Shown: positions 1 through 35,672 of the stretch, in pieces
Position numbering within the stretch: position 1 is the first letter of the stretch
How the letters are laid out: every line of letters starts with the position of its first letter
DNA from: a virus
Length of the DNA: 35,672 nucleotides
Strand: one strand, 5' to 3'
Virus record (IMG/VR): IMGVR_UViG_3300017744_000051
Coordinates: 1-35,672 of that record
The notes under the pieces: model-generated
Database searches by the model: none
Seen by the model: only the letters and a program-made list of their open reading frames with translations
Told to the model about the DNA's origin: nothing
Program-made: the position numbers and the translations under genes

Positions 1-408
1 CAAAGCATTATTATTATCAACTGAAGTTTGATTATGTCCAATTACAAATATTTGGTCTGTAGCACTATTATTAGAATCAATATTAATTCTTAATGAGTTT
101 GGAGTATTAAGAGCAAAGTTATGGCTTGTTCCAGTATTAATAACACCATTTGTTGTTAACGCACCTGTCATCGTTCCACCAGCTTTCGGTAAAGCTGCAT
201 TAGCTGTAGTATTCCCAGTTACTCCTGTTGCTATATCTGTATTGATTGAATTTGCTAACTTATCTGCGGTTACACTATCATCAGCAACATATAAAGTAGT
301 AATAGCATTTGTTGCTATTTCACGAGCTGTAATTGAGTTTTCAGCAATCTTTACGCCAGTTATTGCATTATCTGGTATATAGTCTGAATGTATTGTTGTT
401 CTTGTCAT
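1..408 (-). CDS. Tail fibre protein, N-terminal part (cut by left edge)
   Basis: This reading frame starts with ATG at 408, overlapping the TAA stop of the upstream 1662-residue fibre gene by one base (TAATG), and stays open to position 1, so its C-terminus lies outside the window. About 136 residues are visible. They begin MTRTTIHSDYIPDNAITG and continue with short repeats of the type NAITxxxIAxNSIT, the same roughly 10-residue fibre-shaft repeat seen in the preceding gene. A segment reading LPKAGGTMTGAL follows, a phrase I know from many phage fibre proteins. It is therefore probably another distal tail fibre or fibre-tip protein, translationally coupled to the gene before it. Its receptor-binding part cannot be seen. 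Confidence 0.8.
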   Translation of the reverse strand, partial: MTRTTIHSDYIPDNAITGVKIAENSITAREIATNAITTLYVADDSVTADKLANSINTDIATGVTGNTTANAALPKAGGTMTGALTTNGVINTGTSHNFALNTPNSLRINIDSNNSATDQIFVIGHNQTSVDNNNAL

Positions 409-3400
409 TATTTATTCTCCAGTTTAGCTTTTAGTTCATCTACTTGCCCAGAAAGTTCCTGTACTGCTTTTACTAATACTGCTGTTAAGTTGTCAGTAGT
501 CATTTTTAATTTTTCTTCTTCTTCGTCATCAATAATAACAGGATTTTTACCTTCAACCTCTAAAACTTCTTGCGCTAACAATCCATATTTAGTTCTGCCT
601 ACAGGATTTTTATCTTCCCTGTTGTCTGTAAATTTATAAGATACTGGCCTTAGTTCTTTTACTAAATCTAACCCTACAGGTATATTTTCTATTTCAGTTT
701 TGTCTCTAGCATCAGATACTACTGTCCAAGCAACTTGAATATAAGCATTTGTGGTATTTGAATAACCAACAACAACTCTGTTGCTTTGTGTGGTTAAAGT
801 AAAATGACTTTGTGCGTGTCCTGCCCTGTAACCTAAACAAGTATTATAACTTCCAGTTGTTGCACTTTTTGCAGATTCTAATCCTATACTTGTATTATAC
901 AAACCTGTAGTAAGTCCAACAGATGAATGATAACCGACAGCAGCATTTTGTTGTCCTGACGTACAATTACCTAATGCACCAACTCCCATTGCAGTATTAT
1001 AAGGTCCAGTACTGGTTGTCAAAGCATCTGCTCCAACAGCAGTACTATATGAAGATGTTGTATTTGCGTCTAAAGCACTTCTACCGACTGCTGTATTTTT
1101 AGTACCTGTAGTATTTAATACTAAAGCATTTACACCAACTGCTGTATTGTCATCTGCTGTCGTATTTTGGTTCAAAGCACCCGAACCTACAGCAACATTG
1201 TAATCGCCTGTTGAGTTTGTTGTTAATGTTACATTACCTAGACCTGTGTTTCCTGCTCCAGTTGTATTTGCTCTTAAAGCCTGATAACCAACAGCAGTAT
1301 TATAGTCTGCTGTACTATTATTAAGTAAAGCAGCCATACCAATTGCAACATTTTTTTCACCAGTTGTATTGTTAGCAAAAGTAGATAGGCTTGTAGAATC
1401 ATTACCACCGATAGCAACATTATATTGACCAGTTGTATTACTGCTTAATACATTGTAGCCAAGTGCTGTATTATTAACTCCAGTTGTATTTGCTCCTAAA
1501 GCATTAAAACCCATAGCAGTATTATTACTTGCAGTCGTATTAGCATCTAATGCTCCACTTCCATAACCACAATTATAACTTCCAGTAGTATTTGCACCTA
1601 ATGCACCAACTCCACTTGCAGTATTTTCTGTACCTGTAGTATTTAACCTTAAAGCGTAAAAACCCACCCCAGTATTATAAGCACCTGTAGTATTTGTTGT
1701 TAATGCGTCAAATCCTATTGCTGTTCCATAATTAGCTGTAGTATTAGCATCTAAAGCATTTGCTCCAACTGCAACATTTGCAGTACCTGTAGTGTTTTCT
1801 AATAAACAATTATTGCCAACTGCTGTATTTTCTGAAGCTGTCGTGTTGGCATCTAATGCTCTTTTTCCAATAGCTACATTATTTGAACCTGTTGTATTTG
1901 CTCGTAAAGCATTCCAACCCACAGCAACAAGTTGTGCTCCTGTTGTATTTGTTGATGCCGTATTATAACCTACCGCTGTGTTGTTATTTGCTGTGGTGTT
2001 TGATATTAAAGATGAATTACCTACTGCGATGTTTTGAGCACCTGTAGTGTTTGCTCCTAAAGAATCAACACCAATTGCTGTGTTGTAAGAAGCCGTTGTA
2101 TTAACATCAAGAGCATTTTTACCTATGGCTATATTATAAGTACCAGTAGTAATACCATTTAAAGCAGTATCACCAATTGCTGTATTATAAGTACCTGTTG
2201 TAATTGCCTGCATAGCGTAAGGACCAATAGCAATATTACTACGCCCAGTAGTAGTATTACCTCCTCTATGTGCATATGTACCTATTGCAATAGTATTACC
2301 TGCACTTGCATTTTTATATTGCATGGCTCCCATGCCTATACCGATGTCACCACTTGTAGTTCCTACATTACTATACATTGAATATGAACCAATTGCTATA
2401 GCTTCATTATGTACAGCATTTAATCCAGCATATAATCCGACAAAAGTATTTTCATAACCAGAAACAACAGATTTACCTGCCTGATAACCAACTGCAACAT
2501 TATTACTTTGTGTGGTCAAGGATTTTAAAGCCTCATAACCAACTGCAACATTATTATCTCCAGTTGTTAAACTTTCAAAAACATTTACGCCTAATCCAAC
2601 ATTTTTATTTGCATTATTAATTGTACCAGTGCTACTATCTCCAATCATTATAGAGTCTGTACCAAAGGTCTTGAATGTTGGACCTCCAGCTGGTGCATCT
2701 TCCCAAGCAATACCACTACCTGTTGATGTTAATAATTGACCGTCTGTTCCTTGTGCACCACTTACTTTAAAATTACCAGTATCAACTATTCCTGTAGTAG
2801 TAAAGTTTGCTGCATCTGGTATGACTCTTGCAAGTTCTGCTGTTGTAAGTGTGTTTTGTGCTATTTCTGAAGCTGCAATACTATTTCTAGCAATCTTTGC
2901 GCTATTGATTGCGTTGTCTGCTATATCGCCTGTTGTAATTGTTCCATCTACTATCTTTGCGGTAGTAACAGAACTATCTGCTAACTGGTCTGTTGTAATT
3001 TGAGCGTCATCAATATGCTTAGTAAGAATACTATTTTGTGCTATTTTTGTTGATGTTACTGCGTTTGTTGCTATAGCTGCAGTATTAACTGCGTTAGCTC
3101 CTACATCTGTTGTAGTTGTAACTTGACTTATAACAACTTCTATGTTGTTTGTTCCAGCTGGAGGTGCTGCATCTAATACAAGTGTAGACCCACTTACTGA
3201 GTATGTTGATTTAGGTTGGTATACACCACCTATAAATACATTTGTATTTTGTTCGTCTCCTGGACTAATTGTTAATGCACAGTTGTAAGGTGACCCTGCA
3301 CTAATTAGAGTATCTCCACTAAAGGTTTTTACTACTTGAGTTTTACCTGTAACTACACCACCAACTACATAAACTATAAGTTTTGTACTTGCTGAAGGTG

Positions 3401-5396
3401 CTGTACCAAATACTATATCTGAGCCACTTAGTGTGAAAGAATCTTGATTTTGATATACACCATCTATAAATGCTATTACATCTCCTTCGCCCGTTGGAGT
3501 TTGTCCTAGTGTAAAACTTGTTGTAGACCCGTTTGGACTAAATGAGTTATGTCCAAATGCTCCACCAGTTGTAATACTTTCTAGTACCATAAATTCTATT
3601 GTTGAGCCATTTGGAGGTGCTGCACTAAATGTTACTGTGGTGCCACTTGTACTATAACTTCCTTTCTGCTGATATACACCATCAATAAAAATCCATGTTA
3701 AATTTTCATTGGTTATCGTTATAGAAGTATTGAAAGCTACAGTTGAACCATTTCCACTCGCAGAATGCTGAGATATGGTCTGATTAAGACCGACCCCTCC
3801 GCCTCCTCCAGAACCACTAATAGTGACGTTCGAGGCAGATGTAACTCTACCGTCTGCATCAACAACTATCTGAGGAGATGCAGTTGCAGAACCATAAGTA
3901 CCTGCTGAAACTCCACTTGATGCTAGTTCACTTGAGCCTACTGCTCCAGTTGCTATCTTTGCTGCTGTGATTGCATTATCAGAAACTGAGCCTCCTCCTG
4001 TGCCGTTTGAAGCTGCAGTAATACGACCGTCCGCATCTACTGTTAAATCTGTGTTTGTATAAGACCCTGCACTTACTGATGTTGCAGCTAGTTCACTTGC
4101 TCCTACTGCACCTGTTGCTATGTGTGTAGCGGTTACAGCATTTGCTGATAGTCCTGTTGCAGTTGAGGTAAAAGTAATTGTATCAGTGCCTGCTGCAGTT
4201 GTTATAGACATTCCTGAGCCAGCAGCAAGAGTAAGAGTATCAGTATCTGAGTCTGCTACAACATCACTTTGTCCTGAAACTGATATTGTTTTGAAAACAT
4301 CTTCAGTACTGCCACTACCACTAGATACAGTACCAAAAGATAAAGTACCTGAGCCGTCTGTTTTTAATACTTGTCCACTACTACCATCAGTCACTGCTAG
4401 TTGGTCGATTGTAATTTGGTTATCGTCTATATGTCTAGTAAGAATACTATTTGATGCAATCTTAGTTCCGTCTATTGCATTGTCTGCTACATTGCCTGTT
4501 GCAATCGTATTTGCTGCTATCTTTGCTGAAGTTACTTGGGCGTTTGCTATATGTGCTGTATCTATTGAGCCATCTACATACTGGTCAGAATCAACTGAGT
4601 TTGCTGCCATTTTTGCAACTGTTACATTTGAATCTGCTATTTTTGCAGTTGTTACTTGACTAGCTCCAATATGACTAGTATCAATACTACCGTCAACGAG
4701 CTCGCTAGAGTCTACTGAGTTTGCTCCCATCTGTGTAACTGTTATACTCCCATCTGGTATTTGTACTGCTGTTACTGAGTTTTGTGCTATTTCTGATGAG
4801 CCTACTGCATTTGCCGCTATCTGAGTAGATGTTACTGCGTTTGCTGCTATTGCATCACTTGTTACGTATGCTGCAGAACCCATTAATCCATGAGCAGAAC
4901 ATTGGTAAAAAAGTATTTGGGGAGTTGTAGCGGAAACTACAATTTGAGTATAAGCACCTGAAGAACCTGGAGTTCCATTTGTAGTAACTCCTGTAGTATA
5001 TGCTGTTGTCTTTGCTGCTTCTAAATAGAATCTAAAAGGGTGTCCTGAGTTTGTGGAGTCTGCTTGGTCAAACTTATAAGTATTACCAGGAATCAATAAT
5101 AAGTAAGGAGATTCTAAACCTCCTATACTATAACCACTTGAACTTCCGTTTCCATGTTGAGGGTGAGCAGTAGTCTTTGTAATTACTTTTACTTCATAAG
5201 TTTGAGTTTCATGAGTAAATACACCTTGTGGCCCATACGCAAGTATACCGTCAGCTGAGTCGCTACCGTCTACGTGTTTACGAACGAAAACTTTTCCGTC
5301 TTTTGTGTTAATTGCAATTTCACCCAGCTCTAAATTACTAGTCGTAGGTTGATTGCCCGAGGTATTTGACCTCTTAAGTTGAATGGTCTGTGCCAT
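408..5396 (-). CDS. Giant tail fibre with cupredoxin-like, YadA-like repeat and S74 chaperone domains
   Basis: The 1662-residue product is a long trimeric host-binding fibre. Order of parts: an N-terminal attachment domain (1-56, IQLKRSNTSGN then LELGEIAINTKDGKVFVRK) like the Mtd-type N-domain of other fibres; a cupredoxin-like domain (about 66-178); roughly 10-residue shaft repeats such as IAANAVTSTQ (about 181-335, and again about 763-860); three beta modules carrying FIDGVYQ (about 551-757); about 35 units of 17 residues of the form NTAVGxxALxANTTGxx (932-1538); and a Peptidase_S74 intramolecular chaperone (1561-1662). Ser1561 and Lys1566 in SDARDK match the Ser/Lys dyad that releases the chaperone after folding in phage endosialidases, so cleavage before Ser1561 is expected. 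A coiled coil ends the chain (ELSGQVDELKAKLENK). The start has AAGGAG 8 bases upstream. Confidence 0.93.
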   Translation of the reverse strand: MAQTIQLKRSNTSGNQPTTSNLELGEIAINTKDGKVFVRKHVDGSDSADGILAYGPQGVFTHETQTYEVKVITKTTAHPQHGNGSSSGYSIGGLESPYLLLIPGNTYKFDQADSTNSGHPFRFYLEAAKTTAYTTGVTTNGTPGSSGAYTQIVVSATTPQILFYQCSAHGLMGSAAYVTSDAIAANAVTSTQIAANAVGSSEIAQNSVTAVQIPDGSITVTQMGANSVDSSELVDGSIDTSHIGASQVTTAKIADSNVTVAKMAANSVDSDQYVDGSIDTAHIANAQVTSAKIAANTIATGNVADNAIDGTKIASNSILTRHIDDNQITIDQLAVTDGSSGQVLKTDGSGTLSFGTVSSGSGSTEDVFKTISVSGQSDVVADSDTDTLTLAAGSGMSITTAAGTDTITFTSTATGLSANAVTATHIATGAVGASELAATSVSAGSYTNTDLTVDADGRITAASNGTGGGSVSDNAITAAKIATGAVGSSELASSGVSAGTYGSATASPQIVVDADGRVTSASNVTISGSGGGGGVGLNQTISQHSASGNGSTVAFNTSITITNENLTWIFIDGVYQQKGSYSTSGTTVTFSAAPPNGSTIEFMVLESITTGGAFGHNSFSPNGSTTSFTLGQTPTGEGDVIAFIDGVYQNQDSFTLSGSDIVFGTAPSASTKLIVYVVGGVVTGKTQVVKTFSGDTLISAGSPYNCALTISPGDEQNTNVFIGGVYQPKSTYSVSGSTLVLDAAPPAGTNNIEVVISQVTTTTDVGANAVNTAAIATNAVTSTKIAQNSILTKHIDDAQITTDQLADSSVTTAKIVDGTITTGDIADNAINSAKIARNSIAASEIAQNTLTTAELARVIPDAANFTTTGIVDTGNFKVSGAQGTDGQLLTSTGSGIAWEDAPAGGPTFKTFGTDSIMIGDSSTGTINNANKNVGLGVNVFESLTTGDNNVAVGYEALKSLTTQSNNVAVGYQAGKSVVSGYENTFVGLYAGLNAVHNEAIAIGSYSMYSNVGTTSGDIGIGMGAMQYKNASAGNTIAIGTYAHRGGNTTTGRSNIAIGPYAMQAITTGTYNTAIGDTALNGITTGTYNIAIGKNALDVNTTASYNTAIGVDSLGANTTGAQNIAVGNSSLISNTTANNNTAVGYNTASTNTTGAQLVAVGWNALRANTTGSNNVAIGKRALDANTTASENTAVGNNCLLENTTGTANVAVGANALDANTTANYGTAIGFDALTTNTTGAYNTGVGFYALRLNTTGTENTASGVGALGANTTGSYNCGYGSGALDANTTASNNTAMGFNALGANTTGVNNTALGYNVLSSNTTGQYNVAIGGNDSTSLSTFANNTTGEKNVAIGMAALLNNSTADYNTAVGYQALRANTTGAGNTGLGNVTLTTNSTGDYNVAVGSGALNQNTTADDNTAVGVNALVLNTTGTKNTAVGRSALDANTTSSYSTAVGADALTTSTGPYNTAMGVGALGNCTSGQQNAAVGYHSSVGLTTGLYNTSIGLESAKSATTGSYNTCLGYRAGHAQSHFTLTTQSNRVVVGYSNTTNAYIQVAWTVVSDARDKTEIENIPVGLDLVKELRPVSYKFTDNREDKNPVGRTKYGLLAQEVLEVEGKNPVIIDDEEEEKLKMTTDNLTAVLVKAVQELSGQVDELKAKLENK
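411..716 (-). other. Peptidase_S74 autocleaving chaperone domain
   Basis: These bases encode residues 1561-1662 of the giant fibre. The segment starts at SDARDKTEIENI and contains LRPVSYKF, YGLLAQEV and a final coiled coil, the usual S74 (intramolecular chaperone autoprocessing) layout. The family helps fibre trimers fold and then cuts itself off in front of the Ser of SD. Ser1561 and Lys1566 are five residues apart, as in the characterised endosialidase dyad. The mature fibre would thus end with the valines preceding Ser1561. Confidence 0.88.
783..2603 (-). repeat. About 35 tandem 51-bp units encoding YadA-head-like 17-residue repeats
   Basis: The segment encodes residues 932-1538 of the giant fibre. 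About 35 units follow one another, nearly all exactly 17 residues (51 bases), with consensus NTAVGxxALxANTTGxx. Outliers carry insertions (unit 7 has 20 residues, unit 24 has 23, unit 35 has 21). The NxAxGxxA core resembles the left-handed beta-roll of YadA/Hep_Hag trimeric adhesin heads, so a long trimeric beta-roll shaft or head is likely. The repeats are diverged at the DNA level, so this is an old expansion rather than a fresh satellite. Confidence 0.88.
3125..3745 (-). repeat. Three protein-level FIDGVYQ modules in the giant fibre
   Basis: Three consecutive modules of about 65-75 residues share the pattern FIDGVYQ, then SYSxSG, then FxxAPPxG, then a hydrophobic strand. They are seen as WIFIDGVYQQKGSYS, IAFIDGVYQNQDSFT and VFIGGVYQPKSTYS. 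They are probably beta-sandwich modules in the fibre. The third has FIGG in place of FIDG. Confidence 0.75.
4863..5201 (-). other. Cupredoxin-like domain within the giant fibre
   Basis: Residues 66-178 of the 1662-residue fibre read as a small beta-barrel. PGNTYKF is followed by GHPFRFYLE (His119) and, near the end, YQCSAHGLMGSA (Cys166, His169, Met172). Spaced His, then Cys-x2-His-x2-Met, is the ligand order of type 1 blue copper proteins such as plastocyanin, where the final loop is Cys-x2-His-x4-Met. Here the Cys-to-Met loop is shorter. Copper binding is an inference; the fold could be retained for structure only. Confidence 0.55.
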
Positions 5397-5429
5397 ATAT
5401 ATGACTCCTTATCTTGTCCTATTTAGGAA

Positions 5430-7580
5430 TTAAAATGTACCGCCGTCTAATGTGTTGGTGTACTCTAAATCTGTTCCTGATGAGTTTAATCTTAATAATT
5501 GATGTGCGCCACCTGAGGAAGCTGCTAATCTTTTATAACCAGCATCGCCTGCTTTACCTATCAGAAGGTCTCCCAAAGCCGTAGTTGTTATGCCTTTAAT
5601 TCTTATTGAATCAGAATTGTCTTCTATTGTTATATCATCAAGAGTTACATTTAATGTATTTCCTGATTTAGACATACCAGTTCCAGCAGTTATTTGACCT
5701 GCACCTGAGAACTGTGTGAATGTTAATGAAGTAGTATTTAAACTAATAGTATCATTTGTAGTAAGTACGAAACCTTGGTCACCGTTAACTGTACCTTCTT
5801 CAACAAATACAAACATACCTGAAGTAACATCTGCACTTGCATTTGCGTCTATTGACCTAGAAGCTGCACCACTTGATGCTACTACATAGATACCATTTTC
5901 AGAAGCTGTTGACTGATTCTTTAAAAGAACTCTATCGCCAGTTGCTAAAGTAACGCCGTCTATTGCATCATTATTTTCTAGTGCACTATTGATTACGACG
6001 TTAGCTGTAGAAGCTACTCTTACTGAATCTTTAATATCTAGAGACTGTTTAACAGCGTCTACATATTCTTTTGAAACTAATGAATCTGTTGTAAATCCAG
6101 CTCTATCTTTGTAACCGCTTGGTACTTTAACTGTTCCTGTTCCATTTGGAGAAAGTATTAAATCTCCATTTGAATTAGTTGTTGAAACAGTATTTGCGTT
6201 AACATTTACATTGTCAACATCGAGGTCACCAGTGATGTCCATAGCCGCTGTAAGCGCTAATGTAGTACCATCAAAAGTAAAGTTAGCATCATCTTCAATT
6301 TCTCCTGAAGTACCAGCTATAACAACTCTGTTGTTTGTTAAGTCAGAAACTTTTAAAGTAGAAGCGGTTGTTGAACCAACACCTAAACTTCCACTAATAT
6401 CGGCATTACCATTTATATCGATAGTAGTCGCTGTAATATCAACTTCTGTGTCTGCTGCGATTGCTAATGTGCCATCACTTGGTGACGAAACGCTTAGTGC
6501 TGAATCTCTAAATCTAAGAGCCATTGAGCTGTTAAGCATAAGAGCTGTATCAGCAACGTGTGTTAATGTTACATCATTATCTGCACCAAATCCTAAGACT
6601 GCTGAATCGCTGTCTAGTTTTAAATCATTGCTGATGTTGACTGAAGTAGAAGCATTAATGTCTACTATAGGAGATGTTATTTCTACTTCTCCATCTGCAT
6701 CAATATCTAATTGACCGTCTGCACTTGATTTAACACCTATTGCACTATCTCTGAATTGTAGTGCCATTGCTGAGTTTAGTCTTAAACCTGTATCAGCAAC
6801 GTGTGTTAATGTTACATCACCGTCTGCTCCGACTGCTATAACTTGACCATCAGTATTGAATTCTACTGTAGGTGCTGTTATTTCTAATTGAGTATCTGCA
6901 ACTATGTCTAGTTGTCCATCTGCTGTTGAGCCTATAGATAATGCACTATCTCTAAATTGTAGTACATTAGTAGAGTTAAGTAATAAACCTGTGTCGGCAA
7001 CATGAGTTAGGTTTACTTCACTGTCTGCTCCAAAGTTAAGAACTGCAGCATCAGATAGTAGTGATACGTCGTCAGCAAAAGTAGTATCTTGACCGATTAC
7101 TACCTTTTCACTTGAATTTGTTGTAACTAATTTTATGTAAGAATTTGAGCCTTCTGTAAAGTCTACTGAAGCTGCTTCATTATCTTTTATTGAAAATGCA
7201 TTTGTCTGTGCACTTACGTCTACTGTTCCACTGTGATTTACAGTTAAACCAGCATTTGTAGTTATAGTAAGAGCCCCTGTTGAGGTCATAGTATTACCAT
7301 TAAGTTGTAAGTTGTCAACTAATAAGTTATCTAATTTGCTATTACTGTCTACAATAAGTGCAGAACTTGCTGTTAATGTTCCAGGAGCATGGTCAGCTAG
7401 GTCGGCAAAGTATTTACCACCTATTACCAATACTGAACTATCAGCAGGATTACCTACATATAGTCTAGAACCGCCATTACTATTAGTACCCGCTCCACCA
7501 GTATACGCTAATTCACCTGCGTTTAGACTGCCGGGAGCACTGGTACCAGTACTTCTTTTAATTTTAATTGTTGTTGCCAT
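5430..7580 (-). CDS. Tail fibre protein with triplicated beta modules
   Basis: The 716-residue product begins ATTIKIKRSTGTSAPGSL and GELAYTGG, the same attachment-type N-domain as the next fibre gene. Residues 183-391 hold three copies of a module of about 65-80 residues marked by LTHVADTGLxLNS, LQFRDSAL and DGQLDIxADxxxEIT. A later part (about 510-600) includes KEYVDAVKQSLDIKDSVRVAS and LLKNQSTASENGIYVV, phrases common in marine phage fibres. The C-terminus ends NTLDGGTF, matching the ends of the two genes upstream. It probably acts as a structural fibre, either proximal or assembled beside the giant fibre. The ribosome-binding site is weak (AGAG region). Confidence 0.88.
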   Translation of the reverse strand: MATTIKIKRSTGTSAPGSLNAGELAYTGGAGTNSNGGSRLYVGNPADSSVLVIGGKYFADLADHAPGTLTASSALIVDSNSKLDNLLVDNLQLNGNTMTSTGALTITTNAGLTVNHSGTVDVSAQTNAFSIKDNEAASVDFTEGSNSYIKLVTTNSSEKVVIGQDTTFADDVSLLSDAAVLNFGADSEVNLTHVADTGLLLNSTNVLQFRDSALSIGSTADGQLDIVADTQLEITAPTVEFNTDGQVIAVGADGDVTLTHVADTGLRLNSAMALQFRDSAIGVKSSADGQLDIDADGEVEITSPIVDINASTSVNISNDLKLDSDSAVLGFGADNDVTLTHVADTALMLNSSMALRFRDSALSVSSPSDGTLAIAADTEVDITATTIDINGNADISGSLGVGSTTASTLKVSDLTNNRVVIAGTSGEIEDDANFTFDGTTLALTAAMDITGDLDVDNVNVNANTVSTTNSNGDLILSPNGTGTVKVPSGYKDRAGFTTDSLVSKEYVDAVKQSLDIKDSVRVASTANVVINSALENNDAIDGVTLATGDRVLLKNQSTASENGIYVVASSGAASRSIDANASADVTSGMFVFVEEGTVNGDQGFVLTTNDTISLNTTSLTFTQFSGAGQITAGTGMSKSGNTLNVTLDDITIEDNSDSIRIKGITTTALGDLLIGKAGDAGYKRLAASSGGAHQLLRLNSSGTDLEYTNTLDGGTF
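6408..7034 (-). repeat. Triplicated fibre module LTHVADTGL...FRDSA...DG.L.I.AD
   Basis: Three tandem copies encode residues of about 183-245, 250-310 and 331-391 of the 716-residue fibre. Short DNA stretches remain nearly identical between copies, for example around 6549-6575 and 6790-6816 (tatcagcaacgtgtgttaat). The duplication is therefore either recent or kept similar by recombination. Confidence 0.8.
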
Positions 7581-7599
7581 ATTTTTTCTCTAAATGGAG

Positions 7600-7941
7600 T
7601 TAGAAACTCCCCGCATCTACTGTGTCCATGTTGTCTGTCGCTTGTGCTAATGGTACAAACTGGAATACATTGTTAGATGTTTCTCTATAAACCTTTAATT
7701 GGTTGTCGTTTAAGTCATAGAAGAAGTCGCCTTCTGCTAAATTTGTTGTACTTGGATTTGGTACGTCATTACTTCTAAAGTACTGGTCTGCTAATTGTTC
7801 TAGTGCGTCTTGTACATTAGTTCCTGTGATTGTGTTATGGGGCGTAAATCCTAATCCAGACGCTATGAAAGAAGCGGTTGGATTAACTGCACTAACACTT
7901 ACTTGAGTTATGTCTTCTACTACTGTAATTGTTGTTGCCAT
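7600..7941 (-). CDS. Small fibre-base protein, paralogue of its upstream neighbour
   Basis: This 113-residue protein has no function I can name. It shares with the upstream 133-residue protein the segment HNTxTxxNVQxAxExLxxQ (here HNTITGTNVQDALEQLADQ), the segment GDFFYDLNDNQLKVY, and an end of the form NMDTVDAGSF. GDxxYxxxxNQLKVY-type motifs occur in many phage fibre-associated proteins. Its ATG follows the neighbour's TAA with no gap (TAAATG), so translation is coupled. Position between the third promoter and the big fibres suggests a fibre adaptor or tip component. Confidence 0.75.
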   Translation of the reverse strand: MATTITVVEDITQVSVSAVNPTASFIASGLGFTPHNTITGTNVQDALEQLADQYFRSNDVPNPSTTNLAEGDFFYDLNDNQLKVYRETSNNVFQFVPLAQATDNMDTVDAGSF

Positions 7942-8343
7942 TTAAAATGTGCTCCCGTCTAATGTGTCCATGTCACCCTCTGCTTGAAGTACAGGTTGCC
8001 AACTTCCACTTCTATAAACTTTTAATTGATTTGTATTTGTATTGTAAAATAAGTCTCCGCTATCTAAAAACGGTTGGTTTTCTGTTGTAGGGTCTGTTGG
8101 CCCTCTACCAAATTGTGAATCTAATAATTCAATGGCTGTTTGAACATTAGATTCTGTCATAGTATTATGAACATCACATGATACACCTGCTGCTATTGCT
8201 GAAACGTAATATTGTTCTACTGCTAGTGTTGTATCTATATTCTCTGTATTTACAGTTATTTGACTATTTTCTACTACCTCTGTAACTTTATTTTTAGTAA
8301 CGCGAGCAACTACAGTTGTTGTAGATGTTCTTCCTAAACTCAT
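7942..8343 (-). CDS. Small fibre-base protein, paralogue of its downstream neighbour
   Basis: The 133-residue product is paralogous to the 113-residue product downstream. Shared parts are HNTMTESNVQTAIELLDSQ, GDLFYNTNTNQLKVY and the terminal MDTLDGSTF. The last six residues also match the end of the 716-residue fibre (LDGGTF), so three consecutive genes carry the same C-terminal tag. Its ATG overlaps the previous stop in an ATGA. No enzyme motif is visible. A structural role at the fibre attachment site is the likeliest reading. Confidence 0.75.
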   Translation of the reverse strand: MSLGRTSTTTVVARVTKNKVTEVVENSQITVNTENIDTTLAVEQYYVSAIAAGVSCDVHNTMTESNVQTAIELLDSQFGRGPTDPTTENQPFLDSGDLFYNTNTNQLKVYRSGSWQPVLQAEGDMDTLDGSTF

Positions 8344-8672
8344 CTTGTTACTTCAGGAGATACTGTTACTAAACCTTCTATGAGTCTTTGTACTGTTGAG
8401 CCTGTAAATACTTCTATATCATAAAAGTATTGTCCCACTGCCATATTTGTTGTTGTTGCAAATGGTAGACTAATTGTACATATTCCGGCTGCTGCATTCG
8501 TAATCGCTGTTGTGAAACTAGCTGTTACTGTAGATGAATCTTTTGTAGAACGCACTTGTCCACGCACACTAAAACCTGTTAGGTTTTTTGCACTTCCGCT
8601 TTCTTGAACAGTTAGCTGTAACGAAAAATCACTGCCCTGGTCGACTTTTATATCATATTTTCCTGCACTCAT
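8340..8672 (-). CDS. Baseplate/fibre-base beta-sandwich protein
   Basis: The 110-residue product begins MSAGKYDIKVDQGSDFSLQL, with alternating beta strands (FSVRGQVRST, ICTISLPF, GQYFYDIEV, LIEGLVTVSPEV). The pattern fits an Ig-like beta sandwich of the kind found at the base of phage receptor-binding proteins (BppU-like N-domain), but this is fold-level guesswork. It is the first gene after the third consensus promoter, so it opens the fibre transcription unit. A GGAGG lies 15 bases before the ATG, rather far for a ribosome-binding site. Confidence 0.72.
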   Translation of the reverse strand: MSAGKYDIKVDQGSDFSLQLTVQESGSAKNLTGFSVRGQVRSTKDSSTVTASFTTAITNAAAGICTISLPFATTTNMAVGQYFYDIEVFTGSTVQRLIEGLVTVSPEVTR

Positions 8673-8701
8673 AGTTTGTTTTTTAAACCTCCGATGCTCT
8701 A

Positions 8702-8731
8702 ATTATAACAAAAAAATTAACCTACTGTCAA
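8702..8731 (-). promoter_or_regulatory. Sigma70-type promoter P3 for the fibre genes
   Basis: Read on the minus strand, TTGACA (8731-8726) and TATAAT (8707-8702) are both perfect consensus boxes, 18 bases apart. The surroundings, TCTTGACA and TTTTTTGTTATAATT, match two other promoters in this window. The position, in one of the few real intergenic gaps and about 30 bases before the 110-residue gene, fits a start site for the fibre operon. Confidence 0.85.
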
Positions 8732-8763
8732 GAATTATTTTCTAGAGGGGTATGGTAGATTTG

Positions 8764-8949
8764 TTAAGAAGGGTATTTGTCCTTTACTGCTTTTCTAGCT
8801 AAATAGAATGTTCCTGTTTTTGCGTCTGCTCCAAACTTACCACTATCTATATCGTGGTAAAGTAAGTCTAATTGCTCTCTTAGTAGTGTATAATACTTAC
8901 TTCTTTTACTGTTTTTATCTGCACCTGCTTTTGTTAAATTTATATTCAT
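8764..8949 (-). CDS. Small conserved tail-region protein (LYHDIDSGKFG family)
   Basis: The 61-residue protein carries LREQLDLLYHDIDSGKFG and AKTGTFYLARKAVKDKYP. I recognise this pattern as a small domain found next to, or fused to, fibre proteins in many phages, without a proven function. The ATG overlaps the upstream stop as ATGA, and the gene ends just before the P3 promoter region, making it the last gene of the long head-tail transcription unit. Confidence 0.72.
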   Translation of the reverse strand: MNINLTKAGADKNSKRSKYYTLLREQLDLLYHDIDSGKFGADAKTGTFYLARKAVKDKYPS

Positions 8950-9368
8950 TCTCCGTACCTCTTAGATATTAGTGTAGTACCGCTGTGTGTTTTATAATGT
9001 AGTTTATAAAATTTTACATTATAAGTACCTGGTTCTTGTGTTGTGAGTGTTAAAGTTGTATCTGACATAGTACCTTGTGAAGCTCCATCTAAAAATACTT
9101 CCGTTCCTGCAGGTAATCCAGTTACATTTATCACTTGGTCTACCGTAGGTGTTGTTGTTGAAAATGCAAAATTAAATGCAGTTTTTTCAGTAACACCAGT
9201 TGCATCGCTATTTATGTAATAGTTATTTATATCTATATCATCTAAAGTGAGTTGTACATAACTATATCCTAAATCACTCTGGGCTGTTTTTATAGCATCA
9301 TTGACATCTCCTGTCGTAGTCCATACTATTTCTTTATTACTATTGTAAAATATATTAAATGTTGTCAT
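8946..9368 (-). CDS. Hypothetical tail-tip protein with Ig-like part
   Basis: The 140-residue product is not one I recognise. The first half (MTTFNIFYNSNKEIVWTTTG) is mixed helix and strand. The second half has a PEGA/Ig-like strand series (VINVTGLPAGTEVFLDG, TLTLTTQEPGTYNVKFY). The ATG overlaps the previous gene's stop as ATGA, and the following gene overlaps in the same way, so it is translated as part of the tip cluster that follows J. Confidence 0.65.
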   Translation of the reverse strand: MTTFNIFYNSNKEIVWTTTGDVNDAIKTAQSDLGYSYVQLTLDDIDINNYYINSDATGVTEKTAFNFAFSTTTPTVDQVINVTGLPAGTEVFLDGASQGTMSDTTLTLTTQEPGTYNVKFYKLHYKTHSGTTLISKRYGE

Positions 9369-9970
9369 AAACTTTCTCCGTTTGTAAAATTTGGTTCCGT
9401 AAAAATTAAGTAACTATAAAAATAAGCTGCGCTATCTAATATAGTAGTAGCTTTTCCTTTTACCCTGTTGTCTTCTTCATAGGCTCTTTCAGCTACATTC
9501 TTTAAAACTATTGTTGAAGTTGAAGAAGATACTACTACTAAACCTGAAGAGCCGTCGGCACCATCAAACTGTTCTTCGTCTCCACTGTCTTCATCTTCTT
9601 CAACATAAGCATCAACACCTGTATAATAAGAAAAAGGATTCCAAACTTTAGTGGCTACTCCACTTGATATTTCATTCCCTGTACACCATCTTACTGCAAA
9701 TGCTGGTATATACCCTAAGTTATGTGTTATTGTAACTGTATGTTGATTATAAGAAGTACCGCTATATGTATAAGCTAATTGTGCTCCTGTAGTTCTATGT
9801 TGAATATCTGGCACTAGTATTCCTTGTCCAAATGAGTGTACATTCAATGCTCCTGCAGCTCTTGAATCAAACCCTAAAGGATTTGTTGTTGTAAAAACAT
9901 CTTCTCCATTTTTAGATATAAATAATCCAAACTCAGAACTTCTTTTTCCTATTACTACTCTATTTGCCAT
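9365..9970 (-). CDS. Tail-tip paralogue 3 of the MANRV family
   Basis: The 201-residue product begins MANRVVIGKRSSEFGLFISK, then NGEDVFTTTNPLGFDSRA, aligning with the start of the two genes before it. The remainder differs and includes an acidic loop (YVEEDEDSGDEEQFDG). The family looks modular: a shared N-terminal domain of about 50 residues that probably docks on the tail tip (J protein), followed by a variable beta-rich domain. Start and previous stop overlap as TAATG. No enzymatic motif is seen. Confidence 0.75.
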   Translation of the reverse strand: MANRVVIGKRSSEFGLFISKNGEDVFTTTNPLGFDSRAAGALNVHSFGQGILVPDIQHRTTGAQLAYTYSGTSYNQHTVTITHNLGYIPAFAVRWCTGNEISSGVATKVWNPFSYYTGVDAYVEEDEDSGDEEQFDGADGSSGLVVVSSSTSTIVLKNVAERAYEEDNRVKGKATTILDSAAYFYSYLIFTEPNFTNGESL

Positions 9971-10452
9971 TAGAATATCGCCAAGTTAGAAAATTTAGGT
10001 ACTAAAAATAAAGTAGAATTAATTGTAGCTGTGCCATTATTTGTTACACTTAAAGTTTCTTGCCCGCTCGTAGTACTAGTATTAAAAGTAACATTTGTTG
10101 CGGTTCCTGAACTTCCTGATACATTACCTAAAGGTACCGAACCAAATCCTACAAAGCCAAATCCAAAATTAAATGATATACTAGAAATGTCTATAGTAAC
10201 TGTTGCTCCTGAAGTAACATTATTAGAAACTGATGCATTATTACTTGCATTTACTGGAGGTAGTGCAAACATTGAAAATACTTTAGAAACAGAAGTTGCT
10301 TGTCCATTGTCTGTATTTAGTATTAATTCATCTGCTGTACATGACAGTACATTTTTTCCTGGTCTTGATACATACGCTCCAAATCCAGGACTAGCTCCAC
10401 TATGTCCATGATTACTATTTGTATTTTTTCCTACTAATATTCTATTTGCCAT
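9970..10452 (-). CDS. Tail-tip paralogue 2 of the MANRV family
   Basis: The 160-residue product begins MANRILVGKNTNSNHG and continues GAYVSRPGKNVLSCTADELI, aligning with paralogues 1 and 3 despite a short insertion after the first 12 residues. Its C-terminal part is a Gly/Ser/Thr-rich beta domain (TSGATVTIDISSISFNFGFG, then FVGFGSVPLGN). It starts two bases after the upstream gene's stop. Function is unknown; a structural or adhesive tip protein is inferred from place and composition. Confidence 0.75.
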   Translation of the reverse strand: MANRILVGKNTNSNHGHSGASPGFGAYVSRPGKNVLSCTADELILNTDNGQATSVSKVFSMFALPPVNASNNASVSNNVTSGATVTIDISSISFNFGFGFVGFGSVPLGNVSGSSGTATNVTFNTSTTSGQETLSVTNNGTATINSTLFLVPKFSNLAIF

Positions 10453-10454
10453 AA

Positions 10455-11381
10455 TTATCCAAAATAAGTATTATTCATATATCCGTATGCACAAGGTATT
10501 CTTAAAACATAAAAAGTTGCATTTTTACATTCATATACTTCTTCATCAGCGTTTCCTGAATAAAATCTTCCACCAGTTGGTGTGCTCTGACCAAAGTTTG
10601 CAGCATCATTTCCACCCGTGCCTGTACTGTTATTATTGGGAATACTCGCATTTGCTTGTACTGGAATGCAGTGTGTTTGGCTACTCTCAAATAAACTACT
10701 ATTACTTATTCTATTGAACTCTTCTCCATCACTTTCAGCATCACTGTCTAACTCTCCCATATTTCTTTCTGAAAAAAGAATAAGAGGCACATATCCTAAA
10801 CTTGCTTTTGTTGTTCCTGAGCCATTAATCCAATTTATTCCTGTGCTTGCTAATATTCCTACTCTATAAGTTTCTGGACTAATTCCTACTGTAGTTTCTA
10901 GAGAGTTTGATGCAGGGTATGAAATTACTAAATCATTTGTTGTTGAGTTTTTTTCTATTTTTAGTCTTTGATTACCTGCACTTATTGTTCTTATACTAGC
11001 GGTTATATTTGATATGCTTGCAGCATTAATGTCAGTTACTATATTTGCTGCACTAGTAAATGTAACACCGAATGATGTTGTTGTAGTTGACAAAGTTACA
11101 GTAGTGCCATCAATAATAATTTTTTTACCTGTAAGATTTCCTGCATTAAAAAGCGCACCATAATATACTTGTGTAGTTCCAATAACTACAGGTTTAACGG
11201 ATGAAGAACTTCTTACAAAGTTTACAGCTATAGCTCCAGCATATATCTGTGCTGTTCTAGATTTTCTACTATCAAAGAGTAGTTGATTATCGGCACAGGT
11301 TAATACATTTTGTCCAACTTTAGAAACGTAAAGTCCTTGACCTCCTGTTGCTCTGTTTCCTAGTAATACTCTATTTGCCAT
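10455..11381 (-). CDS. Tail-tip paralogue 1 of the MANRV family
   Basis: The 308-residue product begins MANRVLLGNRATGGQGLYVS and KVGQNVLTCADNQLLFDSRK, the fullest version of the N-domain shared with the next two genes. The middle (about 65-185) is beta-rich (GKKIIIDGTTVTLSTTTTSF). The rest contains an acidic patch (ELDSDAESDGEEF) like that of paralogue 3. The ATG overlaps the stop of the J-like gene as TAATG. It probably decorates the tail tip. Confidence 0.76.
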   Translation of the reverse strand: MANRVLLGNRATGGQGLYVSKVGQNVLTCADNQLLFDSRKSRTAQIYAGAIAVNFVRSSSSVKPVVIGTTQVYYGALFNAGNLTGKKIIIDGTTVTLSTTTTSFGVTFTSAANIVTDINAASISNITASIRTISAGNQRLKIEKNSTTNDLVISYPASNSLETTVGISPETYRVGILASTGINWINGSGTTKASLGYVPLILFSERNMGELDSDAESDGEEFNRISNSSLFESSQTHCIPVQANASIPNNNSTGTGGNDAANFGQSTPTGGRFYSGNADEEVYECKNATFYVLRIPCAYGYMNNTYFG

Positions 11382-14300
11382 TATGAACTATCCGCTATAA
11401 CTATACGCGGTCCTCCATTTGCTGATGTTGAATCTATATCTATTGAATTATTTGCAACAGAACTTGTGTTATTTGCTCTAAATGTTGTAGTTCCACTTGT
11501 TAAAGATATTCTACCTGCAGTAATTGCTGTATTCGCTGAGAATAGAGTTGCTACTATAGCTGCGTTTGTATTTTGGTTAGCAGTTGCTCCTGCGGCTGCT
11601 CCACTTGTTACAGTTGCAGCAGCTACTCCATTAACATTCCCAGTATGATTGCCTGCTAGTATTGAAGCTACGCTTGTGGTTGCTCCGTCTGCTAGTCCAC
11701 TAACATGACTCGAAGATATGTTTAAACCAGAAGCTGTAATAGTTACTGCACCTGTGCCCCCATTTACAGACTGTACAGGAGCTGCTGAGGCTGCCCCTGC
11801 TGCATCTACAAAAGATAAATCATTACTCAAACTTCCTATTGTTATAGCACCTGTGCCTGATAGTTTTAGTCTATTTGCTAGTATTGTTCCTGTTTGAATA
11901 ACGCTACCATTGATTGAAGTAACATTTGCATTTACATCTCCTGCTTGTATAGGAGTTTTTGTATTAGTACCGTCTGAGATAGTATTAGCATTACTAAATG
12001 TTACAAGTCCGCTAAATCCGATTGCTTGTGTTACACTTCCAAAACTTAATGTTTGACTTCCTCCAAAACTAGACTCTACTACAGTTACATCTATATACCA
12101 GTATTTATTTGAGTTTCCACTTGCATAAGTAGGAGTTGAATGTGACCAACCACTTAATATATTATCAAAGTTTCCATCACTAAAATCAAAAGTATTTGTA
12201 TTACTTGCTGTAGGAGCTGTGGGTGCAGAAGATGCTGATGCTGTATGATTTAATCTTGTTACAGTTGTACGAGGACCTGCTGCTCCGTCATCTCCTTTCT
12301 GTGCTAATAATTTAATTGTTGCCCATTCTGAGTCTGCTATAACATCAGTTGCAGTGTTTGCAGCCGCAGTAGCTTGTGTTACCCATAAGTAGTTATTTGA
12401 ATTAGTAACACCTGGATTAGTTATAGTCCAACCATTGGCACTAGTACCAAAACTTCCTATAGAACCAGTAGCAAATGTATATGTAACATTACCAGAAGGT
12501 AAATTAGAAGGAGCGTTTCCTGTATTATTGTTTTGATATAAAAACACTGTTGCAGAATTTAATCCATCTTGTCCACTTTCTGCAAGTATAACTGGACTTG
12601 ACCATTCATTTGCTGCAATGGTATCTGTTGAACCAGTACCTGCAGCTGTTGCTGCACAAACATACAGTGGGTTTGTACCTGAAGGTATTGTTTTTGACCA
12701 ACCATTTGCTAAGCTTCCTGTTGTTATTGTTCCTGAAGTTGTTCCTGTTAAAGAAACAGTTACAGCACCCGGATTACTACTTAGTGCAGTTGCGGACCTT
12801 TGATATGCATATACAATAGCATTTGACTGACCGTCGTCTCCTGCTGGGCCTTGTACTCCTGTTGTTGCAATGTATTGCTCAGATATGGAATATGCTGTAG
12901 ACCCGTCTGTAGCAATTTTTAAAAGTATAAAATCTAAATTTGCATTAGGTATGAAACTTTGTTTCTTAGCTGCAGCACCTGAAAAAGGCCTTTGTACTAT
13001 TTCGTCTAAGAACATAAGAGTATCACTTTCTACAAATCTTACTCTTGCGTATTGCTGTTGTTGAGTAAATGTTAAAGTAACACCACTTCCTATTGTTTGT
13101 TGATTTGATAAAGTTAAACTTGTTCCATCAATTGCTGCAACATGACAAGGTACAACAACTCCTGTACCTGTTATACTTTGACCAACTTTAATACTAGTAT
13201 TTGAGCTTGAGAGAGTTACTGCTGTTGAATCTGTAATAGCTCCTGAGGTTGTTCTTGTAGTGTTTGAACCTCCTTCTATTTTTATTAAATCCCCTGCAGA
13301 AAAATCAGTAGCAAAACTAGTGCTTGAGCCTGTAACTTCATTTGAAAATTTTTCTATAGTGACAGTTCCAGATATAGAAGTTAAACCATTATTTGACGCC
13401 CCAACTTCTTTTAAATAATTTATTGCAGGACTTACAGTACTGTCTGTATGTACTTGAACTGCTTTTAGTCTATCTGTAGTTTCACTAGCATCAAACAGTA
13501 GGAAAGCTTCTGCAGAGGCTCCCATACCAACAAAAGATTGACTGTGTGTAGCTGCAGTGCTAGATGTATTTGTATAAAAAGAACCGTCGGGAGATGTTAA
13601 AACATAACTACTATTTCCAAAAGAAAAAGTTCCATTTGCTGCTATAGCCACAGTTGAGTTTACATCTCCACCTTTTTGTAAACGTTCCAGTCTAGATTTT
13701 GAAGGAGGCAATAATTCATCTTCTCCCACTTCCACACTTCTTTGTAAGAATGTAGAAACAGTACCAATACTAGATTTAGTTCTAATTCTTACTAAATACT
13801 CTCCTGCAGAAATACCAGTTACACTAAATGCTTGGTCATTACTGCCTACTAAAATAGTTTTGCTTGTTCCTAAAAAGTCATGTTCTAATTCAAAACCATT
13901 ACAAAATTTAAATTTAGAACCGTCAGAATTTAAAGGGTAATCCCAAGATATTATAGCTTTATATCCTGTTATATTTCCATCTTCTGTAGAAAGCTCATCA
14001 GAACTATCTTCGGGAGATATATTAATAACTAAATTTTTAGGAGAAGGAACAACATCTTCAGGGTCTGGAACAGTTCTTGTAGGTCTAGGAGCTATAGCAT
14101 GCCCTCTTTCTATTTCTGCGAATTTATTTTTATGATATGCTGAAGCAACAATATCTAGTTGCATTTTTTCTTCTTCTTTTATTGATACTATTCTAAATTC
14201 TTTTGCGCTTCCTGTTTTTTCTGTGCCGTCTGTGTTATATAGTTTTAATATCCACATAACTTCTGTGTCAGGAACTGCACTAAATGCACTTCCTACTGTA

Positions 14301-16978
14301 AGACTATTTACGTTTCCTGCAGAGGTTGTTACTTCTTGTTTTTCAACTCTTATATTTTCTGACCACATAACATTTATAGCATTATTACTGTCGTCTTTTG
14401 CGTTTGCTGCTGCTGTTGAACTTGTTATACTTAGTATTAAATCTCCCTCGTAATAAGTTGCTCCCCCATAAACTGCAGATTCTTGTTGTAAATATGCTCC
14501 TCCACTAGGATATATTAAATTTAGTTCGTGTTTAAAATTACTATCATATGTAGGTAAAGAAATGGTTCTATCTAAAGGTATAACGGTCGTTGACCTAGTT
14601 CCTGAATTTGATATACGCCCAGAATAAGATGACCTATCTTTGTCTGCATCTTGTACTAATATTATATCGCCTGGTTTTAATCCTACCGCATTTAATGAAG
14701 TGCTAAAACTTACTGTTTCTTTTTCATTTTGTTCACTTAATAATTTCCATTTTCCTAATCTATGTGCTTGACCTCTAGAAGTGCAACCAAAAGCAAGAGA
14801 TTCAGCTCTTACTATTCTTCCTGTATCTGCAATACTTTCATAGTCTTCTACGTATTCTGTTGATTGTACATAATTATCTTGAGGGTCATTCCAAGTTACT
14901 TTTACTTGGTTTGTTCTTACTCTATCTCCAGTTCCTTCATAAGTAAAAGCTCCTCCAAGTACGTTTGCTTTTGAAAAAGAATATACAGGTTCTTTTGGTC
15001 TATCTACTGCAAGAGTTAGTGCGCCCTCGTTCCAAAGAGCAATACCTCTAAATATACTTGCAAATTGTTTAAGTACTTTTGTTGCTTCTCCTGCCTTAGG
15101 TAAATAAGCATTACAAGTAAATCTAGGCTCTACTCCGCCTTCTCCATCTGGTATTTCTTCATCACAATATTTTGCTATTCTAAATAGTTCGTAAATATCA
15201 ATTTGTGATTTATCAATAAATTGGCCTATACCATATCTTTCATTTGTTAATAAATCATAAAATACCCAAACTGGATTATCACAAAAAACTTTTTTATGAT
15301 TTACTGAAGAAGCATTAAAACTTGTAGTATCCCCTCTAAAATTACCGTCCCAGTTTTGATAACCACTTTCAGTATCTCCAGAGCTTATATTTCTAGTATA
15401 TGCGGCAGCTCCTCCTGTTTCTTCACGAGTACGATAATTTGTTGGAACTTGAATTTTTAATCCTTTTAAAGTATATGTTCTTTTAGGTAGTTGACTGTTA
15501 AAGTCTTTTGCATTAAAAGCTACAGCTGCATATGAGGTGTGTGGATAAGATAATTTATCTTTTACAATAGACTCTACGGTTGATAAGGTGCAAGGATTTG
15601 TATGTTGAAAAGAACCATCTTTAAAATTTACATCATTTATTCTTCTTACTCTAATTCTCCAAGCATCAAAAGGTTGAAATTGTTCTATATTCATAACAAA
15701 TTCTTCTGAGAATGCACTATATTGAGCCTCACGAGGTTTTACATATCCATTATTTGGTAAATCTGACATGCTTCTTGAGAAGAAATGAACATTTCTACCT
15801 CCTCCACCTGCCGGTCTAGTTTGTAAATTACTATTACTTGCACCAAAAGCTAACTCACTAGTAAAAGAACTGCCTCCATCTGTACTATATTCAAAAAACA
15901 TTTGTAACTCAACAAAAGAAGAACCTTTTGCTCCTGAGGAAGATTTAATAGCATGACAAGAAGGAAACTGAAAAGTTAAATGAACTTCATCTACTTCTGC
16001 TGGGTTTGTTACACCTAGAAAAGAAGAAGTAAGTAAAGTATCTGCAGCTGTACCCTCTGCTTGTGAAGGTTCGTCTAATTCATTATTATAGCTAGAGTGT
16101 AGATTTCCACTCGTACCTACATTTGCTCTTAAATTATTTTGGAGCATTTCTATGTTAGGACTAGAAATTACGGAAGACTGTCCGAAATCTGAGTCTAGAA
16201 TTAATGGAGTTTGGGTTTGTACTCCTGTTCTTATCCCAAATTGTAAGTTGTCAACATTATATAAACTTTTAAGTTTTGTGTCTCCAATATTAGCTCCTGA
16301 AATAACAATATCTGTTCCTGTAAGAGAAACACCTGGTGCAGTAGCTAAAACTGCATTATTTCCTGAAAGAGATGCTATATTAGTAACTAAATCAATATGA
16401 AGATTTGTATTACTTACAGTTGTTGCTATTGAGTCAGTTATTCTTATTTGAGTGGTGCTTACAAAACTGGCTGTAGTAACAAGAGTAGTACCATTTGGAC
16501 CGGCTCCTTCTATTCTAATATAGCCTGTCATTCCTGAACTATTAAATCTACTTCTTAGCGACCGTATAGCTTCTGAGGTAAAGAAAGCACTAGAAGTAGT
16601 AACTGTTGTAGTTCCTGCTGTAGCACTTGCAACAGCAGTTGTAGAGTGAGCTTTTTCAAGTACTATTCCTCTACTACCCAGACTTAATCCTGAAAGATTA
16701 TTGTGTGTTAGTGTTCTTATGTCTCCAAATACTGAAGACGATATAGTTGTATTATTTGCTGTAGTATTTGTAGTGGTTCTACGAATTTTTATTATATTAT
16801 TTGCAATTTTATCTATAATAGGAACATCATTTAAGAATACAGAAGCAAGTCCATCACTTAATCCTTCTATTTCTCCTTCAGATAATATATCATAAGTTAA
16901 AGCTACTTGAGTTTTATCTGGACTACTTCTATCACTATTGCTTTTGTTTCCAAAAGGTGAACTAATATATTTTGCCAT
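11381..16978 (-). CDS. Tail tip attachment / host specificity protein (lambda J-like)
   Basis: At 1865 residues this is longer than lambda J (1132). The N-terminal YDILSEGEIEGLSDG, the central WVFYDLLTNERYGIG region (residues about 575-590) and the following segment to about residue 800 are typical of the J/Phage-tail_3 family that closes the tail tube and contacts the receptor. A fibronectin-III-like domain follows at about 976-1080. Beyond it, Gly-rich collagen-like links (GVQGPAGDDGQS near 1375, GQDGLNS near 1470, KGDDGAAGP near 1560) separate roughly 95-residue beta modules. The C-terminus is fibre-like (GLADGATTSVASILAGNHTG). It follows the I-like gene with a TAATG overlap, as in the lambda order I-J. 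Confidence 0.92.
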   Translation of the reverse strand: MAKYISSPFGNKSNSDRSSPDKTQVALTYDILSEGEIEGLSDGLASVFLNDVPIIDKIANNIIKIRRTTTNTTANNTTISSSVFGDIRTLTHNNLSGLSLGSRGIVLEKAHSTTAVASATAGTTTVTTSSAFFTSEAIRSLRSRFNSSGMTGYIRIEGAGPNGTTLVTTASFVSTTQIRITDSIATTVSNTNLHIDLVTNIASLSGNNAVLATAPGVSLTGTDIVISGANIGDTKLKSLYNVDNLQFGIRTGVQTQTPLILDSDFGQSSVISSPNIEMLQNNLRANVGTSGNLHSSYNNELDEPSQAEGTAADTLLTSSFLGVTNPAEVDEVHLTFQFPSCHAIKSSSGAKGSSFVELQMFFEYSTDGGSSFTSELAFGASNSNLQTRPAGGGGRNVHFFSRSMSDLPNNGYVKPREAQYSAFSEEFVMNIEQFQPFDAWRIRVRRINDVNFKDGSFQHTNPCTLSTVESIVKDKLSYPHTSYAAVAFNAKDFNSQLPKRTYTLKGLKIQVPTNYRTREETGGAAAYTRNISSGDTESGYQNWDGNFRGDTTSFNASSVNHKKVFCDNPVWVFYDLLTNERYGIGQFIDKSQIDIYELFRIAKYCDEEIPDGEGGVEPRFTCNAYLPKAGEATKVLKQFASIFRGIALWNEGALTLAVDRPKEPVYSFSKANVLGGAFTYEGTGDRVRTNQVKVTWNDPQDNYVQSTEYVEDYESIADTGRIVRAESLAFGCTSRGQAHRLGKWKLLSEQNEKETVSFSTSLNAVGLKPGDIILVQDADKDRSSYSGRISNSGTRSTTVIPLDRTISLPTYDSNFKHELNLIYPSGGAYLQQESAVYGGATYYEGDLILSITSSTAAANAKDDSNNAINVMWSENIRVEKQEVTTSAGNVNSLTVGSAFSAVPDTEVMWILKLYNTDGTEKTGSAKEFRIVSIKEEEKMQLDIVASAYHKNKFAEIERGHAIAPRPTRTVPDPEDVVPSPKNLVINISPEDSSDELSTEDGNITGYKAIISWDYPLNSDGSKFKFCNGFELEHDFLGTSKTILVGSNDQAFSVTGISAGEYLVRIRTKSSIGTVSTFLQRSVEVGEDELLPPSKSRLERLQKGGDVNSTVAIAANGTFSFGNSSYVLTSPDGSFYTNTSSTAATHSQSFVGMGASAEAFLLFDASETTDRLKAVQVHTDSTVSPAINYLKEVGASNNGLTSISGTVTIEKFSNEVTGSSTSFATDFSAGDLIKIEGGSNTTRTTSGAITDSTAVTLSSSNTSIKVGQSITGTGVVVPCHVAAIDGTSLTLSNQQTIGSGVTLTFTQQQQYARVRFVESDTLMFLDEIVQRPFSGAAAKKQSFIPNANLDFILLKIATDGSTAYSISEQYIATTGVQGPAGDDGQSNAIVYAYQRSATALSSNPGAVTVSLTGTTSGTITTGSLANGWSKTIPSGTNPLYVCAATAAGTGSTDTIAANEWSSPVILAESGQDGLNSATVFLYQNNNTGNAPSNLPSGNVTYTFATGSIGSFGTSANGWTITNPGVTNSNNYLWVTQATAAANTATDVIADSEWATIKLLAQKGDDGAAGPRTTVTRLNHTASASSAPTAPTASNTNTFDFSDGNFDNILSGWSHSTPTYASGNSNKYWYIDVTVVESSFGGSQTLSFGSVTQAIGFSGLVTFSNANTISDGTNTKTPIQAGDVNANVTSINGSVIQTGTILANRLKLSGTGAITIGSLSNDLSFVDAAGAASAAPVQSVNGGTGAVTITASGLNISSSHVSGLADGATTSVASILAGNHTGNVNGVAAATVTSGAAAGATANQNTNAAIVATLFSANTAITAGRISLTSGTTTFRANNTSSVANNSIDIDSTSANGGPRIVIADSS

Positions 16979-17841
16979 TAGGGTTGTCTGCCTCCTGTTC
17001 TAACTACTTTATCATTTACTGAATTGTTTGCTGTCGCTGTCGATACAGCTGCAGTTGTTCCATTTGTAGAATCTCCATAATGAGTATATCCTGAGCTAGA
17101 AGAATTTGCTGTAGTATTATACATGCCTTTTAGTTGCCCTGTTTTAAATCCTTGACTTATAGCTGTTCCTCCGATTTTTAGAGTACCATATAAAAGTGGA
17201 ACAGGTTGTCCTTGTTCTATATTATTGTCTGCTCCATTAAACAAGAAAGCAGGGTCTGACTCCATACTTCCTGCATCGGGTGCTGACATTTCTGCTAATC
17301 CCATCATAGCGAGATTTACACCTATCATTGCTATTGCTAAACCTGTAGTTGAAAGACTAGCTCCTGCTGCAATAGCTGAAGCTGCACTCATGCCAGTAAA
17401 TCCTGCAGTTGCTCCTGCCGCTGTTCCCCCAACAAGTAATGAAGTACCTCCAGCTCCTGTAGCTACTACTCCTCCTAATGCTGACCCAGTTCCTTGAATC
17501 ATAAAACCACCTGCTCCTGGTATAAATAAAAAAGCTGCAATCAATAATGCTGCTGCTATAAGTTTTCCTAACCCTTTACCAGAACCTGCGGGTACTGGTG
17601 TTATAATTAATGTGTTTTTTAATATTCCTTTTAATGTTAATTCTTCAAATTCTTCTATAAAATCTTCGCCATTCTGTATACTAAACTGTATATTTTTTTG
17701 GTGACATTCAATAATATATTCCTTAAATCCTTCAACTTGACAATCAATAAGTTTAAGTGCGTCACGCACAGAGGTAGACCCAGAATTCCATTCTGTACCA
17801 AATTTTTTTCCTAACTCTCCCATTAATTTAATGTGGGTCAT
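16978..17841 (-). CDS. Tail assembly protein (lambda I-like)
   Basis: The product is 287 residues if started at the ATG at 17841, which has AGGAG nine bases upstream; the longer frame would need an unsupported TTG at 17874. The first about 85 residues form a ubiquitin-like fold (THIKLMGELGKKFG, then LTLKGILKNTLIITP), followed by a Gly/Ala-rich hydrophobic stretch (LGKLIAAALLIAAFLFIPGA) that looks membrane-active. This matches lambda tail assembly protein I, which acts with K, L and J on the tip complex and is thought to be removed before maturation. It lies between the K-like and J-like genes, as in lambda, and overlaps the K-like gene by 14 bases. Confidence 0.85.
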   Translation of the reverse strand: MTHIKLMGELGKKFGTEWNSGSTSVRDALKLIDCQVEGFKEYIIECHQKNIQFSIQNGEDFIEEFEELTLKGILKNTLIITPVPAGSGKGLGKLIAAALLIAAFLFIPGAGGFMIQGTGSALGGVVATGAGGTSLLVGGTAAGATAGFTGMSAASAIAAGASLSTTGLAIAMIGVNLAMMGLAEMSAPDAGSMESDPAFLFNGADNNIEQGQPVPLLYGTLKIGGTAISQGFKTGQLKGMYNTTANSSSSGYTHYGDSTNGTTAAVSTATANNSVNDKVVRTGGRQP

Positions 17842-18163
17842 AAATATATTCTCCTCTATCAGGTAATGATACAATTAAGTATGGTATACCTAAAACTTTT
17901 GATGCATTTTTATCATGCTCGCTTGGACGACAATCTTGCTTATAGTGACTATGGACTACATATAATATTTTTGAAATAATTGAGTGACGAACGTATTCTT
18001 TTGGGTCAATATAAAAAGAATTTTCATCTTCACTTTTATTTTCTACAGAAATAAATTTTATTTTGTCATCTTTCTGTACTATGAGTCCACAACCTTCACG
18101 TGGTATCTCTTTTTCCATATGACTATATATTTCTGGTAATAATTTATTTAAACTTTCTTGCAC
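17828..18163 (-). CDS. Tail tip JAMM-type protease (lambda K-like, protease domain only)
   Basis: The product carries a complete JAMM/MPN zinc-protease motif: HSHYKQDCRPSEHD gives His-x-His-x7-Ser-x2-Asp (His71, His73, Ser81, Asp84 counted from the start chosen here), with Glu23 in REGCGLI. Lambda K joins this domain to an NlpC/P60 peptidase; here the chain stops after about 111 residues and has no NlpC part. I place the start at GTG 18163 because a perfect GGAGG lies 8 bases before it. The in-frame ATG at 18190 lacks a ribosome-binding site and would overlap the L-like gene by 47 bases. The likely task is processing of a tip component such as I. Confidence 0.85.
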   Translation of the reverse strand: MQESLNKLLPEIYSHMEKEIPREGCGLIVQKDDKIKFISVENKSEDENSFYIDPKEYVRHSIISKILYVVHSHYKQDCRPSEHDKNASKVLGIPYLIVSLPDRGEYIYDPH

Positions 18164-19355
18164 CAGGGAAGCCTCCAAAAGGTAAAACATATTGAGTGTC
18201 TTTTATAGCTTTTCCAGTGCTACTAGCTGTTCCAGAGCTTATTGGATTAAAACCAAATCTAGCTTGACAAGAACCTAAACGTTTTCCACATACGTCTCCT
18301 CTACACCAATAAATGCCATGAGCAGGTGCTTCTCCTACAAGTGTTCTTTTTGTTTTCCATACAAAAGCAGTTCCTGAAGTAGCTTTTACATAGTTATTAT
18401 GTCTATCATCTGTGTAAGAATAATAAGTTGTACTTGCATTATAATTTTCAAATACTCTTACTCTAGCCCAGTCTGATGCAGTATCTGAAGGTGCTTGAGT
18501 TGTACTTTTTATAGCTTGCCAATAATTATTTATTGTACTATTATCTGCTGAAGTATCAATTGTGCCGTTTGATTTGTATCTTCTTACACCACTTGATGTT
18601 CCAAGAGTAGTAGTAGTTTTATGATAACTATTTGCAGATTTTGTTCCTGAGCTGTATGTAGTAAAACTAGTTGAAGATGGAATTATATATTCATCATCTT
18701 GATTTACATATGAACTATAAGTAGTTCCATTTATATTATATTTACCTTCTTCATGCCAAGTACACCCACCTTTTCTAGCAGTAACTGTTTTTGTAGGGCT
18801 TGCTCCTTGAAATACCCAAGGACAAGCATTATGTCCTACAACGCGATAAGGTAGTGTTAATCCTTCTACATTAAAAGGACTTGTAAGTTCAAAAGATACT
18901 TCTAGGGCAGATTGCTGTTCTACTCTATCAATTATCCATGTTTGTCTTGCAAACTCTATAGGCGTGTTTCCACTTCCAGGGTCTGAAGCTCCTCCTTTTA
19001 AGTATTTCGCTAGTGTTCTTCTTCTGTTTAGTTTTTTACCTACTAGGCTTTGGAAGTCTGTAGTTCCTACTGCTACTTCAAAATCTGTAGTAACATTTGA
19101 AAAAGTAATCACAGGTCGTGGAGCTGTTCCTGCTCCTGTAACTTCAAATCCTTCTACTCCTAAAGGTATTGCTTTATAAGTATTTAATTGAGTGTGTGTG
19201 TCAAAATCATATAGTTGAATATCTTCTAAATCAGTATCTTTTGCAGGAGCTAAAAATGCAGTACTACTAGTACTTACTTCTATTTCATATAAATTTACAA
19301 GTCCTGAACTCTGCTCTAAATCTTGTACTTGTTTTACTGCTATCTTTTCTGCCAT
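18144..19355 (-). CDS. Minor tail protein (lambda L-like, iron-sulfur cysteines) with an insertion
   Basis: The 403-residue product is much longer than lambda L (232). Residues 1-175 and the cysteine-bearing parts match the family: Cys178 in NACPWVF, Cys198 in KGGCTWHEEG, Cys356 in DVCGKRL and Cys363 in GSCQARFGF. Lambda L binds a 4Fe-4S cluster through four such cysteines; a fifth (Cys351 in WCRGD) is present here. About 150 residues are inserted between Cys198 and Cys351, rich in Tyr/Trp/Ser/Thr (NNYWQAIKSTTQAPSDTASD, later NYVKATSGTAFVWK), resembling small carbohydrate-binding modules. It starts in a TAATG overlap with the M-like gene. Confidence 0.88.
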   Translation of the reverse strand: MAEKIAVKQVQDLEQSSGLVNLYEIEVSTSSTAFLAPAKDTDLEDIQLYDFDTHTQLNTYKAIPLGVEGFEVTGAGTAPRPVITFSNVTTDFEVAVGTTDFQSLVGKKLNRRRTLAKYLKGGASDPGSGNTPIEFARQTWIIDRVEQQSALEVSFELTSPFNVEGLTLPYRVVGHNACPWVFQGASPTKTVTARKGGCTWHEEGKYNINGTTYSSYVNQDDEYIIPSSTSFTTYSSGTKSANSYHKTTTTLGTSSGVRRYKSNGTIDTSADNSTINNYWQAIKSTTQAPSDTASDWARVRVFENYNASTTYYSYTDDRHNNYVKATSGTAFVWKTKRTLVGEAPAHGIYWCRGDVCGKRLGSCQARFGFNPISSGTASSTGKAIKDTQYVLPFGGFPGARKFK

Positions 19356-19741
19356 TATGCTTCATAACACCTTGTAAATGTTGCAGTTAAAGTATAAAAA
19401 CTGTCATAAGCCCAAGTTTGATTCCACTCTGAGCATAGTACTTTAATAGTTTCATTTCCGTTTGAATCATCAATTATCATTTCAAATTTATTTACTCCAC
19501 CTAAACTTTCAAAAAATGCAACTAAATCATCAATTTCTGCTTTCGGTCTTGTAGCAAAAGATACTCCCATAGTTTGTTGTAAATTGTTAATACCATCTGC
19601 TATTCTTTGACTATATCCATCGCCAAAAGTTGCCATGTGAACTTTTGGTGTTGAAGTTCTTGAAAATCCTTTATCAACAGGCACTGCTGCTGAAAATCCG
19701 CTTATATTTGAGCCACCACTTTGTCTTATTGCTGTTGCCAT
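19355..19741 (-). CDS. Minor tail protein (lambda M-like)
   Basis: The 128-residue product fits the lambda M family (about 109 residues). HMATFGDGYSQRIADGINN and the C-terminal YDSFYTLTATFTRCYEA are typical of this tail-tip protein, which joins the L-K-I-J initiator to the tube. Gene order tape measure-M-L-K-I-J is exactly lambda-like. Both ends overlap neighbours by one base in TAATG junctions, so it is translationally coupled. Confidence 0.88.
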   Translation of the reverse strand: MATAIRQSGGSNISGFSAAVPVDKGFSRTSTPKVHMATFGDGYSQRIADGINNLQQTMGVSFATRPKAEIDDLVAFFESLGGVNKFEMIIDDSNGNETIKVLCSEWNQTWAYDSFYTLTATFTRCYEA

Positions 19742-22700
19742 TATCTACTTAATACTCCCCCAGGTCTTTTCTCTCTTTGAATTGTTTCCATTACTGCTGC
19801 TTGTATTGCCATACCCAATGCTTTACCTTGTTGTCCATTTCCTGTTGAAGAAGTACCTCCACTTGCATCTACATTTATAACTACATTGTTGCCGCCACTG
19901 CCACCTTTCATGTCTACAGGAATACTTCTTCCATCTGGTAAAGGTACTACAGCTTCATTATGTTTTCCTTCTCCTACTAAGTACGTAGGCTCTGTTGCTA
20001 TTCCACCACTTCTGTAACCTGTGATTCCACCTTTTGCCATTGGAATAACTCCACCATCTGCCATTGGAACTCCAAACATAGCTGACATAATTTTCATTGT
20101 AGCCATCTGAGCTAAAACTTTAGCCATTGACTGCAGTATAGATTGAGCCATAGATTTAAATGCATCTTTTACAGACATTGTCCCTTCTATTACTCCTTGA
20201 ATACCTTTTAACATACCATCTTCAAAAGCTTTAACAGCCTCTACACCTATTTGTTTTGTTAGATTTAAATTATCCTCCATAACAGTTTTTTGTGCTTGTA
20301 ATACTGCTAAATTATTTTGCATATTTGTTAACTTGGTCTGCATATCTTCTGTATTGCCTTCTTCATTTTCAATTAACTTTTGTTGTAAAGTTATTTCTGC
20401 TGTAAGTTTGGCTATCTCTGCTATTTTTGTATTAATTTTTAATAAATCTGTTCTATGTTTTGCAAGTTTTGTATTACCTATTATACTTGTTTTTATTCCT
20501 GATGCTTTTGCAGCGTTTAAAGCTTTTTCTGCTGTTAGTGCTTGTGTAGAGTCAATTACTCCTCTTTGAGCTGTTGCTAACCCACTAAATTTTTTAAATC
20601 CTGCTTCTGTAGATTCATCTCCTGTGTATCCAGGCGCATTTCGAATTGCAGCAAATGCATCTCTTTGTGATTCTAATACTTTTAAATTTGATATTGCAGG
20701 ATTTGTAGTTCCTGTGAGTTTTCTTAAAGTATCGTCAGCACTTGAAGCATTCTGTTCAAGAAACTTAACTGCGTTACCTGCTAGTATTGTTGCAGATATG
20801 AACTCTTTTTCTTTATCTGTTAGGTCATCAAACTTTTCAGGCATTTTACCTACTAGAGTACTTAGCTCTGGAAATACTTCTGAGAGTGCCTGTACTGTTT
20901 TCATATATTCTGCTTCTTGTTCATCTACAAGTTTTAAAGCAGAAAAGTAATCAAGTTCAGCTTGTGTTGCTTTTCTTCTATCATCGATTTGTTTTTCTAC
21001 TACCAGACCTGTAAAGTTTGCTGAGCTTTCTGTTCTTTGATTAGTAACAATCATTCTTCCAGCTAATGTTGCATCGTCAGCAAGAGATTCTGGTCTTGAA
21101 AGAGCAGCTCTTCCTGCTGCAATATCGTCCATAGTTTTTCCTAATTGAGCTCCTACAAGTTTATTTGCATTATTTTTTAATATATTATTAAAAGTTTGAG
21201 TAAGTCCTTTATCTGCAACTTGCTGGTCTTTGCCCATCATTTCTCTTAGTTCTTTATTGAAATCTTTTTGTCTTTGTAATAGACCTTTCATAGAATTATC
21301 AGCTTCTTTACTTTTTTCTCCAAATAAACCTATTTTTTCTGCTCCAGCTTTTAATCCTTCAAAAGCTAGTGCGGCTATGCTTAGAAAACTTAAAAATCCA
21401 AAAGCTTTACTTACTACTCTCGCTGTCATAGCACTTGCTCTTTGTATCCCTATCATAGCTGATTGCCAGGTAGATTTTATCATAAGAGATGTTTTCTTAA
21501 AGTTTAATATTATATTTGTTGTAGTAGCTTTAACTGTAGTCATAAGAGGAACTTTAGTTGCTCTACTCATATCATTCATAGCTCTTACCCAATCCGCTTT
21601 AATTTTAGCGTTCATATTTTTAAAGATACCAATACCTTTTGTAGCTTGAGCTTTCATATTTGCAAGTTGTGCTTTACTTAATGTACCTGCTTGACCTGCT
21701 TGTATCTTAGCTAATGCTGAGCCTGGTTTTACGTCCATTCCTGCTGATAAGTTTCTTAATCTAGCCACAGGATTTGCTTGTGCTTTATTCATATTCATTT
21801 GCTGCAATCTAGCATATGCTTTAATTTTTCTAGAGGATTTTTCTACTGCTACATCGTGGGCTTGTAAAGAAGCTACTGCATTGGCTTCCCATTCATCAAA
21901 AGCAGGTAATATTGATTTTATAATTGGAAGTGCAAATATTGCTAAAGCTCCCGCTGCTGCATATACGTTATTTGCAAAGAAAGAAGCAAGTCCTTCTGCG
22001 GGGCCTGCTAACATCATTTTTAATTGGTTGGTTAAATCATCAAAGGCTTTTGCTAATTTATTTATTTGGTTGGTTTGAGGGTCCATTATTGCATTGATTG
22101 CATTGAACTTTTGTTCTACTTGTTCTAAAACTTCATTTGTTACAGCTTGTGTTCTTTGAAAAGCATTCAAAGAATCTTTACTTATATCTAAAGCACTTGC
22201 ATATTTTTTTGTTGCCGGGTCTAATCTTAGTATAATACCTAATTCATCTAGTAGTTCTGGTTCAGCTTTTGTTACACCTCTTACTAGTCTGTTGAAAGAA
22301 TCCGTAACATCTCTTCCTAATGCAATAGATACTGTTTTTGCGGCTGCACCTATTTTTTCTAATTGTTCAGGACTTAATCCTGCAGCTATACCAATAGCAG
22401 CTGCTTGAGCGGCGTCGCCGTATTTAATCTGAGCGTCTGTAGCTCTAATAATTGATTCTGTTAAAGTTTTGTACGCTACACCAGTTACAGCAGCATAATT
22501 AGATTGTCCTTCTTTTAATAACCTATAATCTGCAGCTGACTTTAAAAATCCAAATACTGCAGTAAGCGCAAAAACGTTTGCAGCTAAAGTTGCGTATGCT
22601 GGAACAAGAGAACCTGATATACCTCTTGACATGTTTGCAAAGTTTTTTGTTTGGTTAGCAGTCATGTTTATGCCTTTTTTAGTAGCATAAGTTACTTCAT

Positions 22701-22824
22701 CAGTTTTCTTTCCAACTTTATCTAAACTTTTACCTGCTTGTTTTGCATTTCCCGAAAATGCTTTAAGAGTACCATCATCACTTATCTTAAATACTAAATC
22801 TGCTAAATTAATCTTTTTTGCCAT
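19741..22824 (-). CDS. Tape measure protein
   Basis: The 1027-residue product sets tail length. It has a coiled-coil-prone N-terminus, several hydrophobic segments (LVPAYATLAANVFALTAVF near 73-91; AGALAIFALPIIKSIL near 290; AFGFLSFLSIAALAF near 478), and a C-terminal domain MADGGVIPMAKGGITGYRSG followed by YLVGEGKHNEAVVPLPDGRS, which is characteristic of lambda H-type tape measures. Using the usual rule of about 0.15 nm per residue, the tail would be around 150 nm. It follows the G/GT chaperone frame with a one-base gap, the standard order. The C-terminus may be processed, as in lambda H. Confidence 0.93.
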   Translation of the reverse strand: MAKKINLADLVFKISDDGTLKAFSGNAKQAGKSLDKVGKKTDEVTYATKKGINMTANQTKNFANMSRGISGSLVPAYATLAANVFALTAVFGFLKSAADYRLLKEGQSNYAAVTGVAYKTLTESIIRATDAQIKYGDAAQAAAIGIAAGLSPEQLEKIGAAAKTVSIALGRDVTDSFNRLVRGVTKAEPELLDELGIILRLDPATKKYASALDISKDSLNAFQRTQAVTNEVLEQVEQKFNAINAIMDPQTNQINKLAKAFDDLTNQLKMMLAGPAEGLASFFANNVYAAAGALAIFALPIIKSILPAFDEWEANAVASLQAHDVAVEKSSRKIKAYARLQQMNMNKAQANPVARLRNLSAGMDVKPGSALAKIQAGQAGTLSKAQLANMKAQATKGIGIFKNMNAKIKADWVRAMNDMSRATKVPLMTTVKATTTNIILNFKKTSLMIKSTWQSAMIGIQRASAMTARVVSKAFGFLSFLSIAALAFEGLKAGAEKIGLFGEKSKEADNSMKGLLQRQKDFNKELREMMGKDQQVADKGLTQTFNNILKNNANKLVGAQLGKTMDDIAAGRAALSRPESLADDATLAGRMIVTNQRTESSANFTGLVVEKQIDDRRKATQAELDYFSALKLVDEQEAEYMKTVQALSEVFPELSTLVGKMPEKFDDLTDKEKEFISATILAGNAVKFLEQNASSADDTLRKLTGTTNPAISNLKVLESQRDAFAAIRNAPGYTGDESTEAGFKKFSGLATAQRGVIDSTQALTAEKALNAAKASGIKTSIIGNTKLAKHRTDLLKINTKIAEIAKLTAEITLQQKLIENEEGNTEDMQTKLTNMQNNLAVLQAQKTVMEDNLNLTKQIGVEAVKAFEDGMLKGIQGVIEGTMSVKDAFKSMAQSILQSMAKVLAQMATMKIMSAMFGVPMADGGVIPMAKGGITGYRSGGIATEPTYLVGEGKHNEAVVPLPDGRSIPVDMKGGSGGNNVVINVDASGGTSSTGNGQQGKALGMAIQAAVMETIQREKRPGGVLSR

Positions 22825-22825
22825 T

Positions 22826-23658
22826 TTATCTTTGTATGTTTGCTGAGTTTATACCTCCGCCCTTTGCTTTTTGTTCACTAGCTTTTTGTTTTTTGCTTAT
22901 TTTATCATTAATTGAATTCATTTTTCGTGCTTCAATATGTTTGATAAATAAACAAACTTGTTGTCTTTCTTCTACTTCGTAAGTGTCTAGCAATACTTGT
23001 AACGCTGAATAATCTTTTCCCATATAAGAACCGCTCATGCCGTCCCATCTGTCAGGTAGCAAATCGTGTATAAAAAAAGCCACCTGAACTTCATAGGGGT
23101 AATTCCCTCTTTCAGGCGGCATTTCTTCGGGGTCAGGTTCAATACCTTTTTGGTCACATATTTCTAAATATGTATCAATAGGTAGTTGTCCTGGTTTGTA
23201 CTGTTTATCAAGTAGTTCGAGTATTTGTTCTACTTGACTTTGGTAAAATTTTCCAAGTCGCCTGTTACTTCAGTAACCCAAGTATCAAAGTCAGCTCCAT
23301 TTTTCATTAATGTTTCTGCATTTTCTACATTGAATTCTAATTCATCTTCGGGGTCAAGATTGCTAATATCTACTAATAGAAGCTCTTCTAAGTATTTGTA
23401 TTTCAAACCCTTCCAACCTTTGATGACTGCTTTACAGTACTCGGTTAAAAATTTATCCTCATCTAGTGTTTCTTCGAAACCTCTAGTTTTTCTGTTTAAT
23501 TTTTGAGAGACACATCTACTTCTAAGTTTGATGAGTTCTTCTCTTGCTAAATAGCATAAGTCTACTTGAAATCCTTCTAATGCAGGGAAGTCGACTCCTA
23601 CTGTTTTACTTGGAGTCAATAGACTCGCTAATGATACTTTTTCGTTCTGTTCTGTCAT
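22826..23658 (-). CDS. Tail assembly chaperone GT fusion made by -1 frameshift
   Basis: The downstream frame is open from about 23269 to the stop at 22826 and overlaps the end of the G-like gene. It has no convincing start of its own: the internal ATG at 23122 lies well inside the frame. A slip of one base back at A_AAT_TTT (23251-23245) joins about 138 residues of G to about 139 residues of T, giving about 277 residues, close to lambda GT. After the slip the chain reads YQSQVEQILELLDKQYKPG and later NYPYEVQVAFFIHDLLPDRW. Such GT proteins bring tail-tube subunits to the tape measure. The frame ends one base before the tape measure start. Confidence 0.82.
23230..23658 (-). CDS. Tail assembly chaperone (G-like)
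   Basis: The 142-residue product sits between the tail tube and tape measure genes, the place of lambda G. It begins MTEQNEKVSLASLLTPSKTV and contains a helical middle (LCYLAREELIKLRSRCVSQK) and an acidic end (LDPEDELEFNVENAETLMKN). An AAGGA lies about 9 bases before the ATG. Its last codons contain the slippery site that allows a minority of ribosomes to make GT. It is expected to coat the tape measure during assembly and to be absent from the virion. Confidence 0.85.
   Translation of the reverse strand: MTEQNEKVSLASLLTPSKTVGVDFPALEGFQVDLCYLAREELIKLRSRCVSQKLNRKTRGFEETLDEDKFLTEYCKAVIKGWKGLKYKYLEELLLVDISNLDPEDELEFNVENAETLMKNGADFDTWVTEVTGDLENFTKVK
23245..23251 (-). other. Programmed -1 frameshift site A_AAT_TTT
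   Basis: On the coding strand the frame reads GAA AAT TTT ACC, so the heptamer A_AAT_TTT fits X_XXY_YYZ with X=A and Y=T in the correct phase. Slipping by -1 gives AAA TTT TAC, which enters the T frame. The zero-frame stop TAG (23232-23230) comes four codons after the site. The overlap of tail chaperone frames is a conserved trait of long-tailed phages. Confidence 0.82.
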
Positions 23659-23674
23659 AATACTTTTTCCTTTT

Positions 23675-23702
23675 AAAATGTGGGAGGGTTAAAACCCTCC
23701 CA
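23675..23702 (-). terminator. Hairpin terminator after the tail tube gene
   Basis: On the transcribed strand TGGGAGGG pairs with CCCTCCCA (8 bp, extendable to 10) around a short A/T loop, followed by CA and four T. It stands in the 58-base gap just after the tail tube stop at 23717. The short T-run suggests partial termination or mRNA 3'-end stabilisation rather than a full stop, since the tail genes downstream need read-through. Confidence 0.65.
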
Positions 23703-23716
23703 AGTTTACCTAATAA

Positions 23717-24838
23717 TTAAGTTACTGTAGGTCCAACTGCTACCATAGTGACTTCATCTACTGCATCTACTGATGTAGGTAATGCATGGAAAGTAGTTTC
23801 TAAAGTTACTAAATCATCTATTGAGTGTGTTGGTACTTCTAAATGACAAGTCGGTAAAGTTACTGTCAATCTAGGAGAATTACCTGTTCCGCCGATAACA
23901 AATACTAAGTTAAAGTCATTTGTTACTACGCTAGTGGATTCTATAATATCTTCGAATAAGTCTGCACTTGAAGCTCCAGAAGCTGGAGTATTTAAGTAAC
24001 AGGTAAAAGCACCTGAAACTGCTCTAGTACCTGTAACATGTCCTAAAGGTTGATTAACCAGTCCTAATGTTTCAGGAGTTAGATATGTCATATTATTAGA
24101 GATAGTAAAACTACCACCTGTTAATGTTAAAGCATAAGCAGTAACGATATCGCCAGCTGCTGTTGCTGTTACAGTTAAGTCTGTAAGTCTGTTTCTTATG
24201 AAGTTATTAGTGTCTGCGGCTGCTGTACCTTCATATTTTGTTGCTGTTGGCATAGAACCTGTTTCACTTATAAGTGAACCAAATCCAGACCATTGTGCTG
24301 TTGCTATTCCGTCAATATCAAAATCAACTGTTACTTCGTTTACAACACAGTTACTAATTGAATAAATAGTTGGATTTGATTTTCCACTACCCATTTCAAA
24401 TGTAAGAGTAAATGTATCTAAAGCTGCTTTATTTGAGTTTGTAAAAGCAATAGTACCTGCTGATGCACTAGTTGTAAAACCTGCACCTGTAGCACCTACT
24501 GCTCCCGAACCTGCTAATGCATTCCATAAAGCTTCTTCAACCATATGTTCATCACCTGCACTTCCGCCATGTTCTCCACCAGAACCTCCTCCGCCAGTAG
24601 CGAAAGGTCTAATGTAAGTTGAAAAGGACCATTCTGCTGGTGCATAAGAATCAGTAAACATTTGTCTAGCTCTTCTACTAACGCCGGAACTGTTGGTCAT
24701 TTCATTGAGTGTTACCTCAGTTGTGTTTGTCGCCTGAGAAAAACTAAATCCATCTAAAACTGGTATATTATACACAGCACTCGCTGAGTCTGTTAGATGA
24801 ACTTTAGTATCTCGACTAAAATAAAATGTATCTGCCAT
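23717..24838 (-). CDS. Major tail tube protein
   Basis: The 373-residue product lies where lambda V lies, before G/GT and tape measure. It starts ADTFYFSRDTKVHLTDSASA with TNTTEVTLNEMTNSSGVSRR, a beta-rich tube-protein beginning, and holds a long Gly/Ala-rich loop (GGGGSGGEHGGSAGDEH). Length is above lambda V (246), so additional surface domains are likely. AAGGAG stands about 8 bases before the ATG. A strong hairpin follows the gene, in line with high expression. The assignment rests on position and strand pattern rather than a signature motif. Confidence 0.78.
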   Translation of the reverse strand: MADTFYFSRDTKVHLTDSASAVYNIPVLDGFSFSQATNTTEVTLNEMTNSSGVSRRARQMFTDSYAPAEWSFSTYIRPFATGGGGSGGEHGGSAGDEHMVEEALWNALAGSGAVGATGAGFTTSASAGTIAFTNSNKAALDTFTLTFEMGSGKSNPTIYSISNCVVNEVTVDFDIDGIATAQWSGFGSLISETGSMPTATKYEGTAAADTNNFIRNRLTDLTVTATAAGDIVTAYALTLTGGSFTISNNMTYLTPETLGLVNQPLGHVTGTRAVSGAFTCYLNTPASGASSADLFEDIIESTSVVTNDFNLVFVIGGTGNSPRLTVTLPTCHLEVPTHSIDDLVTLETTFHALPTSVDAVDEVTMVAVGPTVT

Positions 24839-24899
24839 TTAATTTCTCCTTAGTAATGAAAAGAGCTTTAGCTAAACTTTAGTTTGCCGCGGCTGTTTT

Positions 24900-25349
24900 C
24901 TAGTATTGGACTGTGGTTATTATTTCTCCTATTCCTAGGGGTTCTAATACTCCTTCGTCCGTGTCAATACTGAGTATAGTTGTTTGTATAGTGCTTTGCA
25001 CTGCTCCCAACTTATCAGTATACGTTATTGGGTTATTGGTTTCTAACACAGTTTCAACATCTTCCATTAGTTTTTCTAATGCTTCTACTGCATCGTCTTC
25101 TTGTACATAGCAACGAAAAGTTAAAGTTAAATATCTAAATTTTTCTCCTGCTCCTAAGTATTCTCTTGTTTCACTTCCAGCATTAATATGTATTGCCGGA
25201 AACTCTTCAATCTCGTCCCAAAATTTTAATCTGGGTGAAACATTAGATACAGAGCTTAAAAAGTTGCCTGTACCATCTATTTCTTCTAACTTGGTAACCA
25301 TGGCGTTTACTATTGCACTTCTTCGTGTAGTATAATCTCTTGTCGCCAT
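24900..25349 (-). CDS. Tail terminator / tail completion protein (U-like)
   Basis: The 149-residue product starts ATRDYTTRRSAIVNAMVTKL and contains LKFWDEIEEFPAIHIN, YLTLTFRCYVQ and DDAVEALEKLMEDVETVLE. This alternation of an N-terminal helix, strands and a helix is that of tail terminator (lambda U-like) proteins, which cap the tube end facing the head. The gene is immediately before the tail tube gene, as expected, and begins in a TAATG overlap with the neck gene. Confidence 0.78.
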   Translation of the reverse strand: MATRDYTTRRSAIVNAMVTKLEEIDGTGNFLSSVSNVSPRLKFWDEIEEFPAIHINAGSETREYLGAGEKFRYLTLTFRCYVQEDDAVEALEKLMEDVETVLETNNPITYTDKLGAVQSTIQTTILSIDTDEGVLEPLGIGEIITTVQY

Positions 25350-26959
25350 TATCTTCTCCTAGTTGTTATAAATTTTCTTCCTGTTAATTTTATTGCTATT
25401 TCTCTAATTGAGCTTCCAATAAGTTTTCTTGGGTCTCTGTTTCTACTGCCCATATTTCCTCCAGGCTCGAAAGTTTCATACGGGTCTCTCATATAAGTAT
25501 AGTCTATTTGAGTTCCTCCTCTTGGCCCTATATTAACATTTGTTACTTCTGCACTTTGTCTAAATCTTCCTGTTCTATTTCTAAGTGCTGGAGGTTGCAT
25601 TTGTAAAAGCATTACTTCTGGTAATGCTTGATTTATTAATTCTTTTAAAGCTACTGCGCTATGTCCTGTGTTGCCTTTACTAGTTCTTGAAGCTCCTCCA
25701 GAACCTCCTTTTATTTTTAGTGGGTGAGTAGAGCTAGTCTTTATAGTCTTTCTTGTAGATTTTGTTTTCTTGCCTACTCTTTTTGTTTTACTATTGTTAG
25801 TCTTTTTAACTCCCGATTGTCCTGTTGTTTTAAGTTTAGGATTTACTTTTAGAGTTTTATTCTTACCTTTTAAATTACTTTGTATTAAAGCTTTTTGAGC
25901 TACTAATGGTGTTATCTTTTCGGCCGATTCTAATAAACTATCTGAACCTTTTAAATGCAAAGCTGATTTTTCAAATCTCTTAGTTAAAATATTCATCATT
26001 CTACTATTTAATAACTTATTTTCATAGTTATTTACCCACTTTAATAATCCATCTTTATCTCTGCTTTGCATTAACTTATTATGTCTTGCATCGGCATATT
26101 CTAAATGAATTTCATGTTTTCTATTTATTTCATTTAAACTTGAATTTTTTAAATCTGTTATTTTTAACTTTCTTTCAACGGCTGAATTAACTGTTTCTAT
26201 TATATAATTTGCTGCTTTGTGTCCTACAGTATTAGCTGCTGCTGCTACAATTGAATCTCTTCTTATTCTAGTATCAAAATCAGCGCCACTAATATAATTT
26301 CCTCCACCGTCTACTCCCATCATACTTTTAGCCAATCCAACTTCTGCTGTAGTTTGTAAAGCATCTCCTGAAGGCCTACCTGCTGATGTTGTTAAACCAT
26401 GAGTAACATTTCTAGGGTTATTTTGTCTTGCGTCTGTATGGCTTACGTTTCTGAAAGCTGCACTACCAATTGTTGAAGGCATTGCTTTACCTACATCTAC
26501 TAAAGCATCTGCAAATACTGAAGCAAACATTCTATTCACATAAGGAACATTTCCAGCTCCTTGAGGACTACTTTTTATAGCTCTATCAGAAAAACTTCCA
26601 GGTGCAAAAGTTATTTCCCACCCATTTCCTGCTGGAGTAATTGCCATTGAAAGTGGGTTAGGAGATACATAGTATTTTCTAAAATTTGCATCTGTATAAT
26701 TACTTTTATATGCTTTTTGAACTGCGCTATCTATATCTGAAGAATTATCTTTTATCCACTCACTTTTTTGTTTCTGAGTTCTAGAAGTACCTACTCTTTT
26801 CATTATTATATTTAAGTAACCATTTCTTAAGTTTTTTTCTGCTTTACTTTGTTCTAAATGAACAATGTGATATAGATTATCGCTCATCCAATCAACATCT
26901 GCTGCTCTTACTAAGTTATTTATTTCATCTCTAAAAAAATCAGCGACTGCATTTATCAT
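25349..26959 (-). CDS. Large neck / head-tail joining protein (tentative)
   Basis: I do not recognise the family of this 536-residue product. It stands between the head-tail connector and the tail terminator, the place of small neck proteins (lambda Z, HK97 gp10). The last 90 residues (ALRNRTGRFRQSAEVTNVNI, TYMRDPYETFEPGG, DPRKLIGSSIREIAIKL) look like the gp10/neck domain. The first about 350 residues are helical. A Lys/Ser/Thr-rich linker (about 375-430, GKNKTLKVNPKLKTTGQSG, TKRVGKKTKSTRKT) joins the two. The long N-terminal extension is unusual. Start and stop both use TAATG overlaps. Confidence 0.6.
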   Translation of the reverse strand: MINAVADFFRDEINNLVRAADVDWMSDNLYHIVHLEQSKAEKNLRNGYLNIIMKRVGTSRTQKQKSEWIKDNSSDIDSAVQKAYKSNYTDANFRKYYVSPNPLSMAITPAGNGWEITFAPGSFSDRAIKSSPQGAGNVPYVNRMFASVFADALVDVGKAMPSTIGSAAFRNVSHTDARQNNPRNVTHGLTTSAGRPSGDALQTTAEVGLAKSMMGVDGGGNYISGADFDTRIRRDSIVAAAANTVGHKAANYIIETVNSAVERKLKITDLKNSSLNEINRKHEIHLEYADARHNKLMQSRDKDGLLKWVNNYENKLLNSRMMNILTKRFEKSALHLKGSDSLLESAEKITPLVAQKALIQSNLKGKNKTLKVNPKLKTTGQSGVKKTNNSKTKRVGKKTKSTRKTIKTSSTHPLKIKGGSGGASRTSKGNTGHSAVALKELINQALPEVMLLQMQPPALRNRTGRFRQSAEVTNVNIGPRGGTQIDYTYMRDPYETFEPGGNMGSRNRDPRKLIGSSIREIAIKLTGRKFITTRRR

Positions 26960-27555
26960 TAAATTATAACTCTATATAAATCAAGTATTCTTTTTATGTG
27001 GTCTGGAAAATCTGTGTTATTCCTTACTCCTGAAGTTCCTTGATTCTGCAATGTCGCTCCTGCTATCGTTCTTCTTTCTTTATGCTCATCTTTTAAATAA
27101 TAGTTAACTAAATCAAATAAAGCTAACTTTAAATCTTTAGGGCATGCTGCATACCCTGCATTGTAAACAACTTTTACTGCCGCTACGCCTTTTGGAAAAT
27201 TTCTCTTATTTCCATTAGTGTCTGTTCTTATAATAGCGTCTGACGCTTGGTCAAAATAGTATTCATATTTTGCTGTTGTTAATTCTGAGTAACTATCAGC
27301 ATAAGTTGTTCTCTCATGAACACTATCTATAGTAGTAACTGGACTCTCACTTAATATAAGCATACTTGTGAAAGTATCATTTATATTAAAAAATTCAGTT
27401 TTATCTGTAGAGTAATAGTCTACAAACGAAGTACCACAATACTTCTTGGCAAGGTCACTAACTTGGGGTACAATGATATCAAGGCGTTGGTCTTCTTTCT
27501 GACCAGTAATGCCCTCTACGTTTTTAAATTCTTGTACTGTTATTAAATCTGCCAT
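26959..27555 (-). CDS. Head-tail connector protein (gp6-like)
   Basis: The 198-residue product begins ADLITVQEFKNVEGITGQKE and RLDIIVPQVSDLAKKYCGTS, with VAAVKVVYNAGYAACPKDLK and LALFDLVNYYLKDEH further on. This helix arrangement and the YNAGY motif are typical of the HK97 gp6 / SPP1 gp15 connector family that binds under the portal. It is the first gene after the capsid terminator hairpin and has no clear Shine-Dalgarno: the sequence before the ATG is the hairpin followed by CCTTTTTAACT. Translation may rely on read-through transcripts. Confidence 0.82.
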   Translation of the reverse strand: MADLITVQEFKNVEGITGQKEDQRLDIIVPQVSDLAKKYCGTSFVDYYSTDKTEFFNINDTFTSMLILSESPVTTIDSVHERTTYADSYSELTTAKYEYYFDQASDAIIRTDTNGNKRNFPKGVAAVKVVYNAGYAACPKDLKLALFDLVNYYLKDEHKERRTIAGATLQNQGTSGVRNNTDFPDHIKRILDLYRVII

Positions 27556-27559
27556 AGTT

Positions 27560-27587
27560 AAAAAGGGGGAATGTTAGGTACATTCCC
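27560..27587 (-). terminator. Hairpin terminator after the capsid gene
   Basis: On the transcribed strand GGGAATGT pairs perfectly with ACATTCCC (8 bp, 5-base loop), then CC and TTTTT. It fills the 53-base gap behind the capsid gene stop (27609). Its place suggests partial termination that raises capsid mRNA relative to the downstream neck and tail genes. Confidence 0.7.
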
Positions 27588-27608
27588 GAAAACCATATTA
27601 AGCTATTA

Positions 27609-29060
27609 TTAACTAGCTTTGTACTGTAGAGCCCACTTAGAAGTAGCGCCATCGATTAAATCAATGAAACCAAGTCTTTGTGAAGCAACTAGTACTGTTC
27701 TTTGTGAAGCTACTTCGTAGTCAGACTCGATGGTTACACCTCTGAGTCTTGGCATTACGTAGTTTCTAGCGTAAACTGCACATGCGTGGAATTTACTTGT
27801 TGCTGGAGTTGCGAACTCATCACATACGATTACTTTAGAACCGAATACTGAGCCAATTTCGCCACTGATTTTAGTAGCCATGTCACCAACTAAGTTAACA
27901 TCTTGGAATTCAGCATCTTCTAGTAACTCATAGTATCCTCTTTGTGATACAATGTAAACAACATCAGATGGGTTTAAACCATATTTGCCCATATTCTTTC
28001 TAGCAGCTAATAATTGTAAAGCTGTTAGTGAATCAGAAGCAAAAGCTGTTGATGACTGAGTTAAGTCTGAATCATTTCTTGCTAAGTGAAGTAGACCTTC
28101 GAATGTAGCACCTGAAGTACCATATACGCCGTCTGCATCGTCACCAGCTAAAATTGCGTTTTCAATACCTCTAGCATGAGACCTAACCATAGATTCTCTA
28201 ATTAGTGGTAAGATTGGCATGATTGCATCTTCTTCAGTTTCGTTACCTAAGTAAGATTGTGAAATAAGTTTTTTAGTTGAAAGTGTTCTTTCAGCCATCA
28301 CTATACCAGCACCGTTTGCAGGGTCATAAGCATCGCCTCTTGGGTCTAAGTTACCATGAGGTGCAGAACCTGAAGCGATTTGGTTAGCTGTAAATTCAGC
28401 ATAACCTGCATCTGGTAAGATAGGAAGAATTTGAGTTGCTGAAGTCATTTGGATTTCTCTAAATAACGGTGCAAGCACTAATTCATTCTGAATATCTCTT
28501 TCTACGTTTGTTGAAACAACTTGCTCAAAATCGGCTGATGATACATCAACACCTGACATTTGATTAACTTTCTGCATTACGTCTTTAGCGTAGTCAGAGT
28601 TCCAACCTTTACCTGTAGCTAAACCAGCAAATTTCGCATCAAGAATATCATTCTCGAACGCTTTTTTCCAGTCGCCATTTCCTTGTCTGTCTGAGAATAT
28701 TCTTTTTGACTCTCTCATTTTCATGATTTCATCAGACTTCTCAACTAAGTTAGACTCAAGCTCTTTGACTACTCTTTCAAGGTCTTCGTGCTTTTCGTTA
28801 ACTCTTGTCTCAACATCAGACATAAGCTTTTCAGCTCCAGTAATAACTGATGTTACTACTTGTTTTTGTTCTTCCTGCTTAGCTTCTTCTACAGCCTTCT
28901 GCTCAGCTTCTACAGCTGATTTCTCATCTGCATCGGCTTGTGCTTTAGCTTTTTGTTCTGCTTGTTGCATTGCAATTTTAGTTGCAGTATCTTCTGCTAC
29001 TTTCTTTGCGAATGCTTCAAGGTCAAAGCTCTCAGGAGTTATATTTTTGTCATTTGACAT
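27609..29060 (-). CDS. Internal-start product: scaffold plus major capsid protein (483 residues)
   Basis: An in-frame ATG at 29060 (Met197 of the polyprotein, MSNDKNITPESFDL) has GGAG six bases upstream. The product would lack the protease but keep the coiled-coil scaffold and the whole capsid domain. The start falls at the protease/scaffold border, as Nu3 does within lambda C. This would let the phage make many capsid subunits per protease. It is a prediction from sequence only. Confidence 0.62.
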   Translation of the reverse strand: MSNDKNITPESFDLEAFAKKVAEDTATKIAMQQAEQKAKAQADADEKSAVEAEQKAVEEAKQEEQKQVVTSVITGAEKLMSDVETRVNEKHEDLERVVKELESNLVEKSDEIMKMRESKRIFSDRQGNGDWKKAFENDILDAKFAGLATGKGWNSDYAKDVMQKVNQMSGVDVSSADFEQVVSTNVERDIQNELVLAPLFREIQMTSATQILPILPDAGYAEFTANQIASGSAPHGNLDPRGDAYDPANGAGIVMAERTLSTKKLISQSYLGNETEEDAIMPILPLIRESMVRSHARGIENAILAGDDADGVYGTSGATFEGLLHLARNDSDLTQSSTAFASDSLTALQLLAARKNMGKYGLNPSDVVYIVSQRGYYELLEDAEFQDVNLVGDMATKISGEIGSVFGSKVIVCDEFATPATSKFHACAVYARNYVMPRLRGVTIESDYEVASQRTVLVASQRLGFIDLIDGATSKWALQYKAS

Positions 29061-29648
29061 AGATTTCTCCGTTTCTTGGGATAATTCCCCTTTTGGCTGC
29101 TCGACTTCAACAGCATCTGCTGAATTAATTGAGTTAGCCTGATTGCTAAAAGTTTGCTTAAACTTATTGTATTCTTCCATGTTGTCAAATGATTTGGCAA
29201 CTGAAAAAGTAGCAGCTTGGTTACAGGGAACTGTAACTACTGATACTTCAAAAAGCTCTGCGTCCTTTATCCTATATCCGTCGGTTTCTGTCATATAGTC
29301 AGCGTCCTTAACTCTGAAACCAACAGAAAAAGCTCCAAGGACACCGTCTTTAATTAAATCTTTAATTTCACCAGCTGACTTTGAGATTCTAGCATTTAGC
29401 TCTAATCCTTTGTCGCCGACACCTATACCAGTAGCTCTACCGATAGGTCTGTCATAGTTGTGGTTAAATAGTATAACAGGGTTGTTTTTAAAATTGTCTA
29501 ATCCGCCTTTAAGCCATGCATCGTGTTCAACGATATCTCCTGCACGGTCTTTACCATTAGTACTAGCAAAACCTTTGATGTCTAAACCGCCATCATCGTT
29601 CTCTCCTAATGTTTTAAAAGTAGATGTTAGATTAAATAGTTTTTCCAT
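27609..29648 (-). CDS. Fused prohead protease, scaffold and HK97-fold major capsid protein
   Basis: The 679-residue polyprotein has three parts. Residues 1-150 are the HK97-type prohead protease (family U35): DIKGFASTNGKDRAGDIVE, catalytic-type His63 in LFNHNYDRPIG and Ser108 in GAFSVGFRV. Residues about 205-315 are a charged coiled coil (AEQKAKAQADADEKSAVEAE) acting as scaffold. Residues about 318-679 are the HK97-fold capsid protein (REIQMTSATQILPILPDAG, GDDADGVYGTSGATFEGLLH). Cleavage near residues 310-320 would release the mature capsid subunit. An internal start at residue 197 probably supplies protease-free subunits. The gene overlaps the 83-residue gene by one base (TAATG). Confidence 0.92.
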   Translation of the reverse strand: MEKLFNLTSTFKTLGENDDGGLDIKGFASTNGKDRAGDIVEHDAWLKGGLDNFKNNPVILFNHNYDRPIGRATGIGVGDKGLELNARISKSAGEIKDLIKDGVLGAFSVGFRVKDADYMTETDGYRIKDAELFEVSVVTVPCNQAATFSVAKSFDNMEEYNKFKQTFSNQANSINSADAVEVEQPKGELSQETEKSMSNDKNITPESFDLEAFAKKVAEDTATKIAMQQAEQKAKAQADADEKSAVEAEQKAVEEAKQEEQKQVVTSVITGAEKLMSDVETRVNEKHEDLERVVKELESNLVEKSDEIMKMRESKRIFSDRQGNGDWKKAFENDILDAKFAGLATGKGWNSDYAKDVMQKVNQMSGVDVSSADFEQVVSTNVERDIQNELVLAPLFREIQMTSATQILPILPDAGYAEFTANQIASGSAPHGNLDPRGDAYDPANGAGIVMAERTLSTKKLISQSYLGNETEEDAIMPILPLIRESMVRSHARGIENAILAGDDADGVYGTSGATFEGLLHLARNDSDLTQSSTAFASDSLTALQLLAARKNMGKYGLNPSDVVYIVSQRGYYELLEDAEFQDVNLVGDMATKISGEIGSVFGSKVIVCDEFATPATSKFHACAVYARNYVMPRLRGVTIESDYEVASQRTVLVASQRLGFIDLIDGATSKWALQYKAS

Positions 29649-29899
29649 TATTTTGCTTTCTTATCAACCTTTTTAGGGGTTGCTTTAGCGGCTTTAGGCG
29701 CTACTTTTGTTTCGAACATTTCTGGGTGGTTTACTTTGCACATCTGCTGCATTCTACCCCAAGAACCAAACGGTCTTTTTGCAATCATGAATCGCATTGG
29801 AGTATCTGTAGCTGCTTTGTATTCTGTAGCACTCATCATATGTCCTTTTTTGCCGAAGTACTCAGCAAGTTGTTTTAGTACGACTTTTTTATTCGCCAT
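29648..29899 (-). CDS. Small basic protein between portal and capsid genes
   Basis: The 83-residue product is not one I recognise. It begins MANKKVVLKQLAEYFGKKGH, has a middle IAKRPFGSWGRMQQMCKVNH and a lysine/alanine-rich tail (KVAPKAAKATPKKVDKKAK). It overlaps the portal gene end by 11 bases and the capsid polyprotein start by one base, so it is tightly coupled to head assembly genes. A head-assembly or DNA-associated role is possible; nothing more can be claimed. Confidence 0.65.
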   Translation of the reverse strand: MANKKVVLKQLAEYFGKKGHMMSATEYKAATDTPMRFMIAKRPFGSWGRMQQMCKVNHPEMFETKVAPKAAKATPKKVDKKAK

Positions 29900-31100
29900 T
29901 TATATTTTCCTCGTCTTCTGGTGGTCTACCACCCTCTTCAGGATTTGCTGCTGAGCCTGCTATATTTGCAGGTACTCTTGGTTCATCAAATCCTTCTATT
30001 GGTTCTTTACCTAAGGCTTCTCTTGCTTCGTTAGCACTGAATATTCCAGTATTAACTAATGTGGCATAGTAAGCTGCTTGGTCTCTTAATTCAGGTTGTA
30101 GAGCAGGTATATCTGTCACGTTCTCTGAAATTGAAAAACCAAAAAATCTTTCTAGTGCATATCCTAACTTTCTTGTTATTGGTAAGATAGTTTCAAGATA
30201 ATAAAGTCTATGGTTGGGTCTAATGTTTGCATTGTTCCCGCCGTCTAAAAGAATGGGTGGTATTCCCATTGCTTCTAAAATAATCTTTTCGTTTGATTTG
30301 ATTCCATCTTGGAAATCTAAATCTTTAAAACTTATTTCTGTTAAATTTTCTACTTCTAATCCGCCGTCTAAAAATAGTGGTCTTCTACCACCTGAGCTTG
30401 GGTTATATCGTTGTACCCATGCTTGTAACATTCTTTCTTTTATTTTCTCAGAAAGAGTATTTGGAGACTTCAGTACTAATCCTGGCACTGCTCCATTTTT
30501 AAAGAAGTTATCTTGAAAGTTTCTCATACTTCCAAGTAACTGCATTGTTCTAAATGCTGGTTTGAGTCTTGGGACTCCTCTATATATAGAATTAAAACTG
30601 TTTTCTTTTATGTGTATAATTTCATTTACACTATATTCAATACTGCTATCATATTCGTACTTTTCTATATAAGTATCTTTGTCAGTATATATTCTTACTT
30701 TATCTGCTGGTAAGTGATAGAGATGAGCTCCATCGTAGTAAATAAATATGTTTCCATCAATCAGTAAATCAATAATTAAGTTTCTTTTAAATGTATTGAC
30801 ATCTTGAAAAGGGTTTGGTTCGTGATTAAGTAGTAAATTTACTCTCGACCTACGAACATTCTTTACTACACTAGAAAATCCTTGTATGGCTTCACCAATG
30901 TTAAATGGAATCTCTGCAGTATCGTCAACAATCATGTTCACGGCTCGGTTTACTATTTCTAGTTGTTCATACGCATTTTTGTAGTTAGTAACTACCTCTC
31001 GAGAATCGACAGTCATGCCCTCGTTTCTGGAGATGACATACTGAGCCGGATTTATTTTTTCCTCTCTATTTATGCCTAAAAATCTATCATACCATGCCAT
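29889..31100 (-). CDS. Portal protein (HK97 type)
   Basis: The 403-residue product has the HK97-like portal pattern: NYKNAYEQLEIVNRAVNMIV at the start, INLIIDL-type strands (FKRNLIIDLLIDGNIFIYYD), then IHIKENSFNSIYRGVPRLKP, FFKNGAVPGLVLKSPN, ILLDGGNNANIRP and the terminal DEPRVPANIAGSAANPEEGG. Twelve copies form the ring at one capsid vertex through which terminase pumps DNA. It lies after the HNH gene with a 14-base overlap and before the capsid genes, the normal order. Length is close to HK97 gp3 (424). Confidence 0.92.
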   Translation of the reverse strand: MAWYDRFLGINREEKINPAQYVISRNEGMTVDSREVVTNYKNAYEQLEIVNRAVNMIVDDTAEIPFNIGEAIQGFSSVVKNVRRSRVNLLLNHEPNPFQDVNTFKRNLIIDLLIDGNIFIYYDGAHLYHLPADKVRIYTDKDTYIEKYEYDSSIEYSVNEIIHIKENSFNSIYRGVPRLKPAFRTMQLLGSMRNFQDNFFKNGAVPGLVLKSPNTLSEKIKERMLQAWVQRYNPSSGGRRPLFLDGGLEVENLTEISFKDLDFQDGIKSNEKIILEAMGIPPILLDGGNNANIRPNHRLYYLETILPITRKLGYALERFFGFSISENVTDIPALQPELRDQAAYYATLVNTGIFSANEAREALGKEPIEGFDEPRVPANIAGSAANPEEGGRPPEDEENINGE

Positions 31101-31458
31101 ATTTATCTCTTTGTTTCTCGACCCATCGTTGTTGTTTCTTTGCTGTAATCAATTTGGGTCTTTTTCCATAAATTGAGTGCAATCGTAAATGATGACTATG
31201 GCAAAGTGTTACACATTCGTCGTAAACTTCTACATAATTTTCATCAATGAACTGCTTTCTTATATCTAGTATTTCTTGCTCTTTATTAATAGTTATTTTG
31301 TTTCGTTTTAACCAAGTTTCTAGAAGTTCCGTCAGTCCGTGAAAATGATGAAAATCTAAGTTTTCGCTACTCCCGCAAATATAACAAGTGTCTTTCTTAT
31401 TATATCGTGATTTGGCTTTATCTCTTACGTATTTAACTAAATCTCTTTTTAGTTCCAT
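31087..31458 (-). CDS. HNH endonuclease beside terminase
   Basis: The 123-residue product shows Cys25-x2-Cys28 (CYICG), the double histidine of LDFHHFHG (His37, His38), and CVTLCHSHHLRLHS (Cys82, Cys86, His89, His90, His94). Together these form a zinc-ribbon HNH nuclease. In HK97 and several other phages an HNH protein encoded next to terminase is needed for DNA cleavage during packaging. A homing endonuclease is less likely, because the gene sits cleanly between packaging genes and interrupts nothing. It is the first gene after promoter P2, with a leader of only about 13 bases. Confidence 0.85.
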   Translation of the reverse strand: MELKRDLVKYVRDKAKSRYNKKDTCYICGSSENLDFHHFHGLTELLETWLKRNKITINKEQEILDIRKQFIDENYVEVYDECVTLCHSHHLRLHSIYGKRPKLITAKKQQRWVEKQRDKYGMV

Positions 31459-31477
31459 ATTTCTACTCTTAATTAGA

Positions 31478-31507
31478 ATTATACCAAAAAGTCACATATA
31501 TTGTCAA
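31478..31507 (-). promoter_or_regulatory. Sigma70-type promoter P2 for the head and tail genes
   Basis: On the minus strand TTGACA (31507-31502) and TATAAT (31483-31478) are perfect consensus boxes with an 18-base spacer. The flanks TTCTTGACA and CTTTTTGGTATAATT are shared with P1 and P3. The promoter lies between the terminase stop (31530) and the HNH start (31458), inside one of the rare gaps, and should drive the long head-tail unit. Confidence 0.87.
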
Positions 31508-31529
31508 GAACTGTTTTTGACAGGTGTAA

Positions 31530-32831
31530 CTAAAAGGTAGTAATTGAGGTTTCAAATGTATACAGGGCATATCGTATAGCATCTGCCATATGCGATGACC
31601 CATCATGTTTTGGTTTCTCTCTCATTAAATTAGGGTTTGGGTCCCATTGATATTGGTCTAAACATGAGAGAGATTCTTTGCATTGCTGGTCAACAAGTAA
31701 TGTATCATTGTCAACAATTCCACCAACAAATCCTATTCCATCTAGTACTGATTTTTTCGCATTAATAGTAGTAATGTCATAGTTTTGTGCAAAGTCAAAT
31801 CTAGTTTGTTGAGCAGCAGAATCAATATAAATATAATCTATGTCCCATTTATGTATAAGTTTTTGAATCTGTGCTGCGTGTTGTTCAGTTGTTTTTTCAG
31901 CATCTAAATATTCGTCTACTAAGTAGTAGTTCTTTGAGTCCCAGTCATAAGCAATTACACAAAATGCTGTAGGGTCTTTATACCCGACATCAAGTCCTGC
32001 GAATACGTCCATCTTGCTAGTATCAAAGTCTTTTAAGTTCATGATACATTTTTCATGATTAAATGCCCATATTTGTCCTTCGTAGACATTAAAGTCTGCC
32101 ATGTATTCTTGAGCAAACTCAGCTTCAGACATAGTTTTTCTTGCTTCTACAATATCTACTTCTGACACACGAGGGTTTTCATGGTAAGTAGCTTTTATAG
32201 CACACCACTCTGGAAACTCGTCACTAAATCCTCTATAGTAAAACTCTGCAAAATAGTTATTTCTACCCCTTGGAGTAGATATAAAGATTGCTTTAGAGTT
32301 TTCTTTATCTAGTGTAGGTCTCAGTGCTACATTGAAAGCATCTCTACCATCTGTTAATGCTGCTTCATCAAATATAATTAAATCATAACTTCTACCAACT
32401 ACTGAGTCGACCTGATTGATTGAACCCATACTAATAGTAGAACCGTTTGATAGTTCTATAACTTTATCTTTTGCGTTATCTTTTGTAACTTCTAAATCAA
32501 AATGTTTTATTAAGTTTCTTTGTAAGTCAAATGATATTTGTGATAGTGAGTAGTTAGGTGACATAAGTAGTACATTAGCTCCTGGAACTAAACATACTAG
32601 TTGTCCTATGATGTTTGATATATAAGTTTTTCCCTGCCTCCGAGATACGGCTGCAGTAACGAAACGATATTTGGGACTGTTGATAGCATTGATGATTGCT
32701 TTTTGAGATGAGTTAGGTTCTATACCTAATAAGTCCATATAGCCCTCTATAGGTAGCTTTATGAATCTGCTGTCTTGCGGATAGTCCATCAGGTAATCTG
32801 GGACTATATCTGTTCTGCTTATCTCAATCAA
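31530..32831 (-). CDS. terL: Terminase large subunit
   Basis: The 433-residue packaging motor contains an ATPase with a Walker A variant SRRQGKT (63-69), Walker B LIIFDE (151-156, catalytic Glu156) and the coupling motif ISTPRG (184-189). An RNase H-like nuclease follows with acidic residues Asp281 (GLDVGYKDP), Asp337 (YIYIDSAA) and Asp417 (HMADAIRYAL). This is the Terminase_6 type. The first codon of the frame is TTG at 32831, overlapping the upstream TGA, with no ribosome-binding site, so translation seems coupled. The next in-frame ATG (Met15) is possible but would remove residues before the ATPase. Confidence 0.94.
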   Translation of the reverse strand: MIEISRTDIVPDYLMDYPQDSRFIKLPIEGYMDLLGIEPNSSQKAIINAINSPKYRFVTAAVSRRQGKTYISNIIGQLVCLVPGANVLLMSPNYSLSQISFDLQRNLIKHFDLEVTKDNAKDKVIELSNGSTISMGSINQVDSVVGRSYDLIIFDEAALTDGRDAFNVALRPTLDKENSKAIFISTPRGRNNYFAEFYYRGFSDEFPEWCAIKATYHENPRVSEVDIVEARKTMSEAEFAQEYMADFNVYEGQIWAFNHEKCIMNLKDFDTSKMDVFAGLDVGYKDPTAFCVIAYDWDSKNYYLVDEYLDAEKTTEQHAAQIQKLIHKWDIDYIYIDSAAQQTRFDFAQNYDITTINAKKSVLDGIGFVGGIVDNDTLLVDQQCKESLSCLDQYQWDPNPNLMREKPKHDGSSHMADAIRYALYTFETSITTF

Positions 32832-33061
32832 TGTAATGTTTCGTTGTTAAATAGTTCAAAAGGGTCATCTTCGTCAAAAAGTCCATGCTCATTGCAAAGA
32901 TTCAGTAAGTATAAGTAGGCACCTGATACAGTTGCAAAGTCTCTTTCTGCGTCTGTCATAGGGTTACCTACTTTAGTTTTGTTATGAAGTTTCGAAAGGT
33001 ATTTTGTAGTAGTCATAGCAGTTTCATCTAACCATGCTTTTCTAACATCAACTCTTTTCAT
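32828..33061 (-). CDS. Small protein before terminase, candidate small terminase subunit
   Basis: The 77-residue product (KRVDVRKAWLDETAMTTTKY, then MTDAERDFATVSGAYLYLLN, ending acidic with DEDDPFELFNNE) is helical and sits directly upstream of the large terminase with overlapping stop/start. That is where the small subunit gene usually lies. It is shorter than most small subunits (typically 120-180 residues), and I see no clear helix-turn-helix. The small-subunit call is based on position only. Confidence 0.6.
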   Translation of the reverse strand: MKRVDVRKAWLDETAMTTTKYLSKLHNKTKVGNPMTDAERDFATVSGAYLYLLNLCNEHGLFDEDDPFELFNNETLH

Positions 33062-33063
33062 TT

Positions 33064-33327
33064 TTAGTTTTCAGTTATGCAACCTACACCTAGTATTTCT
33101 GCGTGAGCAGCGAATACTTGGTCATCGGGCGATTTCTTTAAAACTATAACTTCTCCTCCGGCTAAGGATACAGTAGCCAATGTTGCGTCTGCTGAATTTG
33201 CTACAGTAATTAATCTGATAGTGCTACCAGAGTTAAATAGTCGTACATTTGGTGCTCCACTAAAAGTAGAGGCTCCAGATACATTAGTTCCGCAAGCTGC
33301 TTGACTTCCTAATAATTTTAAGCTCAT
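33064..33327 (-). CDS. Small beta-rich protein, possible virion decoration
   Basis: The 87-residue product reads MSLKLLGSQAACGTNVSGAS, VRLFNSGSTIRLITVANSAD, then GEVIVLKKSPDDQVFA. The strand-rich sequence resembles a small protein I recall from many marine phages, often near virion genes and of unknown function. GGAG lies seven bases before the ATG. It is followed two bases later by the gene preceding terminase. A head decoration role is conceivable but unproven. Confidence 0.68.
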   Translation of the reverse strand: MSLKLLGSQAACGTNVSGASTFSGAPNVRLFNSGSTIRLITVANSADATLATVSLAGGEVIVLKKSPDDQVFAAHAEILGVGCITEN

Positions 33328-33344
33328 TTATTTCTCCATTTAGG

Positions 33345-33527
33345 CTATATCGCCTCTTTTTCTAAGTGCTTTTGTAATAACACTTTATTGTGAACAGTTT
33401 TAGGTAAGTGAAGTAATTTTTGTAATTTCCTACTCCACTCTAACCTTTTCTGATATTTGTCTCTAATACTTGAGACAAGAAGTATCAATAAATCTAAGTC
33501 TTTGACTAGTTCATTGTGATTAGGCAT
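33345..33527 (-). CDS. Small helical protein of unknown function
   Basis: The 60-residue product (MPNHNELVKDLDLLILLVSS, then IRDKYQKRLEWSRKLQKLLH) is one amphipathic helical hairpin with a basic second half. AGGA at the end of the preceding EF-hand-like gene serves as its ribosome-binding site, and only four bases separate the two genes. I do not recognise the family. Confidence 0.6.
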   Translation of the reverse strand: MPNHNELVKDLDLLILLVSSIRDKYQKRLEWSRKLQKLLHLPKTVHNKVLLQKHLEKEAI

Positions 33528-33531
33528 GGTA

Positions 33532-33666
33532 TTATCCTATATTATCGGTAGTGATTTTTACTTTCTGTTTTGCAGATATAAGTTTATCTTTTATATCTAC
33601 TTTACCATCCCAGTTTTTATCAGTACCTTTAATAATATTCCATACTTTAATTAAAAAGTTCTTCAT
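33532..33666 (-). CDS. EF-hand-like microprotein (44 residues)
   Basis: The frame starts with ATG at 33666, overlapping the TAA of the upstream basic protein (TAATG), and stops at 33532. The sequence is MKNFLIKVWNIIKGTDKNWD followed by GKVDIKDKLISAKQKVKITT and DNIG. DKNWDGKVDIKD satisfies a calcium-binding EF loop: acids or amides at positions 1, 3, 5, 9 and 12, Gly at 6 and a hydrophobic residue at 8. Asp at 12 is dockerin-like. An amphipathic helix precedes the loop and a basic helix follows. The gene is coupled at both ends, which supports its reality despite its size. Confidence 0.7.
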   Translation of the reverse strand: MKNFLIKVWNIIKGTDKNWDGKVDIKDKLISAKQKVKITTDNIG

Positions 33667-33965
33667 TACCATTTTACCTTATTAGCCCAATATGCTGCCG
33701 ACATCTTACCTTTCTTAATATTTCTACGATGTCTAGCTTTGAAAGAAGCTCTCTTCTTTCTCATTCTTGATGACTCACCGGCTTTTCTTTTACCAGCAGT
33801 CTTGGCTCCTTGTTGTCCAAAGCGAATAGTTTTAGTTTTCTTTCCAACTTTCGCCACAACTATGTGTGATTTTGTACGGTGCTTGGGAGTTCTCTTAGGT
33901 TTATTGTACCCGCTAACTCCTGCTCTTTTTAGCTTTCCGTTTTTCTTTTTTCTCTTTATTGCCAT
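33666..33965 (-). CDS. Highly basic small protein ending in AAYWANKVKW
   Basis: Counted from the ATG at 33965 the product has 99 residues. A longer form would start at a TTG (33974). It begins MAIKRKKKNGKLKRAGVSGY and ends FKARHRRNIKKGKMSAAYWA before NKVKW, with KSHIVVAKVGKKTKTIRFGQ between. I recall close relatives as uncharacterised proteins in cyanophages and other marine phages. Lysine and arginine dominate the ends, which suggests nucleic-acid binding. It belongs to the run of tiny basic proteins upstream of terminase and overlaps the next gene by TAATG. Confidence 0.78.
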   Translation of the reverse strand: MAIKRKKKNGKLKRAGVSGYNKPKRTPKHRTKSHIVVAKVGKKTKTIRFGQQGAKTAGKRKAGESSRMRKKRASFKARHRRNIKKGKMSAAYWANKVKW

Positions 33966-34017
33966 TTTCTTCAAACATTTTACTTAATGTGCCCCACAGC
34001 TCTCTGTGAGTGACCAT
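33913..34017 (-). CDS. Possible 34-residue basic microprotein overlapping the next gene
   Basis: An alternative frame runs from ATG 34017 to TAG 33913 and encodes MVTHRELWGTLSKMFEENGN followed by KEKKEKRKAKKSRS. AAGGAG lies too far upstream of this ATG (about 18 bases), but six bases before an in-frame ATC (MDKIMVTHREL if ATC were used). The first 53 bases of the 99-residue gene are shared in another frame. The helical start and charged tail look protein-like, yet support is thin. Confidence 0.35.
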   Translation of the reverse strand: MVTHRELWGTLSKMFEENGNKEKKEKRKAKKSRS

Positions 34018-34041
34018 AATTTTATCGATAAGATTCTCCTT

Positions 34042-34317
34042 CTATTTTCTTCTTCTTACCTTTCTTTTTGCAAAAGTACGAACATTAGTTGGTTTACCAC
34101 CGACTCCTTGTTTGACTTTTCTTTTTCTTCGTACGGCTGACCGTATTTGAGACTTACTCATGCGTGCAGCTTTAGCAGCTGGTACACATTTAGGATATCC
34201 TTTGCGACCTTTCTTTGCTTTGGAGCGTCCACAAGGAGGGTACTTACCCTTCTTCTTTTTAGCTCCTATGTTTACCCATTTCTGACCAAACCATTTCTTT
34301 AGTCCAGTTTTAGCCAC
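34042..34317 (-). CDS. Basic small protein with CGRS and YPKCVPAAKAARM motifs
   Basis: The 91-residue product begins at GTG 34317 (VAKTGLKKWFGQKWVNIGAK). The middle has YPPCGRSKAKKGRKGYPKCV, then PAAKAARMSKSQIRSAVRRK, and it ends in a run of Arg and Lys. I recall this GLKKWF...W, CGR, GYPKCVPA pattern from cyanophage proteins without known function. Two cysteines could bind metal or cross-link. The gene overlaps the previous small basic gene by eight bases. Confidence 0.78.
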   Translation of the reverse strand: MAKTGLKKWFGQKWVNIGAKKKKGKYPPCGRSKAKKGRKGYPKCVPAAKAARMSKSQIRSAVRRKRKVKQGVGGKPTNVRTFAKRKVRRRK

Positions 34318-34498
34318 GTCTATATCTACCCCCTGCTTTCTTGTATTGTCTTACAAGAGATGCATTGGCATACGCAGAAGGATAAACTGCAAATTTTCTT
34401 TTAACTTTTGCTTTTATCCTTGCGTATAACTTTTTGTTAGTAGGTATGTTACGTTTTTTAGCACTAGACTTTCGTTTAGCTTTTCTTTTTCTTGCCAC
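34310..34498 (-). CDS. Basic small protein, DUF5872-like
   Basis: The 62-residue product starts at GTG 34498, with AGGGAG eight bases upstream. KKLYARIKAKVKRKFAVYPS followed by AYANASLVRQYKKAGGRYR is a pattern I associate with DUF5872-type proteins found in marine phages. The N-terminal 18 residues are nearly all Lys, Arg, Ser and Ala. Function unknown; binding to DNA or RNA is suggested by charge only. Confidence 0.78.
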   Translation of the reverse strand: MARKRKAKRKSSAKKRNIPTNKKLYARIKAKVKRKFAVYPSAYANASLVRQYKKAGGRYRRG

Positions 34499-34550
34499 TA
34501 CGTTTACTCCCTCTTTTCTTGCCTCTCTTAGGTTTCCTAGAGCAATGCAT
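34476..34550 (-). CDS. Possible 24-residue basic micropeptide
   Basis: An ATG at 34550 overlaps the TAA of the 52-residue gene (TAATG) and opens a frame to TAA at 34476, encoding MHCSRKPKRGKKRGSKRSGK followed by KKKS. TAATG coupling is the rule elsewhere in this window, which supports translation. It overlaps the start of the DUF5872-like gene by 23 bases in another frame. Composition matches the adjacent basic proteins, but such a short frame could also be chance. Confidence 0.42.
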   Translation of the reverse strand: MHCSRKPKRGKKRGSKRSGKKKKS

Positions 34551-34708
34551 TATCTTTTCTTTCTTTTAGCTATAGCTTTCTGCAAAGCTTTAGGCAGCTT
34601 CTTTTGTGCTGCTGTTAGTCCTTTTTTCATGGACTTTTTCTTTTTACCCTTTCCTCTTTTCTTCGGTCTTCCAACCTTAGAACCGTAAGTTCCTTTACCT
34701 TTTGGCAT
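34550..34708 (-). CDS. Basic 52-residue protein (MPKGKGTYGS type)
   Basis: The frame from ATG 34708 to TAA 34550 encodes MPKGKGTYGSKVGRPKKRGK, GKKKKSMKKGLTAAQKKLPK and ALQKAIAKRKKR. AGGAG lies seven bases before the ATG. The opening PKGKGTYGS and the LTAAQKKLPKAL segment match small proteins I recall from cyanophages. GRPKK is reminiscent of an AT-hook core (GRP flanked by basic residues), which binds the minor groove of AT-rich DNA. The gene fills what would otherwise be a gap between the 62- and 61-residue genes. Confidence 0.75.
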   Translation of the reverse strand: MPKGKGTYGSKVGRPKKRGKGKKKKSMKKGLTAAQKKLPKALQKAIAKRKKR

Positions 34709-34711
34709 AGT

Positions 34712-34897
34712 TTACTCCTCTAATGCTTTTTCAGCCTCTGACTTTGAGTCAAATTTATGTGTCATTCCGTCTTTTTTAAAACACCAATGTTGTCTTTTTT
34801 TAAAGATTGGTGAAGAAGTTTCTTTCTCAGATGTTTGGTCTACTCCTTTAGTAGAAGTGCTTTTACTGATATCTTTCTTTGTGTAATCCATTTTCAT
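34712..34897 (-). CDS. Small hydrophilic protein of unknown function
   Basis: The 61-residue product (MKMDYTKKDISKSTSTKGVD, later IFKKRQHWCFKKDGMTHKFD and SKSEAEKALEE) has a disordered Ser/Thr/Lys start and a compact WCFKKDGMTHKFDSKSEA end that looks like a short beta-hairpin plus helix. AAGGA stands a few bases before the ATG. I cannot name the family. Confidence 0.6.
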   Translation of the reverse strand: MKMDYTKKDISKSTSTKGVDQTSEKETSSPIFKKRQHWCFKKDGMTHKFDSKSEAEKALEE

Positions 34898-34906
34898 AAT
34901 TTTTCC

Positions 34907-35131
34907 TTACATTGACAATAATTGCCAAATAATGCCGCCTGCTGCAGCTAATCCTGTACTAGTAGCTCCTATTAGTATAGTTTCTAATCTAGTGATACTT
35001 CGGTCTTGTCTATCAAACCGAATTCCGCTGTCAGCGTCAATTTTCTCTATTCGAGTAAATATGGTTTTCCATCGTTCTGCGCACACAGCCTCGTGTTGAG
35101 CTAGTTCTGCAGCCACATCGTTAACGTCCAT
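34907..35131 (-). CDS. Small membrane-anchored protein, holin/XhlA-like in layout
   Basis: The 74-residue product has a helical cytoplasmic part (VAAELAQHEAVCAERWKTIF followed by TRIEKIDADSGIRFDRQDRS) and a single C-terminal membrane helix (LETILIGATSTGLAAAGGII then WQLL). This layout is that of haemolysin XhlA-type or holin-associated proteins. It is the first gene of the P1 unit, with AGGGAG six bases before the ATG. No endolysin is visible beside it, so a lysis role is only a suggestion. Confidence 0.6.
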   Translation of the reverse strand: MDVNDVAAELAQHEAVCAERWKTIFTRIEKIDADSGIRFDRQDRSITRLETILIGATSTGLAAAGGIIWQLLSM

Positions 35132-35176
35132 TATTTTCTCCCTTAAACACCCGAAATTATTTTTTCGTATGAAGAA

Positions 35177-35205
35177 ATTATATCAAAAGTGAAGAAGAAA
35201 GTCAA
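35177..35205 (-). promoter_or_regulatory. Sigma70-type promoter P1 for the small-protein and terminase unit
   Basis: On the minus strand TTGACT (35205-35200) and the perfect TATAAT (35182-35177) are 17 bases apart. The flanks TCTTGACT and CTTTTGATATAATT match those of P2 and P3. The -35 box begins four bases after the cyclase stop codon, so the cyclase gene and this promoter are packed together. The leader to the first ATG (35131) is about 40 bases. Confidence 0.82.
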
Positions 35206-35208
35206 GAC

Positions 35209-35672
35209 TTATTTTTCGATGGTATATATTTTAACTGGCTCGGACTTTCCTTTTACCGTAACTTCATCTAAAAATTTATAATCAAATCCGTCTACTAAAC
35301 TGTGTTCAGATATGATTAAATCTACATCATAGTTTTTGCAACTAGATTCTAACCTAGCAGCGAGATTAACAGCATCACCCAACACGCTGTAATCAAAACG
35401 ACTACTACTGCCGAAGTTTCCAACCACGCAGGGACCTGTATTAATTCCCGCTCCTGTATTAATCGTGTCCAAGCCTTCTTCTCTGAATCTTTCATTTAGT
35501 TCTCCTAGTGCTATTCTCATTTCTATAGCTGCTTCTGTAGCTTTTCGTTCTTGTTCTTCTATATCTAAAGGAGCGTTCCAAAAAGCCATAATGCAATCTC
35601 CCATATACTTATCGATAGTACCACCGTGTTTTAGTATAATTTCTGTTTGGTTGTCTAAAAATCGATTTATTA
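35209..35672 (-). CDS. Class III adenylate/guanylate cyclase catalytic domain (5' end cut by window)
   Basis: The frame is open to the right edge. About 153 residues are visible, from INRFLDNQTEIILKHGGTID through KYMGDCIMAFWNAP to the stop. Present are the second metal-binding Asp and the adenine-selecting Lys (DKYMGD), the dimer-interface region GAGINTGPCVVGNFGSSSRF, and the transition-state Asn and Arg of VNLAARLE. The position usually Asp or Thr before them is Ser (YSVLGD). The first metal Asp (DIxGFT) would lie outside. Key residues imply an active enzyme making a cyclic nucleotide, most likely cAMP. It most resembles bacterial CHASE2-linked cyclases. N-terminal sensor domains, if any, cannot be seen. 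An in-frame ATG at 35604 lies inside the conserved motif and is not the start. Confidence 0.9.
   Translation of the reverse strand, partial: INRFLDNQTEIILKHGGTIDKYMGDCIMAFWNAPLDIEEQERKATEAAIEMRIALGELNERFREEGLDTINTGAGINTGPCVVGNFGSSSRFDYSVLGDAVNLAARLESSCKNYDVDLIISEHSLVDGFDYKFLDEVTVKGKSEPVKIYTIEK

Follow-up and report, generated by a model that had tools for sequence, protein, structure and literature searches.

Genes of the curli (type VIII) secretion system (T8SS) have been described, together with genes for FecR, a histidine kinase, and an adenylate cyclase, in HTVC023P-type podoviruses and T4-like myoviruses, and transfer of the T8SS module between podoviruses and myoviruses has been reported (Wittmers et al. 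2022, PMC9599517). In that account, in which we found no mention of CHASE2, the cyclase is called frequent in T8SS modules, and FecR and the cyclase are stated to be absent from bacterial curli operons. Curli pore genes have also been found in pelagimyophages and in phage Melnitz, for which sibling capture or lysis control have been proposed (PMC7029224, PMC9004378). Two cellular systems bear on the locus described here. S. meliloti CyaD1, a bacterial CHASE2 cyclase, produces cAMP constitutively when its CHASE2 domain is removed (PMC5498481), indicating that CHASE2 gates the enzyme. In the Burkholderia BiofilmReg operon, which is linked to biofilm formation, a LysM-FecR protein is encoded together with a CHASE2 histidine kinase (PMC5192318); this operon resembles our locus in having a FecR-domain protein beside a CHASE2 receptor, but its output is a histidine kinase and it contains no curli genes.

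We analyzed a whole IMG/VR record (IMGVR_UViG_3300017744_000051), a linear fragment of 35,672 bp hereafter called the window, the main genes of which lie on the minus strand (Table 1). Our reading, to which we assign a probability of about 60%, is that a CHASE2-class IIIb adenylate cyclase ends the curli cassette of a T5-like marine siphovirus, in which FecR and CHASE2 would sense and cAMP would signal to the host. The cassette has the same components in the same order as the pelagiphage T8SS module (PMC9599517), i.e. CsgF, CsgG, a curlin repeat protein, FecR, and adenylate cyclase, and is likewise marine. It differs in that its carriers are T5-like siphoviruses, in that it lies between terS and terL, often with IscU/IscA alongside, and in that the cyclase is not only frequent but present in every locus with enough sequence. 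To the published picture we add the siphovirus carriers, the invariant linkage, the CHASE2 architecture, a bacterial operon, and a conserved promoter at the cyclase stop codon. A limited literature search returned no paper on a curli-FecR-cyclase cassette in siphoviruses, which does not prove that none exists.

Table 1. Features of the window, with the evidence for each
Feature	Position	Strand	Evidence
CHASE2-class IIIb cyclase, 3' part (153 aa + stop)	35209..35670	-	Open at contig end; relatives 76-93% identical
Base-pocket Lys21 codon	35608..35610	-	Residue reading; alignment with CyaB
Second metal Asp25 codon	35596..35598	-	Invariant in full-length viral relatives
Ser95 codon, class IIIb position	35386..35388	-	Residue reading; alignments with relatives and CyaB
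Transition-state Asn102 codon	35365..35367	-	Residue reading
Transition-state Arg106 codon	35353..35355	-	Residue reading
Promoter P1, TTGACT-N17-TATAAT, extended -10, sigma-70-type	35177..35205	-	Kept in 80/80 loci
Hairpin near 5' end of P1 transcript	35152..35167	-	Differing yet self-complementary arms in many relatives
74-aa protein, one membrane helix, next gene past cyclase	34907..35131	-	Found in 79/80 loci
Terminase large subunit, T5-like	31530..32831	-	phrog_2 2.8e-46; ~49% to T5-like phages
Portal protein	29889..31100	-	phrog_12 1.2e-69
Fused head protease and major head protein	27609..29648	-	phrog_80 and phrog_617
Tape measure protein, marks long-tailed phage	19741..22824	-	phrog_3779 5.2e-40

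The contig end truncates the cyclase, so that its C-terminal 153 residues are what the window holds. The only Pfam match of this fragment is to Guanylate_cyc (PF00211, 2.9e-15, profile positions 55-182), and because that match begins at profile position 55, the window lacks the N-terminal third of the catalytic domain. Among PHROGs, the fragment matches phrog_35576 (1.9e-49, positions 460-619 of 681). The first-pass annotation, made from the window's letters, had called the gene a class III cyclase with its metal Asp, adenine-selecting Lys, and transition-state Asn and Arg in place, and we could indeed read all four (Asp25, Lys21, Asn102, and Arg106). In addition, Ser95 occupies the site of the base-selecting Asp of class IIIa enzymes, which is the class IIIb pattern; this serine (S535) is nearly invariant in the relatives, and CyaB has a Thr there. 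The first metal Asp lies beyond the end of the window. In 22 full-length viral sequences it is invariant (D419 of the related locus L048), as are the second metal Asp, the Lys, and the Arg, the Asn being nearly so. A Lys/Ser pattern is typical of class IIIb, with ATP as the predicted substrate. Judging from these residues, the gene is a class III nucleotidyl cyclase of subclass IIIb, and the Lys/Ser pair favors ATP and hence a predicted adenylate cyclase.

The 459-bp fragment is under purifying selection as assessed by the Nei-Gojobori method, with dN/dS of ~0.05 (0.04-0.09 against its nearest relatives) and a median of 0.11 across 355 moderately diverged pairs. This selection, and the retention of metal, base, and transition-state residues across lineages, argue against a reading in which the cyclase fold has a role only within the receptor, or no longer forms a product, and the complex acts structurally or regulates by contact. 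Activity is predicted from residues alone and the N-terminal part of the window's enzyme is unreadable, which leaves some room for such a reading, but we regard it as very improbable.

The architecture of the protein was read from its relatives, which are ~593 aa long at full length. Their N-terminal region contains a CHASE2 domain (PF05226, 5.8e-30 to 8.1e-41), before which the window is cut; the L048 cyclase (L048 8681-10462), for example, displays CHASE2 (5.8e-30) and Guanylate_cyc (1.4e-20) matches in Pfam. An AlphaFold model of the full-length cyclase (mean pLDDT 87, 32 sequences) consists of an N-terminal helix (residues 2-34), a mixed alpha/beta domain (39-290), three more long helices (300-318, 322-345, and 353-385), and a cyclase fold (409-591). 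With Foldseek, the catalytic part matched CyaB, CyaC, and Cya2 (TMt 0.79-0.87), and the whole protein matched a single protein of an uncultured phage, annotated as "predicted transmembrane sensor domain" (TMq 0.92). When a profile of the full-length relatives was compared with solved structures, class III catalytic domains were recovered, CyaB (3R5G) and CyaC being among the best. CHASE2 is an extracytoplasmic sensor domain. The gene thus encodes a membrane receptor, composed of a periplasmic sensor, membrane helices, and a cytosolic catalytic domain, and not a soluble enzyme. The fragment in the window is, as assessed by Pfam and AlphaFold on relatives, the C terminus of a CHASE2 transmembrane receptor cyclase and not a stand-alone cyclase. 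Bacterial CHASE2 cyclases such as CyaD1, and the class IIIb enzymes CyaB and CyaC, share its domain order and catalytic motifs, but they are cellular and usually without nearby curli genes. HTVC008M (KC465899) and Melnitz (MZ577098) also encode a protein with CHASE2 and a class III cyclase past curli and FecR-type genes; compared with the window fragment, the identity is 47% for HTVC008M and 42% for Melnitz. These two phages differ in being T4-like myoviruses whose terminase is not beside the cassette, and the Melnitz protein has a C-terminal extension.

Reading the N terminus and the adjoining genes, as the first-pass annotation had advised, was possible through relatives, and it is there that the curli cassette appears. 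In L048, the gene order is TerS (phrog_3802, 6.3e-41), IscU, IscA, two small membrane proteins, CsgF, CsgG, a curlin-repeat protein, a FecR protein, three small proteins, the cyclase, P1, further small proteins, TerL, HNH, portal, and head protein, with Pfam matches for CsgF (1.1e-17), CsgG (2.4e-47), the curlin repeat (1.4e-4), and FecR (1e-11). CsgF, CsgG, curlin, and FecR genes are found upstream of the cyclase in all 20 siphovirus-lineage loci with >4.5 kb of upstream sequence, and the same cassette is upstream in all 34 loci with >6 kb upstream in a second set, which was retrieved with an HTVC008M-type alignment. As these loci were found via the cyclase, the counts show that the cyclase is tied to the cassette. 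In the reverse direction, a scan of IMG/VR with CsgG found the cyclase wherever the contig extends far enough, although in L195 in broken frames. The cyclase is thus the last gene of a phage-carried curli cassette in every relative that can be read. Since the window stops inside the cyclase, we infer its own cassette from relatives that are up to 93% identical (L002 and L005).

Several features of the cassette region vary or are of uncertain nature. IscU and IscA-like Fe-S genes separate terS from the curli genes (L048 3190-4216, and relatives), and in L012, L014, and L020 IscU sits past the cyclase instead. Two related proteins of 84-97 aa precede csgF (L048 4216-4747, phrog_18771 in L048; L082 1576-2138). 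Pfam finds no histidine-kinase domain in the two genes before csgF in L048 and HTVC008M; these small genes occupy the place given for the published histidine kinases, and the published genes may be other ones. One stop interrupts the cyclase frame of L166 (6904-8730), and L195 has short, broken frames for csgG, fecR, cyclase, and terminase alike; either assembly errors or decay would explain this. A 15-bp palindrome, GCATCRTRAYGATGC (once GTATCATAATGATAC), precedes the promoter of the terS/cassette unit, with its center ~22.5 nt upstream of the -35 box (L042 3031-3045 and equivalents; 51415-51429 in G425, a complete relative). It is found at 13 of 16 loci, vs 1 of the 27 other promoters compared and 5.7% of shuffled sequences, and occurs once in the 105-kb genome of G425. 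It could be an operator or a packaging-related site.

The border between the cyclase and the terminase/head unit was compared across 80 related loci, kept from at least 600 IMG/VR matches and 76-93% identical to the fragment. In the window, 3 nt separate the cyclase stop codon (35209-35211) from the -35 hexamer of P1, in line with the four-base step first reported, and further promoters of the P1 kind, likewise noted at the outset, are present at 31507 (between terminase and HNH) and 8731. A P1-type promoter (TTGACW-N15-19-TATAAT) lies 3 nt past the cyclase stop in 78 of the related loci and 10 nt past it in two, and because it occupies that place in all 80, its placement is not due to chance. 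Terminase is encoded downstream on the same strand in 77 of the 80, and the remaining three end within 3.5 kb of the cyclase. Promoter matches are found before the cassette and after the cyclase stop, but rarely between these points on the coding strand. It is therefore probable that the cyclase ends the transcription unit of the cassette and that P1 opens the terminase/head unit. The direct link to a late operon that had been proposed is thus correct in that the cyclase adjoins that operon through a conserved promoter, but not in the sense of a shared unit, as the cyclase probably ends the preceding one and P1 starts the next. Just past P1, the arms of the hairpin differ between the window and its relatives (L002-L081), e.g. 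TGTGG/CCACA, GAAC/GTTC, AGTTGA/TCAACT, and GTGTA/TACAC. The mean folding z of this region is -1.1, vs -0.6 in a control stretch, which suggests that a 5' stem-loop on the P1 transcript is conserved.

These findings also settle whose gene this is. The position of the gene at a contig end, and the frequency of its family in bacteria, could have pointed to a host fragment, a prophage edge, or a chimeric contig, which the first-pass annotation had raised as the alternative while doubting that the gene was an unrelated host fragment. That doubt was justified. Across 80 loci that come from different metagenomes, the same junction is seen with promoter (80/80) and terminase (77/80) preserved, and the gene is internal in the complete 105-kb relative. 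We consequently rejected a host or chimeric origin, the chance of which is negligible; the cyclase is a true phage gene.

The carrier itself, as read from its structural genes, is a long-tailed, T5-like (Demerecviridae-related) siphovirus. Its identity to T5-like isolates is ~49% for TerL, ~40% for the portal, and ~33% for the major tail (tail tube) protein, and PHROG matches identify additional tail genes (tail terminator, minor tail proteins, and a J-like fibre). On the minus strand, 408-5396 encodes a tail fibre-like protein of 1662 aa in which a repeat (51-nt period) occurs ~14 times. The relative G425 has a contig of 105,272 bp whose ends overlap by 78 bp, so that it is probably a complete genome. 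In G425, the cassette lies between terS and terL with the cyclase internal, and endolysin, DNA polymerase, and ribonucleotide reductase are encoded. No tRNA genes were found in the window or in this 105-kb relative.

How unusual such a gene is depends on where one looks. Only 8 of 50,697 sequenced phage records match the cyclase, and at least one of these is apparently a bacterial contig, whereas at least 600 stretches in IMG/VR match it. The initial description of the gene as very unusual in tailed phages thus applies to sequenced isolates but not to uncultivated marine phages, and although it is rare in isolates a phage cyclase is not in itself new, having been described in a curli setting (PMC9599517). 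Two records labeled "Acinetobacter phage MD-2021a" that match the cyclase were set aside. The one that we opened, L084 (CAKLQH020000011.1), looks like a bacterial chromosome, with mfd, hscA, hscB, and iscU surrounding the cyclase.

Three groups emerge when 83 cyclases are placed in a maximum-likelihood tree (quick search, with SH-aLRT as the sole support measure): one of the 16 siphovirus sequences (support 99), one of most remaining phage sequences (95), and one of 33 of the 34 cellular sequences (100). The divergent phage sequences L187 and L188 fall on the siphovirus side (support 89). The single cellular exception is L085, a contig from a Caulobacteraceae MAG, in which CsgF, CsgG, two curlin genes, FecR, and a CHASE2 cyclase follow one another in the same order as in the phage cassette. 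It differs in its second curlin gene, in its cellular flanks (glycosyltransferase, peptidase, and TonB-receptor genes), and in its GC content, which drops from 63-69 to 52% at the left border (51-58% in the right flank). Its cyclase is 44% identical to the phage cyclase. The operon may be an island, and an MAG contig can be misassembled. A close CsgG match was found in 6 of 385 genomes of the same class, in loci of ~3.7 kb that are too short for the cyclase.

In the mechanism that we propose, the cyclase would be anchored by its membrane helices in the inner membrane of the host, its CHASE2 domain facing the periplasm and its catalytic halves pairing in the cytosol. The exported FecR protein, with its curlin-like repeat end, would be the partner of CHASE2 and report assembly of the curli pore or fibre; the state of CHASE2 would set cAMP output, and cAMP would act on host cAMP receptors. 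We propose FecR as the partner because of its co-retention in the phage cassette, its proximity to related cyclases in cells, and the BiofilmReg pairing. Among 80 cellular loci that carry related cyclases, 14 have a FecR gene within ~8 kb, when approximately one is expected (~1 per Mb, from 104 matches in 34 genomes of that set; FecR was part of the reason for choosing these genomes, so the expectation is if anything too high). By eye, the FecR proteins of L048 and L085 appear to terminate in curlin-type repeats. Clumping was absent in one study of the curli phage Melnitz (PMC9004378), which makes it possible that no fibre forms.

Host receptors are the proposed target because phages almost never carry one. 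A cNMP-binding domain (PF00027) was found in 1 of 40 distinct cassette-bearing phage records, which included HTVC008M, Melnitz-3, and the 105-kb siphovirus. This single match is in L193, a 61.7-kb viral contig (6767-7417, minus strand), where a 216-aa protein with a cNMP-binding domain (1.2e-20) and a hydrophobic C terminus is encoded divergent from csgF. The idea of a phage-coded cAMP receptor was rejected, the L193 protein being an isolated case for which no viral contig has a relative. Should the signal be cAMP, its receptor is expected to be the host's own. Near the promoter upstream of the cassette, a CRP-type site (TGTGA-N6-TCACA) matches with 2.9 mismatches vs 3.3 in shuffles, which is not clearly better.

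The same observations bear on two other functions. With catalytic residues intact and 39 of 40 records lacking a phage-coded receptor, so that the target must be the host's, the enzyme might simply supply free cAMP that alters host catabolite control or nucleotide-based defence, with no functional tie to curli. Neither a membrane sensor domain nor a constant place in the curli cassette would be needed for this, yet both are kept, and we find such a role improbable. Beside the cyclase, the neighbors of which are curli and packaging genes, no CBASS effector and no Pycsar effector of the PF00027 type was found. Flooding of catabolite control or feeding of these defences, which the first-pass annotation had suggested, is accordingly not the natural first reading given the strict tie to the curli cassette. 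Somewhat better placed, although still unlikely, is a role in setting when lysis or release occurs, with the curli pore and cyclase forming a late lysis or envelope-opening switch triggered by cAMP or by the state of the pore. Lysis control by the curli pore has been proposed (PMC9004378), the gene next downstream of the cyclase encodes a small membrane protein in 79 of 80 loci, and the L193 protein with its hydrophobic C terminus adjoins csgF. However, the endolysin of the complete relative is encoded elsewhere on the opposite strand, the L193 protein has no viral relative, and the curlin-repeat and FecR genes, which a pure lysis switch would not need, are always kept. We therefore favor the sensory reading, in which FecR and CHASE2 would gate a cAMP signal to the host.

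The function of phage curli cassettes is a known puzzle. The presence of a gated receptor cyclase in every readable cassette, in siphoviruses as well as in HTVC008M-type phages, means that signaling, and not mere secretion, needs explaining, and the bacterial operon of L085 provides a cellular reference for the cassette. We tentatively suggest, as a possibility that falls well short of an even chance, that several marine tailed-phage lineages carry their own entire surface-sensing circuit, in which they would place a curli pore and fibre on the infected cell, watch it through periplasmic contact between FecR and CHASE2, and relay the outcome inward as cAMP. If this is true, infection or host behavior would be adjusted to contact or aggregation outside the cell.
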